Source: Kineosporia sp. NBRC 101731 (GTDB taxonomy: Bacteria > Actinomycetota > Actinomycetes > Actinomycetales > Kineosporiaceae). From it: a stretch of 64,000 nt of DNA. Location of the stretch: assembly GCF_030269305.1 (NCBI RefSeq), contig NZ_BSTC01000006.1, forward strand, positions 1 to 64,000, written 5' to 3'. Position 1 is the first letter of the stretch, and every line of letters begins with the position of its first letter. The translations under genes were made by a program, and so were the position numbers. The notes beneath the pieces are model-generated. The model did not search any database, was not told where the DNA came from, and saw only the letters and a program-made list of their open reading frames with translations. Positions 1 through 64,000 of the stretch are shown here, one piece after another.

Positions 1-1
1 G

Positions 2-118
2 GAACTCCAGGAAGCGACCTATCTCCTGAACTACCGGCCCCGACAGGTCCTCGACTTCGCCAACCCCCTTGAAGTCTTCAACGACCTACTCCTCGCCGAT
101 GGTGCAACCACCACTTGA
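2..118 (+). CDS. IS30-family transposase, C-terminal fragment (cut by window edge)
   Basis: An open frame enters from the left edge and ends at TGA 116-118, giving the last 38 residues of a protein. The tail contains LLNYRPRQVLDF followed by NPLEVFNDLL. This resembles the end of IS30-family transposases, where an N-x-RPR-x-L-G/D-F-x-(T/N)-P-x-E-V-F pattern follows the DDE core. The catalytic region and the other end of the element lie outside the window, so I cannot say whether the element is intact. The terminal inverted repeat should lie just after the stop, but it cannot be delimited without its partner. The acetyltransferase gene next to it is frameshifted. Confidence 0.75.
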   Translation, partial: ELQEATYLLNYRPRQVLDFANPLEVFNDLLLADGATTT

Positions 119-139
119 CTCCAAGGGTTTGCTGGGGGG

Positions 140-959
140 TCAGCCCAGGGACTGCATGAGGGGTGCCAGGTAGCTTCCGTTGCCCGGGGGCAGGTCGTCC
201 CCGCGCACCATCAGGGTCGCCCGCATGATCTCGGTCAGGCCGTTCGCGGTCAGCCACGCGGACAACGCAGGGTCGGTCCTCACCAGGATGTCCAGGCGCA
301 CCGGTCCCGGGGCCGACCGCGCCAGATCGGCCACCAGGGCCCGGGCGACGGCAGTGTCGGGTGCCACCAACGGACCGATCGCCGTCCAGACGGTGTTGTC
401 CCAGGCCGCCGCATAGCCGACGGCCCGGCCGGGCGTCGTCGTGCGCGACCCGGATCTGTTGCGCGAAGGCCGCAAGACGGTGCAGCAGAGCCGTACGGGA
501 GTAGCCGACAGCCTCGGCATCCAGGGCCGTGACCTCCTCGTCCACCGACGTCACCCTGACCGTCGTCCCCTGGCGGGCGGGCGACCAGGGGCCCGCGTAC
601 GTCACCAGTTCGTCCACGGACCGGAAGCCGAGCTTCTCGTAGAGCGGCCGCCCCGCGGCCGTGGCGTGGAGAAAGACACTGTCCGCGGCGGGGACCGCCT
701 TCAGCGCGTGCCGCATCAACGCGCCGCCGATGCCCTGCCCGCCCCGGCCGGGGGCGACCAGCAGCGTGCCCACGACCGCGACACCGCCGAACCGGGTGAT
801 CGCGACACAGCCGCACAGGGTCCCGTCCGCGTCCTGCCAGCCGCAACCGTCGCCGACCTCGAGCAGCAGACGCCACTTGTGCGCCTCGGCCGTCCAGCCG
901 TGGGCGGTGGCCAGCGCCTGGCCGGCCGGGATGTCGGCGGGGGTGAGCGGGCGGATCAC
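140..959 (-). pseudogene. Two-domain GNAT acetyltransferase with a frameshift
   Basis: From GTG 959 the frame encodes an N-terminal GNAT domain (acetyl-CoA loop LLVAPGRGGQGIGGALMRHA, about residues 67-86). It continues into a second domain beginning near DAEAVGYSRTALLHRL. At about positions 420-440 the homologous reading moves to another frame (GRAVGYAAAWDN...), which runs to the stop at 140. In the original frame the downstream sequence is low-complexity Arg/Gly nonsense. A GNAT followed by this kind of C-terminal half matches the Acetyltransf_18 architecture as I know it. The start overlaps the stop of the upstream RCK gene (GTGA), so it was probably the third gene of that operon. A sequencing error is the main alternative to a real mutation. 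Confidence 0.75.
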
Positions 960-1618
960 TGACGGGGGTTCAGCAGCTCCTGGAGGGCGTCCTCGCTCTC
1001 GGGCACCGTGATGAACATCAGTTCGTCACCGGCCTCGAGGGCGTCGTCCCGGCTCGGGGCGATGGGGCGCTCGCCGCGGATGATGCCGACCAGCACGGTG
1101 TCGTCGGGCCAGGCGATCTCGCCGACCGTGGTGCCGGCCAGGGGCGACGCGTCGGGCAGGGTGAGCTCGACCATCGCGGCCTGTCCCTGCTGGAACGTGA
1201 AGATCCGCACCAGCTCACCGATCGACACGGCCTCCTCGACCAGCGCCGTCATGATGCGCGGGGTGGACACGGCCACGTCGACGCCCCAGGCCTCGTCGAA
1301 CATCCACTCGTTGGCCGGGGTGTTGACCCGGGCCACGGTGCGGGGCACGCCGTACTCGGTCTTCGACAGCAGCGAGACCACCAGGTTCGCCTTGTCGTCA
1401 CCGCTGGCGGCCACCACCACGTCGCAGTCGGCCAGACCGGCGTCGGCCAGCGAGCTGATCTCGCAGGCGTCGGCGAGCAGCCACTCGGCCTCGGGGACGC
1501 TGGTGACCCGGATGGCGTTCGGGTCCTTGTCGATCAGCAGCACGCGGTGCCCGTTGGTGAGCAGTTCCCGCGCGATGGAGCGGCCGACGCTGCCGGCGCC
1601 GACGATGACGATCCGCAT
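956..1618 (-). CDS. TrkA/RCK-family potassium channel regulator (CeoC-like)
   Basis: This is a 220-residue cytoplasmic protein with an N-terminal Rossmann RCK_N domain. GAGSVG at residues 7-12 and the acidic Asp30 at the end of strand 2 (LLIDKD) are typical of NAD(H)/nucleotide-binding RCK subunits. A short RCK_C domain follows from about 135 (VELTLPDASPLAGTTVGEI). RCK proteins gate potassium transporters in response to nucleotides. It follows a second RCK gene with a one-base TGATG overlap, and its own stop overlaps the next start (GTGA), so the three genes read as one operon. No membrane Trk/Ktr subunit is adjacent; the divergent KimA-like permease is the nearest potassium transporter. Confidence 0.9.
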   Translation of the reverse strand: MRIVIVGAGSVGRSIARELLTNGHRVLLIDKDPNAIRVTSVPEAEWLLADACEISSLADAGLADCDVVVAASGDDKANLVVSLLSKTEYGVPRTVARVNTPANEWMFDEAWGVDVAVSTPRIMTALVEEAVSIGELVRIFTFQQGQAAMVELTLPDASPLAGTTVGEIAWPDDTVLVGIIRGERPIAPSRDDALEAGDELMFITVPESEDALQELLNPRQ

Positions 1619-2286
1619 CAGTGCTCATCCTTCGAGGGCGGGGCGGCCATGCGCTGCTCCACCGAGGCCAGCTGGTCGTGGCGGAGCACGAAGTGCACCA
1701 GGTCGCCCTCCTGGAAAACAGTGTCGACGCCGGGCACGAGGCCCTCGCCGAGCCGGGTGAGGAAGGCCACGCGGGCCTGGGAGGCAGCCTCCAGCGCGAG
1801 CATCCGCCGGCCCACCCAGCCGGTGTGCACCTGCACCTCGGCGAGGATCACGGCCCCGGAGGGGTCGCGGAACTCGGAGATCGCGCCGGCCGGCAGCAGA
1901 CGGCGGGCCATCTGGTCGGCGGTCCAGCGCACCGTGGCGACGGTGGGTATGCCCAGGCGCTGGTAGACCTCGGCGCGGCCCGGGTCGTAGATCCGGGCGA
2001 CCACGTTGCTGATGCCGAACGTCTCGCGGGCCACCCGGGCCGCCAGGATGTTGGAGTTGTCACCGTTGCTGACGGCCGCGAACGCGTACGCGTCCTCGAT
2101 GCCGGCCTCGGTCAGGGTGTCCCGGTCGAAACCCGGCCCGACCACGCGGCGGCCCTCGAAGTGCGGCCCCAGGCGGCGGAAGGCGTTCGCGTTCTGATCC
2201 ACCACCGCGACGGTGTGGCCCCGGTCCTCGACCATCTGGGCCAGCGTCGAACCGGTCCGGCCGCAGCCCATGATCACGAAGTGCAC
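1618..2286 (-). CDS. TrkA/RCK-family potassium channel regulator (CeoB-like)
   Basis: This 222-residue RCK protein is first in the minus-strand operon. The Rossmann motif GCGRTG lies at residues 7-12, with Asp30 (VAVVD) at the ribose-binding position. The segment RWTADQMARRLLPAGAISEF is characteristic of the CeoB-type member of the actinobacterial CeoB/CeoC pair, and an RCK_C domain ends the protein. Two different RCK proteins encoded in tandem suggest a hetero-oligomeric gating ring. The gene is divergent from the KimA-like importer across 191 bp, which makes shared potassium-linked control plausible. I looked for a ydaO-type c-di-AMP riboswitch in that gap and did not see one. Confidence 0.9.
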   Translation of the reverse strand: MHFVIMGCGRTGSTLAQMVEDRGHTVAVVDQNANAFRRLGPHFEGRRVVGPGFDRDTLTEAGIEDAYAFAAVSNGDNSNILAARVARETFGISNVVARIYDPGRAEVYQRLGIPTVATVRWTADQMARRLLPAGAISEFRDPSGAVILAEVQVHTGWVGRRMLALEAASQARVAFLTRLGEGLVPGVDTVFQEGDLVHFVLRHDQLASVEQRMAAPPSKDEH

Positions 2287-2477
2287 GTTCGCCCGGCCCT
2301 CTCAGATGACCTTCGTCGTGGCCAGCCCACTCGGCGCTGCCCGCCAGCGAAGGTACACGGTCTCGCGCCCGGCTTCGCCCCAGGGCGGGTCAAGGCGGGT
2401 CAAGCCTGTGCGGCGGGACGCCAGAGGCGGCCCACCCGGTGACGCCCCGACCGCGAACAGGCCTACCATGACCCGTC

Positions 2478-4532
2478 GTGCCCAACTATCCCGGTGCCGT
2501 CAAACGGCTGCTCGTCGGGCGGCCGGTGCGCAGCGAACGTCTGGGCGAAACTCTTCTGCCCAAACGGATCGCGCTGCCGGTCTTCGCCTCCGACGCACTG
2601 TCGTCCGTCGCCTACGCACCGGACGAAATCCTGCTCACGCTCGCGGCCGCCGGGCTGACGTCCTACGCACTCTCGCCGTGGGTCGGGCTCTCCGTCGTCT
2701 TCGTCATGCTGATCGTGGTCGCCTCCTACCGGCAGAACGTGCACGCCTACCCCTCCGGCGGCGGCGACTACGAGGTGGCCACGGTCAACCTCGGCCCGAT
2801 GGCGGGCATCACCGTGGCCAGCGCCCTGCTGGTCGACTACGTGCTCACCGTGGCCGTGTCGATCTCCTCCGGCGCCCAGTACGCCGCCTCGGCCCTGCCC
2901 TTCCTGCGCGGGCACGAGGCCCTCGTCGCGGTGGCCGTGGTCGTGCTGCTGACCACCATCAACCTGCGCGGGGTGAGGGAGTCCGGCACCGCGTTCGCGA
3001 TCCCCACCTACGTGTTCATGTTCGCCATCCTCGGCATGAGCGCCTGGGGCTTCATCCGCTACTTCCTCGGTGACCTGCCCCTGGCCGAGAGCGCCGACCT
3101 GGTCCTGAAGCCCGAGACCCAGTTCGAGCAGGGCCTGGTCGGCCTGGGCGGCGGCTTCCTGCTGCTGCGCGCCTTCTCGTCCGGCTGCGCCGCGCTCACC
3201 GGGGTCGAGGCGATCAGCAACGGCGTGCCCGCGTTCAAGAAGCCCAAGAGCCGCAACGCCGCCAGCACGCTGGCCCTGCTCGGGGGCATCGCGGTGGCCA
3301 TGCTGATGTCGACGATCGTCCTGGCCCGGCTGATGCACGTGCGGTTCGCCGAGTTCCCGGCCGAGCAGCTGTTCCGCGACGGCCGGTCGGTCGGCGAGGA
3401 CTACGTGCAGGACCCGGTGATCGGGCAGATCGCGGGCGCGCTCTTCGGCGGTTTCCCGCCGGCCTTCTACCTGGTCACGTTCGCCACCGGCCTGATCCTC
3501 ATCCTGGCCGCGAACACCGCCTTCAACGGCTTCCCGGTGCTCGGCTCGATCCTGGCCAAGGACGACCTGCTGCCGCGCCAGCTGCACACCCGCGGCGACC
3601 GGCTGGCCTACAGCAACGGCATCGTCGCGCTCGCGGTCGGCGCCTGCCTGCTCATCCTGGCCTTCGACGCACAGGTCACCCGGCTGATCCAGCTCTACAT
3701 CGTGGGCGTCTTCATCTCCTTCACGGTCAGCCAGATCGGCATGGTGCGGCACTGGACCCGGCTGTTGCGGGAGGAGACCGAGACGGCCGCCCGGCGCAAG
3801 ATGCAGCAGTCGCGTGTGATCAACACGATCGGCCTGACCATCACCGGCAGCGTGCTGGTGGTGGTGTTGATCACCAAATTCACCCGCGGCGCCTACCTGG
3901 CCCTGATCTTCATGGCCCTGCTCTTCGTGCTGATGATCGCGATCCGCCGGCACTACCGTTCGGTGAGCGTGGAACTGGCCGAGGAGGACGACGCCCGCGG
4001 CCGCATGCTGCCCTCCCGGGTGCACGCCATCGTGCTGGTCTCCAAGCTGCACAAGCCGACCATGCGGGCCCTGGCCTACGCCCGGGCCTCGCGGCCGTCG
4101 GTGCTGGAGGCGGTGACCGTCAACGTCGACGGGGACGAGACCCGGCGGCTGCAGGACGATTGGGAGCGCCGCGACATCCCGGTGCCACTGCGGGCCCTGG
4201 ACTCGCCGTACCGTGAGATCACCCGGCCGGTGCTGAACTATGTGCGCAGCGTGCGCCGGGAGAGCCCGCGCGACCTGGTGGTCGTCTACGTGCCGGAGTA
4301 CGTGGTCGGGCGCTGGTGGGAGCAGTTGCTGCACAACCAGAGCGCGCTGCGGCTGAAGGGCGGGCTGCACTTCATGCCCGGCGTGATCGTGGCCAGCGTG
4401 CCGTGGCAGCTGAGGTCGTCGCGGCACCGGCTGGGAGAACTGCGCCGGGGCGCACCCGGCGACGCGCGCCGGGGCGCGGTGCCGCCGCACGGGGAACCGC
4501 TTGAACCGAACACGAAGGAGCAGGATGCCTGA
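2478..4532 (+). CDS. KimA-like APC-superfamily potassium importer
   Basis: This 684-residue membrane protein has about twelve hydrophobic segments between residues 40 and 490 and a soluble C-terminal domain. The N-terminus (VGRPVRSERLGE, then ASDALSSVAYAPDE at 37-50), the YPSGGGDYE loop and LLVDYVLTVAVS near 117-128 match Bacillus KimA (YdaO), a proton-coupled high-affinity potassium importer. The acidic residues Asp39 and Asp120 fall where KimA has functional aspartates. Automatic annotation would probably say amino acid permease. The neighbouring RCK genes favour potassium. Start GTG 2478 lies 8 nt after a TACCAT -10-like hexamer (2464-2469) with no clear Shine-Dalgarno, so translation may be leaderless. 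Confidence 0.8.
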   Translation: MPNYPGAVKRLLVGRPVRSERLGETLLPKRIALPVFASDALSSVAYAPDEILLTLAAAGLTSYALSPWVGLSVVFVMLIVVASYRQNVHAYPSGGGDYEVATVNLGPMAGITVASALLVDYVLTVAVSISSGAQYAASALPFLRGHEALVAVAVVVLLTTINLRGVRESGTAFAIPTYVFMFAILGMSAWGFIRYFLGDLPLAESADLVLKPETQFEQGLVGLGGGFLLLRAFSSGCAALTGVEAISNGVPAFKKPKSRNAASTLALLGGIAVAMLMSTIVLARLMHVRFAEFPAEQLFRDGRSVGEDYVQDPVIGQIAGALFGGFPPAFYLVTFATGLILILAANTAFNGFPVLGSILAKDDLLPRQLHTRGDRLAYSNGIVALAVGACLLILAFDAQVTRLIQLYIVGVFISFTVSQIGMVRHWTRLLREETETAARRKMQQSRVINTIGLTITGSVLVVVLITKFTRGAYLALIFMALLFVLMIAIRRHYRSVSVELAEEDDARGRMLPSRVHAIVLVSKLHKPTMRALAYARASRPSVLEAVTVNVDGDETRRLQDDWERRDIPVPLRALDSPYREITRPVLNYVRSVRRESPRDLVVVYVPEYVVGRWWEQLLHNQSALRLKGGLHFMPGVIVASVPWQLRSSRHRLGELRRGAPGDARRGAVPPHGEPLEPNTKEQDA

Positions 4533-6042
4533 GGGCCCGACGGGGGACGGCGAACGCCGCCCCGCCACACCGGACACCACTCGGGACCAGAACGGTCCCG
4601 GACTGGTCACCGACGAGCTGATCCAGCTCGAGATCGGTCCGGTCGCCCACGGCGGCCACTGCGTGGCGCGCTACGACGGACGGGTGGTGTTCGTGCGCCA
4701 CGCGCTACCTGGTGAGGTGGTGCTGGCCCGGCTGACCGAGTCCGCCGCCGACGCCAAGTTCTGGCGGGCCGACGCGGTCGAGGCGATCGAGCCCTCGCCC
4801 GACCGGGTGACGCCACCGTGCCCGGTGTCCGGGCCCGGTCTGTGCGGCGGCTGCGACTGGCAGCACGCCGACCTGGGCGCCCAGCGCCGGATGAAGGGTG
4901 ACGTGGTCGCCGAGCAGCTGCGCCGCATCGCCAAGCTCGACCCGGCGCCCGCCGTGGTGGTCGAGGGGCCGGAGGGTGACGGTCTGGGCTGGCGCACCCG
5001 GGTGCGCTTCACCTCCGACACCGAGGGCCGTCCCGGCCTGCGCAAGCACCGCTCGCACGACGTGATCGCGGTCAAGGAGTGCCTGATCGCGCACCCGGCC
5101 GCCGCTGAGCTCGGCGTCACCGGCGCCCGCTGGCCGAACACCCTGGCCGTCGAGGTGATCGCCCCCACCACCGGCACTCCGCTGGTCGTGGCCGAGGCGG
5201 TCGCCGGGCGGGCCGGGGACAAGCTGCGCCTGCCGAAGCTACCGGCCGGCACCAACCTGGCCACCCGCGACGCCGAGGGCCTGCACCAGGTCAAGGGTCG
5301 TACCTGGGTCACCGAGGAGGTGCTGATCGGGGGCGAGGTACGCCCGTTCCGGGTCACCGGCACCGGCTTCTGGCAGGTACACCCGGCCGCCGCGCAGACC
5401 CTGCTCGATGCCGTGCTGGAGGCTGCCCAGGCCCAGCCCGGCGAGCGGACGCTGGACCTGTACGGCGGTGTCGGCCTGTTCGCCGCCGGGCTGGCCGAGC
5501 AGGTCGGTGTCACGGGCAGCGTGATCCTCGTGGAGGGCGACACCCGCGCCGCGTCCGACGCCCGCCGCGGACTGCACGACCTCGGGCAGGTGCGCGTGGA
5601 GGCCGGTTCGGTGTCCCGGGTGCTGCCCCGCCTGGCCGCCGAGGGTGGCCCCTTGGCGCCCGAGGGGGAGCAGGGGGCGCGTGGGGGCGCCGACGTCGTG
5701 GTGCTCGACCCGCCCCGGTCGGGTGCGGGCAAGGAAGTGATCGCCCAGATCGTGGCCCTGGCCCCGAGAGTGGTCGTCTACGTGGCCTGCGACCCGGCCG
5801 CGCTCGCCCGGGACCTGGCCACGGCCGCCGCTGCCGGGTACGAACTGCAGGGCATCCGGGCGTTCGACCTGTTCCCGATGACCCATCACGTGGAGTGCGT
5901 GGCCGTGCTGGTGCCGAAGGGTGGGCGTCCGGCAGCCAAGGACCTGCCGGTGGCGGTCGAGCGACCGGCGCGCCCGGGCCGTCCCGACCGACCGAACCGC
6001 CGCCCCGAACGACCGGGCCGGCGACCCGAGCGCCGGAGCTGA
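4525..6042 (+). CDS. TRAM-domain class I SAM-dependent RNA (uracil-5-) methyltransferase
   Basis: This is a 505-residue RlmD/RlmC/TrmA-type enzyme that methylates C5 of uridine in rRNA or tRNA. A TRAM domain (about 25-85) is followed by an iron-sulfur-type cysteine set (a Cys near 99, then CGGC near 107-110, and a fourth Cys near 187 in VKECLIAH). The SAM fold has LDLYGGVGLFA near 311, DPPRSGAGKEV, the catalytic Cys in VYVACDPA near 423, and the general-base Glu in THHVECVAVL. ATG 4525 was chosen because AAGGAG lies 4 nt upstream; it overlaps the KimA-like stop by 8 bp. The tail is a Pro/Arg-rich run. Which RNA position is modified cannot be told from sequence alone. Confidence 0.9.
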   Translation: MPEGPTGDGERRPATPDTTRDQNGPGLVTDELIQLEIGPVAHGGHCVARYDGRVVFVRHALPGEVVLARLTESAADAKFWRADAVEAIEPSPDRVTPPCPVSGPGLCGGCDWQHADLGAQRRMKGDVVAEQLRRIAKLDPAPAVVVEGPEGDGLGWRTRVRFTSDTEGRPGLRKHRSHDVIAVKECLIAHPAAAELGVTGARWPNTLAVEVIAPTTGTPLVVAEAVAGRAGDKLRLPKLPAGTNLATRDAEGLHQVKGRTWVTEEVLIGGEVRPFRVTGTGFWQVHPAAAQTLLDAVLEAAQAQPGERTLDLYGGVGLFAAGLAEQVGVTGSVILVEGDTRAASDARRGLHDLGQVRVEAGSVSRVLPRLAAEGGPLAPEGEQGARGGADVVVLDPPRSGAGKEVIAQIVALAPRVVVYVACDPAALARDLATAAAAGYELQGIRAFDLFPMTHHVECVAVLVPKGGRPAAKDLPVAVERPARPGRPDRPNRRPERPGRRPERRS

Positions 6043-6167
6043 CCGGCGTCCCCCATTTTTCGGTTCGAGAGGGAACGCGGAGCGCCTCGGCTCACGGGGG
6101 TGGCCGGGGTGGTCCGGAATGCTCCAGCGCGTCAACCTGCACCCAGGCCCTTGACGGGGCACTCTCG

Positions 6168-6185
6168 AGTTAGGCTCGGCTAACT
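6168..6185. promoter_or_regulatory. Inverted repeat AGTTAG-N6-CTAACT upstream of acnA
   Basis: Six-base arms AGTTAG and CTAACT flank GCTCGG, 70 bp upstream of the acnA start, in a 213-bp gap. TTAGGC and CTAAC half-sites are reminiscent of DtxR/IdeR iron boxes, and aconitase is a classical iron-linked gene. The match to the 19-bp iron-box consensus is only partial. TTGACG occurs at 6151 and 6189, but neither is well spaced from a clear -10. Confidence 0.4.
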
Positions 6186-6255
6186 ATCTTGACGTCGAGA
6201 TACTTTAGTATGGTTCCTGTGACACGACGATCTACGACGATCTAAGGAGTTCTCG

Positions 6256-9036
<2,781 letters not shown>

Positions 9037-9100
9037 GTCGTTCGTACGACGGTACGACCGTGCAGTAAGGTGCAGTAACATTCGGTAACGCAGAGCCACC

Positions 9101-9145
9101 GGGCCCGCCCGGGTTCCCTCCATGTGGGGGAACCCGGGCGGGCCC
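9101..9145 (+). terminator. Strong hairpin after acnA
   Basis: A perfect 18-bp GC-rich stem (9101-9118 with 9128-9145) closes a 9-nt loop 64 bp after the acnA stop. It is followed by GCGTGTTTTGG, a weak T-run. Given its place at the end of a single-gene unit, it is the likely acnA terminator. Confidence 0.8.
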
Positions 9146-9286
9146 CGCGTGTTTTGGCCGCAAGTCCCGCGCCCGGACTGCCGATGTGGCGATCGCAGAT
9201 GACTTCGAGCGATCAGTGGCTCTGGCGTTACCGACCTGTAATGACGCAGGCCACACCCGGCGCTGGCGCATCGGGGACCGACGTGC

Positions 9287-9309
9287 ATATGTTGTGAGCG
9301 GCAACATAT
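9287..9309. promoter_or_regulatory. Operator-like palindrome ATATGTTG-N7-CAACATAT upstream of xylF
   Basis: Perfect 8-bp inverted arms (9287-9294 and 9302-9309) flank TGAGCGG, 120 bp upstream of the sugar-binding protein gene. This AT-rich site stands out from the GC-rich surroundings. The operon ends in a ROK repressor gene, so this is the best candidate for its operator. The rest of the 393-bp gap holds the acnA terminator, short direct repeats near 9040-9090, and nothing that looks coding. Confidence 0.6.
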
Positions 9310-9429
9310 TCGCGTCAGTGCCGACGATGGGGTTCTGACGCGTGAGGAGTCGCCGTCGGGATCCCGCTGACCTGCGGGGTCCCCAACTAGTACCGGCAGA
9401 GTTGCCGGTGCGAAGGAGGACCACAGCAC

Positions 9430-10551
9430 ATGCGCAAGCACCTCTTTGCGGCCCTTTCGATCGGCGCCGCCGGCGCCCTGGCCCTCTCGGCCTGTGGCGG
9501 CGGTTCGTCGGACTCGTCGGGTTCGGGTGGTTCAGGCAGTGACAGCACCACCACCGCGGGCAAGGTCGGCGTGATCCTGCCCGATGCCGCGTCCTCGGCC
9601 CGCTACGAGAGCATCGACCGTCCCGCCCTCAAGGCCGCCTTCGAGAAGGCCGGTGTCGACTACGACATCCAGAACGCCGGCGGCGACAAGAACAAGTTCC
9701 AGTCCATCGCCGAGGGCATGCTCTCCAGCGGTGTGACGGTCCTGCTCATCGACAGCCTCGACGACGCCAGCGGCACCGCGGCGATCAAGAAGGCCACGGA
9801 CGCAGGCGTTCCGGTGATCGATTACGACCGCCTCACGCTGGGCGGCGGCGCCTCGTACTACGTCTCGTTCGACAACGTCGCGGTCGGCACCGCCATGGGC
9901 ACCGCCCTGGTCAAGTGCATGCAGGACAACGGCGACAAGACCGGCAACGTCGTCGAGCTCAACGGCGCACCGACCGACAACAACGCCACCCTGTTCAAGC
10001 AGGGCTACGACAAGGTCATCACCGACGCCGGTTACACGGTCACCGACTCGCAGGCGGTGCCGGACTGGGACAACCAGAAGGCCGGCACGCTCTTCGAGCA
10101 GATCTACACCCAGCAGAAGGGTGACTTCGTCGGCGTCGCGGCCGCCAACGACGGTCTCGCCGGTGCGGTCGTGGCCCGTCTGGACACCGCCGGTGAGGCC
10201 GGCAAGATCCCGGTCACCGGTCAGGACGCCACCGACGAGGGTCTGCAGCGCGTGCTGCTCGGCACGCAGTGCGTGACGATCTTCAAGGACATCAAGAACC
10301 AGGAGGCCGTCTCGGCCGCCGACCTCGCCGTGGCGCTGACCAAGGGTGACACCGCGGCCGCCGACGCCCTGGCCACCGGCACCACCAAGGACACCAAGCT
10401 CAACACCGACGTGAAGTCGGTGCTGCTGGTGCCCGAGGCGATCACCGCGGACAAGGTGATGGACGTGGTCTCGGCCGGTCAGACCACCGCCGAGAAGCTC
10501 TGCACCACCGATGAGCTGAAGAAGGCCTGCGAGGAGTACGGCGTCTCCTGA
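9430..10551 (+). CDS. xylF: Xylose-type ABC transporter, substrate-binding lipoprotein
   Basis: This is a 373-residue periplasmic-binding-protein-like lipoprotein. It has a signal peptide with lipobox LSAC (Cys22) and a Ser/Gly linker, then a two-lobe sugar-binding fold starting KVGVILPDAASSARY. The segments PVIDYDRL, VAAANDGLAGAVVARL and PVTGQDATDEG resemble XylF, the D-xylose receptor of the CUT2 family. AAGGAGGA lies 10 nt before ATG 9430. It heads the operon xylF-xylG-xylH-ROK, whose gene content matches the xylFGH and ROK regulator set known in Streptomyces. The sugar is inferred from family and context; other pentoses are possible. Confidence 0.85.
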   Translation: MRKHLFAALSIGAAGALALSACGGGSSDSSGSGGSGSDSTTTAGKVGVILPDAASSARYESIDRPALKAAFEKAGVDYDIQNAGGDKNKFQSIAEGMLSSGVTVLLIDSLDDASGTAAIKKATDAGVPVIDYDRLTLGGGASYYVSFDNVAVGTAMGTALVKCMQDNGDKTGNVVELNGAPTDNNATLFKQGYDKVITDAGYTVTDSQAVPDWDNQKAGTLFEQIYTQQKGDFVGVAAANDGLAGAVVARLDTAGEAGKIPVTGQDATDEGLQRVLLGTQCVTIFKDIKNQEAVSAADLAVALTKGDTAAADALATGTTKDTKLNTDVKSVLLVPEAITADKVMDVVSAGQTTAEKLCTTDELKKACEEYGVS

Positions 10552-10566
10552 CGTCTTCGGTTCCAC

Positions 10567-10599
10567 GGGTTCCCGGGCCGGGTATCCGGCCCGGGACCC
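10567..10599 (+). promoter_or_regulatory. Hairpin between xylF and xylG
   Basis: An 11-bp GC stem (10571-10581 with 10586-10596), extended by GGG/CCC past a bulged T, lies in the 82-bp gap between the binding-protein and ATPase genes. Hairpins in this position often let the binding protein be made in excess by stabilising its mRNA or by partial termination. That role is inferred here. Confidence 0.6.
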
Positions 10600-10633
10600 G
10601 CCTTCATCACCCGGCTGCGGCAGGAGCGAGCAG

Positions 10634-11437
10634 ATGACAGAGAACACCCAGAACGCGGGCGGGGAGCCGATACTCAGCCTGCGGGGAATCAACAAGAGTT
10701 TCGGCGCGGTGCACGTGCTCAAGGATGTCGGCCTGGACGCCTGGGCGGGCAAGGTGACTGCGCTGGTGGGTGACAATGGTGCGGGCAAGTCCACCTTCGT
10801 CAAGGGCATTGCCGGCATTTACGCTTTTGACTCCGGTGAATACCGTTTCGAGGGGAAGACCGTGACGGTCAACCACCCGAAGCAGTCCGCGGCGCTGGGT
10901 ATCGAGGTCGTTTACCAGGACCTCGCGCTGTGCGACAACCTTGACGTGGTGCAGAACATGTTCCTCGGCCGGGAGATGCGTTCAGGGCTCACCCTGAACG
11001 AGACGGCGATGGAGCGACGGGCCCAGGAGACCCTGGCCGGCCTGTCCGTGCGCACGCTGAAGTCGGTGCGGCAGAAGGTCTCCAGCCTCTCCGGAGGTCA
11101 GCGGCAGACCGTCGCGATCGCCAAGTCCGTGCTGTGGAACAGCAAGCTGGTGATCCTCGACGAGCCGACCGCGGCCCTCGGCGTGGCGCAGACCGAGCAG
11201 GTGCTGCAGCTGGTGCGCCGGCTGGCCGACAACGGTCTGGCCGTGATCCTGATCTCGCACAACATGAATGACGTGCTGCGCGTCGCCGACAGTGTCTGCG
11301 CCCTGTACCTGGGCCGCACCGCCGCCCAGGTCGACGCCAGGTCCACGAGCACCACCCAGATCGTCGAGCTCATCACATCCGGTCGCAGTGGCGACCTCGG
11401 GCTGCCGCCCGCGCTCGCCCAGGAGGCCGTCGCATGA
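10634..11437 (+). CDS. xylG: Xylose-type ABC transporter, ATP-binding subunit (single domain)
   Basis: This 267-residue ATPase has Walker A GDNGAGKST (46-54), signature LSGGQRQ (near 152) and Walker B LVILDEP (near 172). Enterobacterial XylG carries two fused ATPase domains in about 510 residues; this one has a single domain, so a homodimer should power the permease. Single-domain partners of XylH-type permeases are common in actinobacteria. The AGGAG ribosome binding site precedes ATG 10634, and the stop overlaps the permease start (ATGA). Confidence 0.9.
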   Translation: MTENTQNAGGEPILSLRGINKSFGAVHVLKDVGLDAWAGKVTALVGDNGAGKSTFVKGIAGIYAFDSGEYRFEGKTVTVNHPKQSAALGIEVVYQDLALCDNLDVVQNMFLGREMRSGLTLNETAMERRAQETLAGLSVRTLKSVRQKVSSLSGGQRQTVAIAKSVLWNSKLVILDEPTAALGVAQTEQVLQLVRRLADNGLAVILISHNMNDVLRVADSVCALYLGRTAAQVDARSTSTTQIVELITSGRSGDLGLPPALAQEAVA

Positions 11438-12696
11438 CCACCGGAACCGCAGTCCCGAGCCGGCCGTCCGCGCCCCGGCGGCCGGAGGACAGCATCGGCG
11501 GAACCGTCCAGGCGTACATCGACAAGCTTCGTGGCGGCGACGTCGGTTCTCTCCCGGCCATTCTCGGGTTCGTCGCGCTGGTGATCTTCTTCTCCGCGAT
11601 GCGGCCCGACAGCTTCGCCTCCACCCGTAACGCCGCGAACCTGCTCAACCAGGCCGCCCCGGTCATCTTCATCGCGATGGGCCTGATCTTCGTCCTGCTG
11701 CTGGGCGAGATCGACCTGGCCGCCGGCTTCACCTCCGGCGTCGGCGCCGCCGTGCTCGTGGTGCTGATGACCAACCACGGCGTGGCCTGGCCGGTCGCCG
11801 TGCTCGCCTGCGTGGCCACCGGTCTGGTCATCGGCACCGTGATGGGCGCCCTGGTGGCCCAGCTCAGCATCCCCTCGTTCGTGGTCACCCTGGCCTTCTT
11901 CCTGGCCCTGCAGGGTGTGCTGCTGCTCGTGGTCGGTGAGGGCGGCACGATCAGCCTCACCAACGAGACCATCCTCGCGATCATGAACAAGAACCTCAGT
12001 CCGGCCCTGGGCTGGGTGCTCACCGTGCTCGTGGTCGGCGGGTACGCCGCGATCACGCTGTTCGGGTCCGTCTCCCGCCGCAAGGCCGACCTGCCCGTCA
12101 TCAGCTCCTCGGTGATCGCGGCGAAGATCGGCGCGCTCGCGGTGATCATGGTCGCGGTGACGATCCTGTTCAACCAGGAACGGGCGGTGAACCCGGCGAT
12201 CAAGTCGCTCAAGGGCCTGCCGCTGATCGTCCCGGTCACCCTGGTGTTCCTGCTGGTGCTGACCTTCCTGCTGGGCCGCACCGCGTTCGGCCGGCACGTC
12301 TACGCGGTCGGCGGCAACGCCGAGGCCGCCCGGCGCGCGGGTATCAACGTGCCGATGATCAAGATCGTCTGCTTCGCCATCGGCTCGATCCTCGCCGCCT
12401 TCGGCGGTGTGCTGTTCGCCTCGTACAACAACGGTGTCTCGCCCACCACCGGTGGTTCCTCGACGTTGCTGTACGCGGTCGGTGCCGCGGTCATCGGCGG
12501 TACCTCGCTGTTCGGCGGCAAGGGCCGGATCATCGACGCCATCCTCGGTGGCCTGGTGGTCGCGGTGATCCAGAACGGCCTTCCACTGATTACCCAGAAG
12601 TCTGGTATTCAGTTCATCGTGACCGGAGCCGTTCTTCTTCTCGCCGCCAGCGTCGATGCCCTGTCCCGACGGCGGTCAGCCGCGACCGGCAGGTGA
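11434..12696 (+). CDS. xylH: Xylose-type ABC transporter, permease
   Basis: This 420-residue membrane protein has ten or more hydrophobic helices and the CUT2 permease signature GRTAFGRHVYAVGGNAEAAR near residue 285, which contacts the ATPase. A roughly 45-residue soluble N-terminus precedes the first helix. The start overlaps the ATPase stop by 4 bp and its stop overlaps the ROK regulator start by 4 bp (GTGA), showing tight translational coupling. Confidence 0.92.
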   Translation: MTTGTAVPSRPSAPRRPEDSIGGTVQAYIDKLRGGDVGSLPAILGFVALVIFFSAMRPDSFASTRNAANLLNQAAPVIFIAMGLIFVLLLGEIDLAAGFTSGVGAAVLVVLMTNHGVAWPVAVLACVATGLVIGTVMGALVAQLSIPSFVVTLAFFLALQGVLLLVVGEGGTISLTNETILAIMNKNLSPALGWVLTVLVVGGYAAITLFGSVSRRKADLPVISSSVIAAKIGALAVIMVAVTILFNQERAVNPAIKSLKGLPLIVPVTLVFLLVLTFLLGRTAFGRHVYAVGGNAEAARRAGINVPMIKIVCFAIGSILAAFGGVLFASYNNGVSPTTGGSSTLLYAVGAAVIGGTSLFGGKGRIIDAILGGLVVAVIQNGLPLITQKSGIQFIVTGAVLLLAASVDALSRRRSAATGR

Positions 12697-13898
12697 CGAC
12701 GCGCCTTCCTGTCGGCCTGACGGGGGAGGCCCCGGACGTCCGTCGGCACAACCTGTCGCAGTTACTGCGGCTGCTGCACCTGGGCGGCCCGATGCGACGG
12801 GCCCGGCTCACCGACCTGACCGGGCTCAATCGCAGCACGGTGGCCGGGCTGGTGGCCGAGCTGGCCACCCTCGGCGCCGTGCTGGAGGAACCCGGCGACG
12901 GCCGCAAGAGCAAGGCCGGCCGGCCGTCCGCGGTGGTGCGTACCCGACCGGAGACGGTGCAGGTGCTGGCCGCGGACATCGCGATCGGCCGGGTCTCGAT
13001 GGCCCTGATCGGTCTGGGCGGCGTGGTGATGGCCCGGCGCAGCCGGCAGTTCTCCGACGGATCCGCCCGGACGGTGGCCCGGCTGCTCGCCTCCCTGGCC
13101 CGCGAGCTGCTGTCCGGCCCCCGGGCGGGCCGGCACGTGCTCTCCCTGGGCGTCGCGGTGCCCGGGGTGGTGCGGGGGCAGGACGGCAACGTGAGGTTCG
13201 CGCCCAACCTCGGCTGGGCGGACCAGCCCCTGGGCGAACTGCTGGACGAGGCGCTCGCCGAGAAGGGTGTCGACGGCCTGCGGGTGGGCCTCGCCAACGA
13301 CGGTGACCTGGGCGTGCTCGCCGAGCACCAGCGCGGGGTGGCCCGCGGTTACGACGACGTGGTGTTCGTCGAGGGGGAGACCGGTGTCGGGTGCGGCGTG
13401 ATCAGCGGCGGCCTGCCGCTGGCCGGATCCGGCGGCTACGCCGGTGAGCTCGGCCACATCACGGTCCGGCGTGGTGGCCGGCGGTGTCGCTGCGGTGCGC
13501 GGGGGTGCTGGGAGACCGAGATCGGGGCCGGTTCGATGGCCCGCGCCCTGGGTCTGCGGGAGGACGCGGACGAGGGTGAGGTGGGGGTGCTGCTGCGCTC
13601 CGGGGGTGCGGCGCTGGCCTCCCGGCTGGACGAGGTGGCCGACTACCTCGGCATCGGCCTGGGCAATGTGGTGAACGTGTTCAACCCGCAGCTCGTCGTG
13701 CTCGGCGGTCTGCTGCAGGACCTCTATCCGCTGGTGGCGGACCGGGTGACCGATGTGCTCGGGGAGACCGCCCTGCGGGCACCGATGGAGCAGGTGCGGC
13801 TGGTGCTGCCCGAGCTCGGCCCCGACGCGGTGCTGCTCGGCGCGGGGGAGTACGCCTGGCAGGCGATCCTCGCCGACCCGGTGGCGGCCCTGTCATGA
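12693..13898 (+). CDS. ROK-family transcriptional regulator of the xylose-type operon
   Basis: This 401-residue protein has an N-terminal winged helix (about 12-65; RRARLTDLTGLNRSTVAGLVAELATLG) fused to a ROK sugar-kinase-like domain. The ROK zinc motif CRCGARGCWE lies near residue 267, preceded by GELGHITV with its zinc-binding His. Such XylR/NagC/Rok7B7-type proteins repress sugar operons and release DNA on binding the sugar or its phosphate. The start is GTG inside the permease stop, so the regulator belongs to the operon and is likely autoregulated through the palindrome at 9287. Confidence 0.9.
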   Translation: MTTRLPVGLTGEAPDVRRHNLSQLLRLLHLGGPMRRARLTDLTGLNRSTVAGLVAELATLGAVLEEPGDGRKSKAGRPSAVVRTRPETVQVLAADIAIGRVSMALIGLGGVVMARRSRQFSDGSARTVARLLASLARELLSGPRAGRHVLSLGVAVPGVVRGQDGNVRFAPNLGWADQPLGELLDEALAEKGVDGLRVGLANDGDLGVLAEHQRGVARGYDDVVFVEGETGVGCGVISGGLPLAGSGGYAGELGHITVRRGGRRCRCGARGCWETEIGAGSMARALGLREDADEGEVGVLLRSGGAALASRLDEVADYLGIGLGNVVNVFNPQLVVLGGLLQDLYPLVADRVTDVLGETALRAPMEQVRLVLPELGPDAVLLGAGEYAWQAILADPVAALS

Positions 13899-14260
13899 AA
13901 CCCCGGCCCCCGGGCTGGCCGGACGCCGTGCGGCCCCCGGACACGGCCGACTGGGAGCAGACCGCCTCGGCCTGGCTGCTCGACCTGTGCCCCGCCGACT
14001 TCCGCGGTTACGGCGTGCTGCGCCGTCAGCCCCTCGGTCTGGCCTGGCTCGCCTACCAGCACGTGGGGGCGCAGCGGCAGGCCCTGGCCCGGGGGCTGGG
14101 CCGGATCCGCACCGACCTGGCTCGCGACCTCCCGCCGGCCGCGCTGGAAGACATGATCCAGGCCGTCGAGCACGAGCAGGCCCGGCTGATGTCGGCCTCG
14201 CGCGGCGTCGAGCTGATCGCGCGGGCGCTGCGCGGCGAGAGGTACATTCCGCGCCTGTGA
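13895..14260 (+). CDS. Small conserved protein of unknown function
   Basis: This 121-residue protein starts within the ROK gene stop (ATGA). It is Arg- and Ala-rich with several predicted helices (QTASAWLLDLCPADFR, LPPAALEDMIQAVEHEQARL) and no signal peptide or membrane segment. I recognise no domain. I recall small proteins like this between sugar-operon or ROK genes and dxs in other actinobacteria, but assign no function. It ends 202 bp before dxs. Confidence 0.75.
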   Translation: MKPRPPGWPDAVRPPDTADWEQTASAWLLDLCPADFRGYGVLRRQPLGLAWLAYQHVGAQRQALARGLGRIRTDLARDLPPAALEDMIQAVEHEQARLMSASRGVELIARALRGERYIPRL

Positions 14261-14305
14261 GTGTTCTTATCAGTGCGGAGAGTAATCATGTGATCTCTCT
14301 GAATT

Positions 14306-14329
14306 ACGAAAGTTTCGTGGATCTAATCC
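14306..14329. promoter_or_regulatory. Two adjacent short palindromes upstream of dxs
   Basis: ACGAAA-g-TTTCGT (14306-14318) is immediately followed by GGAT-cta-ATCC (14319-14329) in the relatively AT-rich 202-bp region before dxs. A TAGAAT hexamer at 14371 could be a -10 element. Operator function is inferred from symmetry only. Confidence 0.35.
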
Positions 14330-14462
14330 ATTACGGACACAGGTACGCAGCGCGTCCCGCCGGGCGACCCTAGAATCGTGGTCGGGACGGCGAACTCGTC
14401 AGCGGTTTTCGCCGTCCATCTGCACGTTCTGGATTCCCGGCAGCTGAGGAGATGCGTAGTCG

Positions 14463-16367
14463 ATGGTGGCGCTCACGGACATCCACGGCCCGGACGACCT
14501 GCGAGCGCTCGACGCGACCCAGCTCACCGACCTGGCGCAGCAGATCCGGACGTTCCTGATCCGCGAGGTCTCCCGTACCGGCGGTCACCTGGGCCCGAAC
14601 CTGGGCGTCGTCGAGCTGACCATGGCCGTGCACCGGGTGTTCGACTCCCCGAGCGATGCGATCGTGTTCGACACCGGGCACCAGTCGTACGTGCACAAGC
14701 TGATCACCGGCCGGCACGACTTCAGCGCGCTGAAGCGCCGGGGTGGCCTGTCCGGCTATCCCTCACGCGCGGAGTCCGGGCACGACATCGTCGAGAGCAG
14801 CCACGCCTCCTCGTCGCTGTCCTGGGCCGACGGCCTGGCCAAGGCCAACCAGCTGACCGGCCGCGGCGACCGGCACGTGGTCGCGATCATCGGTGACGGC
14901 GCGCTGACGGGCGGCATGGCCTGGGAGGCGCTGAACAACATCGCCGTCGGCCAGGAGCGCAACCTGGTGATCGTGGTGAACGACAACGAGCGTTCCTACG
15001 CGCCGACCATCGGCGGCCTGTCCGAGCGGCTGGCCACGCTGCGCACCCTGAACAGCTACGAGAAGGTCCTCGACCTGGGCAAGTCGGTGCTGCAGCGCGG
15101 GGGCACGCCGGGCCGGCTGGCCTACGGCACGCTGCACGGCATGAAGAAGGGGATCAAGGACATCGTGGCCCCGCAGGGCCTGTTCGAGGATCTCGGCATC
15201 AAGTACGTCGGCCCGGTCGACGGCCACGACCTGGAGGCGATGGAGTTCGCCCTGCAGCGGGCCAAGGGGTTCGGCGGCCCGGTCATCGTGCACGCGATCA
15301 CCGAGAAGGGCCGCGGCTACGCGCCCGCCCGTAACGACGAGGCCGACCAGTTCCACGCCATCGGCATCATCGACCCGGAGACCGGCAAGCCGGTCAGCAG
15401 CAAGTCCGGCCAGAGCTGGACCAGCGTGTTCGCTGACGAGATCGTGCAGATCGCCGACGAGCGGCCCGACGTGGTCGGCATCACCGCCGCCATGCTCATC
15501 CCGGTCGGCCTGCACCGCTTCGCGGAGAAGTACCCGAAGCGGGTCTTCGACGTCGGCATCGCCGAGCAGCACGCCGTCACCAGTGCCGCCGGTATGGCCC
15601 GGGGCGGTCTGCACCCGGTCGTCGCGGTCTACGCCACGTTCCTCAACCGCGCCTTCGACCAGGTGCTGATGGACGTCGCGCTGCACCGCGAGGGCGTCAC
15701 CTTCGTGCTCGACCGGGCCGGCATCACCGGTGACGACGGTGCCAGCCACAACGGCATGTGGGACCTGTCGCTGATGAGCCTGGTGCCGGGCATCCGGATC
15801 GCTGCCCCGCGCGACGCCGTGCGGCTGCGAGAGCTCCTGCGCGAGGCCGTCGCCGTCGAGGACGGCCCGACGGTGCTGCGGTTCCAGAAGGGTCAAATGG
15901 TGGACGAGGTGCCCACCACCGAACGGATCGGCGGCATGGACCTGCTGCACCGGGAGGGCGACGAGGATGTGCTGGTCGTGGCCGTCGGCTCGATGACCGC
16001 CCTCGCTCTGTCCGTGGCCGAGGGGCTGAACCAGCAGGGCATCGGCGTCACCGTGGTCGACCCGCGCTGGGTGGTGCCGGTCGACGAGGCACTGCCTGCC
16101 CTGGCTGCGCGTCACCAGCTGGTGGTCGTGGTGGAGGACAACGGGGTGGCCGGAGGGATCGGGGCCCAGGTCGCCGCCGCGCTCGCCCAGGCCCGGGTGC
16201 CCACCGCGGTGCGCAGTTTCGGCATTCCGCAGGAGTTCCTCGACCACGCCAGCCGCGCCCAGGTGCTCGAGCAGGTCGGCCTCACCGCGCAGGAGGTCTC
16301 CCGCGAGGTCGTGGAGCACTTCTCCCGGCAGTCCGAGACAGCCATGGAAGACGTCCCCCGCGCCTGA
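14463..16367 (+). CDS. dxs: 1-deoxy-D-xylulose-5-phosphate synthase
   Basis: This 634-residue thiamine-diphosphate enzyme condenses pyruvate and glyceraldehyde-3-phosphate, the first step of the MEP isoprenoid pathway. Visible motifs are [16 protein letters not shown] near 68, the TPP/Mg motif [16 protein letters not shown] near 144, the catalytic Glu in [16 protein letters not shown] near 367, and a C-terminal transketolase domain. Length is normal. GAGGAGA lies 10 nt before ATG 14463. It shares no overlap with the preceding operon and ends 17 bp before a long palindromic repeat. Confidence 0.97.
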
Positions 16368-16384
16368 GCACGCCCAAAATCCCT

Positions 16385-16467
16385 CGTGATCATGCAAAAC
16401 CTCCCCGGAGTTCTAGAACTGTAAAGCCAAGAGTTCTAGAACGCCGGGGAGGTTTTGCATGATCACG
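16385..16467. repeat. Dispersed palindromic repeat, copy A (full 83-bp form)
   Basis: Arms 16385-16420 and 16432-16467 are complementary at 35 of 36 positions around an 11-nt loop. Each arm has an outer CGTGATCATGCAAAACCTCC part and an inner TTCTAGAA palindrome. It sits between two convergent genes, 17 bp after the dxs stop and 31 bp before the stop of the facing gene, where it could act as a bidirectional terminator. The same design recurs at 44676 and 54983. Confidence 0.95.
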
Positions 16468-16498
16468 GCAAGGGAGATTCGCGGAGGAGGGGGCTTCC

Positions 16499-17317
16499 CT
16501 ACAGGGACGCGTGCCGGCCCCGGCGGTGCTGTCTGGGCACCGCCACCTCGTCCGCCGTCACCAGCAGGGGAATCTCCAGGCCCCGGTCGGGCTCGTCGGT
16601 GAGGTGCCAGGCGGCCTGCACGAAACCCGGGTCCATGTGCCGCAGGTCGTACCAGGCCCGCTGGCGGGTGGGGGAGGCCACGGCCCGCATACCCACCCCG
16701 TCGCCCTCGGCCAGGTGCCGGCGCAGGGTGCGGGAGGTCAGCAGGGCCAGCACGTCACAGCCGCCGACCGGGCGGATCACCCCCTGGCGACCGTCCCGCG
16801 AGAGCCGGGCCGCCGCGAGAGCACCCATGCGCTCGGTGTACTCGCGCAGGGAGGCCCAGGTCTCACGGCCCGAGACCTCGACCCGCTCGGCCAGGGACGG
16901 CGCGAGCGGCACGCACCGGTCGGGCTCGTCGAGCAGGCCGTAGACGCCGTACCCGAGTTCCAGGGCGCCGCCGGGCAGTGCCTGCACCGCCCAGTCCGGG
17001 CCCAGGTGGTCGACATGGCCGGGCGGCAGGGCGATCAGGCGCAGGGCGTCGCGGAAGGCGGCCGGGGCGTCGGCCCCCAGATCGGCGGCGACCCGGTGCA
17101 ACCGCAGCAGGGCGGCCACGCGATGCCGGGCGGTCGCCCCCTCGGGGGCCTGGCCGCCGATGACCTGGCGAATCATCGACCAGGTGACCAGCACGCCGTC
17201 GGCGTCGGGCACGAACACCCCGTCGTTGCCGGGGGTCAGGTCAATGTCGTCGATGACGCTCACGGCGAGTACGCAGCGGCGCAGCGAGGTTCCGTCTGTT
17301 CCGATGACGTCGGGCAT
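16499..17317 (-). CDS. Conserved actinobacterial protein of unknown function
   Basis: This is a 272-residue soluble protein that I do not recognise. ATG 17317 (MPDVIGTDGTSL) was preferred over an in-frame upstream start at 17356, because the added residues look unlike a conserved N-terminus. It is acidic and Leu/Ala-rich, with no membrane segment or clear catalytic motif. Features include DGVLVTWSMIRQVIGG and a C-terminal RAWYDLRHMDPGFVQAAWHL, ending in a basic QHRRGRHASL tail. It faces dxs tail to tail, with repeat A between them and repeat B upstream. Confidence 0.75.
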   Translation of the reverse strand: MPDVIGTDGTSLRRCVLAVSVIDDIDLTPGNDGVFVPDADGVLVTWSMIRQVIGGQAPEGATARHRVAALLRLHRVAADLGADAPAAFRDALRLIALPPGHVDHLGPDWAVQALPGGALELGYGVYGLLDEPDRCVPLAPSLAERVEVSGRETWASLREYTERMGALAAARLSRDGRQGVIRPVGGCDVLALLTSRTLRRHLAEGDGVGMRAVASPTRQRAWYDLRHMDPGFVQAAWHLTDEPDRGLEIPLLVTADEVAVPRQHRRGRHASL

Positions 17318-17472
17318 GAAGCCCACCGTAATAGCGGAGAGTGCCTTTGAAGCCACCAGAGCCCGGTCTGAGGCCCAATCGTAAACGCTGTGTACCCATC
17401 CGCCGGGGAATCCTCACCAACCGCACACCCAAGGTGACCGACCGTGCGTCCCCTGTCGTGCATCCCCTCAAC

Positions 17473-17532
17473 CGTGATCAGGCAAAGTGTCCCCAGCGTT
17501 CTAGAACTCCGGGGACACTTTGCCTGATCACG
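17473..17532. repeat. Dispersed palindromic repeat, copy B (short 60-bp form)
   Basis: Perfect 22-bp arms (17473-17494 and 17511-17532) carry the second arm class (CAAAGTGTCCCC, where copy A has CAAAACCTCCCC). The centre is 16 nt with a single GTTCTAGAAC. It lies 25 bp beyond the fadB stop. Confidence 0.93.
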
Positions 17533-17557
17533 AACGGAGGAGGGCGGCCCAGCGGGC

Positions 17558-19681
17558 CTAGACCGGCAGCGTCGACTCGCCCGCCGGCAGGAAGCGCCGG
17601 CCCAGCACCCGCTCGCTGTAGCCCTCGCGGTCCAGGTACGGCGTGATGCCGCCCAGGTGGAACGGCCAGCCGGCGCCCATGATCATGCACAGGTCGAGGT
17701 CCTGCGGGTGCCGGACCACGCCCTCGTCGAGCATGAGCCCGATCTCCTGGGTGATCGCGACCAGGGTGCGCTCGCGGATCTCCTCCCCGCTCGAGGCCCG
17801 CGAACCGGTCTCGAACAGCGCGGCCGTCTCCTCGTCCACCCAAGGCTGTCCGGAAGCGTCGTAGGACCAGATCGCCGGCTTGCCCGCCGCGACCAGCCGG
17901 CCGAGGTTCTCCGACACCCCGAACCGGTCGGGGAAGGCGCCGTGCAGGGTCTGTGACACGTGCAGGGCGATCGCCGGGCCCACCAGGTTGAGCAGCAGGA
18001 ACGGCGACATCGGCAGGCCGAGCGGGGCCAGGGCGTCGTCGGCCACGTGCAGGTCGCTGCCCTCGTCGACGGCCGTGACCACCTCGCCCATCATCCGGGT
18101 CAGCAGCCGGTTGACGATGAACGCCGGGGCGTCCTCGGCCAGCACGCAGGTCTTCTTCAGGGCCTTGCCGAGCTGGAACACCGTGGCCAGCGTGGCGTCG
18201 TCGGTCTTGCTCGCCTTCACCACCTCGACCAGCGGCAGCACCGAGACCGGGTTGAAGAAGTGGAAGCCCGCCACCCGCTCGGGGTGCTCGAGGTCGGCGG
18301 CCATGTCCGACACCGACAGGGACGAGGTGTTGGTGAGCAGCACACAGGTATCGGGTACCACGGCCTCGAGCTCGGCGAGTACCTGCTTCTTCACGGCGAG
18401 ATCCTCGAACACCGCCTCGATCACCACGTCGGCCCCGGCGAACGCGGCCTTGTCGGTGCTGCCCCGCACCAGGGCCTTCAGCCGGTTGCCCGCGTCGGGG
18501 CTCAGGCGGCCCTTCAGCAGCAGCTTGTCGATCTCGTCGTGGACGTACTTCACGCCTTGGTCGACGCGGGCCTGGTCGAGGTCGGTGAGGGTGACGGGCA
18601 CCTTCAGCCGGCGCACGAACAGCAACGCGAGCTGGCTGGCCATCAACCCGGCGCCGACCACGCCGACCGACCCGACCTTGCGGGCCAGCGACTTGTCCGG
18701 GGCCCCGAAAGGCCGCTTGGCGCGCTTGTTCACCAGGTCGAACGCGTACAGGCCGGCCCGCAGCTCCGGGCTGGTGGCCATGTCGGCCAGCGCCTCGTCC
18801 TCGGCCGCGAAGGCCTCGTCGCGGCTCCCGGTGCGGGCCCCGGCGACCAGCTCGATCGCCCGGTACGGCGCGGGGGCCGCACCGCCGATCTTGGAGTCGG
18901 CGAACGCCCTGGCCTCGTCACAGGCCGCGGTCCAGGTCTCCTCGGAACGGTCCAGAGGCTCTCGAACAACCGCGATCTCACCCCGCAGCACCGCCGACGC
19001 CCAGAACAGCGACTGCTCCAGGAAGTCGGCGGGCTCGAAGATCGCGTCGGCGATCCCGGCCTTGTAAGCCTTGGGCCCGTTCAGCATGCGGTTGTTACTG
19101 AGCGGGTTCTTGATGATCACCTCGAGCGCGGCCGCCGGGCCGATCAGGTTCGGCAGCAGGTAGGTGCCGCCCCAGCCCGGGATCAGCCCGAGGAAGCACT
19201 CCGGCAGGGCGATGGCCGGCACGCCGCCCGAGATCGTGCGGTAGGTGCAGTGCAGGGCGATCTCCAGCCCACCGCCCAGCGCCGCGCCGTTCACGAAGGC
19301 GAACGAAGGGACCGGCAGTTCGCCCAGGCGACGGAACACGTCGTGCCCGAGCCGGGCCACCATCAGGGCCTCGTCGCGTGACCCGGAGCCTTTCATCAGG
19401 TTCAGGTCGGCGCCGGCGGCCAGGAAGAACGGCTTGCCGGTGACGGCTACCGCCACGATCTCGCCGTTCCCGGCTCTGGAGGCGACGGTCGTGAGGGCTT
19501 CCTCGAGGCTGCGCAGCCCCCGCAACCCGAACGAGGTGGGACGCGTGTGGTCGAGTCCGTTGTCGAGCGTGATGAGGACGAGGGTGCCGGCGTCGCCGGG
19601 CAGGCTGATGTCGCGGGCCAGCGCCTGCGTCACCACCTCGTCCGGGGTTGCCGCCTCGGCCTTTTCGCGAAGAGTGGTCAC
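17558..19681 (-). CDS. fadB: Fatty acid oxidation complex alpha subunit (enoyl-CoA hydratase / 3-hydroxyacyl-CoA dehydrogenase)
   Basis: This is a 707-residue bifunctional beta-oxidation enzyme. An N-terminal crotonase domain (about 1-290; AGADLNLMKG, then GGGLEIALHCTYR) hydrates enoyl-CoA. An NAD-binding 3HCDH_N domain (SVGVVGAGLMASQLALL near 300) and two 3HCDH C-terminal modules (HFFNPVSVLPLVEVV, FIVNRLLTRMM) oxidise the hydroxyacyl-CoA. GTG 19681 overlaps the fadA stop (GTGA), so it is preferred over a longer in-frame start at 19759. With the thiolase it forms a FadBA-type multienzyme pair. Confidence 0.95.
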   Translation of the reverse strand: MTTLREKAEAATPDEVVTQALARDISLPGDAGTLVLITLDNGLDHTRPTSFGLRGLRSLEEALTTVASRAGNGEIVAVAVTGKPFFLAAGADLNLMKGSGSRDEALMVARLGHDVFRRLGELPVPSFAFVNGAALGGGLEIALHCTYRTISGGVPAIALPECFLGLIPGWGGTYLLPNLIGPAAALEVIIKNPLSNNRMLNGPKAYKAGIADAIFEPADFLEQSLFWASAVLRGEIAVVREPLDRSEETWTAACDEARAFADSKIGGAAPAPYRAIELVAGARTGSRDEAFAAEDEALADMATSPELRAGLYAFDLVNKRAKRPFGAPDKSLARKVGSVGVVGAGLMASQLALLFVRRLKVPVTLTDLDQARVDQGVKYVHDEIDKLLLKGRLSPDAGNRLKALVRGSTDKAAFAGADVVIEAVFEDLAVKKQVLAELEAVVPDTCVLLTNTSSLSVSDMAADLEHPERVAGFHFFNPVSVLPLVEVVKASKTDDATLATVFQLGKALKKTCVLAEDAPAFIVNRLLTRMMGEVVTAVDEGSDLHVADDALAPLGLPMSPFLLLNLVGPAIALHVSQTLHGAFPDRFGVSENLGRLVAAGKPAIWSYDASGQPWVDEETAALFETGSRASSGEEIRERTLVAITQEIGLMLDEGVVRHPQDLDLCMIMGAGWPFHLGGITPYLDREGYSERVLGRRFLPAGESTLPV

Positions 19682-20895
19682 GCCGCGGCCCCCTTGCCGT
19701 AATCGGAGTGGTGCGGGTTCTCCCAGATCACCGAACCACCCATGCCGATCCCGATGCACATCGTGGTGAGGCCGTACCGCACCTCCGGATGATCCTCGAA
19801 ATGCCTGGCCAGCTGCGTCATCAGCCGCACGCCGGAGGCCGCGAGCGGGTGGCCCAGGGCGATCGCGCCGCCGTCCGGGTTGACCCGCGGGTCGTCGTCC
19901 TTGATGCCGTAGAAGTCGAGGAAACTCAGTACCTGGACCGCGAAGGCCTCGTTGATCTCGAACAGGCCGATGTCGTCGATCGTGAGACCGGCCAGCTTCA
20001 GGGCTCTTTCGGTGGCCGGCACCGGGCCGTACCCCATCACCTCGGGCTCGACGCCCTTGAACCCGTAGCTCACCAGTCGCATCTTCACCGGCAGGCCCAG
20101 CTCGGCCGCGGTCTCGGCGTCGGCCAGCAGGCAGGCCGTGGCGCCGTCGTTCAGGCCGGCCGCGTTGCCCGCGGTGATGCGCCCGTGCGGGCGGAACGGC
20201 GTCTTGAGGCTCGCGAGTCCCTCGACGGTGGTGCCCGGACGCGGTGGCTCGTCGGCCACGGCCAGGCCCCAGCCCTGTTCGGCGCTGCGGGTGGCCATCG
20301 GCACCAGGTCGCGCTGGATCCGCCCGGCCTCGTACGCCGCCTGCACCTTGGCCTGGCTGGCCGCGGCGAACGCGTCGGCGCGCTCCTTGCTCAGGTGCGG
20401 GAACCGGTCGTGCAGGTTCTCCGCCGTCTCACCCATCACCAGCGAGGCCGGGTCGACGATCTTCTCCGACAGGAAACGCGGGTTCGGGTCGACGCCCTCG
20501 CCCATCGGGTGGTGCCCCATGTGCTCCACCCCACCCGCGATCACCACGTCGTACGCGCCGAAGGCGATGCCCGAGGCGGAGGTGGTGACGGCGGTCATGG
20601 CCCCCGCGCACATCCGGTCGATCGCGTAGCCGGGCACGCTCTTGGGCAGCCCGGACAGCAGCGCCGCGGTGCGGCCGATGGTCAGCCCCTGGTCACCGGT
20701 CTGCGTGGTGGCCGCGACGGCCACCTCGTCGACCTTCTCCGGGGGCAGTTCGGGATGTCTTCTCAGTAGTTCCCGGATGCAGCGCACGACCAGGTCGTCG
20801 GCGCGGGTCTGGGCGTAGATCCCCTTTTCACCGGCCTTGCCGAAAGGGGTGCGGACGCCGTCGACGAAGACGACATCTCTGGAAGTGCCGGGCAC
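19678..20895 (-). CDS. fadA: Acetyl-CoA C-acyltransferase (3-ketoacyl-CoA thiolase)
   Basis: This 405-residue thiolase catalyses the last step of beta-oxidation. The acyl-accepting Cys96 lies in AIDRMCAGAMTAV. The catalytic His is in ALGHPLAASGVR near 358 and the second Cys in TTMCIGIGMGG near 388. Start GTG 20895 follows a GGGGAGG ribosome binding site. It is the first gene of the fadA-fadB operon, with a probable TetR-type operator 63 bp upstream. Confidence 0.96.
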   Translation of the reverse strand: MPGTSRDVVFVDGVRTPFGKAGEKGIYAQTRADDLVVRCIRELLRRHPELPPEKVDEVAVAATTQTGDQGLTIGRTAALLSGLPKSVPGYAIDRMCAGAMTAVTTSASGIAFGAYDVVIAGGVEHMGHHPMGEGVDPNPRFLSEKIVDPASLVMGETAENLHDRFPHLSKERADAFAAASQAKVQAAYEAGRIQRDLVPMATRSAEQGWGLAVADEPPRPGTTVEGLASLKTPFRPHGRITAGNAAGLNDGATACLLADAETAAELGLPVKMRLVSYGFKGVEPEVMGYGPVPATERALKLAGLTIDDIGLFEINEAFAVQVLSFLDFYGIKDDDPRVNPDGGAIALGHPLAASGVRLMTQLARHFEDHPEVRYGLTTMCIGIGMGGSVIWENPHHSDYGKGAAA

Positions 20896-20957
20896 GTGAC
20901 CTCCCCAGAATCATGAGCCGGCTCAGCTGCCGCCGGCGTTGGCGTAACCACCTGGAT

Positions 20958-20973
20958 GCTACTCGCTAGTAAC
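20958..20973. promoter_or_regulatory. Operator-like palindrome upstream of fadA
   Basis: GCTACTCGCTAGTAAC is a near-palindrome of the form GTTACTNGCNAGTAAC, centred about 70 bp before the fadA start. Sites of this form are typical for TetR-family repressors of fatty-acid degradation genes in actinobacteria as I recall them. No such regulator gene is in the window. Confidence 0.5.
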
Positions 20974-21043
20974 AGTAGGCGTGAAACCTCTCCGTCACCC
21001 GTTGTGAAGAGATTGCCCCGTAGGGGGAGACGTTACGCGCCCA

Positions 21044-21117
21044 CCCGTTCGTGATCATGCCAAGTGTCCCCAGACCGAATCGCCGGTCCGGGGACACTTC
21101 GCATGATCACGAACGGG
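21044..21117. repeat. Dispersed palindromic repeat, copy C (variant centre)
   Basis: The 34-bp arms (21044-21077 and 21084-21117) match at 32 of 34 positions around a 6-nt loop. The outer part is the family CGTGATCATGC...AAGTGTCCCC. The inner TTCTAGAA block is replaced by GACCG/CGGTC, so the symmetry was kept although the core changed. It lies 31 bp beyond the RNase D stop. Confidence 0.92.
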
Positions 21118-21148
21118 AGAATCGAGGACGCCCGTGGGCGCCCGGGAG

Positions 21149-22435
21149 TTACGCCTCGGGGGAGTCCTCGGTGGGTTCCGGGGCCGGTGTCTGCAGGGCC
21201 TGGACCAGGCGGTCGGTGATCAGGCCGATCTGCCAGGCGCGGGCGCCGGCGGTCTCCAGGCGGGCGCGCACCGCGCCCGGGGTGATCTCCGGGGGCGGCG
21301 TCCAGCTCAGGCGCCGCACGGTGTCGGGCGAGATCAGGTTCTCCACCGGCATGCCCAGCTCACCGGCCAGCTCGCTCATCGAGGCCCGGCAGGCCGCCAG
21401 CCGTGCGGCCGCGGCGGCGTCGCGCTCGGCCCACACCCGCGGCGGGGGCGGGCCCTCGCTGGGAAGGTGCTGCGGCGGCAGGTCGGAGTCGGCCAGGGAC
21501 TTGGCGTGGGTCACGGCCTCGGTCCACTGACGGGCGTAGCGGCGGGCACCGCGACCGTTGAAGGCGGGCAGGGCGATCAGGCCGCTCTGCGTCGTGGGCA
21601 TGGCCAGGGCGGCCTCGATGATCGCGGCGTCGCCGAGCACCCGGCCGGGGGAGAGGTCGCGCTGGCGGGCGATCGCGTCACGGGTCTGCCAGAGCTCGCG
21701 CACGGCGGCCAGGCGCCGGCGGTCCCGCACCCGGTGCATGCCCGACGTACGGCGCCAGGGGTCGACGCGCGGGGCCGGCGGCGGGGTGGCGGCGACGGCC
21801 GCGAACTCCTCCATCGCCCAGTCCAGCTTGTTCTGGCGGGTCAGCTCGGCGCAGACGGCGTCGCGCAGGTCGACCAGCACCTCCACGTCGAGCGCGGCGT
21901 AGCGCAGCCAGGGCTCGGGCAGGGGGCGGGTGCTCCAGTCGACGGCCGAGTGTTCCTTGGCCAGGCTCAGGCCGAGCATCTCCTCGACCATCGCGGCCAG
22001 GCCCACCCGGGGGTAGCCGGCCAGGCGGGCACCGAGCTCGGTGTCGAAGATCAGGCGGGGGCGCAGGCCCACGTCGTAGAGGCAGGGCAGATCTTGGGAA
22101 GCCGCGTGCAACACCCATTCGGCGTCGACGATCGCGGCGTTCAGCCCACTCAGGTCGGGCAGGGCCACCGGGTCGATGAGCGCGGTTCCCGCGCCCTCGC
22201 GCCGCAGCTGCACCAGGAAGGCGCGCTGGCCGTACCGATGGCCGGAGGCTCGCTCGGCATCCACCGCCACCGGACCGGTACCGGACGCGAAAGCGTCGAT
22301 GACCTGGTTCAGGGTCGCGATGTCGCTGACAACCGGCGGAACACCGTCCCGGGGCATGTCGAGACGCTCCAGCACGCGCTCTGCCGCACGCTCGCTGTCG
22401 GGGCTACCGGCTGCCGGGGCGCCGTCCGGGGTCAA
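21149..22435 (-). CDS. rnd: Ribonuclease D family 3'-5' exonuclease
   Basis: This 428-residue protein has a DEDD exonuclease domain followed by an HRDC nucleic-acid-binding domain. The acidic motifs are VAVDAERASGHRYGQRA (I), HAASQDLPCLYDVG (II) and RYAALDVEVLVDLRD (III). The HRDC-like segment is around 230-310 (RDRRRLAAVRELWQTRDAIA). TTG 22435 was chosen because GGGAGGAG lies just upstream; a longer GTG start at 22474 adds 13 residues without a ribosome binding site. The role is 3' trimming of structured RNAs such as tRNA precursors. Confidence 0.9.
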   Translation of the reverse strand: MTPDGAPAAGSPDSERAAERVLERLDMPRDGVPPVVSDIATLNQVIDAFASGTGPVAVDAERASGHRYGQRAFLVQLRREGAGTALIDPVALPDLSGLNAAIVDAEWVLHAASQDLPCLYDVGLRPRLIFDTELGARLAGYPRVGLAAMVEEMLGLSLAKEHSAVDWSTRPLPEPWLRYAALDVEVLVDLRDAVCAELTRQNKLDWAMEEFAAVAATPPPAPRVDPWRRTSGMHRVRDRRRLAAVRELWQTRDAIARQRDLSPGRVLGDAAIIEAALAMPTTQSGLIALPAFNGRGARRYARQWTEAVTHAKSLADSDLPPQHLPSEGPPPPRVWAERDAAAAARLAACRASMSELAGELGMPVENLISPDTVRRLSWTPPPEITPGAVRARLETAGARAWQIGLITDRLVQALQTPAPEPTEDSPEA

Positions 22436-22829
22436 TGAATCGCTCCTCCCTTCGTCAATCGACACAAACCCCACCGTAGCCTGCCGCCTGCCGGTGTCGC
22501 CTGTTCTACTGCGTCACGTGCAGTGTGCGATGCGACTCGCCAGTGACGGATGGGGCCGTCTGGGCCCTGCCACGCAGGCCGGACGGGAGTCCGACCGACC
22601 TTGTCAGGGTGCCACCGATCGGGGTCCGTGTCCGGGGCAGCGCCGGGCCGTTGCCAGAGCGTGACCCGTGTCACTCTCCCGCCCCGTCCGGCGTTGCTGT
22701 CCCCATATCACCCGATCAAGGCGCAGAAATCGAGCCTTTTCTCGCGGAAGCCGAAATTGATGACGAGGTTGTCCTTCCGGCGCCCGGGGCACCTCAGTGG
22801 GTGACAGCGAGTGGCCGGAGGCGGCCGGG
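22436..22829. other. Intergenic region between RNase D and the response regulator
   Basis: These 394 bp have no credible gene. An open frame on the plus strand from 22525 has no ribosome binding site and reads through into the antisense of the response regulator. The stretch should hold the RNase D promoter. I see no repeat-family copy and no strong hairpin. Confidence 0.5.
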
Positions 22830-23429
22830 TCAGGCGATGACGCCGGAGCGCAGCGAGGTCGCCACCATCTCCGCACGGTCACCGGTACCGAGTTTGCGGG
22901 CGATCCGGGCCAGGTGGCTCTTCACGGTCAGGGCCGACAGGCCCAGGGCCACGCCGATGTCCTTGTTCGACTTGCCCTCCGCGACCAGCTGGAGCACCTG
23001 GATCTCGCGGGCCGAGAGCGAGTCGACGCCCTCGCCGCGGTCGGCCGATGGACGCGGTGTGCCGGTGCCCGCGGCGGAGACCACATAGCAACGGATGCCG
23101 GCACCCACGGCGGCGCGCACGCTGTACGGGTCGTCGCTGGTCGCGACCACCATGCCGCGCTGCCAGCCGGCCTGGCGCAGTTCCCGCACGAGAGCGATGC
23201 CGGAGCCGTCGGGCAGGCCGGCCTCGGCCACCACCAGGTCGGCGATGCCGGCGGCGGCGCGCTGACGGGCCTCCGCGACGGTGCTGATCTCGAGAACGTG
23301 ACGGGCGCCCATGGCCCGCAACGTGTGCGCCACGGTCTCGCGCACGGCAGGACTGTTGACCACGACCATCGCGGCGAACCGGCCCGGCCGCGGCACCGCC
23401 ACTCCAGTTCGCTCCACGAGTGTGGTCAC
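22830..23429 (-). CDS. LuxR-type response regulator with an atypical receiver domain
   Basis: This 199-residue protein has an N-terminal receiver-like domain (about 18-125) and a C-terminal LuxR helix-turn-helix (about 135-199; LSAREIQVLQLVAEGKSNKDIGVALGL...). The usual acidic pair after strand 1 is replaced by VVVNSPAV. The phosphoacceptor position in DLVVAEAGLPDGSG carries Glu where Asp is expected. Phosphorylation is therefore unlikely, and the protein may be constitutively active or controlled in another way. No histidine kinase gene is nearby. GTG 23429 is preceded by GGGAGG. Targets are unknown. Confidence 0.85.
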   Translation of the reverse strand: MTTLVERTGVAVPRPGRFAAMVVVNSPAVRETVAHTLRAMGARHVLEISTVAEARQRAAAGIADLVVAEAGLPDGSGIALVRELRQAGWQRGMVVATSDDPYSVRAAVGAGIRCYVVSAAGTGTPRPSADRGEGVDSLSAREIQVLQLVAEGKSNKDIGVALGLSALTVKSHLARIARKLGTGDRAEMVATSLRSGVIA

Positions 23430-23599
23430 CTCAGCCTCCCAGGGTTGGCCCGGCCAGGCTGGACATCAGCTGCCGGAGTGAATGCTCCCCAAGAGGGTCG
23501 GCACCGCCCGGTGTCGACTTGAGAACGGCCGGACCCGCCGGTGTGCACCGTCCAGAGCCCGTACGGCTAGTTCTCGCGGTGGCGGCGTTCGCCCCTGTC

Positions 23600-23609
23600 C
23601 ATGATCACG
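23600..23609. repeat. Possible remnant of the dispersed palindromic repeat
   Basis: CATGATCACG is the outer end of one arm of the palindromic family. It lies 45 bp beyond the DUF3000 gene stop, between CGCCCC and GGGGCG arms. It could be a decayed copy or chance. Confidence 0.3.
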
Positions 23610-23653
23610 GAAGAGAAAGGGGCGGAGGTGGGCCGGGGCTGGGATGGGATGGG

Positions 23654-24223
23654 TCAGGCCTTGCGCTTGCGGGGGAGGGTGGTCACGCCCGGGGTCAGGG
23701 GTGGGAGGCCACCTACCGTGCAGAGCAGTTCCGACCAGGCGGTGAGGTGCACCACAACGTCGTCGACCGGGGTCCAGGAGGCCCGCAGTTCGATGTCGAC
23801 CGTGGGGGTCTGCCCGGCCAGCGCGCCGAACGACTCCGACACCACGCGGGTGATCGTGCCGCCGGAGGCCCGGTGCTCGGCACCGGCGGCGGACAGTGAC
23901 TCCTGCAGCCAGGCCCAGCCGACCTGGCCCATCAGCGGGTCGGTGGCCAGGTCGCTCTCCAGTGCCGCGCGGATGAAACTGACCACGCGGTAGGGGCCCT
24001 CCCAGGGTTCCGGCGACGACGGGTCGTGCAGCAGGACGAACCGTCCGGTGGCCAGGTCCTCGTCGTCCTCGGAGACCACGTCCGCCGAGAGCGCCAGGGC
24101 GAAGGGTGCGATCCGCTGGGGTGCGGGAACCTCTTCCACCACTACTTCCGGGCGCAGCTTGGCGGCGCGCAACCGCGAGACCACGTCGAGGAAATCCTCG
24201 GGGGCTTCGTCGGACATCCTCAT
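23654..24223 (-). CDS. DUF3000 domain protein
   Basis: This 189-residue soluble protein matches the actinobacterial DUF3000 family as I know it (EDFLDVVSRLRAAKLRPEVV at the start, ATGRFVLLHDPSSPEPWEGP in the middle, then DIELRASWTPVDD). The function is unknown. It is divergent from hemE across 176 bp, an arrangement I recall from other actinobacteria. ATG 24223 is chosen; an ATG two codons later is equally possible. The longer open frame upstream overlaps the hemE promoter and is rejected. Confidence 0.8.
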   Translation of the reverse strand: MRMSDEAPEDFLDVVSRLRAAKLRPEVVVEEVPAPQRIAPFALALSADVVSEDDEDLATGRFVLLHDPSSPEPWEGPYRVVSFIRAALESDLATDPLMGQVGWAWLQESLSAAGAEHRASGGTITRVVSESFGALAGQTPTVDIELRASWTPVDDVVVHLTAWSELLCTVGGLPPLTPGVTTLPRKRKA

Positions 24224-24399
24224 GGCAGCCACGCTCGCAGCGTACGGTGACGGATCGCCACTATCGGGGACGACGCGCCCAATCCCGGGGCCGGCCCCAG
24301 CCTTTTCGCGCACACCGTGTGACGACACCCGCCGGATCCGAGGCCCGGGGTGTGCGCTGCGGTGCCCGTCCACCGGGAAAGACCTGAGAGAATCGGCCG

Positions 24400-25485
24400 G
24401 TGCCCACCGAGTCCCCGGCCCTCTCCGTCGCCGCCCGTGATCCCCGTCTGAACGATGCGCTGCTCCTGTCCGCGGCGCGTCGCCGGCAGCCCCCGGTGAC
24501 CCCGGTGTGGTTCATGCGGCAGGCCGGGCGCTCCCTGCCGGAGTACCTGAAGGTGCGCGAGGGCATCCCGATGCTGGAGAGCTGCCGCCGGCCGGAGCTG
24601 GTCACCGAGATCACCCTGCAGCCCGTGCGGCGGTACGGGGTCGACGCGGCGATCTTCTTCTCCGACATCGTGGTGCCGCTGAAGGCCGTCGGGGTCGGGC
24701 TCGACATCAAGCCGGGCGTCGGCCCGGTGATCGAGCAGCCGTTCCGTACCCGCGCCGACCTCGAGCGCATCCCCGAACTGCACCCGGGCATGATCGACGA
24801 CATCGCCGAGTCGGTGCGTCTGCTCACCGCCGAGCTCGGTGCCACCCCCCTGATCGGGTTCGCCGGGGCGCCCTTCACCCTGGCCTCCTACCTGGTCGAG
24901 GGCGGCCCGAGCCGCGACCTGGCCAAGACCAAGGCCCTGATGTACTCCGACCCCCAGCTGTGGGCCGACCTGCTGGCCCGGCTCGCGCAGATCTCCGGCG
25001 AGTTCCTGCGGGTGCAGGTCGCGGCGGGGGTCAGTGCCGTGCAGTTGTTCGACTCCTGGGTGGGTGCCCTGCCGCTGGCCGACTACCTCGCCCAGGTGCA
25101 GCCGGCGTCCGCGAGCGTGCTGAGCGCTGTGCGCGAGCTCGACCCCGGCGTTCCCCGCATCCACTTCGGGGTGCAGACCGGCGAGCTGCTCGGGGCGATC
25201 GGTGAGGCCGGGGCCGACGTGGTCGGGGTGGACTTCCGGGTGCCGCTCGACGAGGCCGTCACGCGGATCGGGCCGGACCGGGCCGTGCAGGGAAACCTCG
25301 ACCCGGCGCTGCTGTTCGCCCCGCGCGAGGTGCTCCGCGAGCGGGTGCACGCGATCCTGGAGGCCGGCCGCGCCGCGCCCGGGCACATCTTCAACCTGGG
25401 GCACGGGGTGATGCCCGGTACCGACCCGGACGCGGTGAAGTTCGTCGTCGACACCGTGCACGCCTGGAAGCCCGCACGGACGTAA
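24400..25485 (+). CDS. hemE: Uroporphyrinogen decarboxylase
   Basis: This 361-residue enzyme removes four carboxylates from uroporphyrinogen III to give coproporphyrinogen III. The N-terminal substrate motif [15 protein letters not shown], the aspartate in [13 protein letters not shown] near 89, [17 protein letters not shown] and the C-terminal [14 protein letters not shown] are all present. GTG 24400 is chosen. It is the first of three heme genes on this strand, followed by hemY and hemQ. Confidence 0.96.
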
Positions 25486-25624
25486 AGATCTTCCACGTAC
25501 TACCTCGTGTAGTACCCGCCTTCGGAGCGCCCGGGGACACCTCGTACCGTCAGGCGTAGTGATCCCTCCGGAAGGGCCGTTCGGCCCTGGCCGGGTGTAC
25601 CCGGTGACCGGGAAGGATCGAGGC

Positions 25625-27112
25625 ATGAGGAAGGGACTGGACGCCATGGAGCAGACCACCGCGGTGCGGCGGTTCGTCGTGGTCGGTGGAGGCATCTCGG
25701 GGCTGGTCGCGGCCTATCGGCTGGCGACCCGGGCCGACGCGGCAGGGCAGCCGCAGAGCCGCACCGAGATCGTCGTGCTGGAGTCGTCGCCCACGATCGG
25801 TGGCAAGCTCGCGGTCGCCGAGGTGGGCGGTGTGACGGCGGACGTCGGCGCCGAGTCGATGCTCGCGCGCCGTCCCGAGGGCGTCGGCCTGCTGAGTGAG
25901 CTCGGCCTCGACGACGAGGTGGTGCATCCCCGCGCCGCGTCGGCCTCGGTGCTCTCCCGCGGCAGCCTCTACCCCCTGCCCCCCGGCACGGTGATGGGTG
26001 TTCCCGTCGACCGCACCCGCCTGCGCGGGCTGGCCGGGATCCTCGACGAGGAGGAAGTGGCCCGCGTCGGGCACGAGAGCCGGCGTGAGGTGCTGCGCGT
26101 CACCGAGGACATCGACGTGGCGTCGTGGGTGACCTGGCGGATGGGCCGGGCCGTGGTCGACCGCCTGGTCGAACCGCTGCTGGGTGGTGTCTACGCCGGG
26201 AACGCCGACCGGTTGTCCCTGCGCGCCACCGTTCCGCAACTGTGGCAGCGGGCCCGGGCGGGTCGTCCTCTGCTGGACACCTACACCCAGCCCGAGACGG
26301 CCGGCCCCGGCGGGCCCGTTTTCGCCGGGCTGCGTGGGGGTGTCGGTCAGCTACCGCTGGTGCTGGCCCGCAGAATTGAGGACGCGGGCGGTGAGGTGCG
26401 TACGGGAGTCACCGTGCGGGGGCTCACCCGTACCGAGCAGGGCTGGCGCCTGGAGACCGGTCCGGCGAGCGCCCCGGAGTTCCTCGATGCCGACGGCGTG
26501 ATCCTGGCGGTCCCACCGGCCGCGGCCGCCCGGCTGCTGGCGGCCGAGGTGCCTGCCGCGGCCGCCGATCTCGGCGCGGTGGAGACGGCCAGCGTGGCCG
26601 TGGTCGCCGCCGCCGTGCCCCGTGAGCAGCTGGACGGCGTCACCGGGACCGGCCTGCTGATCCCGCCGATCGAGAACCGGTTGATCAAGGCCGCCACCTT
26701 CTCCTCGAACAAGTGGCGCTGGGTCAGCGACGAGCAGCGGTCCGAGAACCTGATCGTGCGGCTGTCGCTGGGCCGGGCCCGTGAGGAGACGGTGCTGCAG
26801 CGTGACGACACCGAGCTGTCCGACCTGGCCGTGGCCGAGCTGAGCGACGTGCTGCGCCGTGCGGTGCGGCCGGTCGACACCCAGGTGGTGCGCTGGGGCG
26901 GCGCGTTGCCGCAGTACGCGGTCGGGCACCTGGACCGGGTGCAGCGGATCCGCGAGGCTGTGGCCGGGGTGCGGGGTCTGGCGGTGTGCGGCGCGGTGTT
27001 CGACGGCGTGGGCATCCCGGCCTGCATCGCCGCCGCCGACCGGGCCGTGCACGACCTGGGCACCACCGTGCGAATCGATCTGCGCACCCTGGCCAGCGGG
27101 CCACGGGTCTGA
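25625..27112 (+). CDS. hemY: Coproporphyrinogen III / protoporphyrinogen oxidase
   Basis: This 495-residue FAD enzyme has the dinucleotide motif [16 protein letters not shown] near 18-33 and [12 protein letters not shown]. The C-terminus [21 protein letters not shown] holds the second FAD contact. Because hemQ follows directly, this is most likely the coproporphyrinogen oxidase (CgoX) of the coproporphyrin-dependent pathway, which oxidises before iron insertion. ATG 25625 has AAGGA at a good distance; ATG 25646 is an alternative. A GTG at 25559 is rejected for want of a ribosome binding site. Confidence 0.93.
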
Positions 27113-27129
27113 CACGAGAGAATCGAAGA

Positions 27130-27849
27130 ATGAGCCAGACTGAAACTGCATCGCACGCCGCACCCGACGCGGAGAAGATCAACGGCACCATTCGCTACAC
27201 GATGTGGTCGGTCTTCGCCGCGAACCGGCTGCCGGGCGACGCCGAGGACCGCAACCTCCTGATCGAGGAGGTCGAGGCCTTCTTCGCCGGCCTGGAGGCC
27301 AAGGGCGTCGAGGTGCGCGGCGTCTACGACCTCTCGGGTATGCGCGCCGACGCCGACATCATGGTGTGGTGGCACTCGGACGACATCACCGCGCTCCAGG
27401 CCGCCTACAAGGCGCTGCTGCGCACCGAGCTGGGCTCGTACCTGGAGGGTGTCTGGTCGAACGCCGGCCTGCACCGCCCGGCCGAGTTCAACCGCGGCCA
27501 CGTGCCCGCGTTCATGTCGGGTGAGGACCCCAAGCCGTTCATCTGCGTGTACCCGTTCGTGCGCAGCTACGAGTGGTACATCCTGCCCGAGCAGGAACGC
27601 CGCGACATGCTGATCGAGCACGGCAAGGCGGCCCGCGGCTACGCCGACGTGCGCGCGAACACCGTGGCGTCGTTCGCCCTGGGCGACTACGAGTGGCTGC
27701 TGGCCTTCGAGGCCGACGAGCTGCACCGCATCGTCGACCTGATGCGTGACCTGCGCGCCACCGACGCGCGCAAGCACGTGCGCGAGGAGATCCCGTTCTT
27801 CACCGGCCTGAGGATGAGCATCGGCGACCTGGTCAACGCTCTGCCGTAA
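27130..27849 (+). CDS. hemQ: Coproheme decarboxylase (HemQ, chlorite dismutase family)
   Basis: This 239-residue protein turns coproheme into heme b using hydrogen peroxide, the last step of the coproporphyrin-dependent pathway. Family features are [14 protein letters not shown] at the start, the tyrosine-rich [14 protein letters not shown] that contains the reactive Tyr, and [20 protein letters not shown] 27130 lies 17 bp after the hemY stop. The 3' end overlaps the convergent acetyltransferase gene by 17 bp. Confidence 0.95.
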
Positions 27850-28315
27850 CAGCTTTCGGCTGTGATTCGACTGCCGCGGGCCGGCGCATCGGGACGTGCG
27901 GGATGCCGTCCTCGAGGTACTCCGGCCCGGCGGCGGCGAAACCGAACCGCGCGTACCAGCCGACCAGGTGGGCCTGAGCGTCGAGCACGACCGGGCCCTT
28001 CGCGCGGTCGAGGGCCGCGGTCATCAGGCGCCCGGCCAGCGACCGGCCCCGGGCGTCGGCGCGGGTGCAGACGCGGCCGATGCGCAGGGCGTCCTCCGGG
28101 TCCCGGAGCACCCGTAGGTACGCCGTCGGCCCGATCTCGTCGTCCAGCCACAGATGCTCCGTGCCCGGCTCGACGTCACGACCATCGAGCTCGGGGTACG
28201 GGCATTCCTGTTCCACCACGAACACGTCGACCCGCAGCTTGATCAGGGCGTAGGCCGTGAGCGGGTCGATGCCGGTCCAGGGGGCACGGTGCAGGGCGGG
28301 GCGCGGTTCGGTCAC
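27833..28315 (-). CDS. ElaA-family GNAT acetyltransferase
   Basis: This 160-residue GNAT has the ElaA-type N-terminal [25 protein letters not shown] and the acetyl-CoA loop [19 protein letters not shown]. The tail [26 protein letters not shown] is also characteristic. GTG 28315 is chosen; the open frame extends upstream without conservation. The substrate is unknown. Its end overlaps the end of hemQ. Confidence 0.88.
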
Positions 28316-28364
28316 GCCCGGATGGTGCCACCCGGGCGCCCCTTCGGCGTAATCCGGCCGTGAT

Positions 28365-28793
28365 TCAGCCCTGGGCCGGCTCCCGCCGGATGCTGATCGA
28401 GTTGATGCAGTACCGCTTGTCGGTCGGCGTGGCGAAGCCCTCACCCTCGAACACGTGGCCCAGGTGCGAACCACAGTTCAGGCAGCGCACCTCGGTGCGC
28501 ACGGAGCCCAGGGACCGGTCTTCGATGTACTCGACCTTGCCCTCGGCCGCGGGGGCGAAGAACGACGGCCAGCCACAGTTGCTGTCGAACTTCTCGGTGC
28601 TGCGGAACAGTTCCACACCACAGGCACGGCAGGTGTAGACACCCTCGCTGTGGTCGTCCCAGTACTCGCCGGTGAAGGCCCGCTCGGTGCCCGCCTCGCG
28701 GAGCACCTGGTACTCCTGCGCGGTGAGCTTCTCGCGCCACTGGTCGTTCGTGAGCTGCAGCGGGTAGATCTTCTGGGTGTTGTCGGTTGCCAT
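28365..28793 (-). CDS. msrB: Peptide-methionine (R)-S-oxide reductase
   Basis: This 142-residue MsrB repairs the R-sulfoxide of oxidised methionine. Two zinc CxxC pairs (Cys55/58 and Cys104/107) and the catalytic Cys129 in KRYCINSISI are present. ATG 28793 follows TGAGGCG. A longer in-frame extension to 28898 has no conserved residues. Confidence 0.95.
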   Translation of the reverse strand: MATDNTQKIYPLQLTNDQWREKLTAQEYQVLREAGTERAFTGEYWDDHSEGVYTCRACGVELFRSTEKFDSNCGWPSFFAPAAEGKVEYIEDRSLGSVRTEVRCLNCGSHLGHVFEGEGFATPTDKRYCINSISIRREPAQG

Positions 28794-28833
28794 GAACGCC
28801 TCAACAAGGTTGTCCGCCGGGTAGTTCCCGAGC

Positions 28834-29139
28834 CTAGACGAAGGCTCTCGCAGCCGCGGTGACCAGCACCGCGACCACCAGGCAGAGCAGGTGCCCACTG
28901 CCCCGCAGTGCCCGCAGCAGCAGTGCCGCGCCCAGCCCCGGCAGGAGCGTCCAGTCCGCCGCCTGCCACCCCGGGCCGGTCAGGTCGACCACGAGCAGGG
29001 CAGCCAGCAGCACGGCCGGCAGCGTGGTGATCATCGCCTCCAACGGCGCTGGGAATGTCCGGTCGCCGAGCACGGCCGGGCCGATGCCCTTGAAGGCCAC
29101 GTTGATCAGCGCCAGGGCGATGACGGCGGTCAGGATCAT
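28834..29139 (-). CDS. azlD: AzlD-family branched-chain amino acid exporter small subunit
   Basis: This 101-residue protein is almost entirely hydrophobic, with about four helices (MILTAVIALALINVAFKGIG at the start, then ITTLPAVLLAALLVVDLTG). It starts inside the azlC stop (ATGA). AzlC and AzlD together form an exporter for branched-chain amino acids or analogues. Confidence 0.88.
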   Translation of the reverse strand: MILTAVIALALINVAFKGIGPAVLGDRTFPAPLEAMITTLPAVLLAALLVVDLTGPGWQAADWTLLPGLGAALLLRALRGSGHLLCLVVAVLVTAAARAFV

Positions 29140-29819
29140 GCCGGTCCCTCCCGCCGCGGGGGCCTCAGTACTGCGGGGGCCGCGGCGAGCGCGGCCGTCA
29201 GCAGAGCCACGCCGGGCGGCACCACCAGACAGGCGGCGCCGGCCAGGACCCCGGCCAGGGCGGCGTGGGGCAGGCAGCCCGGACGCGACCGCACGGTGTC
29301 GAGCAGCAGCAGCGCGAAGAAGGCGGGGAAGACCATGTCCAGGCCCCAGGCGCGCGCGACGTCGGTCGAGGGCACGAGCAGCGCCCCGCACGCCGTTCCG
29401 GCGATCCAGGCCGGCCACTGCACGAGCGTGGCGCCGAACAGTTTCGGGCGGTCGGTCGTGCCCTCGTCGCGCTGGGCGGCGACCCACGAGCCGTCGACCA
29501 CCGCCTGTCCCTCCAGTGCCCGCCGCAGCGCCCCGCCGTGCAGGTACCGGGCCGTGGCCGCGCCCATCGGTACGAACCGCAGGTTGATCAGCGTCGCGCT
29601 CGCCACCGCCGTGACCGCCCCGGCGCCCCCGTCGAGGGCCGTGGCCAGCGCGAACTGGGCCGATCCGGAGAACGTCACCACCGAGGCCAGTACCGCCAGC
29701 CAGGGCGGCCAGCCGTGCTGGACGGCGAACGCCCCGAAGCTCACGGCCAGGGCGAACGACCCGGCCGCGAGGCCCACACCGACGGCGAATCCGCCGCGCC
29801 AGCCTTCCCGCATCCTCAT
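29136..29819 (-). CDS. azlC: AzlC-family branched-chain amino acid exporter large subunit
   Basis: This 227-residue membrane protein has the AzlC signature VTFSGSAQFALATAL followed by ATLINLRFVPMGAATARYL. It forms a two-gene operon with azlD. It is divergent from the CGNR regulator, with only 44 bp between the start codons. Start 29819 is the best of several in-frame ATGs; the ribosome binding site is weak. Confidence 0.9.
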   Translation of the reverse strand: MRMREGWRGGFAVGVGLAAGSFALAVSFGAFAVQHGWPPWLAVLASVVTFSGSAQFALATALDGGAGAVTAVASATLINLRFVPMGAATARYLHGGALRRALEGQAVVDGSWVAAQRDEGTTDRPKLFGATLVQWPAWIAGTACGALLVPSTDVARAWGLDMVFPAFFALLLLDTVRSRPGCLPHAALAGVLAGAACLVVPPGVALLTAALAAAPAVLRPPRREGPA

Positions 29820-29829
29820 GCCACATGGT

Positions 29830-29855
29830 CTAAACCCATTTAGGTCATGTAGCAT
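29830..29855 (+). promoter_or_regulatory. Divergent azlC/CGNR control region: CTAAA-N4-TTTAG and a leaderless -10
   Basis: A small palindrome CTAAA-ccca-TTTAG (29830-29843) is followed by TAGCAT (29850-29855), 8 nt before the GTG of the CGNR gene. That spacing fits a leaderless transcript. The palindrome would cover the azlC promoter as well, so it is a candidate operator for the CGNR protein. Confidence 0.45.
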
Positions 29856-29863
29856 TTCCAGTT

Positions 29864-30454
29864 GTGGACCGGGAGCGCGAGTGGCAGCTGATCGGCGGTC
29901 ACCTCGCCCTGGACCTGTGCAACACGGTGGCCTGGCGGTCCGACCCGGCCCGGCGGGTGGACCGGATCGCCGCCCCGGGCGGGTTCGCGGGCTGGTTCGC
30001 CCACGCCACCGGGCACCCGGGGACACCGGACGATCCGGTGGGCACCCGGTCGCTGAGGGACGCCCTGGGCGAGGTGCTCGACGCCCACGTCGAGGGCACG
30101 ACCGGGGACGGGCGGGCCGGGGCCGCTCTCGGCATCGTGCTCGGTGCCTGGCGGGCGGCTCTGGCCGCGGCCGAACTGGTTGAGACAGAAGCTTTTTCCC
30201 TGCCTTTGACCCTGGCTGGCAGGACCCGCCCAGAGGGGATGGGCGTCCACCATTTTCTGGCTCTCTCGGTGGGGGAGCTGCTGTTCTCGGACGCCGTGCG
30301 CCGCGTGCGCCGCTGCGAGGGTCCCGGTTGTGGGTGGTTCTTCCTGGACACGACGCGCAATCACAGCCGGCGCTGGTGCGACCCGGCCGACTGCGGCAAC
30401 CGGGTGCGGGTGCGGGCCTACGCGCAGCGACGGCGCTCCGGCACGGATGCCTGA
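29864..30454 (+). CDS. CGNR zinc-finger regulator (ABATE domain)
   Basis: This 196-residue protein has an N-terminal ABATE-type domain (HLALDLCNTVAWR near 13-25) and a C-terminal CGNR zinc finger (CEGPGCGWFFLDTTRNHSRR, then WCDPADCGNRVRVRAY). The four cysteines lie between about 151 and 180. Such proteins are putative transcription factors. Divergence from azlCD suggests it controls that exporter. The start is GTG 29864, probably leaderless. Confidence 0.88.
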   Translation: MDREREWQLIGGHLALDLCNTVAWRSDPARRVDRIAAPGGFAGWFAHATGHPGTPDDPVGTRSLRDALGEVLDAHVEGTTGDGRAGAALGIVLGAWRAALAAAELVETEAFSLPLTLAGRTRPEGMGVHHFLALSVGELLFSDAVRRVRRCEGPGCGWFFLDTTRNHSRRWCDPADCGNRVRVRAYAQRRRSGTDA

Positions 30455-30554
30455 CGTAGGCCTTCTCAAGTTTCGGGGTCACCCGTTCGGACGTACCGTC
30501 ACGGTGAGTACAGAGCGCTCGTCCCATTGCGCATGCTTCGGGGAGATGACACCC

Positions 30555-31346
30555 ATGACCAGTGACACGAATTCCCGCCTGCCGATTCCCCCTCACGACC
30601 GGCCGACCAGAGATTCACTCCAGCAGCCGGTCAAGGGGGCGCCCGTCGAGGAGTCGTGGCACGAGCAGGAAGCCCCGGCGGCCGTGGCCGATCCGGGAGG
30701 CACGGCCCAGGCCCAGCCGGCCTCGACCGCCCGCACCGCTCCGCCGCGCGGGTACGACGCGCCCACCCGCACGGCTCCGGCCTACGCGGATCCTGACTAC
30801 GTGGAGCCCGGTTACGAGCCCGGTTACGCATCCGACGCTCCGCGCGTGGCCACCACGCCGCCGCCGGCCGCCCCGGTGACCCGGACCGCCAGCGTCTCCT
30901 CACCGGGCCGGATGGGTTTCGGCATCGGGGTTCTCGTGCTCGGTGTACTGCTCGGCATCTCCGCCCAGCAGGCCGACAGCACCGGCATGCTGCTACGCGT
31001 GCCGGCCCTGCTGGCGGCACTGATCATGGTGGCGCAGGGCATTCAGCTGATCCTGCGCGGGCTGCCGCGCGAGACCGAGGTCGAGGTGGTCGAGGTGATG
31101 GACGACTCCGACCCCTCGCACGCCCACACCTCGGTGCGCCCCCGCCCCTGGGCCGGGATGGCCGCCCTGCGCACCGACCCGGGTTCGCTGGGCCTGCCCG
31201 CCCTGGTGATCGTCCTGGCCGTCTGGCTGGGTCTGGCCGACCTGCGCGTCACCGACGCCTCGTCGTCGTTCAGCAGTCTCTCGATGCTGTCGGCGTTCGT
31301 GCTGTTCGCGCTCGGCTGGACGATGATCCCGCCGCGCCGGCAGTAG
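30555..31346 (+). CDS. Membrane protein of unknown function with Pro/Ala-rich N-terminus
   Basis: This 263-residue protein has a disordered N-terminal ~118 residues rich in Pro, Ala and acidic residues (a YVEPGYEPGYASD repeat-like stretch). Four transmembrane helices follow at about 120-138, 146-168, 211-230 and 240-259, joined by an acidic cytoplasmic loop. No family is recognised. GGGGAG lies upstream of ATG 30555. It stands alone, and a strong terminator follows. Confidence 0.75.
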   Translation: MTSDTNSRLPIPPHDRPTRDSLQQPVKGAPVEESWHEQEAPAAVADPGGTAQAQPASTARTAPPRGYDAPTRTAPAYADPDYVEPGYEPGYASDAPRVATTPPPAAPVTRTASVSSPGRMGFGIGVLVLGVLLGISAQQADSTGMLLRVPALLAALIMVAQGIQLILRGLPRETEVEVVEVMDDSDPSHAHTSVRPRPWAGMAALRTDPGSLGLPALVIVLAVWLGLADLRVTDASSSFSSLSMLSAFVLFALGWTMIPPRRQ

Positions 31347-31367
31347 GCCGGCCGTAGCCCGTCCACC

Positions 31368-31414
31368 CCGTGAGAAGGCCCGCCGTCCCCGAGGGGAGGC
31401 GGGCCTTCTCACGG
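31368..31414. terminator. Bidirectional terminator hairpin
   Basis: A perfect 17-bp stem (31368-31384 with 31398-31414) has a 13-nt loop that itself holds CCCC/GGGG. It lies between two convergent stops (31346 and 31430). It is unrelated in sequence to the dispersed palindromic family. Confidence 0.85.
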
Positions 31415-31429
31415 CGTGGGGTGTGGGGG

Positions 31430-31915
31430 TCAGCCGAGGAAGCTGCTGCCCGCGTACACGTGGAGCACGGGCACGCCGAGAGCCTCGCGGGCGCGGGAGG
31501 CCCAGTCGGTGTGGAACGTGTCTTCCACCGCGTGCGGGCGGGTCACGATCATCACCTCACGCACGGTGTCACCGGCCCCGACCTTCTTCTCCAGCACGGC
31601 CACCGGGTCTCCCTCGACGACCTCGCCCGTGGCGGGGGTGCCGGCGGCGGCGAACGCGGTCAGCGACCGGGCCAGGGCCGCGGCGGCCTCGGTGCGGGTG
31701 GGCTCGTCGTCACGGCGCACGGCCTCCAGGGCCTCGCGCAGCTGGAACAGACTCAGGTGGTCGAGCACGTCGGCGAGCAGATTGCGCTCGACGTCGGCGG
31801 GGACCAGCAGGTGGTAGGTGAGCTGCTCGTCCGCGTGCACCGAGGTCAGGCGGAGCGCGTCCTCCTCGCTCAGTGCCTCTTCGGTCAGAACCAGGATCGA
31901 CGATGTCTCGGTCAC
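31430..31915 (-). CDS. Conserved actinobacterial protein of unknown function
   Basis: This 161-residue acidic soluble protein begins SSILVLTEEALSEEDALRL and ends HAVEDTFHTDWASRARE, then LGVPVLHVYAG. The alternating strands and helices suggest a Rossmann/USP-like fold. I recall relatives in Streptomyces, sometimes labelled indole-3-glycerol phosphate synthase, but I see none of that enzyme's motifs. No function is assigned. Confidence 0.75.
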   Translation of the reverse strand: MTETSSILVLTEEALSEEDALRLTSVHADEQLTYHLLVPADVERNLLADVLDHLSLFQLREALEAVRRDDEPTRTEAAAALARSLTAFAAAGTPATGEVVEGDPVAVLEKKVGAGDTVREVMIVTRPHAVEDTFHTDWASRAREALGVPVLHVYAGSSFLG

Positions 31916-31970
31916 GGACCCAGCCTAATGGGGCCGGGCCCTCGACCACCGGTCCGGGCGGCGCCACCAC

Positions 31971-32016
31971 TGATCACGAACGATCTCTTTCTTGTTCGTG
32001 ATCATGCAAAGTGTCC
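31971..32016. repeat. Dispersed palindromic repeat, copy D (half element)
   Basis: Only one arm of the family is present (TGATCATGCAAAGTGTCCCC at 31997-32016). Its outer end is mirrored by TGATCACGAAC (31971-31981) facing GTTCGTGATCA (31994-32004) around a 12-nt loop. The second inner arm and the TTCTAGAA core are missing. Unlike the other copies it lies in a divergent promoter region. Confidence 0.8.
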
Positions 32017-32115
32017 CCGTCTCCGGACGGTGCGGGGGTGCCCGACATCGCTGTGCGGCCGGGAGGTCGGCAGTATGGGGGGCATGAGCGTTGCGGAGAC
32101 GGCTGGAGTTGCTCG

Positions 32116-33408
32116 ATGAGCCCGCTCGGAGGTCAGCAGGTGCCGGACGGCGTGCGCAGGATCGCCCTGGCCGCGGCGGTCGCGGGCGCTTCGTCCGCGG
32201 TGGCGGCAGGGGTCGCGGCGGCCGCGGCGGCTACCGTGTTCGCCCGCCGGGTGGTCACGCCCGACGCGAACCGGCCGGACAATGTCGAGGTCGTCGCGGT
32301 GACGGACGAGGCGGTGACGTTCCGGGCCGGCGACGAGACCATGATGGCGGGCCGGTACGGGGTCTGGCAGAACGGCGGGAAGACCCACGTGCGCGTGGGG
32401 GAGGTGACCCGCCACGACACCGCGGCCGGCACCCTCACGCGTCCCCTGATCGGGGTGGACGCGGGAAGGCTGCGGCCCGGGCGGGCCCGCCTGAACCACT
32501 ACTACTACTCCGGTGACCCGTTCACCGCGCTGGGTCTGCCGTTCGCCGACGTGACCGTGGAGGGCGACTCACTGCTGCCCAGCTGGGTGGTGCCGGGTGC
32601 ACAGCTGAACACCTCGGCGCCCGCGTCGGTGGGCACGACAGCCGTGGTGGACCGCGCGGCCGTCACCGAGGGGCGCAAGGCCGACCTGGCGTCCCTGCCG
32701 CCGACCGGGAGCACCTGGGCGATCCTCGTGCACGGCCGCGGCGCCACCCGGGAGGAGTGCCTGCGGGCCCTGCCGGTGCTGCACCGGCTGGGCGTGACCT
32801 CGCTGGTCGCGGGCTACCGCTCGACCGCCGGGCTGCCGCTGACCGCGCCGCTGCAGACCGCGCGCTACCACCTCGGCGACACCGAGTGGCGCGACGTGGA
32901 GGCGGCGATCGTCTACGCCGCCGAGCACGGCGCGCAGGAGGTCGTGCTGGTCGGCTGGTCGATGGGCGGGGCGATCGTCATGCAGACCGTGGCCCGCTCG
33001 TGGACGGCCGACCGGGTCAAGGGGATCGTGCTGGACGCCCCGGTGATGGACTGGCGGGACACGCTCGCCCACCAGGCCCGGATGAACAAGCTTCCGTCGG
33101 TCGTGGGCCGGCTCGGGCAGAGCGTGCTGTCGCACCGCTCGGCGTGGCGTCTGGCCGGCACCGAGGCACCCGTCGACCTGGACCGGCTGGACTGGGTCAC
33201 GCGCGCGGCCGAGGTGCGTCACCCGATCCTGCTGATCCACAGCAAGGACGACGAGTACGTGCCCGCTGGCCCCTCGCAGAAGTTCGCCCAGGCCCGTCCC
33301 GACCTGGCCACCTACCTGTCGATCGACGGGGCGCGGCACTGCAAGGAGTGGAACGTCGACCAGACCGCCTGGGAGGCGGCCGTGGCCCGGTTCCTGTTGC
33401 GGCTGTAG
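32116..33408 (+). CDS. Alpha/beta hydrolase, membrane-anchored
   Basis: This 430-residue protein starts with an Ala/Val-rich segment (about 12-38) that can act as a signal anchor, then about 130 residues of unassigned N-terminal domain. The alpha/beta hydrolase core has nucleophile motif GWSMGG near 280, Asp in HSKDDEYVP near 377 and His in GARHCKEW near 406. The oxyanion segment is VHGRGATREE. The family resembles peptidase-like/acyl-ester hydrolases of unknown substrate. GGAG precedes ATG 32116; upstream in-frame starts read through repeat D and are rejected. Confidence 0.85.
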   Translation: MSPLGGQQVPDGVRRIALAAAVAGASSAVAAGVAAAAAATVFARRVVTPDANRPDNVEVVAVTDEAVTFRAGDETMMAGRYGVWQNGGKTHVRVGEVTRHDTAAGTLTRPLIGVDAGRLRPGRARLNHYYYSGDPFTALGLPFADVTVEGDSLLPSWVVPGAQLNTSAPASVGTTAVVDRAAVTEGRKADLASLPPTGSTWAILVHGRGATREECLRALPVLHRLGVTSLVAGYRSTAGLPLTAPLQTARYHLGDTEWRDVEAAIVYAAEHGAQEVVLVGWSMGGAIVMQTVARSWTADRVKGIVLDAPVMDWRDTLAHQARMNKLPSVVGRLGQSVLSHRSAWRLAGTEAPVDLDRLDWVTRAAEVRHPILLIHSKDDEYVPAGPSQKFAQARPDLATYLSIDGARHCKEWNVDQTAWEAAVARFLLRL

Positions 33409-33433
33409 AAGCCCGACCACTGACGTGAGGACG

Positions 33434-34215
33434 TCAGTTGTTGGGGACGTGTTGCACGAGCCAGCGCCCCAGCAGGACGTCCTCGGCCGCGATCAGGTGG
33501 GCGGGACGCGCCCGCACCATGGCCGGCGGGCCGACGGCGATGCGCGGGCCGTCACCGGCCACCATCAGCGGGGCCCAGGTGAGGCAGAGCTCGTCGACCT
33601 TGCCCTGGGCCAGGGCCTGCCCGAGCAGGGACGGGCCGCCCTCCAGCAGGATGCGCCGGAACCCGCGCCCGGCGAGTACGCGCACCGCGTCGTCCAGGTC
33701 CACGTCGTCGTCACCGGCCACGATCACCTGGTCGCGCCCGGCCAGATCGCGCAGCCGGGCCAGATCGGCCTGGGCGGTGGTCACCACGAAGGTGGGGGAG
33801 GAACCCTCGAACAGGCCGTTCCCGCTGGGCACCTGGCCGCTGCGGGTCACCACGGCCAGCGCGGGCGCGGGCCGCTGACCCCGCGCCCGGCGGCGGTCGG
33901 CGAACGCCTCGTCGGTCTGCGGGGCGCCGTAACCCTCGGCGCGCACGGTGCCGGCGCCGACCAGCACCACGTCGGAAAGACCGCGCAGCACCTTGAAGGT
34001 CGCCCGGTCCACCGCCCCGCCGAGCGAACCCGAGACCCCGTCCGGGCCGCTGGCCGAGCCGTCCAGCGTGCTGACCATGTTGGCCCGCACCCAGCCGCGC
34101 GAGGACACCGGTTCGGGGTAGGCGTACAGGTCGGCCAGGGCCTGCACCGTGGGTTCCGGATCGGTGGTGAGATTGCCGACCTCGGCCCGTCCCGGCAGCA
34201 GGAGCTGCAGCACGG

Positions 34216-34219
<4 letters not shown>
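33434..34219 (-). CDS. RibD C-terminal-type (pyrimidine) reductase family protein
   Basis: This 261-residue protein has the dihydrofolate-reductase-like fold of RibD_C: RGWVRANMVSTLDGSASGPDG near 41, LRGLSDVVLVGAGTVRAEGYG near 78 and RRILLEGGPSLLGQAL near 188. It reduces a pyrimidine or pterin-like substrate with NADPH. The deaminase half of RibD is absent and no other riboflavin gene is adjacent, so the pathway is uncertain. GTG 34219 overlaps the sufE stop (GTGA). Confidence 0.88.
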
Positions 34220-37615
<3,396 letters not shown>

Positions 37616-37627
37616 AACCGGTTGCTG

Positions 37628-37650
37628 CCGTGCCGGTCGTTCTGGCACGG
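37628..37650 (+). terminator. Hairpin after lacZ
   Basis: CCGTGCC (37628-37634) pairs with GGCACGG (37644-37650) around a 9-nt loop, 12 bp after the lacZ stop and 8 bp before RNA copy 1. There is no T-run, so efficiency is uncertain. Confidence 0.5.
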
Positions 37651-37657
37651 TAGGCCC

Positions 37658-37732
37658 GAGGCCTGGTCGGGGCATCCTTCGTGAGCCTTCGGGCTCAAAC
37701 CTTCGGAGTTTGCCTGCCCCGGCGATCTCCTC
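37658..37732 (+). ncRNA. Structured RNA motif, copy 1 (three-way junction)
   Basis: The outer stem GAGG/CCTC (37658-37661 with 37729-37732) is followed by an internal loop CCTGGT / GCGATCT. A 7-bp stem CGGGGCA/TGCCCCG (37668-37674 with 37715-37721) then opens into a junction holding TCCTTCG. Hairpin P2 is TGAGCC-TTCG-GGCTCA. Hairpin P3 is AAACC-TTCG-G(A)GTTT, a C(UUCG)G tetraloop stem with one bulge. A 12-bp terminator follows, so this copy may be a free-standing small RNA or a terminating leader. Copy 2 lies 74 bp downstream. I do not recognise the motif. Confidence 0.7.
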
Positions 37733-37739
37733 ACGACCT

Positions 37740-37770
37740 ACGGACCGGTCCCTCGGACCGGTCCGTATTT
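37740..37770 (+). terminator. Intrinsic terminator between the two RNA copies
   Basis: A perfect 12-bp stem (37740-37751 with 37755-37766) with a 3-nt loop is followed by ATTTCGTTT. It would end a transcript carrying RNA copy 1 before copy 2 is made. Confidence 0.8.
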
Positions 37771-37806
37771 CGTTTGCCGCCGGGGATCAGGCACTGGCAC
37801 CGTGAT

Positions 37807-37885
37807 GACGAGGCCTGGCCGGGACATCCTTCGTGGGCCGTGAGGCCCGGTCTGCAAAACCCCCTGTCCCGGCGATCTCCTCGTC
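37807..37885 (+). ncRNA. Structured RNA motif, copy 2 (three-way junction, upstream of the TerD-like gene)
   Basis: The architecture matches copy 1. The outer stem is extended to GACGAGG/CCTCGTC (37807-37813 with 37879-37885). The internal loop is CCTGGC / GCGATCT. The inner stem CGGGACA/TGTCCCG (37820-37826 with 37865-37871) carries an A-T pair where copy 1 has G-C. P2 is GGGCC-GTGA-GGCCC, with a GNRA loop and a compensatory pair change. P3 is GGT-N7-ACC. TCCTTCGT and GGCGATCTCCTC are identical in both copies. The CTCC within the 3' strand could instead pair with the GGAG of the downstream ribosome binding site (about 37900), so it may act as a cis-regulatory switch. Confidence 0.7.
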
Positions 37886-37909
37886 CCGAACCAGCACCGG
37901 AGGCCGGAC

Positions 37910-40108
37910 ATGACCACGCACGAGCACATCGCTTTCCGGCGGTGCCGCGTGCTGCTCGCCCCGGGCGGCCCGCAGCCGTCGGCCGAGCTCGCCGTGGCCA
38001 CCCTCGACGAGCTGCGCAACGCCGGACTGGTGGTCTCCGACCCGGAAGACCTCACCGCCGGCTGCGCCGACCGGGTGAAGCAGTGGGCGGCCTGGTCGCG
38101 GGCGGAACGCGGCCAGAAAGGGGATTATTCGCCGCTCTTCGCCGGCTTCCCGGAGCAGCTGCCCACCTTCGACCGGAGCCGGCTGCGGTTCGGCCTGGGA
38201 TGGGTGCGCCTGGCCGTCCGGGCCCTGCGCGGCGGCGGGGCGGTGAACGACGCGGACGTGCGCGCGGCGACGGACTTCTCCAGGATCGGCTGGTGGCCCG
38301 CGTCGTCCGTGCCGCAGGATCCCGACCGGGCGCTGCTGGACCGGGAGTTCCGGCGCACGCTGCCGGGTGACGAGCTCCAGCAGCTCACGGTCGTGCGGCT
38401 GGTGTCCGACGACGAAATGCGGCGTCTGCTGCAGGATTTCGCGCTGGGCTGCCTGGCTTCACCGGGATCGCTGCGGGACGACGTGCGGGCTGATCTCGAC
38501 GCGGTGCTCGACGGCCTTCTGCCGGCGCTCCCGGCCCTGGAAGAGATTCCGTTCCTGGAGACCCGGACCCTGGTGATGCGCCGGGTGTTCGCCGCCGACC
38601 CGCGGCGCCTGCCCGGTCTCGGCGCCACGCCCGACGACCTGCTGCGCCTGTTCGCCGACCTGACCGGCAGCGACGTCTCGCTGGGCACCACCATGACCTA
38701 CCCCCGGTTCACCCGGGCCCAGCGGCGGGCCGTGGTCGCGGCGCTGGAGGCCTCGCCGCGGCTGGGCGATGTGTTCCGGCGCCGCGGGCTCTGGCTCGCG
38801 GTGGCCCGGGGGCTGCACCTGAAAGAGTTCGACGCGCCCCGCGTACAGGAGGTGTTCGGGCGGTTGCGCTCGACCCGGCGGGACGCGACCAGTCTGCCCT
38901 CACGGGTCGAGGCCCGGCTGGCCGCATCCGAGATCACCGCTGCCGTGGACCTTCTCGCGGGGCAGGCACCGGGTCTGCTGGTCCGTCAGCTGCGGCGGCT
39001 CGTGCACCTGGCGGTCGAGCACGACCAGGTGGCGCCGGTGCTCGGGACGGTGGCGACGGCGCTGGGGCCGGTCCCGCCCCGGGTGCTCTGGGCGGCCCAC
39101 GGCCAGTTCCGCGACAACGGCGCCACCTACCCCCGGCTGGCGATCAACAAGTCCGGCGGTGCGCTGCGGGTTCCCGGCCCGGAAGGGCACCTGGCCGTCG
39201 GGACCGACGTCCAGAAGCAGGTTCTGGCCCTGCTGGAAGGTGCGCTGACCGCGCACCAGGAGGCCCGCGAGACCACGTCGGAGCTCAAGCTGGCCGGCGC
39301 CAGGGTGTGGATCGACCCGGCGCTGGAGAATGTGCTCCTGCCCGATCAGCTGCGGTCCACGGCGCCCGGTCTGGTGCAGGTGGAGCGGGGTTCCCGGCTG
39401 GCCCTGGGGCAGGCTCCGGTGCTGCGGCTGTTCCTGCACTGGCGCGAGCCGGCGGGGGCCCGGTCCGACCTCGACCTCTCGCTGCTGGCGCTGGACGAGA
39501 ACTTCCGGCTGGTCGAGCAGGTGTCCTGGACGAACCTGGGCAACGGCGCGATGACGCACTCCGGTGATCTGACCAGTGCTCCGGTGGGGGCGCAGGAGTT
39601 CATCGACGTGCGGCTCGACGCGGCCCGGGCACGCAGCGGCTGGCGGTACCTGGTGCCGGCCGTCTACCGCTACTCCGGTCCGGTGTTCGGTGAACTGCCG
39701 GAGGCGGTGCTGGGCTGGATGCTGCGGGAGCAGTGCTCGGCCGACCACGCCACGTTCGACCCGTCCACGGTGGTCAACGCGTTCGCGCTGGCCGGCCGGC
39801 AGCCGCAGGCCCTGCCCATGCTGGTCGACCTGGCGAACGACGAGGTCGTCCAGCTGGATCTGTACACCGCGCGGGGGTTCCGGAACAGCGTGGAGAACAC
39901 GGCGATCCCGACCGGGGAGCTGGTGGCCGGGGTGGTCGCGCGGGCGGCGGTGAAGGTGTCCACGGCCTCGGCGGTGCGGCACGCGGTGGCGGCTCGGGGC
40001 GGTGTCGTCGTCGGTGAAAGAGAGCAGGCCACGGTGACCTTCGGCCTGGACGACGACTGTACGTTCGACGCGCGGTCGCCGCAGGAACTGCTCACCGAAC
40101 TGGTGTGA
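37910..40108 (+). CDS. Large TerD-like domain protein related to the MXAN_6230/SCO0854 family, apparently without its RING
   Basis: This is a 732-residue soluble protein. The N-terminus (FRRCRVLLAPGG... then LRNAGLVVSD) and the middle (ATPDDLLRLFADLTGSD, RFTRAQRRAVVAALEASPRL) resemble the MXAN_6230/SCO0854 family of stress-associated proteins. A TerD-like region follows from about 500 to 690 (LFLHWREPAGARSDLDLSLL, then AMTHSGDLTSAPVGAQEFID). The cysteine-rich RING that I recall in that family is not visible where expected (near 100-150). GGAGG lies 6 nt before ATG 37910. It stands alone behind the twin RNA motif. Biochemical function is unknown; family assignment is from remembered motifs. 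Confidence 0.65.
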   Translation: MTTHEHIAFRRCRVLLAPGGPQPSAELAVATLDELRNAGLVVSDPEDLTAGCADRVKQWAAWSRAERGQKGDYSPLFAGFPEQLPTFDRSRLRFGLGWVRLAVRALRGGGAVNDADVRAATDFSRIGWWPASSVPQDPDRALLDREFRRTLPGDELQQLTVVRLVSDDEMRRLLQDFALGCLASPGSLRDDVRADLDAVLDGLLPALPALEEIPFLETRTLVMRRVFAADPRRLPGLGATPDDLLRLFADLTGSDVSLGTTMTYPRFTRAQRRAVVAALEASPRLGDVFRRRGLWLAVARGLHLKEFDAPRVQEVFGRLRSTRRDATSLPSRVEARLAASEITAAVDLLAGQAPGLLVRQLRRLVHLAVEHDQVAPVLGTVATALGPVPPRVLWAAHGQFRDNGATYPRLAINKSGGALRVPGPEGHLAVGTDVQKQVLALLEGALTAHQEARETTSELKLAGARVWIDPALENVLLPDQLRSTAPGLVQVERGSRLALGQAPVLRLFLHWREPAGARSDLDLSLLALDENFRLVEQVSWTNLGNGAMTHSGDLTSAPVGAQEFIDVRLDAARARSGWRYLVPAVYRYSGPVFGELPEAVLGWMLREQCSADHATFDPSTVVNAFALAGRQPQALPMLVDLANDEVVQLDLYTARGFRNSVENTAIPTGELVAGVVARAAVKVSTASAVRHAVAARGGVVVGEREQATVTFGLDDDCTFDARSPQELLTELV

Positions 40109-40150
40109 ACGCCCCGGTGGGCCGGAGACCCGGCCCACCGGGGACGTCCC

Positions 40151-41023
40151 CTATTTCAGGCCCGATGTCGCCAGCCCGTCGATCACCCGGCGCTGCAGCA
40201 CGATGAAGAGGATCAGCACCGGGGCGGTGGCGAGCAGGCTGGCCGCGAGCACGATCGGGTAGTTCACCGTGCGGTCGTTGATCAGGGTGGCCAGGCCCGC
40301 CGACAGCGGCATGTCGTCGCTGTTGGTGGTGACCACCAGGGGCCAGAGCAGCTCGTTCCACGACCACAGGGTCGAGGTGATCGCGAGAACGCTGATGCTG
40401 GGCCGGATCAGCGGCAGCATCACGTGCCAGAACACCTGGAACGGGTTCGCGCCGTCGAGGCGGGCGGCCTCTTCCAGCTCGGACGGCAGCGCCAGGAACG
40501 CCGTGCGCATCAGGAACGTGCCGAAGGCGCTGAACAGGCCGGGCAGCAGCAGACCGGTCATGGTGCCCAGCAGGCCCAGGTCTTTGATGATCTGGTACTG
40601 CGGCAGCAGGTAGACCTGCGAGGGCACCATCAGGATCGACAGCACCGCACCGAGCACCAGGTTCTTGCCCCGGAAGTGCATGCGGGCGAACGCGTACCCG
40701 GCCAGCGTGCAGAACGCGATCTGGCCCAGCACCCGGATCACGGTGATGACGACGGAGGTGCGCAGCTGGTCGAGGAAGGGCAGCTGGCGGAACACCTCGG
40801 CGTAGTTGCCCCACTGGATCTTCTCCGGCCACAGGTGCGGCGTCACCGACTGCACCTCGGCGTTCGTCGACAGGCTCATCAGGATCTGCCAGACGAACGG
40901 GAACATCATCACCACGGCGCCGATCGAGAGCACCAGGTGGATCCAGACGTTGTTGCGGCGGGGGCCGACCGGCCGGCGCCGGGGGGCCTTGGCCCTCGTG
41001 GGAGCGGTGATCAGATCAGTCAA
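40151..41023 (-). CDS. Carbohydrate ABC transporter permease (MalG type)
   Basis: This 290-residue CUT1 permease has six helices and the EAA loop EEAARLDGANPFQVFWHVMLPL near 187-208. The start is TTG 41023, overlapping the upstream permease stop by 8 bp. It is last in the minus-strand operon oxidoreductase, binding protein, MalF, MalG. No ATPase is encoded here; CUT1 systems often share an MsiK-type ATPase encoded elsewhere. Confidence 0.92.
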   Translation of the reverse strand: MTDLITAPTRAKAPRRRPVGPRRNNVWIHLVLSIGAVVMMFPFVWQILMSLSTNAEVQSVTPHLWPEKIQWGNYAEVFRQLPFLDQLRTSVVITVIRVLGQIAFCTLAGYAFARMHFRGKNLVLGAVLSILMVPSQVYLLPQYQIIKDLGLLGTMTGLLLPGLFSAFGTFLMRTAFLALPSELEEAARLDGANPFQVFWHVMLPLIRPSISVLAITSTLWSWNELLWPLVVTTNSDDMPLSAGLATLINDRTVNYPIVLAASLLATAPVLILFIVLQRRVIDGLATSGLK

Positions 41024-41957
41024 GGTGCACCCACTTCTTCTGCAGCCGGAACTGCACCACGGTGGCCAGGGCCACCAGGACCAGAACGACCATGGCGATC
41101 GCGGCGGCCATGCCTTTCTCGTTGGTGACGAAACCGGCCTGGTAGAACAGGTAGACGATGGACATGCTGTCGAACACTGTCGGGTTCATGTTCGTGGTGC
41201 CGAGCACGGCGTAGAGCAGGTCGAACATCTGGAAACCCTGGATCACGCTGACGATCGACAAGAAGGCGATGCTCGGCGTCAGCAGCGGCACGGTGATCGA
41301 GCGGAACTGCCGCAGGCGGGAGGCCCCGTCCAGCTCGGCCGCCTCGTACAGGTCGGGCGGGATCTGCTTCAGGCCGGCGCCCAGCACGATCACCGAGAAC
41401 CCGATCAGCGACCAGAGGCCGACGATCGAGACCGCCACGATCGCCGCGCCGGGCGTGCTGATCCAGTACGGGCCGTCGATGCCGAACCAGCCGAGAACGT
41501 AGTTCAGCACGCCGAAGTCACCGTTGAAGATGATCCGCCAGACCATTGCCACGGCGGTCGGCATCGCCACGTAGGGAAGGAAGTACAGCACCCGGTAGAC
41601 GGCGGCGCCGCGCAGTCCGGGGGTGTTGAGCAGGCTGGCCACGACCACCGCGATCGGCACGTTGAACAGGGTGATCACGGTGTAGATCAGGGTGTTGCCG
41701 ATGGACTTGTACAGGTCGCCGTTCTGGAACAGGGCCTGGTAGTTGTCCAGCCCGGTGAAGGTGGTGCCGCCGAACACGCCGAACTCGGTCAGGGAGAACC
41801 AGGCGGTCTGGACGATCGGCCAGAGGAAGAACACCGCGACGCCACCCACGAGCGGTGCCACGAAAAGCCAGGGCCAGAAGCCATCGCGGCGCAGGCCGCG
41901 TTTCCTGGCCGTGGTGGCGGGGGCGGCACCACGCGGGGGTGACGTCACGGAACTCAT
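41016..41957 (-). CDS. Carbohydrate ABC transporter permease (MalF type)
   Basis: This 313-residue CUT1 permease has a basic N-terminal tail, six helices and the EAA loop YEAAELDGASRLRQFRSITV near 204-223. ATG 41957 lies 7 bp after the binding-protein stop. It forms a heterodimer with the MalG-type partner encoded next. Confidence 0.92.
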   Translation of the reverse strand: MSSVTSPPRGAAPATTARKRGLRRDGFWPWLFVAPLVGGVAVFFLWPIVQTAWFSLTEFGVFGGTTFTGLDNYQALFQNGDLYKSIGNTLIYTVITLFNVPIAVVVASLLNTPGLRGAAVYRVLYFLPYVAMPTAVAMVWRIIFNGDFGVLNYVLGWFGIDGPYWISTPGAAIVAVSIVGLWSLIGFSVIVLGAGLKQIPPDLYEAAELDGASRLRQFRSITVPLLTPSIAFLSIVSVIQGFQMFDLLYAVLGTTNMNPTVFDSMSIVYLFYQAGFVTNEKGMAAAIAMVVLVLVALATVVQFRLQKKWVHLD

Positions 41958-41964
41958 ACCGGTA

Positions 41965-43269
41965 TTACTCCTTCGCGAGGGCCGCGTCCATCTGGGAGGC
42001 CAGGTCGGCGCTCACGTTCGCCACCGGGGTGGAGCCGGAGAACGCGTCGGGCAGCAGCTTGGTCTCGAAGGCGTTCCAGGCAGCCGTGTTGGCACTGACC
42101 GGAAGCGGTTTGGCGTACTGGACCGCGTCCAGGAAGACCTGGAGGTTCGCGTCCGGCATGGACTTGGTGAAGGCGGCCTGGGTGCCGGTGAACGCCGGGA
42201 TCACCGAGCCCGCCTCGCCGAGCGCCTGCTGCGCCTCCTGGCTGACCAGGTAGGCCTGGAGGGCGTGGGCGGCCTGCTTGTTCTGCGAGTTCGCGGCGAC
42301 CATGTTGGCGACACCGTGGATGACCGTGGCCTGCTGCGCGCCCTTCGGCAGCGGCAGGGCCTGGATCGACTTCTCCAGGTCGGTGCCGGCCAGCGCGGCC
42401 CGGAACCAGCTGCCGCCCCAGTACATCCCCAGCTTGCCCGAGGTGAACCACTGGTCGGCGGTGGTGTCGGTGAGCTGGGCGATGGTCGGGGAGCCGCCGG
42501 AGGCGATCAGATCGGTCCAGAACTGCAGTCCGGCCTGGGACTGCGGTGAGTTGTAGCCGGACTTGCCGTCCGCCACGACGCTGCCGCCGGCCTCGAAGAT
42601 CGTGTTGTAGTAGGTGGTCTGGCCGTCCATACCGCCCGCGCCACCGTAGATGCCATCGCTCTTGAGAGCCGTGGAGATGGCCGTGGCCGCGGTCTGGAAG
42701 TCGTCCCAGGTCCAGTCGGCGGTGGGCACGTCCACCTTGGCCTTCTTGAAGATCTCGGTGTTGATCCACACGCCGATGGTGTCCATGTCCTTCGGCACGC
42801 CGTACTGCACGCCCTCCAGGCTGTACAGGCTGGTCAGTGCCTCGGGGTAGTTCGCGGGGTCGATCGCGCCGGCCTTGACCGGGCCGGTGATCGGGTCGAT
42901 CTTCTGACCGCCGGCGTAGAGCTGGAAGTTCGGGCCGTTCATCCAGAACAGGTCGGGCAGGGTGTCGCTGGAGGCCTGAGTCTGCAGCTTGGTCCAGTAC
43001 TGCGCGAACGGGGTGACGCTGATGGCCACCTCGATGCCCGGGTACTTCTGGTTGAACGCGTCGATGTTCTTCTGGATCGCGTCGACCTGGGTCTGGTCCC
43101 AGACGCCGTAGGTGAGCTTGGCCTTGAGATCGGCGCTCGGCTCGGTGTAGCCCGCACCGGCGGTGTCGGAGCCGGAGTCGCTGTCGCCGCCGCAGGCCGC
43201 GGTGGTGATCATGACGCCGAGGCCGAGAGCACCGGCCAGGATGTTGCGGCGGGAGAGGTGTGTGGTCAT
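41965..43269 (-). CDS. Carbohydrate ABC transporter substrate-binding lipoprotein
   Basis: This 434-residue CUT1 solute-binding lipoprotein has twin arginines in SRRNILAGALGLG and a lipobox ending TAAC near residue 26, so Tat export is likely. A bacterial extracellular family 1 fold follows (AKLTYGVWDQTQVDAIQKNI, YPEALTSLYSLEGVQYGVPK). The start overlaps the oxidoreductase stop by 4 bp. The sugar is not readable from sequence; the GalNAc-type catabolic genes 3 kb away suggest an amino sugar or a galactoside. Confidence 0.92.
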   Translation of the reverse strand: MTTHLSRRNILAGALGLGVMITTAACGGDSDSGSDTAGAGYTEPSADLKAKLTYGVWDQTQVDAIQKNIDAFNQKYPGIEVAISVTPFAQYWTKLQTQASSDTLPDLFWMNGPNFQLYAGGQKIDPITGPVKAGAIDPANYPEALTSLYSLEGVQYGVPKDMDTIGVWINTEIFKKAKVDVPTADWTWDDFQTAATAISTALKSDGIYGGAGGMDGQTTYYNTIFEAGGSVVADGKSGYNSPQSQAGLQFWTDLIASGGSPTIAQLTDTTADQWFTSGKLGMYWGGSWFRAALAGTDLEKSIQALPLPKGAQQATVIHGVANMVAANSQNKQAAHALQAYLVSQEAQQALGEAGSVIPAFTGTQAAFTKSMPDANLQVFLDAVQYAKPLPVSANTAAWNAFETKLLPDAFSGSTPVANVSADLASQMDAALAKE

Positions 43270-44453
43270 CGGGGGGACCTTTCGCTTGCGCCGGCGGAGA
43301 AGTGCTGGATGACGTGCGAGGGCAGTTCGGGAACGGTTTCCGGTCGGGAGCCGTTGCGGAGGGACTGTGCGGCCAGGGCTCCCGCGGCCACCGCCTCGCG
43401 GGCGGCGATCGGGGAGACGAGAGTGGGGGCGCCGGTGGCGGCGTGCTCGAGGAACTCGGCCATGGTCAGGCGGTCGGCATCTTCGTGGCCCTCGACGACG
43501 CCCGGGATCGGGTACTCGGCGTCGCCGTTCGGCTGGTACAGGTGGCGGCGGTTCCAGACCCGGATCACGCCACCGCCCGTGTCACCGAAGTTCTCGACCC
43601 GGCCGTGCGTGCCGATCACCGTGTAGTTGCGCCAGTAGTCCGGCGTGAAGTGGCACTGCTGGTAGCTCGCGAGCACCCCGTTGTCCAGGGTCATGAGCAT
43701 CATCGAGACGTCTTCGACGTCGACCACGGGGTTCAGCCCGGTGTGGCTGGCCGGCGGCCAGTTGTCGAACGAGAACCAGTCGGGCATGGTCTCTCCCGGC
43801 CGTTCCCGGCGGTCGGTGATCCCCCCGAACATCACCAGTCCGCCCATCCCGGACACCTGGCGGGTGTAACCGCCGGCCAGGTAGTGCACCACGTCGATGT
43901 CGTGACTGGCCTTCTGCAGCAGCAGGGTGTTGGTCTTCGAGCGGTCGGCGTGCCAGTCCTTGAAATAGTAGTCACCGCCGTTACCGACGAAATGCCGCAC
44001 CCACACGGCCTTCACCTCGCCGATCTCACCGCGCTCGACCACCTGGCGCAGTCCCTGGACCACGCCCGCGTGCCGGAAGTTGTGGCCCACGTAGAGCGGT
44101 GTGTTCGTCGCGGCCGCCGCCGCGAGCACCCGGTCGGCGTCGGGCAGCGTGGTGGCGAGCGGCTTCTCGAGGTACACGGCGATCTTCGCGCGCAGCAGTT
44201 CCACCGCGATGTCCGCGTGCGTGTGGTCCGGCGTGGTGACGACCGCCGCGTCCACCCCCAGCGCGATCAGGGCCTCGACGCTGTCGAGCACCTGGGCCCC
44301 GGGGAAGATCTCCGCACCCCGGCGCCGCCCCTCCGGCTCGGTGTCCACCACGGCCGTGACCCGCGAGCCGGGTCGCACGTCGGGCACGTGCAGCCCGATG
44401 ACCGAGCGAGCGCCACAGCCGATGACTGCTACCGAGAGGCCTGATGTGATCAT
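43266..44453 (-). CDS. Gfo/Idh/MocA-family oxidoreductase
   Basis: This 395-residue NAD(P)-dependent sugar dehydrogenase-like protein has nucleotide motif VAVIGCGARSVIGLHV near 8-23 and the catalytic EKP motif VYLEKPLATTLPDADRV near 96. A C-terminal substrate domain includes KASHDIDVVHYLAGG. ATG 44453 was chosen with AGGAG upstream; the frame runs further up into the repeat-rich gap and that extension is rejected. It heads the ABC transporter operon, so it probably modifies the imported sugar or a derivative. Confidence 0.9.
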   Translation of the reverse strand: MITSGLSVAVIGCGARSVIGLHVPDVRPGSRVTAVVDTEPEGRRRGAEIFPGAQVLDSVEALIALGVDAAVVTTPDHTHADIAVELLRAKIAVYLEKPLATTLPDADRVLAAAAATNTPLYVGHNFRHAGVVQGLRQVVERGEIGEVKAVWVRHFVGNGGDYYFKDWHADRSKTNTLLLQKASHDIDVVHYLAGGYTRQVSGMGGLVMFGGITDRRERPGETMPDWFSFDNWPPASHTGLNPVVDVEDVSMMLMTLDNGVLASYQQCHFTPDYWRNYTVIGTHGRVENFGDTGGGVIRVWNRRHLYQPNGDAEYPIPGVVEGHEDADRLTMAEFLEHAATGAPTLVSPIAAREAVAAGALAAQSLRNGSRPETVPELPSHVIQHFSAGASERSPR

Positions 44454-44675
44454 CCTGCGCAAGCTCCTGAGCGATTTTGACTGATCATGGCTCCGAATGA
44501 GCGTGAATAGACAGTAGCGGCGAATCTCTGGTCCGCCTAGGGGTGTTCCCGTGCTGGATCCGCAGAAGTAACGCGCGCGCAACATAAGAGGGCTTGAACG
44601 GGGCGAAGGGGGCACGCAAGCAGTACGAAAGGGGCGCGTGGGGTGCTCGTCAGCTCTGGATCGCCCCCTCTTCCC

Positions 44676-44758
44676 CGTGATCATGCAAAACCTCCCCGGA
44701 GTTCTAGAACTGTGAGGGTGAGAGTTCTAGAGGACTGGGGAGCATGTGCATGATCACG
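44676..44758. repeat. Dispersed palindromic repeat, copy E (full 83-bp form, diverged right arm)
   Basis: It has the same 36 + 11 + 36 architecture as copy A; its left arm is identical to that of copy A. The right arm has drifted at several positions (TCTAGAGGACTGGGGAGCATG). Beyond both ends the complementarity continues for another dozen bases with one bulge (CCCCTCTTCCC at 44665 against GGGAAAGAGGGG ending at 44770). Confidence 0.9.
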
Positions 44759-44770
44759 GGGAAAGAGGGG

Positions 44771-44870
44771 CGCAACGCGGATGGGGCGGCGACAACGCGG
44801 ATGGGGCCTCGGCGACGCGGAGGGAGCAGCGGCAACGCGGGGAGGGTGGTGTCCACGCGGGGGAAAGTGA
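44771..44870. repeat. Imperfect tandem repeat, five units of exactly 20 bp
   Basis: ACGCGG recurs at 44775, 44795, 44815, 44835 and 44855. Units 1 and 2 share AACGCGGATGGGGC, and later units drift. It directly abuts palindrome copy E. The constant 20-bp period suggests slippage of a non-coding unit or an array of binding sites. Confidence 0.8.
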
Positions 44871-44955
44871 TGCCGCGCTCGAGTGCCTGCGCGGGGGGAC
44901 GGACGCTACGAGAGGTGCAGGGCTTGTCCGCCCCTGCGGTGACCACCTTCTTGAT

Positions 44956-45176
44956 CGTGATCAGGCAAACCTTCCCCGGCGAACGGGGGTCACCTCCCGG
45001 CCGGAACTGGGGGATGCTCTGATCGCGAACACAGCGGAACCAGTGAAGGTTCGTGGCCACCACACCATGCGGCGAGGTGCGGCTGCGAAACCCTGGCCTT
45101 CCCCTCGTTGCCAGGCAATTGCCCCAGCTGAGGGCGCGCGAGTTCTAGAACTCCGGGGAGGTTTTGCATGATCACG
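44956..45176. repeat. Dispersed palindromic repeat, copy F (two halves separated by 161 bp)
   Basis: The left outer arm lies at 44956-44979 (CGTGATCAGGCAAACC, then TTCCCCGG). A complete right arm with its AGTTCTAGAACT core lies at 45141-45176. The outer 24 bp are complementary at 21 positions. The 161 bp between them have no repeat family sequence and no gene. Either the copy was split by an insertion or two half elements lie near each other. The right half ends 90 bp before the deoR stop. Confidence 0.8.
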
Positions 45177-45266
45177 GAAGGGGTGGTGGGTTGCCCCGCT
45201 GACGGGACCGGCGGGCAGGGCCCGTGATGGGCGTCCACCATGGCGGGTTGACCGTTGAGCCGCAGG

Positions 45267-46055
45267 TCAGCCTGCTACCAGGACCTCCACGCCGGCGGTC
45301 TCCATCGCGGCGGCGAGTTCCGGGGTCAGGGGGAGGTCGGTGACCAGGGTGTCGATCTGCTCCAGGGGGCAGATACGGGCGAAGGTGGTCTTGCCGAGCT
45401 TGGTCGAGTCGGCGGCGACCACCACGCGGCGGGCGACGGCGGCGATCTGCCGGCTGGCCTCGCCCTCGCCCTCGTGGATGGTGGTGGCACCGAAGCGGCC
45501 GGTCAGTCCGTCGACGCCGAGAACGGCCAGATCGAGGCTGAATTCCCGCAGCGACGCCGCGACCAGAGGGCCGACCAGCTCGTACGACTGGGCCCGGGGC
45601 ACGCCGCCGGTCACGACGATCTTCACGTGCTCGCGCACGCTCAGTTCGTAGGCGATGTTCAGTGCGTTCGTGACGATCGTGATGCCCGGCGTGGAGCCGC
45701 GGGCGAGCAGGCGTTCGCTCGAACCGAGCACGCGGGCGACCTCACTGGTGGTGGTGCCCCCGTTGAGCCCCACCGAGTCGCCGGGCGAGACCAGCGCCGC
45801 CACGACCTTCGCGATCGCCGTCTTACCCTCGGCCTGCCGCACCAGCTTGTACTGCAGCGGCAGTTCGTACCCCGAGCCGAGCGCCGACGCGCCACCGTGG
45901 GTACGGGTGACAAGTCGTTGCTGCGCGAGCAGATTCAGGTCGCGGCGGACAGTCGCGGGGGAGACGTCGAGCGCCTGCGCCACGTCGGCGATCGAGACGT
46001 TGCCGCGTTCGGTGACGAACTCGAGAACCTTGTTGAGCCGTTGCTGGGCCGTCAT
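45267..46055 (-). CDS. DeoR-family transcriptional regulator of the amino sugar cluster
   Basis: This 262-residue repressor has an N-terminal DeoR helix-turn-helix (QRLNKVLEFVTERGNVSIAD, then VAQALDVSPATVRRDLNLL). A C-terminal sugar-phosphate-binding DeoRC domain follows (SVGLNGGTTTSEVARVL, VLGVDGLTGRFGATT). ATG 46055 is preferred: the upstream TTG extension to 46136 has no homology-like sequence and enters the operator region. It is divergent from the SIS gene, and AgaR-type control of the GalNAc genes is the natural reading. Confidence 0.92.
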   Translation of the reverse strand: MTAQQRLNKVLEFVTERGNVSIADVAQALDVSPATVRRDLNLLAQQRLVTRTHGGASALGSGYELPLQYKLVRQAEGKTAIAKVVAALVSPGDSVGLNGGTTTSEVARVLGSSERLLARGSTPGITIVTNALNIAYELSVREHVKIVVTGGVPRAQSYELVGPLVAASLREFSLDLAVLGVDGLTGRFGATTIHEGEGEASRQIAAVARRVVVAADSTKLGKTTFARICPLEQIDTLVTDLPLTPELAAAMETAGVEVLVAG

Positions 46056-46117
46056 CTCTCTCCATCCGGGGGTCGTCCATGCTCTCACGCGGAGAGGGGT
46101 TGACTCGCTCTGTTCAC

Positions 46118-46164
46118 TTCTGATCGTATGGCTCAATATTGATCAGAACTAGTCTGATATCAAT
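46118..46164. promoter_or_regulatory. Operator cluster between deoR and the SIS gene
   Basis: TTCTGATC (46118-46125) is mirrored by GATCAGAA (46141-46148). A third half-site, TCTGAT (46153-46158), sits within an imperfect palindrome from 46138 to 46164 that runs ATTGAT...ATCAAT. The region is AT-rich and lies in the divergent control region. Several half-sites are usual for DeoR-type repressors. Confidence 0.6.
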
Positions 46165-46188
46165 TCCCCCGACACCTGGGAAGAGGGC

Positions 46189-47076
46189 ATGACCACCTTC
46201 GTCGATGCCGAGATCGCCTCGCAGCCGGACGTCTGGCAGCTCGCGGGCGCACTCGCCTCCACCGTCACGAACGACCTGCCGAAGAGCGGCGAGCGGGTGG
46301 CTGTCGTCGGATGCGGAACCAGCTGGTTCATCGCCGCGAGCTACGCCGTCCTGCGTGAGAGCGCGGGGGAGGGCGTCACCGACGCCTTCGCCGGCTCCGA
46401 GTACCCCGCGAGCCGCCGGTACGACCGGGTGATCGCGATCTCCCGCTCCGGCACCACGACCGAGATCATCGAGCTGCTGCAGGGGCTCAGTACCCCGAGC
46501 ACCCTGATCACCGCCGTGCCCGACGCTCCTGCCGCCCAGTACGCCGGCGCCGTGATCGGGATGCCCTTCGCCGACGAGCAGTCAGTGGTGCAGACCCGGT
46601 TCGCCACCAGCGCGCTGGTGCTGCTGCGCAGCTCGCTGAGCGGCAGCACCGCCGGTCCCGACCTGACGGCGCTCGCCGCGGACGGGGCCAAGGCGCTGGC
46701 GGTGCCGATCGACGAGCTGCTCGGCGCGAGCCAGGTCACCTTCCTGGGCCGGGGCTGGACGGTCGGCCTGTCCAGCGAGGCGGCACTGAAGACCCGCGAG
46801 GCCGCCCAGTTCTGGGCCGAGTCGTACCCGGCGATGGACTACCGGCACGGCCCGATCGCGATCGCCCAGCCCGGCCGCCTGGTCTGGGCGTTCGGTGAGG
46901 TGCCCGACGGGCTGGCCGACGACGTCGCCGCCACCGGCGCGACCTTCGTGCACCACGACATCGACCCGCTGGCCGCCCTGGTGGTGGCCCAGCGGTTCGC
47001 GATCGGGCTCGCGCACGCGCGGGGTCTGGACCCCGACAACCCGCGGTCGCTGACCCGCTCGGTGATCCTCGGCTGA
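46189..47076 (+). CDS. SIS-domain sugar-phosphate isomerase/deaminase (AgaS-like)
   Basis: This 295-residue protein has two SIS domains. The first has VVGCGTSWFIAASYA near 38 and AISRSGTTTEIIELL near 84; the second has FLGRGWTVGLSSEAALKTRE near 187. It lacks the glutaminase half of GlmS. In the GalNAc pathway AgaS deaminates and isomerises galactosamine-6-phosphate to tagatose-6-phosphate, and the gene neighbours supply the other steps. It is the first gene of the plus-strand catabolic operon. Confidence 0.85.
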   Translation: MTTFVDAEIASQPDVWQLAGALASTVTNDLPKSGERVAVVGCGTSWFIAASYAVLRESAGEGVTDAFAGSEYPASRRYDRVIAISRSGTTTEIIELLQGLSTPSTLITAVPDAPAAQYAGAVIGMPFADEQSVVQTRFATSALVLLRSSLSGSTAGPDLTALAADGAKALAVPIDELLGASQVTFLGRGWTVGLSSEAALKTREAAQFWAESYPAMDYRHGPIAIAQPGRLVWAFGEVPDGLADDVAATGATFVHHDIDPLAALVVAQRFAIGLAHARGLDPDNPRSLTRSVILG

Positions 47077-47130
47077 GAGTGTTCGGGATCGGCTGAGGGC
47101 GTCCGGCGCGCAGGTGGAACGATCAGCGAC

Positions 47131-48033
47131 ATGAATGGCATGAATGGCATGAGCAGTGACGCCAGCAGTGACGGGCAGTCCGTCGGCATCGATGTCGGGG
47201 GCACCTCGATCAAGGGGGTGCTGCTGGGGAAGGACGGCTCGATCCTCGCCGTCCACCGGCTGCCCACCCCGAGCCCCGACCCCACCGGTGAAGGCGTGGT
47301 CGAGACCGTGGCGCAGGTGCGCGACGCCCTGACCGGCGATCTGGGGGTGCCGGTCGGTGTCGCCCTGCCGGGTGTGGTGGACGAGGAGCACGGTTTGGCC
47401 GTGTTCAGCGTCAACCTCGGCTGGCAGGACCTGCCGATGCACGACCTGCTGGTCAAGCGGCTCGGCACCCCGGTCGCGCTGTCGCACGACGTGCGCGCCG
47501 GCGGGGTCGCGGAGGCCCGTACCGGGGCTGCGCGCGACGTCCCCGGCGTGGTGGCGTTCGTGCCCATCGGTACCGGCATCGCGGCTGCCGTTCTCGTCGA
47601 CGGCCGTCCCGTGGTGTCCGGTGGCTGGGCCGGGGAGATCGGTCAGTTGCTGATCACCCACGGCGACTTCGCCGGCCGGCGGGTGGAGGAGGTGGCTTCG
47701 GCCCGGGCCACGGCCCTGCGCGCCGGGGTGGCCAGCGCCCGGGAGGTGGCCAGTGCCGCCGCTCGCGGAAGTGCGGTGTCGCAGCAGGTCTGGAACGAGA
47801 CGATCGAGGTGCTCGCCCAGGCCCTGGCCGGTCTGAGCGCCACGGTCGCGCCGTCGGTGATCGTGATCGGGGGCGGTCTGGCCCTGGCCGGACGCCAGCT
47901 GATCGGCCCGCTCGGCGAAGAACTCGCCCGGCTGCTGCCCGGTCTGCGCGTGCCCGAGCTGGTCGCAGCCGCGCACGGCGATGCCGCCGCGGCTGTCGGC
48001 GCGGCCCTGCTGGGCCTGGAGGTGGCCGCATGA
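47131..48033 (+). CDS. ROK-family sugar kinase without the usual zinc motif
   Basis: This 300-residue kinase has phosphate motif GIDVGGTSIKGVLL near 19-32, the catalytic Asp in SHDVRAGGVAEARTG near 119 and PIGTGIAAAVLVDG. After GEIGQLLI the expected CxCGxxGCxE zinc motif is missing. A similar loss is seen in some ROK kinases, so activity is not excluded. It would phosphorylate GalNAc or galactosamine entering through the ABC importer. ATG 47131 begins a short repeated MNGMNGM; an ATG downstream is possible. The stop overlaps nagA (ATGA). Confidence 0.85.
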   Translation: MNGMNGMSSDASSDGQSVGIDVGGTSIKGVLLGKDGSILAVHRLPTPSPDPTGEGVVETVAQVRDALTGDLGVPVGVALPGVVDEEHGLAVFSVNLGWQDLPMHDLLVKRLGTPVALSHDVRAGGVAEARTGAARDVPGVVAFVPIGTGIAAAVLVDGRPVVSGGWAGEIGQLLITHGDFAGRRVEEVASARATALRAGVASAREVASAAARGSAVSQQVWNETIEVLAQALAGLSATVAPSVIVIGGGLALAGRQLIGPLGEELARLLPGLRVPELVAAAHGDAAAAVGAALLGLEVAA

Positions 48034-49151
48034 ACGGCATTTTCGCGATCCGTCGGCTCGTCGACGCGGTCAGCCACGACGGTCCGGGCTGGCTGCGCAT
48101 TGAGGACGGGGTGGTCACCGAACGTGGCGACGGCGAGCCGCCGTCGGCACCGGTGGAGACGCTCGACGTGGTCGTCCCCGGTGCCGTCGACACGCACATG
48201 CACGGGGCCGTCGGTATCGACCTGGCCACACCCGGCGTCGATCCGCAGCCGGCTCTCGACCACCATCACCGGGCGGGCAGCACCACGCTCATCGCCTCGC
48301 TGGCGACCGGCCGGATCGACGACACCCGTTCCCGGGTGCGGGAACTCGCCCCCCTCGTCGGCGAAGGCCGGCTCGCCGGGCTGCATCTGGAGGGGCCGTG
48401 GATCTCCCAGGCCCGGCGGGGTGCCCACAACCCGGCGCTGCTGCGGGAACCCAGCCGCGCCGACGTGGCCGACCTGCTCGCCGCGGGTGACGGTGCCGTG
48501 CGGATGGTGACGATCGCGCCCGAGCTGCCCGGCGCTTTCGACGCCATCGACGAACTGGTCCGCGCCGGGGTGGTGGTCGCGATCGGGCACACCGACGCGG
48601 ACACCGACACCGTGCACCGCGCCGTCGACGCCGGGGCCCGCGTCACCACCCACCTGTTCAACGGCATGGCGCCGATGCATCACCGCCAGGCCGGTACGGT
48701 CGGCGTCTCCCTGAGCGACGACCGTGTCACCGTCGAGCTGATCGGCGACGGTGAGCACGTCAGTGCCGAGGTCATCGACGTCGCCCGCCGGGCCGCGACC
48801 GGGCGCATGGTGCTGGTGTCCGACGCGATGTCCGCGACCGGTCTCGGTGACGGGTCGTACGACCTGGCCGGCTCGGAGGTCGTCGTGGCGGGTGGCGTCG
48901 CGGTGCTGAAAGAAGGAAATTCCTTGGCGGGCAGCACGACCGAGCTGGTGCGGGCGGCGGTCTCGCTGCTGAACCGGGGCGTGCCGCTGCCCGAGGTGGT
49001 CGCGGTGTCCAGCGCCACCGCGGCCGGGGTCTTCGGGCTCGGCGGACACTCCCTGCTGCCCGGTGAGCCCGCTGACCTGATCGAACTGCACTTCCCCGAC
49101 GGTGTCGCGGAGGTCGCCCGGGTGGCCCGGAGGGGTATATGGCTCAGCTGA
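48030..49151 (+). CDS. N-acetyl-hexosamine-6-phosphate deacetylase (NagA/AgaA)
   Basis: This 373-residue amidohydrolase has the metal site motifs GAVDTHMHGAVGID, HLEGPWIS with the metal-binding Glu, IGHTDAD, HLFNGMAPMHHR and the catalytic Asp in LVSDAMSATG. NagA and the GalNAc enzyme AgaA cannot be separated by sequence here; the downstream tagatose-type kinase and aldolase favour GalNAc-6-phosphate. Overlaps with both neighbours (4 bp and 13 bp) show tight coupling. Confidence 0.92.
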   Translation: MNGIFAIRRLVDAVSHDGPGWLRIEDGVVTERGDGEPPSAPVETLDVVVPGAVDTHMHGAVGIDLATPGVDPQPALDHHHRAGSTTLIASLATGRIDDTRSRVRELAPLVGEGRLAGLHLEGPWISQARRGAHNPALLREPSRADVADLLAAGDGAVRMVTIAPELPGAFDAIDELVRAGVVVAIGHTDADTDTVHRAVDAGARVTTHLFNGMAPMHHRQAGTVGVSLSDDRVTVELIGDGEHVSAEVIDVARRAATGRMVLVSDAMSATGLGDGSYDLAGSEVVVAGGVAVLKEGNSLAGSTTELVRAAVSLLNRGVPLPEVVAVSSATAAGVFGLGGHSLLPGEPADLIELHFPDGVAEVARVARRGIWLS

Positions 49152-50167
49152 TCGTGCTCACGCCGAATCCGGCCGTGGACGTGACGTATCGCGTTCCGGC
49201 CTTCGACGTCGGTGCCACCGTGCGGGTCTCGCAGGTGCAGCGGCGTCCCGGCGGCAAGGGGCTCAACGTGGTGCGCGTGCTGCGCACGCTGGGCGAGGAG
49301 GCCGTCGCGGTGCTCCCGCTGGGCGGGTCCGCGGGGCGGTGGGTCGCGTCGATGATGGACGAGGAACACCACGCCTGTGAGGTCGTCACCGTGGACGGGG
49401 AGACCCGCAGCACGGTGGCGATCGTCGATCCGGTCGGGCATCCCACGCTGTTCAGCGAACCCGGCCCGGCGCTGTCACCGGCCGAGGGTGACCGCCTGAT
49501 CGAGGCCACCGTGAAGCACTGTGAGCCGGGTTGCGTGGTGGTGGTCTCCGGATCGCTGCCGCGGGGCGTGGATGCGGACTGGGTCGGGCGACTGGTGAGG
49601 GCCGTGCGCGGGGCGGGCGCCCGGGTGCTGGTCGACACCTCCGGACCGGCGCTGGTCGCGGCTGCCCGGGCCGGGGCCGACCTCCTCAAACCCAATGCGG
49701 CGGAGGCCATCGAGGCGATGGAGGCGGAGCTGGGCACGCCCGGGCACGAGCCGGTGCCTGCTCCGCCTGCTTCCCCGGATATTGGCGATAACAGGCTCCC
49801 GCCGAAACCGGTGAGGAACGTGGACGGCCGGTCCGGCGGGACTCGCCTGCGGCAGGCTGTTCAGTACCTTCAGAGTCTCGGTGCCTCAACAGTTGTCGTC
49901 TCCCAGGGAGCTGACGGCCTGATCGCGTTCAGCCCGGATCATGACCTGATCACCCAGCGGGCCGTGCGGGGCGTCACCGGGAACCCCACCGGCGCGGGCG
50001 ATGCCGCCACCGCCGGGCTGGCCCTGGCCTGGGCCCGGGGCGAATCGATGGAAACGGCGTTGCGGCAGGCCGCCGTGCTCGGCGCGGCCGCCGTCAAGCA
50101 GCCCACGGCGGGCGAGGTCGATCTCGCCGATGTACGGGCGTTCGACCAGCAACTGTCAGCGGACTAG
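49139..50167 (+). CDS. PfkB-family hexose-phosphate kinase (tagatose-6-phosphate / 1-phosphofructokinase type)
   Basis: This 342-residue PfkB kinase has LTPNPAVDVTYRVP at the start, RPGGKGLNVVRVLRTLG near 37 and the anion-hole motif with catalytic Asp in GNPTGAGDAATAG near 285. A Pro-rich insertion of about 40 residues (199-238; PVPAPPASPDIGDN) separates KPNAAEAIEAME from VVSQGADG and is longer than in typical LacC/FruK. In this operon it should convert tagatose-6-phosphate to the bisphosphate. It starts within nagA. Confidence 0.88.
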   Translation: MAQLIVLTPNPAVDVTYRVPAFDVGATVRVSQVQRRPGGKGLNVVRVLRTLGEEAVAVLPLGGSAGRWVASMMDEEHHACEVVTVDGETRSTVAIVDPVGHPTLFSEPGPALSPAEGDRLIEATVKHCEPGCVVVVSGSLPRGVDADWVGRLVRAVRGAGARVLVDTSGPALVAAARAGADLLKPNAAEAIEAMEAELGTPGHEPVPAPPASPDIGDNRLPPKPVRNVDGRSGGTRLRQAVQYLQSLGASTVVVSQGADGLIAFSPDHDLITQRAVRGVTGNPTGAGDAATAGLALAWARGESMETALRQAAVLGAAAVKQPTAGEVDLADVRAFDQQLSAD

Positions 50168-50177
50168 AGGATTTCAG

Positions 50178-51005
50178 ATGAGCAAGCCCGTGGTGCTGGA
50201 GCAGGCCCGGAAGAACGGGGTCGGTGTCGGCGCTTTCAACGTGATCCTGCTGGAGCACGCCGAGGCGATCGTGGCCGGGGCGCAGGCGGCCGGCCTTCCG
50301 GTGATCCTGCAGATCAGCGAGAACTGCGTCAGCTACCACGGCGCGCTCGAGCCGATCCTGGCCGGCACCCTCGCGGTGGCCCGCCGGGCCGGGGTCGACG
50401 CGGTCGTGCACCTGGACCACGCCGAGAGCGAGGACCTGGTGCGGGAGGCCGTCGAGCTGGGCGTTCACAGCGTCATGTTCGACGCCTCGCACGACGACTA
50501 CGACGTGAACGTGCGCCGCACCGCCGCCATGGCGCAGTTCTGCCACGCGGCCGGTGTCCACATCGAGGCGGAGCTCGGCGAGGTCGGGGGCAAGGACGGC
50601 GTGCACGCCCCCGGCGCCCGCACCGACCCGGCCGATGCGGTGTCGTTCGTCGCCGCGACCGGCGTGGACAGCCTGGCCGTGGCGGTCGGCAGCTCCCACG
50701 CGATGACCGAGCGCACGGCCCAGCTCGACCTCGACCTGATCGCCGACCTGGCGAAGGCCGTGCCGGTGCCGCTGGTGCTGCACGGTTCGTCCGGGGTCTC
50801 CGACGACCAGCTGGCCGGGGCGGTGCGGGCCGGGCTGGTGAAGGTGAACATCTCCACGCACCTGAACGGCCTGTTCACCCGGGCGATCCGGCAGCGTCTG
50901 GAGGCCGACGAGAAGCTCGTCGACCCGCGCAAGTACATCGCCCCGGGCCGTGAGGCCGTGGCCCACGAGGTGGAACGTCTGCTCAAGCTCCTGGCCGGCC
51001 GGTGA
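50178..51005 (+). CDS. Class II tagatose/fructose-bisphosphate aldolase (GatY/KbaY type)
   Basis: This 275-residue class II aldolase has the catalytic Asp80 and zinc His81 in VVHLDHAESEDL. SVMFDASHDDYDVNVRRT is the GatY/KbaY-like variant, with EAELGEVGGKDG and VLHGSSGVSD completing the zinc and phosphate sites. It splits tagatose- or fructose-1,6-bisphosphate to dihydroxyacetone phosphate and glyceraldehyde-3-phosphate, ending the pathway. ATG 50178 lies 10 bp after the kinase stop with GAGG upstream. Confidence 0.92.
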   Translation: MSKPVVLEQARKNGVGVGAFNVILLEHAEAIVAGAQAAGLPVILQISENCVSYHGALEPILAGTLAVARRAGVDAVVHLDHAESEDLVREAVELGVHSVMFDASHDDYDVNVRRTAAMAQFCHAAGVHIEAELGEVGGKDGVHAPGARTDPADAVSFVAATGVDSLAVAVGSSHAMTERTAQLDLDLIADLAKAVPVPLVLHGSSGVSDDQLAGAVRAGLVKVNISTHLNGLFTRAIRQRLEADEKLVDPRKYIAPGREAVAHEVERLLKLLAGR

Positions 51006-51026
51006 GGTAGGTTTCCCGCTTTTTCG

Positions 51027-51467
51027 TCAAGACGGGGTATCGCGCACCGGGTCGGGGGCGCGCTGCGTGATCACCCGGACCCACTGCCCCATCTCTTCCT
51101 GCTCGATGCGGTTGATCGTCTCGACCAGCAACCGGTCGCGGCTGGAGTCGTAGTCGTACGGCGCGGAACCGATGGCGTAGAGACGGCGTTCGGCGTTCAC
51201 AGCCTCACGCGCCCGGCTGAAGCGCACGTAGTTCTCGTGCCACTGGAACAGGTTGCGCAGCCCGGTCAGCAGCACCAGGCAGGCGCCGAGCACCGCGGGC
51301 ACGACCGGCACGCCGGGCACGATCACGGCCGCCACCGGGATCGCCGCCGAGAGCACCACGAACAGGATCTCGGTCAGGCGGTACCGGTTGCGGGAGCGGT
51401 CAGCGTGCCGCCGGTACCGCTCGTACGACTCATCGGCGAGCGCGGCCGCGTAGGAGGCGCCGTCCAA
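51027..51467 (-). CDS. DUF4231-type small membrane protein
   Basis: This 146-residue protein has two adjacent hydrophobic segments near 32-70 (ILFVVLSAAIPVAAVIVPG, VLGACLVLLTGL) and flanking soluble helices rich in Arg, Glu and Tyr. RNLFQWHENYVRFSRARE and LVETINRIEQEEMGQWV fit DUF4231 as I know it. The start is probably TTG 51467, two bases after the treZ stop, so it is translationally coupled to treZ. Function is unknown. Confidence 0.75.
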   Translation of the reverse strand: MDGASYAAALADESYERYRRHADRSRNRYRLTEILFVVLSAAIPVAAVIVPGVPVVPAVLGACLVLLTGLRNLFQWHENYVRFSRAREAVNAERRLYAIGSAPYDYDSSRDRLLVETINRIEQEEMGQWVRVITQRAPDPVRDTPS

Positions 51468-51469
51468 GA

Positions 51470-53254
51470 TCAGCCCTGAACCTGCAGCACGGCCACAGAA
51501 TCCGGCTGGAGCCGCACGGTTTCCTCGTCCACTGTTTCGATGGAACCCCAGGTGAGCCGCGGCACCGAACCGGCCGCCACCACGATGTCGGCCTCCGGGC
51601 CGATGTTCACCACGGTGGTGAACGAGCCGCGCCGCATGGCGATCCAGCCCTCCCCGTGGGTCACCGTCACCGCGTCGAACGAGTCGTTCAGCAGGTCGGG
51701 CGAGGCGGCGCGCAGGGCGATCAGGTCGCGGTACCAGCGCAGCATCGCGCCATGGTCGAGTTCGCCGTCCACCCGGCCGATCTCGGACCAGTCGAGCACG
51801 GACGCGTCGCGGGTCGAGAGGGCCTGCGGGTCGGGGACCTCTTCGGGGGCCCACCCGTGGGAGCCGAACTCCGCGCGCCGGCCCTGGCGCACCGCGTCGG
51901 CCAGTTCGGGACTCTCGAACGCGGTGAAGAACTGCCAGGGGGTGAGCGCGCCCCACTCTTCACCCATGAAGAGCATCGGCGTGTAGACACTGGTCAGCAT
52001 GATCGCGGCCGAGGCCGCCAGCCGGCCGGGGGCGATCGTGGCGCTGGGCCGGTCGCCGGTGGCGCGGTTGCCCACCTGGTCGTGGTTCTGGGTGGCGATC
52101 ACGAACTGGTGCCCGCGGTGCTTGTCCGGGGAAATGGGCTTGCCCCAGTGCTTCCCGCGGAAGGTGGAGTAGTCGCCGGCGTGCCGGAAGGCCTCTTTCA
52201 GCACCCGGGCGAGCACCGACGCGGTGCCGAAGTCGACGTAATAGCCCTGGGTCTCACCGGTGACGAAGGAGTGGATCGAGTGGTGCACGTCGTCGTCCCA
52301 CTGCCCGGTCAGGCCCCGCCCGCCCCCGGCGACCGGCTCGATCATGAACGGGTCGTTCAGGTCGCTCTCGGCGATCAGGCCCAGCGGGCGGGCAAGCTCT
52401 TTCGACAGGTCGGCGGTGCGCTCGGAGATCTCGGCCAGGATGTGCCGGGGCGAGGAGTCGACCAGCGCGTGCACGGCGTCGAGCCGCAGGCAGTCGATGT
52501 GGAAGTCGCGGAACCAGCGCAGCACGTTGTCGACGATCCAGGAGCGCACACCGTGCGAGCCCTCGTCGTCGAGGTTGACGGCCTCGCCCCAGGGCGTGGT
52601 GTGGGCGTCGGTGAAGTACGGGCCGAACTCGCGCAGGTAGTTACCGTCGGGACCGAGATGGTTGTAGACGACGTCGAGGCAGACGCCCAGGCCCTTCCCG
52701 TGCGCCGCGTCGACGAACCGCTGCAGCGCCTCCGGCCCGCCGTAGGAGTGGTGCACGGCGTACAGGCCGACCCCGTCGTACCCCCATCCCCGCACTCCGG
52801 AGAACTCGGCGACCGGCAGCAGCTCGATCATCTGCACGCCGAGGTCGACGAGGTGGTCGAGCCGGCCGATCGCGGCGTCGAGGGTGCCCTCGGGCGTGAA
52901 GGTGCCGATGTGCAGCTCGTAGAACACGGCTCCGCGGCTGTCCAGGCCCGGCCAGGATCCGTCCGACCAGGCGTGGCGCTCGGCGTCGAACACCCGGCTG
53001 GCGGCGTGTACGCCCTCCGGCTGCCAGGCACTGCGCGGGTCGGGACGGGGGTCACCGCCGTCGAGGGCGAACGCGTAGTCCGTGCCGTGCCCCGCCTCCG
53101 CTACGGATGCGTGCCAGAGACCGGCGGTTTCGGGAGTCGCCTCCTGCCCCAGAGCCGGGTCGGCCACGAGCCGTAGAGGCTCACGCCGATCGAGGCCGGG
53201 CAGGTGCAACATGACGCGACTGGCGCCGGGGGCCCAGAGGGTGAACTCGTGCAC
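51470..53254 (-). CDS. treZ: Malto-oligosyltrehalose trehalohydrolase
   Basis: This 594-residue GH13 enzyme releases trehalose from maltooligosyl-trehalose. An N-terminal carbohydrate-binding/E-set domain ([17 protein letters not shown]) precedes the barrel. Barrel motifs are [18 protein letters not shown], the nucleophile Asp in [13 protein letters not shown], the acid Glu in LIAESDLND and [11 protein letters not shown]. Start is GTG 53254. It is separated from treY and glgX by two genes on the other strand. Confidence 0.95.
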
Positions 53255-53310
53255 GGGGTCAGCCTCTCAGAAGATCGGCCGCAACACCCGCCCAAAGGTT
53301 ACGGTGGCGC

Positions 53311-54072
53311 ATGCCCACCGCACTCGTCACCGGCCCCACCGCCGGTATCGGTACCGCCTTCGCACGTCGCCTCGCGCGGGACGGCTACCACCTCGTTCTG
53401 GTCGCGCGCGACGCCGGCCGGCTGGAGGCCCTGCGCGCGGAACTGGGTGACGCGGAGGTGATCGTCGCCGATCTCGGCGATCCGCAGCAGCGCCGGGCCG
53501 TGGTGGAACGACTGGGTGACGCCACTCGCCCGGTCGATCTGCTGGTCAACAACGCGGGGATCGGCGGGCAGGGCGAGTTCTGGACCACGCCCTTCGAGAA
53601 GCTGCACCACCAGCTCGAGCTCAACGTCACCGCGGTGATGGAGCTGACCCACGCGGTGCTGCCCGGCATGAAGCAGCGGGGCGCAGGGGGAGTGATCAAC
53701 GTGGCCAGTGTGGTCGGGCTGACTCCCGGGCGGGGTTCCACCTACACCGCGAGCAAGGCGTGGGTGATCGCGCTGAGCGAGGGCCTGGCCAACAGCCTGC
53801 AGGGCACCGGCGTGCGGGTGCTGGCCCTGTGCCCCGGGCTCACCCACACCGAGTTCCACGCCCGCGCGGGTATCGACATCGCCTGGGTCCCCGACCTGCT
53901 CTGGCTCGACGCCGACTACGTGGTCGACCAGGGGCTGCGCGATCTGCAGAGGGACGCGGTGGTCTCGATCCCCAGTCGGCGCTACCGGGCGCTGGTCACG
54001 GTCTCCCGGTTGGTGCCCCGGTCCGTCACGCGTTTCGTCGCGGCCCGGCCGGGTGGCCGGTCGCGTACCTGA
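53311..54072 (+). CDS. Short-chain dehydrogenase/reductase
   Basis: This 253-residue classical SDR has the cofactor motif TGPTAGIG (7-14), NNAG near 84, and the Ser/Tyr/Lys catalytic set in VASVVG near 139 and YTASK near 152-156. The Arg in [11 protein letters not shown] suggests NADP preference. The substrate is unknown. It begins 56 bp from the treZ start on the opposite strand, and ppk2 follows 13 bp downstream. Confidence 0.9.
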
Positions 54073-54085
54073 GAGGATCGGTTCC

Positions 54086-54964
54086 ATGGCGAAGAACGAG
54101 CAACAGACGCACGAGCCGGCCCAGCTTTCCGAGTTATTGCGGGTGGGTGAGGGTTTCGACCTTGCCTCGACGGATTCTTCGGGCACGCCCGGATTCTCCG
54201 GATCGAAGGTCGAGGGGGAGGCTGCGTTGGAGTCTGGGGCGCAGGTCCTCTCGCAGTTGCAGGAACGGCTCTTCGCCGAGGGTTTCAGTGGCACCAGGGC
54301 CGACCGGGTGCTGCTGATCATCCAGGGCATGGACACCTCCGGCAAGGGTGGCATCGTGCGTCACGTCGTCGGGGCGGTCGACCCGCAGGGGGTGCGGCAC
54401 ACGGCGTTCAAGTCGCCCACCCCGGAAGAACTGGCCCACGACTTCCTCTGGCGGGTACGCCCCCGGGTGCCGGAGCCGGGCCTGATCGGCGTCTTCGACC
54501 GCTCGCACTACGAGGACGTACTGATCGTGCGCGTGCACGACCTGGTGCCCGCCCGCGAGTGGGAGACCCGCTACGACACGATCAACGCGTTCGAGGCCGA
54601 GCTGGCGGCCCAGGGCACGGCGATCGTCAAGGTGATGCTGCACATCTCCCCGGCCGAGCAGCTGCGCCTGCTGGAGAAGCGGCTGTACCGGCCGGACAAG
54701 TACTGGAAGTACAGCACGGCCGACCTGGACGAGCACGCCTACTGGGACTCGTACCAGGAGGCGTACCAGGCGGCCCTGACCCGCTGCTCGACCGCGGTGG
54801 CGCCCTGGCACGTGGTGCCCGCCGACCGGAAGTGGTACGCCCGCTGGGCTGTTCAGAGTCTGCTGGTCAACGCCCTGACCGCACTGGACCCGCAGTGGCC
54901 GGCCGCGAAGTTCGACGTCGAGGCGGAGCGGGCGCGCCTGAAGGCGCTGCTGGCGGCCGACTGA
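54086..54964 (+). CDS. PPK2-family polyphosphate:nucleotide phosphotransferase
   Basis: This 292-residue PPK2 enzyme has Walker A GMDTSGKGG (81-89), Walker B GVFDRSHYEDVLIVRV and the lid segment EKRLYRPDKYWKYSTADL. It transfers phosphate between polyphosphate and nucleotides; class I to III cannot be separated here. GAGAGG lies upstream of ATG 54086. With the SDR it forms a plus-strand pair set inside the minus-strand trehalose genes. Confidence 0.92.
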   Translation: MAKNEQQTHEPAQLSELLRVGEGFDLASTDSSGTPGFSGSKVEGEAALESGAQVLSQLQERLFAEGFSGTRADRVLLIIQGMDTSGKGGIVRHVVGAVDPQGVRHTAFKSPTPEELAHDFLWRVRPRVPEPGLIGVFDRSHYEDVLIVRVHDLVPAREWETRYDTINAFEAELAAQGTAIVKVMLHISPAEQLRLLEKRLYRPDKYWKYSTADLDEHAYWDSYQEAYQAALTRCSTAVAPWHVVPADRKWYARWAVQSLLVNALTALDPQWPAAKFDVEAERARLKALLAAD

Positions 54965-54982
54965 AGCTCGGCAAACCTCGTT

Positions 54983-55065
54983 CGTGATCATGCACAGTGT
55001 CCCCAGCGTTCTAGAGCTCTTCGCTCGACAGTTCTAGAACTCCGGGGACACTGTGCATGATCACG
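54983..55065. repeat. Dispersed palindromic repeat, copy G (full 83-bp form)
   Basis: Arms 54983-55018 and 55030-55065 match at 33 of 36 positions around an 11-nt loop. Architecture is as in copies A and E but with the GTGTCCCC arm class (TGCACAGTGTCCCC). It fills the space between the convergent ppk2 and treY stops, 18 bp from one and 7 bp from the other. Confidence 0.95.
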
Positions 55066-55072
55066 GAAGGTT

Positions 55073-57475
55073 TTAGGGGGTGGTGAGGAGGGCCACCGGG
55101 TAGGTGCCCAGGAGCTCGGCCAGCTTCACCGAACCGCCCGGGAACTCCTGTCCGGTCAGCTTGTTCGTCCAGGTGCCCTCCGGGAGCACCACCACCGCGT
55201 CGCCCCATTCGCCCAGGGACAACGCCAGGCGGGTGGCGACGGTGACCGCCTTCACCGTCGCGTCGGGACCCCGGCCGAAGGCCACGGCGTGCGACGAGGA
55301 GGTGGGGATCGGGGTGTACGAGCCGCCCGTGAACCAGTCCGGGTGCTCGCGGCGCAGGTGCAGGGCGGCGCGGGTGACGAGGAGCTTCTCCGCGTCGGCC
55401 AGTTCCTCACCGGTGAGCCGGCCCAGCGAGCCGGACTCGACCAGGTCCAGAAGCCGCTCCCGGTAGGTGTAGTCGATCGGGCGACGGTTGTCCGGGTCGA
55501 CGAGGGAGTGGTCGACGACCTCGGTGCCCTGGTACACGTCGGGCACGCCGGGCATGGTCAGCTGCACCAGCTTCTGGCCCAGCACGGTCGCCCGCACGGC
55601 CGGGGCGGTGCGGGCGCTGAACCGCGCGACCGCCTCCAGGATCGAGGTGTCGGCCAGCACCGAGCGCGCGTACGCGGCCACGGCCTCGTCGAACTCGGTG
55701 TTCGGGCTGGTCCACGTGGTGAGCTGCTTGGCCTCGCGGGTGGCCTTGGACAGGTAGTCGGTCAGGCGCTCGGGCGAGATGCCCGGCACCGCGAGCAGCG
55801 TCTGCCAGAAGAGGTATTCGGTGGAGGCGTCGGGGTAGCCGCCGGACGACCGGTACTTCGCGGCCGACGCCGACCATTCCCGCACGGCCTGCGCCCATTC
55901 CGCCGGGATCTCGCTGAGCGGGGCCAGAGTGGCCCGGGCGTCTTCGGAGCGCTTGGTGTCGTGCGTCGAGAGCGTCGTCATCGTGCCGGGCCAGTCGCGG
56001 GCCAGGCGGGCGCTGAAGGCGTGGAACTCGTCGGTGCTCACCCCGAAGTGGGCGGGCTCGCCGCCGACCTCGTTCAGGGCGATCAGCCGGTGGTAGCGGT
56101 AGAACGTGGTGTCTTCGATGCCCTTGGCCATCACCGGGCCGCAGGTCTGCTGGAACCGCGCCACCAGCTCGGCCCGCACCGGATCCGAACCGGCCGCGAC
56201 GCCTTCCAGCAGAAGGTCTTTCACCAGGTCCAGGGCGGGTACGAGCTCTGGGGCGACCCGCTGGGCGGCGATCGCGTAGGCCCGGTCGACGGTCGCGACG
56301 GCCTCGGCCGGGGCGGCCTCGCCCGGCACCACGTAGGCCCGGTAGCGGTCCATCGCCACGAGCAGCTCGACCACGGCCGCGTGCAGCCCGCGGCGGGTGA
56401 AGTCGGCCAGATCGCGGTCGGCGTCGCAGATCTCCTCGAGCAGGTCGACCAGCCGCCGCACCTCGGTGTTCAGGCTGGAGTCGGTGATCTGCCGCTTGGA
56501 GGCCCCGACGATCTCCTCGAGGGTGCGCTCGTCGCCGGTGAACTCGGTCAGCAGGTCGGACAGCGGGGCCGCGCCGGCCGGGTCGACGAACAGGCCACCG
56601 ATCCGGTTGAGGGCGTCGTACCCGGTGGTGCCGGCGCAGGGCCAGTCCGACGGCAGGGTCTCCTCGCCCTCGAGGATCTTCTCCACGACCACCCAGGCGC
56701 CGTCCGTGGCCTCGGCCAGGTCGCGCAGGTAGCCCCGCGGGTCGGCCAGACCGTCCGGGTGGTCGATCCGCAGACCGGCCAGCGAGCCGTCCTTGATCAG
56801 GGAGGCGATCAGCTCGTGCGTGGCGTCGAACACCGAGCGGTCTTCGACCCGCACCGCGATCAGCGTGGTGACGTCGAAGAAGCGGCGGTAGTTCAGCTCC
56901 TCGTCGGCCGTGCGCCAGAACGCCAGCCGGTACCACTGCGCCTCGAGAAGCTCCTCCAGCGGCAGGTTCTCGGTGCCGGGCCGGATCGGGAACTCGTGGT
57001 CGAAGTAGCGCACCACCGAACCGTCCACCGCGATCTCGCCCGCTGCGAGCACCTTCGGCAGCCGGTCGCCGAGCACCGGCACGATGATCCGCCCGGGCGC
57101 CCAGTTCACGTCGAACCAGGAGGCGAACTCCGACTCCGGGCCGTGCTGCAGCAGCGACCAGTACGGTGCGTTCAGCCGGGCCGGGGTGGGCACGGCCATG
57201 TGGTTGGGCACCACGTCGGCGACGGCCGCCAGCCCGGCGGCCCGCAACGACGCGACCATCGCGTCGAAAGCCGGGCGCCCACCCGCGTCCTCACTCAGTT
57301 CGGCGTGTGACACCACGTCGTACCCGTGGGCCGAGCCGGGGGTGGCCCGCAGGATCGGGGACAGGTACGCGTGGGTCACCCCGAGCCGCTCCAGATAGGC
57401 CGCCCGGTCACCCACGTCCGCGAACCCGAAGGAGTCGCGGACCTGAAAACGATAAGTGCTGACGGGCACGCTCAC
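55073..57475 (-). CDS. treY: Malto-oligosyltrehalose synthase
   Basis: This 800-residue GH13 enzyme isomerises the reducing end of glucan chains to a trehalose unit. Motifs are STYRFQVRDSFGFADV at the start, VADVVPNHMAV, the nucleophile Asp in LAGLRIDHPDGLADP, the acid Glu in VVVEKILEGEE and STHDTKRSEDARAT. Start GTG 57475 has GGAAGG 12 nt upstream, inside the end of glgX; GTG 57469 is less well placed. Together glgX, treY and treZ make the TreXYZ route from glycogen to trehalose. Confidence 0.96.
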   Translation of the reverse strand: MSVPVSTYRFQVRDSFGFADVGDRAAYLERLGVTHAYLSPILRATPGSAHGYDVVSHAELSEDAGGRPAFDAMVASLRAAGLAAVADVVPNHMAVPTPARLNAPYWSLLQHGPESEFASWFDVNWAPGRIIVPVLGDRLPKVLAAGEIAVDGSVVRYFDHEFPIRPGTENLPLEELLEAQWYRLAFWRTADEELNYRRFFDVTTLIAVRVEDRSVFDATHELIASLIKDGSLAGLRIDHPDGLADPRGYLRDLAEATDGAWVVVEKILEGEETLPSDWPCAGTTGYDALNRIGGLFVDPAGAAPLSDLLTEFTGDERTLEEIVGASKRQITDSSLNTEVRRLVDLLEEICDADRDLADFTRRGLHAAVVELLVAMDRYRAYVVPGEAAPAEAVATVDRAYAIAAQRVAPELVPALDLVKDLLLEGVAAGSDPVRAELVARFQQTCGPVMAKGIEDTTFYRYHRLIALNEVGGEPAHFGVSTDEFHAFSARLARDWPGTMTTLSTHDTKRSEDARATLAPLSEIPAEWAQAVREWSASAAKYRSSGGYPDASTEYLFWQTLLAVPGISPERLTDYLSKATREAKQLTTWTSPNTEFDEAVAAYARSVLADTSILEAVARFSARTAPAVRATVLGQKLVQLTMPGVPDVYQGTEVVDHSLVDPDNRRPIDYTYRERLLDLVESGSLGRLTGEELADAEKLLVTRAALHLRREHPDWFTGGSYTPIPTSSSHAVAFGRGPDATVKAVTVATRLALSLGEWGDAVVVLPEGTWTNKLTGQEFPGGSVKLAELLGTYPVALLTTP

Positions 57476-57484
57476 TCGGGTCGT

Positions 57485-59794
57485 CTACCTTCCAACGCGG
57501 GGGGCCGGGGTCGGGGTCAGCCGGGGCGCCGCCCTTGGCACCATGTCGATCGGCCGCTGCCCGAATCCGGCGGACTGTTCGCTGTTCGCCGACACAGTAT
57601 TGCCGCCGGCGCCGGAACCGCGCCTCGAGGTGGCCATCTGGTGCCCGGCGGTGTTCACGTCGATCGTCGGGCGCTTCAGCACCACCACCGACCGGGCCAC
57701 CACGTGCACGAGTTCACCCGGCGCGTAGGCATCCCCGCCGTCCTCGGCGGTCACGTCGTCCACCGCGGTGTCGAGCAGCACCGTCCACCACGTGCCGTAC
57801 TCGACCGAGGGCACGGTGAACTGCAGGTCTTCGTAGTGGGCGTTGAAGAGGATGAGGAACGAGTCGTCGACGATCTTGCGGCCCCGCTTGTCGGGCGCCA
57901 TGATGCGCTCGCCGTTGAGGAACGTGGCGACGGCCCGGGCGTAGCTCTGGTGCCAGTCGTCGTCGGCCATCGGCTGTCCGGCGGGTGTGAACCAGGCGAT
58001 GTCGCCGACCTCGCTCTGGCCACCGCGGGAGGCGGCGCCGTTGAAGAACCGGCGGCGGCGGAACACCGGGTGCTCGTGCCGCAGTCGCACCGCTCGCCGG
58101 GTGAAGGTCAGCAGGTCGTTGTCCGGCCCGGCCATCTTCCAGTCGATCCAGGCCAGTTCGTTGTCCTGGCAGTAGACGTTGTTGTTGCCGTTCTGGGTGC
58201 GGCCGAACTCGTCGCCGTGGGCCAGCATCGGCACGCCCTGCGACAGCATCATCGTGAGGATGAAGTTGCGCTGCTGGCGGGCGCGCAGGGCCTGCACGTT
58301 CTCGTCGTTGGTCTCACCCTCGACGCCACAGTTCCAGGACCGGTTGTGGCTCTCGCCGTCGGCGCCGCCCTCACCGTTCGCGTCATTGTGCTTCTCGTTG
58401 TAGGACACCAGGTCCCGCAGGGTGAAGCCGTCGTGGGCGACCACGAAGTTGATGCTCGCGATCGGGTGCCGGCCGTCGTCCTGGTAGAGGTCGGACGAGC
58501 CGGTCAGGCGGGAGGCGAACTCGCCGAGCGTCGAGGGCTCGCTGCGCCAGAAGTCGCGCACGGTGTCGCGGTACAGGCCGTTCCACTCGGTCCACAGGGG
58601 CGGGAAGTTGCCGACCTGGTAGCCACCGTCGCCCAGGTCCCAGGGCTCGGCGATCAGTTTGGTCTGCGAGATCACCGGGTCTTGCTGCACCACGTCGAAG
58701 AACGCGCTGAGCCGGTCGACCTCGTGGAACTGCCGGGCCAGGGTGGCCGCCAGGTCGAAGCGGAAACCGTCGACGTGCATGTCGAGCACCCAGTACCGCA
58801 GTGAGTCCATGATCAGCTGCAGCACGTGCGGGCTGCGCATGAGCAGGCTGTTCCCGGTGCCCGTGGTGTCGTAGTAGTGCGAGCGGTCGTCGTCCACCAG
58901 CCGGTAGTAGGCGTTGTTGTCGAGGCCGCGGAAACAGATCGTCGGCCCGAGGTGGTTGCCCTCGGCGGTGTGGTTGTAGACGACATCGAGGATGACCTCG
59001 ATGCCGGCCTCGTGCAGCGCCTTCACCATCACCTTGAACTCCTGCACCTGCTGACCACGCTGGCCGGCGGCGGAGTAGGCGTTGTGCGGGGCGAAGAAGC
59101 CGATGGTGTTGTAGCCCCAGTAGTTCGACAGGCCCTTGGTGACGAGCGTGGTGTCCTGCACGAACTGGTGCACCGGCATCAGCTCGATCGCGGTCACGCC
59201 CAGCTTCACCAGGTGGTCGATGATCACCGGGTGGGCGATCGCGGCGTAGGTGCCGCGGATCTCCTCGGGAACGCCCGGGTGCGTCATCGTGAGGCCCTTG
59301 ACGTGCGCCTCGTAGAACAGCGTCTCGTGGTACTCGCGACGGGGCGGGCGGTCGCTGCCCCAGTCGAAGTAGGGGTTCACCACGATCGAGAGCATGGTGT
59401 GGCCGAGGCTGTCGTCGGTGTTGAACTCACCGGTGCCGTCGGTGTTGGCGTCGAAGCGGTAGGAGAACAGCGACTCGTCGCCGTCGATCTGCCCCTCGAT
59501 CGCCTTCGCGTACGGGTCGAGCAGCAGTTTGGAGGGGTTGCAGCGGTGCCCGCGATCGGGGTCGAAGGGGCCGTGCACCCGGTAGCCGTAGCGCTGACCC
59601 GGCCCGACGCTGGGCAGATAGCCGTGCCAGACGAAGCCGTCGACCTCGGTGAGCTCGATCCGGGACTGCGTGCCGTGGTCGTCGATCAGGCAGAGCTCCA
59701 CCCGGTCGGCCACCTCGCTGAACAGCGCGAAGTTGGTCCCGGCGCCGTCGTAGGTGGCACCCAGAGGGTAGGGATGGCCTGGCCAGATCTCCAT
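57485..59794 (-). CDS. glgX: Glycogen debranching enzyme (GlgX/TreX type)
   Basis: This 769-residue GH13/CBM48 enzyme cleaves alpha-1,6 branches. Motifs are PLGATYDGAGTNFALFSEVA (CBM48), VILDVVYNHTAEGN, the nucleophile Asp in DGFRFDLAATLA, the acid Glu in KLIAEPWDLG and FVVAHDGFTLRDL. A roughly 60-residue Ser/Gly/Pro-rich tail (TSRRGSGAGGNTVSAN) extends beyond the usual C-terminus. ATG 59794 is chosen; the longer frame lacks the conserved N-terminus. It is the first gene of the glgX-treY unit. Confidence 0.95.
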   Translation of the reverse strand: MEIWPGHPYPLGATYDGAGTNFALFSEVADRVELCLIDDHGTQSRIELTEVDGFVWHGYLPSVGPGQRYGYRVHGPFDPDRGHRCNPSKLLLDPYAKAIEGQIDGDESLFSYRFDANTDGTGEFNTDDSLGHTMLSIVVNPYFDWGSDRPPRREYHETLFYEAHVKGLTMTHPGVPEEIRGTYAAIAHPVIIDHLVKLGVTAIELMPVHQFVQDTTLVTKGLSNYWGYNTIGFFAPHNAYSAAGQRGQQVQEFKVMVKALHEAGIEVILDVVYNHTAEGNHLGPTICFRGLDNNAYYRLVDDDRSHYYDTTGTGNSLLMRSPHVLQLIMDSLRYWVLDMHVDGFRFDLAATLARQFHEVDRLSAFFDVVQQDPVISQTKLIAEPWDLGDGGYQVGNFPPLWTEWNGLYRDTVRDFWRSEPSTLGEFASRLTGSSDLYQDDGRHPIASINFVVAHDGFTLRDLVSYNEKHNDANGEGGADGESHNRSWNCGVEGETNDENVQALRARQQRNFILTMMLSQGVPMLAHGDEFGRTQNGNNNVYCQDNELAWIDWKMAGPDNDLLTFTRRAVRLRHEHPVFRRRRFFNGAASRGGQSEVGDIAWFTPAGQPMADDDWHQSYARAVATFLNGERIMAPDKRGRKIVDDSFLILFNAHYEDLQFTVPSVEYGTWWTVLLDTAVDDVTAEDGGDAYAPGELVHVVARSVVVLKRPTIDVNTAGHQMATSRRGSGAGGNTVSANSEQSAGFGQRPIDMVPRAAPRLTPTPAPRVGR

Positions 59795-60027
59795 GTACGT
59801 CCCGAATCTGCGTCTGGTGCGTCGATCAACAGGTGAGCGGATCCGGCACGTCCCGCCACGCTGCGCGAGGCGCCGGAAACACGTGCATTGTTGCGGCTCC
59901 CGCACCCGGATGCGGAGTGAGGGGGTGCCGACGCGCCGGTTGGAACCGGAAGCGGCCGATATGTCCCGGCCCGTGGATGGCCGTCGTCCCAGGATATCCG
60001 CCGGGTCGTGACAGTTCGTCGTTCTGC

Positions 60028-61719
60028 CTATCCGGGCAGTGAGCGCTCGACGATCATCCGGGTGGGCTTACGTCCGACCGGCAGGGTGCCGTAGAGGGTG
60101 CCGCCGCTGCCGGCGACCCGGGTGGTGACGAAGGTGGACGAGACCGGTTCGGGGGCGTTGCGCACCAGCAGGGACGCCTGGAGCACGACACCGAGCCGTT
60201 CCACCATCCAGCGGGCCCCGGCCTCCACCGCCGCCGGGTCGCGGCGGGCCTCGCGGGAGGCGGCCATCAGGAACCCGGCCACCTCGTCCATCGCCCGGTC
60301 GAGACGGGGATCGGCGCCGCGACCGCGGTCGATCTCGGCGAGCAGCACCTCCATCGACCGGGGCTGCATCGCCATGGCGCGCAGCACGTCGAGAGCACTG
60401 ATGTTGCCCGGACCCTCCCACAACGGGCCGACCAGCGAGTCGCGGAACACCCGGGCCAGGCCGTGCTCCTCGACGAACCCGTTGCCGCCGAGACATTCCA
60501 GGGCCTCGGCCACCACCCCGGTCGCGCGCTTGCAGATCCAGAACTTCGCCACCGGCACCGCCGCGCGCAACAACTCGGTCTCCCCGGCGTCCACCGCCGC
60601 CGCGAGCCGCATGGCCAGCACGGTCGCGGCCTCACTCTCCAGCGCCAGGTCGGCCAGGACGTTCTGCATGAGCGGCTTGTCGGCCAGCGGCGAGCCGAAC
60701 GTCTCGCGGTGCCGGCAGTGGTGCACCGCGCGGGCCACGGCCTGACGCATCTGCCCGGCCGAGCGCAGCACGGCGTCGAGCCGGCTGGCGGTGAGCATGC
60801 CGGTGATCGTGTGCTGGCCCCGGCCCTCCTCGCCGAGCCGGGCGGCCCAGGTGCCGTCCAGCTCGACCTCGGCGGGCAGGTTGGAGCGGGTCCCCACCGC
60901 GTTCTTGAGGCGCAGCAGGCGCCAGGTGTTGCGCGAGCCGTCATTCAGGACGCGGGGCACGACGAACGCTGTCAGCCCACCGGGTGCTGTGGCCAGCACC
61001 AGGAACACATCACTCATGGGCGAGGAGACGAACCACTTCTGCCCGGTCAGCCGGTAGATGTGCTCGCCCTCGACCGGGCCGTTGCCGGTCAGGTCGGGCT
61101 GCGGGCTGGCGACCGTGGTGCCCGCCTTGGGGTCGGAACCGCCCTGCCGCTCGGTCACGGCCAGCCCGGCCAGGCAGCCCAGCTTCTCGCCGGGGGCCCG
61201 GAACGCCGAGTCGTACGAGCGGGCGGCCAGGCGGGGACGCCAGATGCCGTCCAGCTGGGCGTCGGCACGCAGCGAGGGGATCGCCGCATAGCTGGTGCTC
61301 AGCGAGGACAGGTGGCCACTCTCGACCTGCGACCAGATGATCATCGCGGCGGCCCGGGCGGTGTGCGCGGCCGGCGGGGCATCGGTGTCCCAGGCCGCGG
61401 CGGTCAGACCCGAGCGCACCCCGGTCTGCATCAGGCGGTGCCAGGCCGGGTGGTAGTCGACCTCGTCCACCCGGCGGCCGAAGGGGTCGTGGGTACGCAG
61501 CGTCGGCGGGAACCGGTCGACGGCCTCGGCCCAGCCCAGTGATCGCGGCGCCCCGGCCAGCCGGCCCAGGTCACGCAACTTGGCCAGGTGCAGCTTGCCC
61601 TCGTGCCGCTCGACCGCCTCGACGAGCACCAGGTCCTCGGAGAAGACGTCGCGGTCGACCGGGGCGGGCACCAGATTCAGTGCATCGTCGGAGTCGGCCA
61701 CGGACGTCACCGTACCCAT
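60028..61719 (-). CDS. AidB-type acyl-CoA dehydrogenase family protein
   Basis: This 563-residue flavoprotein has the AidB-like N-terminal region (LGWAEAVDRFPPTLRTHDPF, VDEVDYHPAWHRLM) before the acyl-CoA dehydrogenase core. The flavin motifs are LAVTERQGGSDPKAG, LTGQKWFVSSPMSD and ECLGGNGFVEEHGLARVFRD. AidB of E. coli belongs to the Ada alkylation response and binds DNA; whether this one acts on DNA damage or on a metabolite is unknown. ATG 61719 starts MGTVTSVADSDD. It is divergent from the YihY gene. Confidence 0.88.
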   Translation of the reverse strand: MGTVTSVADSDDALNLVPAPVDRDVFSEDLVLVEAVERHEGKLHLAKLRDLGRLAGAPRSLGWAEAVDRFPPTLRTHDPFGRRVDEVDYHPAWHRLMQTGVRSGLTAAAWDTDAPPAAHTARAAAMIIWSQVESGHLSSLSTSYAAIPSLRADAQLDGIWRPRLAARSYDSAFRAPGEKLGCLAGLAVTERQGGSDPKAGTTVASPQPDLTGNGPVEGEHIYRLTGQKWFVSSPMSDVFLVLATAPGGLTAFVVPRVLNDGSRNTWRLLRLKNAVGTRSNLPAEVELDGTWAARLGEEGRGQHTITGMLTASRLDAVLRSAGQMRQAVARAVHHCRHRETFGSPLADKPLMQNVLADLALESEAATVLAMRLAAAVDAGETELLRAAVPVAKFWICKRATGVVAEALECLGGNGFVEEHGLARVFRDSLVGPLWEGPGNISALDVLRAMAMQPRSMEVLLAEIDRGRGADPRLDRAMDEVAGFLMAASREARRDPAAVEAGARWMVERLGVVLQASLLVRNAPEPVSSTFVTTRVAGSGGTLYGTLPVGRKPTRMIVERSLPG

Positions 61720-61877
61720 GACCACCCGTGTATCCCGACAAGCCGGTAGCGAGGGCCGTGTCGGCGGCGCGTCGTGCCACCCTCGCGTTGCCCTGGGAAC
61801 ACGCCTCGTGTTCCTCATCACCAGGCCGGGCGGTGTTCGTCCCATCCGTTACGAGTGCAGGGAGAAAGGTCTGTACG

Positions 61878-63236
61878 GTGACCGGCGTGGTCACGAAGAC
61901 GGGTACCGGTGGGCAGACGGCCACGGTGGGGACGATCCAGTCCTCCGCCGGGGGGCGCGTCCGCCGGGTTCTGGCCCTGGTCTGGTGGCTGGCGGGCGAG
62001 ACGGTCCGGATCTGCCTGCGCTACCGGGTGACCGGCCTGGCGGCCGAGGTGGGCTTCTTCGCCCTGCTCTCGTTGCCGCCGCTGGTGCTGGGGGTGGTCG
62101 GGAGCCTCGGTTTCGTCGGTGACCTGATGGGGGACGAGGCGGTCGGCGACCTGCGTCAGCGGCTGCGCGAGCTGACCTTGACCTTTCTCACCGCCGACAG
62201 CGTCAGCTCGGTCATCCTGCCCACGTTCGACCAGGTCATCGGGGCCGGGCGGGCCGACATCGTCTCGATCGGGTTCGTGCTCTCCCTGTGGTCGGGTTCG
62301 CGCGTGCTGAACGTCTACCTGGACACCGTCTCGATCATGTACGGGCTCGGCGGCCTGCGCGGCATCGTGCGGGCCCGGGTGCTCTCCTTCTCCCTCTACT
62401 GCCTGGCGCTCGTGGTCGGCATCGTGCTCATCCCGCTGGTGCTGATCGGCCCCGGCTGGTTGTCGAAGGTGATGTACGGCGCCCACTTCGACCTGCTCGG
62501 TGATCTCGGCGGTTCGGACTGGGTGTACTGGCCCGTGGTCTCGGTCGCCGCCCTCACCGGCATCACCGGGCTCTACCACCTGTCCACCCCGATCCGCTCG
62601 CGCTTCTACCGGGACGTGCCCGGGGCCGCGCTCGCGCTGATCATCTGGGTGGTCGCCAGTTTCGTGCTGCGCTGGACCCTGAACGAGTCGGTCGGCGGCA
62701 CCTCGATCTACGGCCCGCTGGCCACCCCCATCGTCCTCCTGATCTGGCTCTACTTCCTGGCCATCGCGCTGCTCATCGGGGCCGCGCTGAACGCCGCCAT
62801 CGACGAGCGCTGGCCGATCCAGGCCCGCGTCGAGGCCCGGGCCCTGGTGCGGGCGCGCCAGGCGGACGACCGGGCCCAGCGGGCCGCCCGGGGGGTCACG
62901 CCGGACGAGAAGCCCGGCACCCTCACCCCGCTGGCACCGCGTCACGACGTGATGGATCCGGACGGGGATACGGACGAGGATCTGGACCCGGACCGCGTGG
63001 CCCTGCCGCGGGCCGTGCCGGAACCCCGGCCTGACCTCACCGACGGGCCCGATCTGCCGCATGGGTCCACCTCGATCCACGGGTCCACCTCGATCCACGG
63101 GCCCACCCCGATCCACGGGCCCGACCTGACCCGCGTGCCCGGCGGTGGCGACCGGTCCGGCCGCACCGACCCCGGCGACCGGCCCGCGCTGATCGATCTG
63201 GGCCCGGCCGGCGAGCCCGGCGAGCGCCCCCTCTGA
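61878..63236 (+). CDS. YihY/BrkB-family inner membrane protein
   Basis: This 452-residue protein has about six transmembrane helices between residues 25 and 305 (TGLAAEVGFFALLSLPPLVL, VSIGFVLSLWSGSRVLNVYL, PIVLLIWLYFLAIALLIGAA) and a roughly 150-residue acidic Pro/Asp-rich cytoplasmic tail. The tail contains a three-fold HGSTSI-type repeat encoded by an 18-bp tandem repeat. GTG 61878 is chosen with AAAGG upstream. Function is unknown; older ribonuclease BN labels for this family are wrong. Confidence 0.88.
   Translation: MTGVVTKTGTGGQTATVGTIQSSAGGRVRRVLALVWWLAGETVRICLRYRVTGLAAEVGFFALLSLPPLVLGVVGSLGFVGDLMGDEAVGDLRQRLRELTLTFLTADSVSSVILPTFDQVIGAGRADIVSIGFVLSLWSGSRVLNVYLDTVSIMYGLGGLRGIVRARVLSFSLYCLALVVGIVLIPLVLIGPGWLSKVMYGAHFDLLGDLGGSDWVYWPVVSVAALTGITGLYHLSTPIRSRFYRDVPGAALALIIWVVASFVLRWTLNESVGGTSIYGPLATPIVLLIWLYFLAIALLIGAALNAAIDERWPIQARVEARALVRARQADDRAQRAARGVTPDEKPGTLTPLAPRHDVMDPDGDTDEDLDPDRVALPRAVPEPRPDLTDGPDLPHGSTSIHGSTSIHGPTPIHGPDLTRVPGGGDRSGRTDPGDRPALIDLGPAGEPGERPL
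63063..63116 (+). repeat. 18-bp tandem repeat in the YihY gene, three units
   Basis: Units start at 63063, 63081 and 63099. The first two are identical (GGGTCCACCTCGATCCAC) and the third has two T-to-C changes. It encodes a six-residue period in the disordered tail, so it can expand or shrink without changing frame. Confidence 0.95.
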
Positions 63237-63265
63237 CGTCCGCCCTCTGACGTCCGCCCTCTGAC
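63229..63265 (+). repeat. 14-bp direct repeat spanning the YihY stop codon
   Basis: CCCTCTGACGTCCG occurs at 63229-63242 and 63243-63256, with nine bases of a third unit to 63265. The YihY stop TGA (63234-63236) lies in the first unit. Unit loss or gain would keep a stop codon. Confidence 0.9.
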
Positions 63266-63472
63266 TACTGACGCCCGCCCACCGGGTTTCGACGGCGTCC
63301 CTCATCGGCCTGCACCCTCCCGGTAAATCAGGCGACAACCCCCATCGCGGTTCTTACTGTGGTGAGTGCGCCCGGGGAAGTCCTGGGAGCTGTCCCAGCC
63401 ACCACCGGCCCCACCCGGTCGTGGCGCGGGAGTCGCAGCGAAGCGCCATCGCGCGCAGGGGAGGAGGTCGAG

Positions 63473-63553
63473 ATGTCCACACCCGTTCGGGAGGGACGTC
63501 CCACGCAGATCCGCGTGCGCACCCCTCCCACCGCTCCTCCCGCGCCCGCCTGA
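63473..63553 (+). CDS. Possible 26-residue small protein upstream of rsgA
   Basis: GGGGAGGAGG lies 6 nt before ATG 63473, one of the strongest ribosome binding sites in the window. The frame runs 26 codons (MSTPVREGRPTQIRVR..., then a Thr/Pro/Ala tail) to TGA 63551-63553, 34 bp before rsgA. The product is basic and Pro-rich with no hydrophobic segment. It could be a real small protein or a leader peptide tuning rsgA translation. Confidence 0.5.
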   Translation: MSTPVREGRPTQIRVRTPPTAPPAPA

Positions 63554-63587
63554 CCGGTCGGGCACCGTCATCGGAGAGGTACCACCC

Positions 63588-64000
63588 ATGTCTTCAGCGC
63601 GCCCGAAAACCGGTATGAACAGTTTCCAGCTGCGACAGGGTGTCGTGGTTCGCGTCGACCGGGGGGTGGCCACGGTCGAGTTGCCCGGCGGCCGTACGGT
63701 GCGGTCCAGTTGGGGCGGTGCCCTGCTGGCTGCCGTGCACCACGATCCCGAAGCCGCCCCGACCACCGGTGACCGCGTGCGGCTGCGGTTCTGGCCGGAC
63801 GACCGGATCACCGTCGAGAGCGTCGACCCGCGCACGACCGTGCTCACCCGTGCCGACGCCGACGGCAGCGCCCGACGGCAGACCCTCGCGGCCAACATCG
63901 ACGTCGTCGCCGTGGTCGAGGGCCTGGTGCCCGCCCCCGACCGTCATCGCATCGCCCGCCTCCTGGCCCTGGCCCGGGCCGGTGGCGCGCAGCCGGTGGT
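63588..64000 (+). CDS. rsgA: Ribosome small subunit-dependent GTPase A, N-terminal part (cut by window edge)
   Basis: The first 137 codons are present. An OB-fold domain (QGVVVRVDRGVATVELPGGR near 17-36, TTGDRVRLRFWPDDRITVESV) leads into RQTLAANIDVVAVVEGLVPA, the start of the circularly permuted GTPase domain. RsgA checks late 30S subunit assembly. GGAGAGG lies upstream of ATG 63588. The NKxD-equivalent, G1 and zinc motifs lie beyond the edge. Confidence 0.88.
   Translation, partial: MSSARPKTGMNSFQLRQGVVVRVDRGVATVELPGGRTVRSSWGGALLAAVHHDPEAAPTTGDRVRLRFWPDDRITVESVDPRTTVLTRADADGSARRQTLAANIDVVAVVEGLVPAPDRHRIARLLALARAGGAQPV

Follow-up and report, generated by a model that had tools for sequence, protein, structure and literature searches.

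Just upstream of a gene whose product resembles TerD, the window analysed here, a 64,000-nucleotide stretch of a contig from Kineosporia sp. NBRC 101731, carries two similar sequences that a first-pass annotation took for a twin structured RNA with covarying stems. This raises the question of what these sequences are, and of how they relate to the gene beside them. We suggest that they are probably genes for a small structured non-coding RNA that forms a ribonucleoprotein (RNP) particle with the protein of the adjacent gene. The features of the locus are collected in Table 1.

Table 1. Positions of the two RNA copies, the presumed partner gene and the associated elements in the window
Feature	Position	Strand	Description
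Promoter-like element, copy 1	37622-37651	+	TTGCTG - 18 nt - (TGG)CACGGT, ends 6 nt 5' of GAGG; by eye
RNA copy 1	37656-37736	+	outer stem 37658-37661/37729-37732, inner stem, internal loop, ATCCTTCG strand, two apical hairpins
Terminator-like hairpin	37739-37767	+	directly 3' of copy 1, 13 pairs, then TTTCGTTTGC
Promoter-like element, copy 2	37774-37803	+	TTGCCG - 18 nt - (TGG)CACCGT; by eye
RNA copy 2	37806-37890	+	motif 37807-37885, 7-bp outer stem GACGAGG/CCTCGTC
Presumed partner gene, 732 aa	37910-40108	+	N-terminal alpha-helical domain, C-terminal TerD-like beta-sandwich

Both copies are present, and their alignment agrees with the twin structure and covarying stems. They have a GAGG/CCTC outer stem, an internal loop and an inner stem in common, and the strand ATCCTTCG is identical in the two. 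One G-C to A-T change separates their inner stems, while the hairpin P2 differs by one A-T to G-C change and in its loop; the outer stem is, as had been noted, longer in copy 2 than the GAGG/CCTC of copy 1. Against dinucleotide shuffles, the + strand of copy 1 folds with z = -2.11 (9/200 shuffles equally good) and that of copy 2 with z = -3.40 (0/200 as good). The minus strand of copy 1 folds poorly (z = -0.43, 62/200 shuffles), and that of copy 2 has a good fold too (z = -2.95, 1/200). Since copy 2 folds well on both strands, the folds alone leave strand and function unsettled, and it is conservation that settles them.

A DNA search of the window genome (8.26 Mb, 88 contigs) found convincing similarity confined to these two copies, the many short matches elsewhere all having E > 0.08, and an exact-pattern scan of the same genome found copies at this locus only. 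Two copies in a genome, both beside one gene, argue against a REP-type repeat; the scatter of such a repeat, which the first-pass annotation had named as one outcome that would refute its reading, was not seen, and genome-wide the matches stay beside the gene. It had also matched the motif to no known small RNA or riboswitch, and Rfam indeed has no family that covers it, either in the window, where nothing exceeds the curated threshold, or in 16 loci with copies, where again nothing does so. For one form of the RNA the tRNA family alone is found (see below). Sub-threshold Rfam matches obtained in the window at permissive E-values, and one on L042 (P15, 12.4 bits), were taken as chance.

Two genomes of the same genus carry the motif at the corresponding position, flanked by a GH2 beta-galactosidase gene on one side and a homologue of the 37910-40108 gene on the other, with two copies in G009 and one in G005. 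In three others (G006, G007 and G008) this gene had no counterpart at E <= 1e-10, and a search with the covariance model R1 (below) gave no convincing motif, weak matches being judged by eye. In all five genus copies, TTGNNN, a spacer of 17-18 nt and CACSKT with TGG before it are seen by eye 6-8 nt 5' of GAGG. A scan for sigma-70 consensus promoters picked up neither of the promoter-like elements in the window, so we infer these elements from their conservation. A terminator scan of 37560-37960 found one terminator, the hairpin 3' of copy 1, against a mean of 0.2 in shuffles, and a GC-rich hairpin stands, by eye, 3' of 4/5 genus copies, including both in G009 and the one in G005. From these sequence elements, the genus copies would appear to be short separate transcripts. 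No such hairpin was found between copy 2 and the gene; copy 2 may therefore be read through into the mRNA, and it is perhaps a leader. An inverted repeat, CCGTGCC..GGCACGG (37628-37650, by eye), overlaps the promoter-like element of copy 1 and could be the terminator of the upstream beta-galactosidase gene.

A covariance model started from the two copies led, as the first-pass annotation had proposed, to homologues with compensatory changes beside homologous genes. The model R1, built from the two window copies and searched in the window's family at E <= 1, gave 18 matches: the window's own two, three judged real (G009 twice, G005 once) and 13 others (L013, L015-L021, L023-L027) that were dropped by eye as coding-like sequence. 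R2, built from the five genus copies (two from the window, two from G009, one from G005), was searched in 36 sources, these being the window and 35 of the 36 loci with protein homologues; the fragment L034 was left out. Beyond its training copies it gave 28 matches, at E-values of 1e-6 to 0.04, in 22 loci of other families, where the RNA lies just 3' of the gene, with two copies side by side in six of the 22. The alignment A3 holds 33 copies near homologous genes, and R3 was built from it. E-values from the R models are rough, and the window copies, which match R2 at 4.5e-18 (copy 1, 37654-37736) and 2.8e-19 (copy 2) and R3 at 4.3e-9 and 1.4e-10, are training rows of both. Elsewhere in the window, R3 has a weak match at 31838-31871 (E = 0.11).

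Selection on RNA structure had been claimed from the two copies, and covariation is far above that of shuffles in both larger alignments. In A3, 96.7% of cells are paired against 82.9% (sd 1.0) in shuffles (0/500), and in an alignment of 99 copies from 71 loci the figure is 95.1% against 73.1% (sd 0.7; 0/500), where it should be noted that fitting to the structure biases both alignments towards pairing, and that slid controls were 48-61% and 47-64% paired, respectively. Two-sided changes are found in 72 cells of A3 against 21.2 in shuffles, and in 315 cells of the larger alignment against 91.0, where 13/15 pairs show them. RNAalifold on A3 returns the same two stems plus two outer pairs, with two-sided changes in 10/15 pairs. 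These comparisons support the view that the RNA structure is under selection. Conservation across relatives covers both stems, the internal loop and the AUCCUUC/UUCCUUC strand; the hairpins P2 and P3, which had been described as part of the motif, are present in the window copies but are not kept beyond the genus, nor in all of its copies.

We searched R3 over 394 whole actinomycete genomes, the same genome sampling as for the protein search, and obtained 45 matches in 33 genomes, 41 of them at E <= 1e-6 in 29 genomes. Comparison of the two tables places these strong matches within about 350 nt of a protein match in 27/29 genomes, a test that is partly circular because 23 of the 27 supplied R3 training copies, the independent genomes being six (G150, G157, G193, G427, G137 and G411). 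The remaining two of the 29 have a split gene directly 5' of the RNA (G137) and an apparent C-terminal remnant beside it (G411), the latter judged by eye; the profile found no gene frame there. This genome-wide search, run with stricter filters, gave no strong R3 match away from the gene in these genomes. Among 41 protein-positive genomes, 28 have an R3 match and 13 do not; in G397 the only match is at 7e-4, about 550 nt from the gene. All 13 genomes without a match have open frames of 878-1165 aa, and the two that were looked at (L059 and L063) hold a weaker match 5' of the gene (E = 1.1e-5 and 0.0032), the L063 protein being a full member of NF041916. R3 also matches at E = 0.036 in G260 and 0.00125 in G407, and a match at L093 (E = 2.7e-5), which has no partner-gene frame, was taken as a chance match in coding sequence. 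At L032/L034 (G005), L070 (G137) and L091 (G411) the gene is in two frames, split or an apparent remnant, and the RNA is kept.

The linkage extends over several phyla, which, like the tRNA mimicry described below, was out of reach of the first-pass annotation. A protein-alignment search of genome contigs found 463 relatives, and the analysis was continued with the best 80. Among these best 80 of 463, 71 loci contain R3 matches at E <= 0.1, 99 in total and all on the gene's strand, with 96/99 at E <= 0.01; eight of the 99, in six loci, are identical to a training copy, and 65/71 loci have no such match. The nearest RNA lies 3-101 nt 3' of the gene, on the gene's strand, at 68 of the best 80 loci, and 21 loci carry tandem RNAs, two or more within 250 nt. 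Exceptions in position are L105 (+1435, E = 0.07), L107 (+551, +718) and L129 (5' only). Across the 741 kb of these 80 loci, the gene strand contains the word CTTCCTTCT 102 times and the opposite strand does not contain it at all; 78 occurrences are inside model matches, and 18 of the other 24 are in a tRNA-embedded form described below. This form is found 5' of the gene at five of the nine loci that lack an R3 match (L122, L141, L145, L164 and L173), two more (L101 and L102) hold permuted forms by eye, the contig of L100 stops about 65 nt 3' of the gene, and in L104 no RNA form was found. Phyla with matches at E < 0.01 include Actinomycetota, Eremiobacterota (L098, L106, L117), Myxococcota (L103, L108, L110) and Acidobacteriota (L109), along with L099 Stieleria, which we take to be Planctomycetota, and L107 Acanthopleuribacter, presumably also Acidobacteriota. 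At L129, L131, L157 and L170, a further RNA copy (two in L129) stands 1.1-1.5 kb upstream of the gene, and ARAGORN places four or five tRNA genes immediately 5' of it. Neighbouring genes were dropped as a lead: no protein family stands beside the gene in more than 9 of the best 80 loci, and 7/10 scanned flanking proteins matched Pfam with no common theme, one being GatA (L097).

Seven plasmid and phage records were also searched with R3. An uncultured 485-kb phage encodes a homologue and has three matches (7e-12 to 1.1e-8), a faecal phage fragment has two near 0.01, and a Niallia record has one at 1.1e-6. A Variovorax plasmid matches at 1.7e-4, a Kitasatospora plasmid (L183) at 2.9e-5 with the RNA 5' of the gene, and a Deinococcus plasmid has three tandem matches (L187:1168-1471, 3.4e-6 to 0.0015) 5' of a TerD-family gene. 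The Vibrio record (L185) has no R3 match and two look-alikes by eye; an exact-pattern scan of viral contigs gave 0. On the Deinococcus plasmid, genes for a GatB/YqeY-domain protein and a VWA-like protein are close to the RNAs.

The 732-aa protein has no match in Pfam at E <= 10. Against NCBIfam NF041916 it scores 243.3 bits, under the family cut-off of 600, and it is a distant relative of the MXAN_6230/SCO0854 RING family. AlphaFold2 models reached a pLDDT of 73 for the full length and 86 for residues 1-460 with 54 sequences. With Foldseek, the C-terminal part of the model matches TerD (3ibz, E = 2.1e-6, TM 0.71 by target length; 2qng, E = 6.5e-5). As predicted, then, the protein carries a C-terminal TerD fold, which bears out the 'TerD-like gene' of the first-pass annotation; a leader or riboswitch, which its word 'upstream' might suggest, is unsupported, as the RNA lies 3' at most loci. 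For the helical part no Foldseek match reached E <= 0.001, the best being at 0.09 among the 50 of 532 matches listed. A search of PDB sequences with the partner-family profile gave one chance match (E = 0.57), and it has little power, since the profile misses the TerD entries of the PDB too. Among the anti-phage defence models of PADLOC the protein has no match, with 0 families assigned to three homologues. At all three RING-type loci looked at (L059, L063 and the Kitasatospora plasmid L183) the RNA is 5' of the gene.

Among relatives the RNA takes three forms: a stem-loop only, a permuted tRNA inside the stem, and the stem inside a tRNA. The first, stem and loop without any tRNA part, is the commonest and is that of the window, where the copies have no T arm, no D arm and no tRNA module. 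In the second form a circularly permuted tRNA sits in the stem loop, in the order T arm, acceptor capped by a short loop, UA and D arm, and the anticodon stem joins it to the motif. In the minimum free energy (MFE) folds of L107, L109 and L103, each of the T, acceptor and D arms is formed; L102 and L105 form the T arm and capped acceptor, and their D-arm sequence is there but unformed in the MFE folds. The third L107 RNA folds with z = -4.68 (0/200 shuffles), and the tandem second copies of L036, L039, L042 and L047 have a T arm, for example CCUGG-UUCGAUU-CCAGG, and a second hairpin. Loose patterns applied to the 99 model matches found T and D arms in 13, T only in 9, D only in 1 and neither in 76. 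At L105:6170-7700, from Desulfobacterales, the region 3' of the gene holds about five permuted-tRNA sequences with two tRNA-Pro genes set among them.

The third form is a tRNA body, with acceptor, D and T arms, into whose anticodon loop the motif is inserted, the outer stem of the motif being closed by a cap. This form was found by pattern at 20 of the best 80 of 463 loci and at L029, L033 and L043. Its UUCCUUC strand is 37-193 nt 5' of the predicted gene start at 17 of the 20 loci, the rest being L148 (489 nt), L139 (3.1 kb) and L146, which has an incomplete gene frame; a copy 3' of the gene is also present at 15 of the 20. The Rfam tRNA model (RF00005) matches over positions 1-71 at 12/18 submitted loci of this form, with 49.4-54.4 bits at a threshold of 29. 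The embedded RNA of L029 and L033, from genomes of the window's family, is nearly the same as that of Kineosporia sp. A_224 (L122), and L043 1148-1223 (E = 0.24) is part of such a form. ARAGORN calls no tRNA in L029 or L033, and one in L043, elsewhere. Taken alone, neither the fold of L029 (z = -1.19, 21/200 shuffles) nor that of the first Variovorax RNA (z = -0.53) beats its shuffles. ARAGORN tRNA genes lie within 600 nt of the gene at 13 of the best 80 of 463 loci, as a raw count, and one phage record has, by eye, what look like tRNA genes at a distance of about 2 kb. The two natural permutations, tRNA inside stem and stem inside tRNA, are direct evidence of two separate modules, with the anticodon stem as their junction.

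Based on these observations, we propose that the RNA would be transcribed and bound by the protein of the adjacent gene. Its protein-binding end would be the conserved stem and internal loop (GAGGCC ... CUCUCCUC) with the UUCCUUC-like strand, and the helical domain is most likely what binds this stem. The other end would be an effector module, which in many relatives is a tRNA mimic attached through the anticodon stem and which in the window appears reduced to short hairpins; the window copies may thus be derived forms that keep the protein-binding end. The tRNA module would recruit or deflect tRNA-handling factors, with the TerD domain acting as a putative sensor. The function of the particle may resemble that of the Ro/Y-RNA particle, namely the surveillance, decay or repair of tRNAs, or the particle may instead be a decoy for tRNA-cutting enzymes. 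RtcR activates operons for RNA repair, which include rsr and Y RNAs in certain bacteria (PMC7790460). On the Variovorax megaplasmid (L182:1-929, 2252-5016), rtcR is fourth in a cluster divergent from the RING/TerD gene, with three short genes between the two, and that gene is followed by one model match and one look-alike RNA; this link concerns one group of related plasmids, of which one was looked at. A role in RNA repair is suggested by rtcR on this plasmid, by the tRNA genes near the gene and by the phage tRNA genes, and we regard these as suggestive only.

Could the motif instead act in cis within the leader of the TerD-like gene, as a riboswitch or an attenuator that uses the terminator of copy 1 as its expression platform? 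The RNAs of the window, G009 and G005 do lie 5' of the gene and have terminator-like hairpins, and they are 5' also in two RING-type homologues and in the Kitasatospora and Deinococcus plasmids, but an RNA that starts 3-101 nt after the gene end at 68 of the best 80 of 463 loci is unlikely to be that gene's riboswitch, and neither tandem copies nor tRNA bodies are expected of one. We therefore consider this reading quite improbable, and the bound protein may autoregulate through leader copies. GAAGGA is a common Shine-Dalgarno sequence, complementary to the conserved strand, so that the RNA might also be imagined as a trans-acting antisense regulator whose single strand UUCCUUCU pairs with ribosome-binding sites of this type. 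That strand is nearly invariant and lies outside the conserved stems; such a role, which leaves the linkage to one protein gene and the fused tRNA bodies unexplained, seems to us very improbable, and the comparable ACUUC strand at about the same place in YrlA-like RNAs suggests a structural or protein-binding role. Hardly credible, finally, is that the locus is a tRNA-derived integration site or holds permuted tRNA genes that mature to functional tRNAs. Such a reading would account for the tRNA bodies and for the ARAGORN tRNA genes within 600 nt, but the embedded form is without an anticodon loop and goes uncalled in L029 and L033, the acceptor is capped in the permuted form, and the commonest form is the stem motif without any tRNA part.

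A closer rival is that the RNA is a genuine, divergent Y RNA whose Ro60 has drifted beyond recognition, a TROVE ring being followed by TerD in place of the vWA domain. The YrlA layout of basal stem followed by permuted T arm, capped acceptor and D arm (PMC8394870) is that of the permuted form, the partner is predicted to have a helical and then a beta domain, and a gene followed by two RNAs recalls the rsr-yrlBA-rtcBA operon (PMC7790460). The protein comparisons speak against it: hhalign of the partner against TROVE gave a probability of 0.2% with a shallow TROVE profile of 3 sequences, Ro60 is absent from the 50 of 532 Foldseek matches listed for the helical part, and TROVE homology is thus unsupported by hhalign, Foldseek and profile search alike. 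R3 is silent at TROVE genes, with 0 matches at E <= 10 in three and four loci (L094-L096 and L177-L180). The window genome, moreover, encodes a separate TROVE/Ro protein of 526 aa (G000:C8:302965-303189; L095:715-2295), beside which R3 found no RNA. We regard a divergent Y RNA as doubtful on these grounds.

YrlA-like sequences (the label is ours), that is, permuted tRNA-like sequences near TROVE genes, were seen in two genomes and four actinophages (L096:572, L094 minus strand 331, L177:1972, L178:2098 and 2254, L179:4601, L180:2281), and 87 phage records carry Ro-like genes. In the phage records these sequences are unannotated, some lie in phage tRNA arrays, and the fold of the L177 sequence (z = 0.87) is no better than shuffles. 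As Rfam gives only tRNA at phage Ro genes with YrlA-like RNAs, its silence says little on Y RNAs.

To our knowledge, bacterial RNAs that combine a dedicated protein with tRNA mimicry are chiefly the Y RNAs with Ro60, and tmRNA. If the particle we propose is real, a second protein, widely distributed among bacteria and also phage-borne, would have tRNA-mimic RNAs of its own, and the large family of TerD and 'RING SCO0854' proteins would acquire a role. The particle would also make the tie between tRNA mimic and stress protein testable, be it nuclease tethering, tRNA repair or a decoy against tRNA-cutting enzymes. A literature search, with most subscription journals outside it, found no paper on this pairing of RNA and TerD protein.

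Compared with known systems, the predicted C-terminal TerD fold is shared with the TerD-domain stress proteins of Ter systems, whereas the window protein joins it to a large helical domain and has an RNA alongside; the flanking proteins scanned in the window (GH2 beta-galactosidase, SufE, sugar-type ABC permease) include no Ter proteins. The likeness to NF041916 (MXAN_6230/SCO0854) is homology, strongest over the middle and C-terminal parts, with 243-353 bits for four RNA-bearing homologues, although the window protein stays under the 600-bit cut-off. The embedded forms resemble tRNA (RF00005), but in them the motif replaces the anticodon loop and ARAGORN makes no call. The nearest parallel is YrlA with Rsr. 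According to the review PMC8394870, YrlA is 90-150 nt long; its ends pair in a stem that holds Rsr, and its tRNA-like end, which resembles D, T and acceptor arms, holds PNPase. The present RNAs are likewise small (model matches of 60-157 nt); the hairpin and permuted forms have a basal stem from both ends, the ends of the embedded form making the acceptor instead, and a subset of the TerD-linked RNAs has T, capped acceptor and D arms. Here too the RNA gene stands beside the presumed partner gene, in tandem copies and in phages as well. They differ in that the partner has a helical domain and TerD in place of a detected TROVE domain, the basal sequence is GAGGCC / UUCCUUC rather than about GAUGCG / ACUUC, one form lies inside an open tRNA body and many copies are without a tRNA module. 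Because the RNA resembles a Y RNA in layout and differs from one in partner and basal sequence, we do not class it as a Y RNA. On balance, we lean towards an undescribed two-component RNP system of at least seven bacterial phyla and huge phages, in which a helical-TerD protein would be served by one to about five dedicated RNAs with a new protein-binding stem and three tRNA-mimic combinations, and which would represent a second, independent invention of the Ro/Y-RNA principle.
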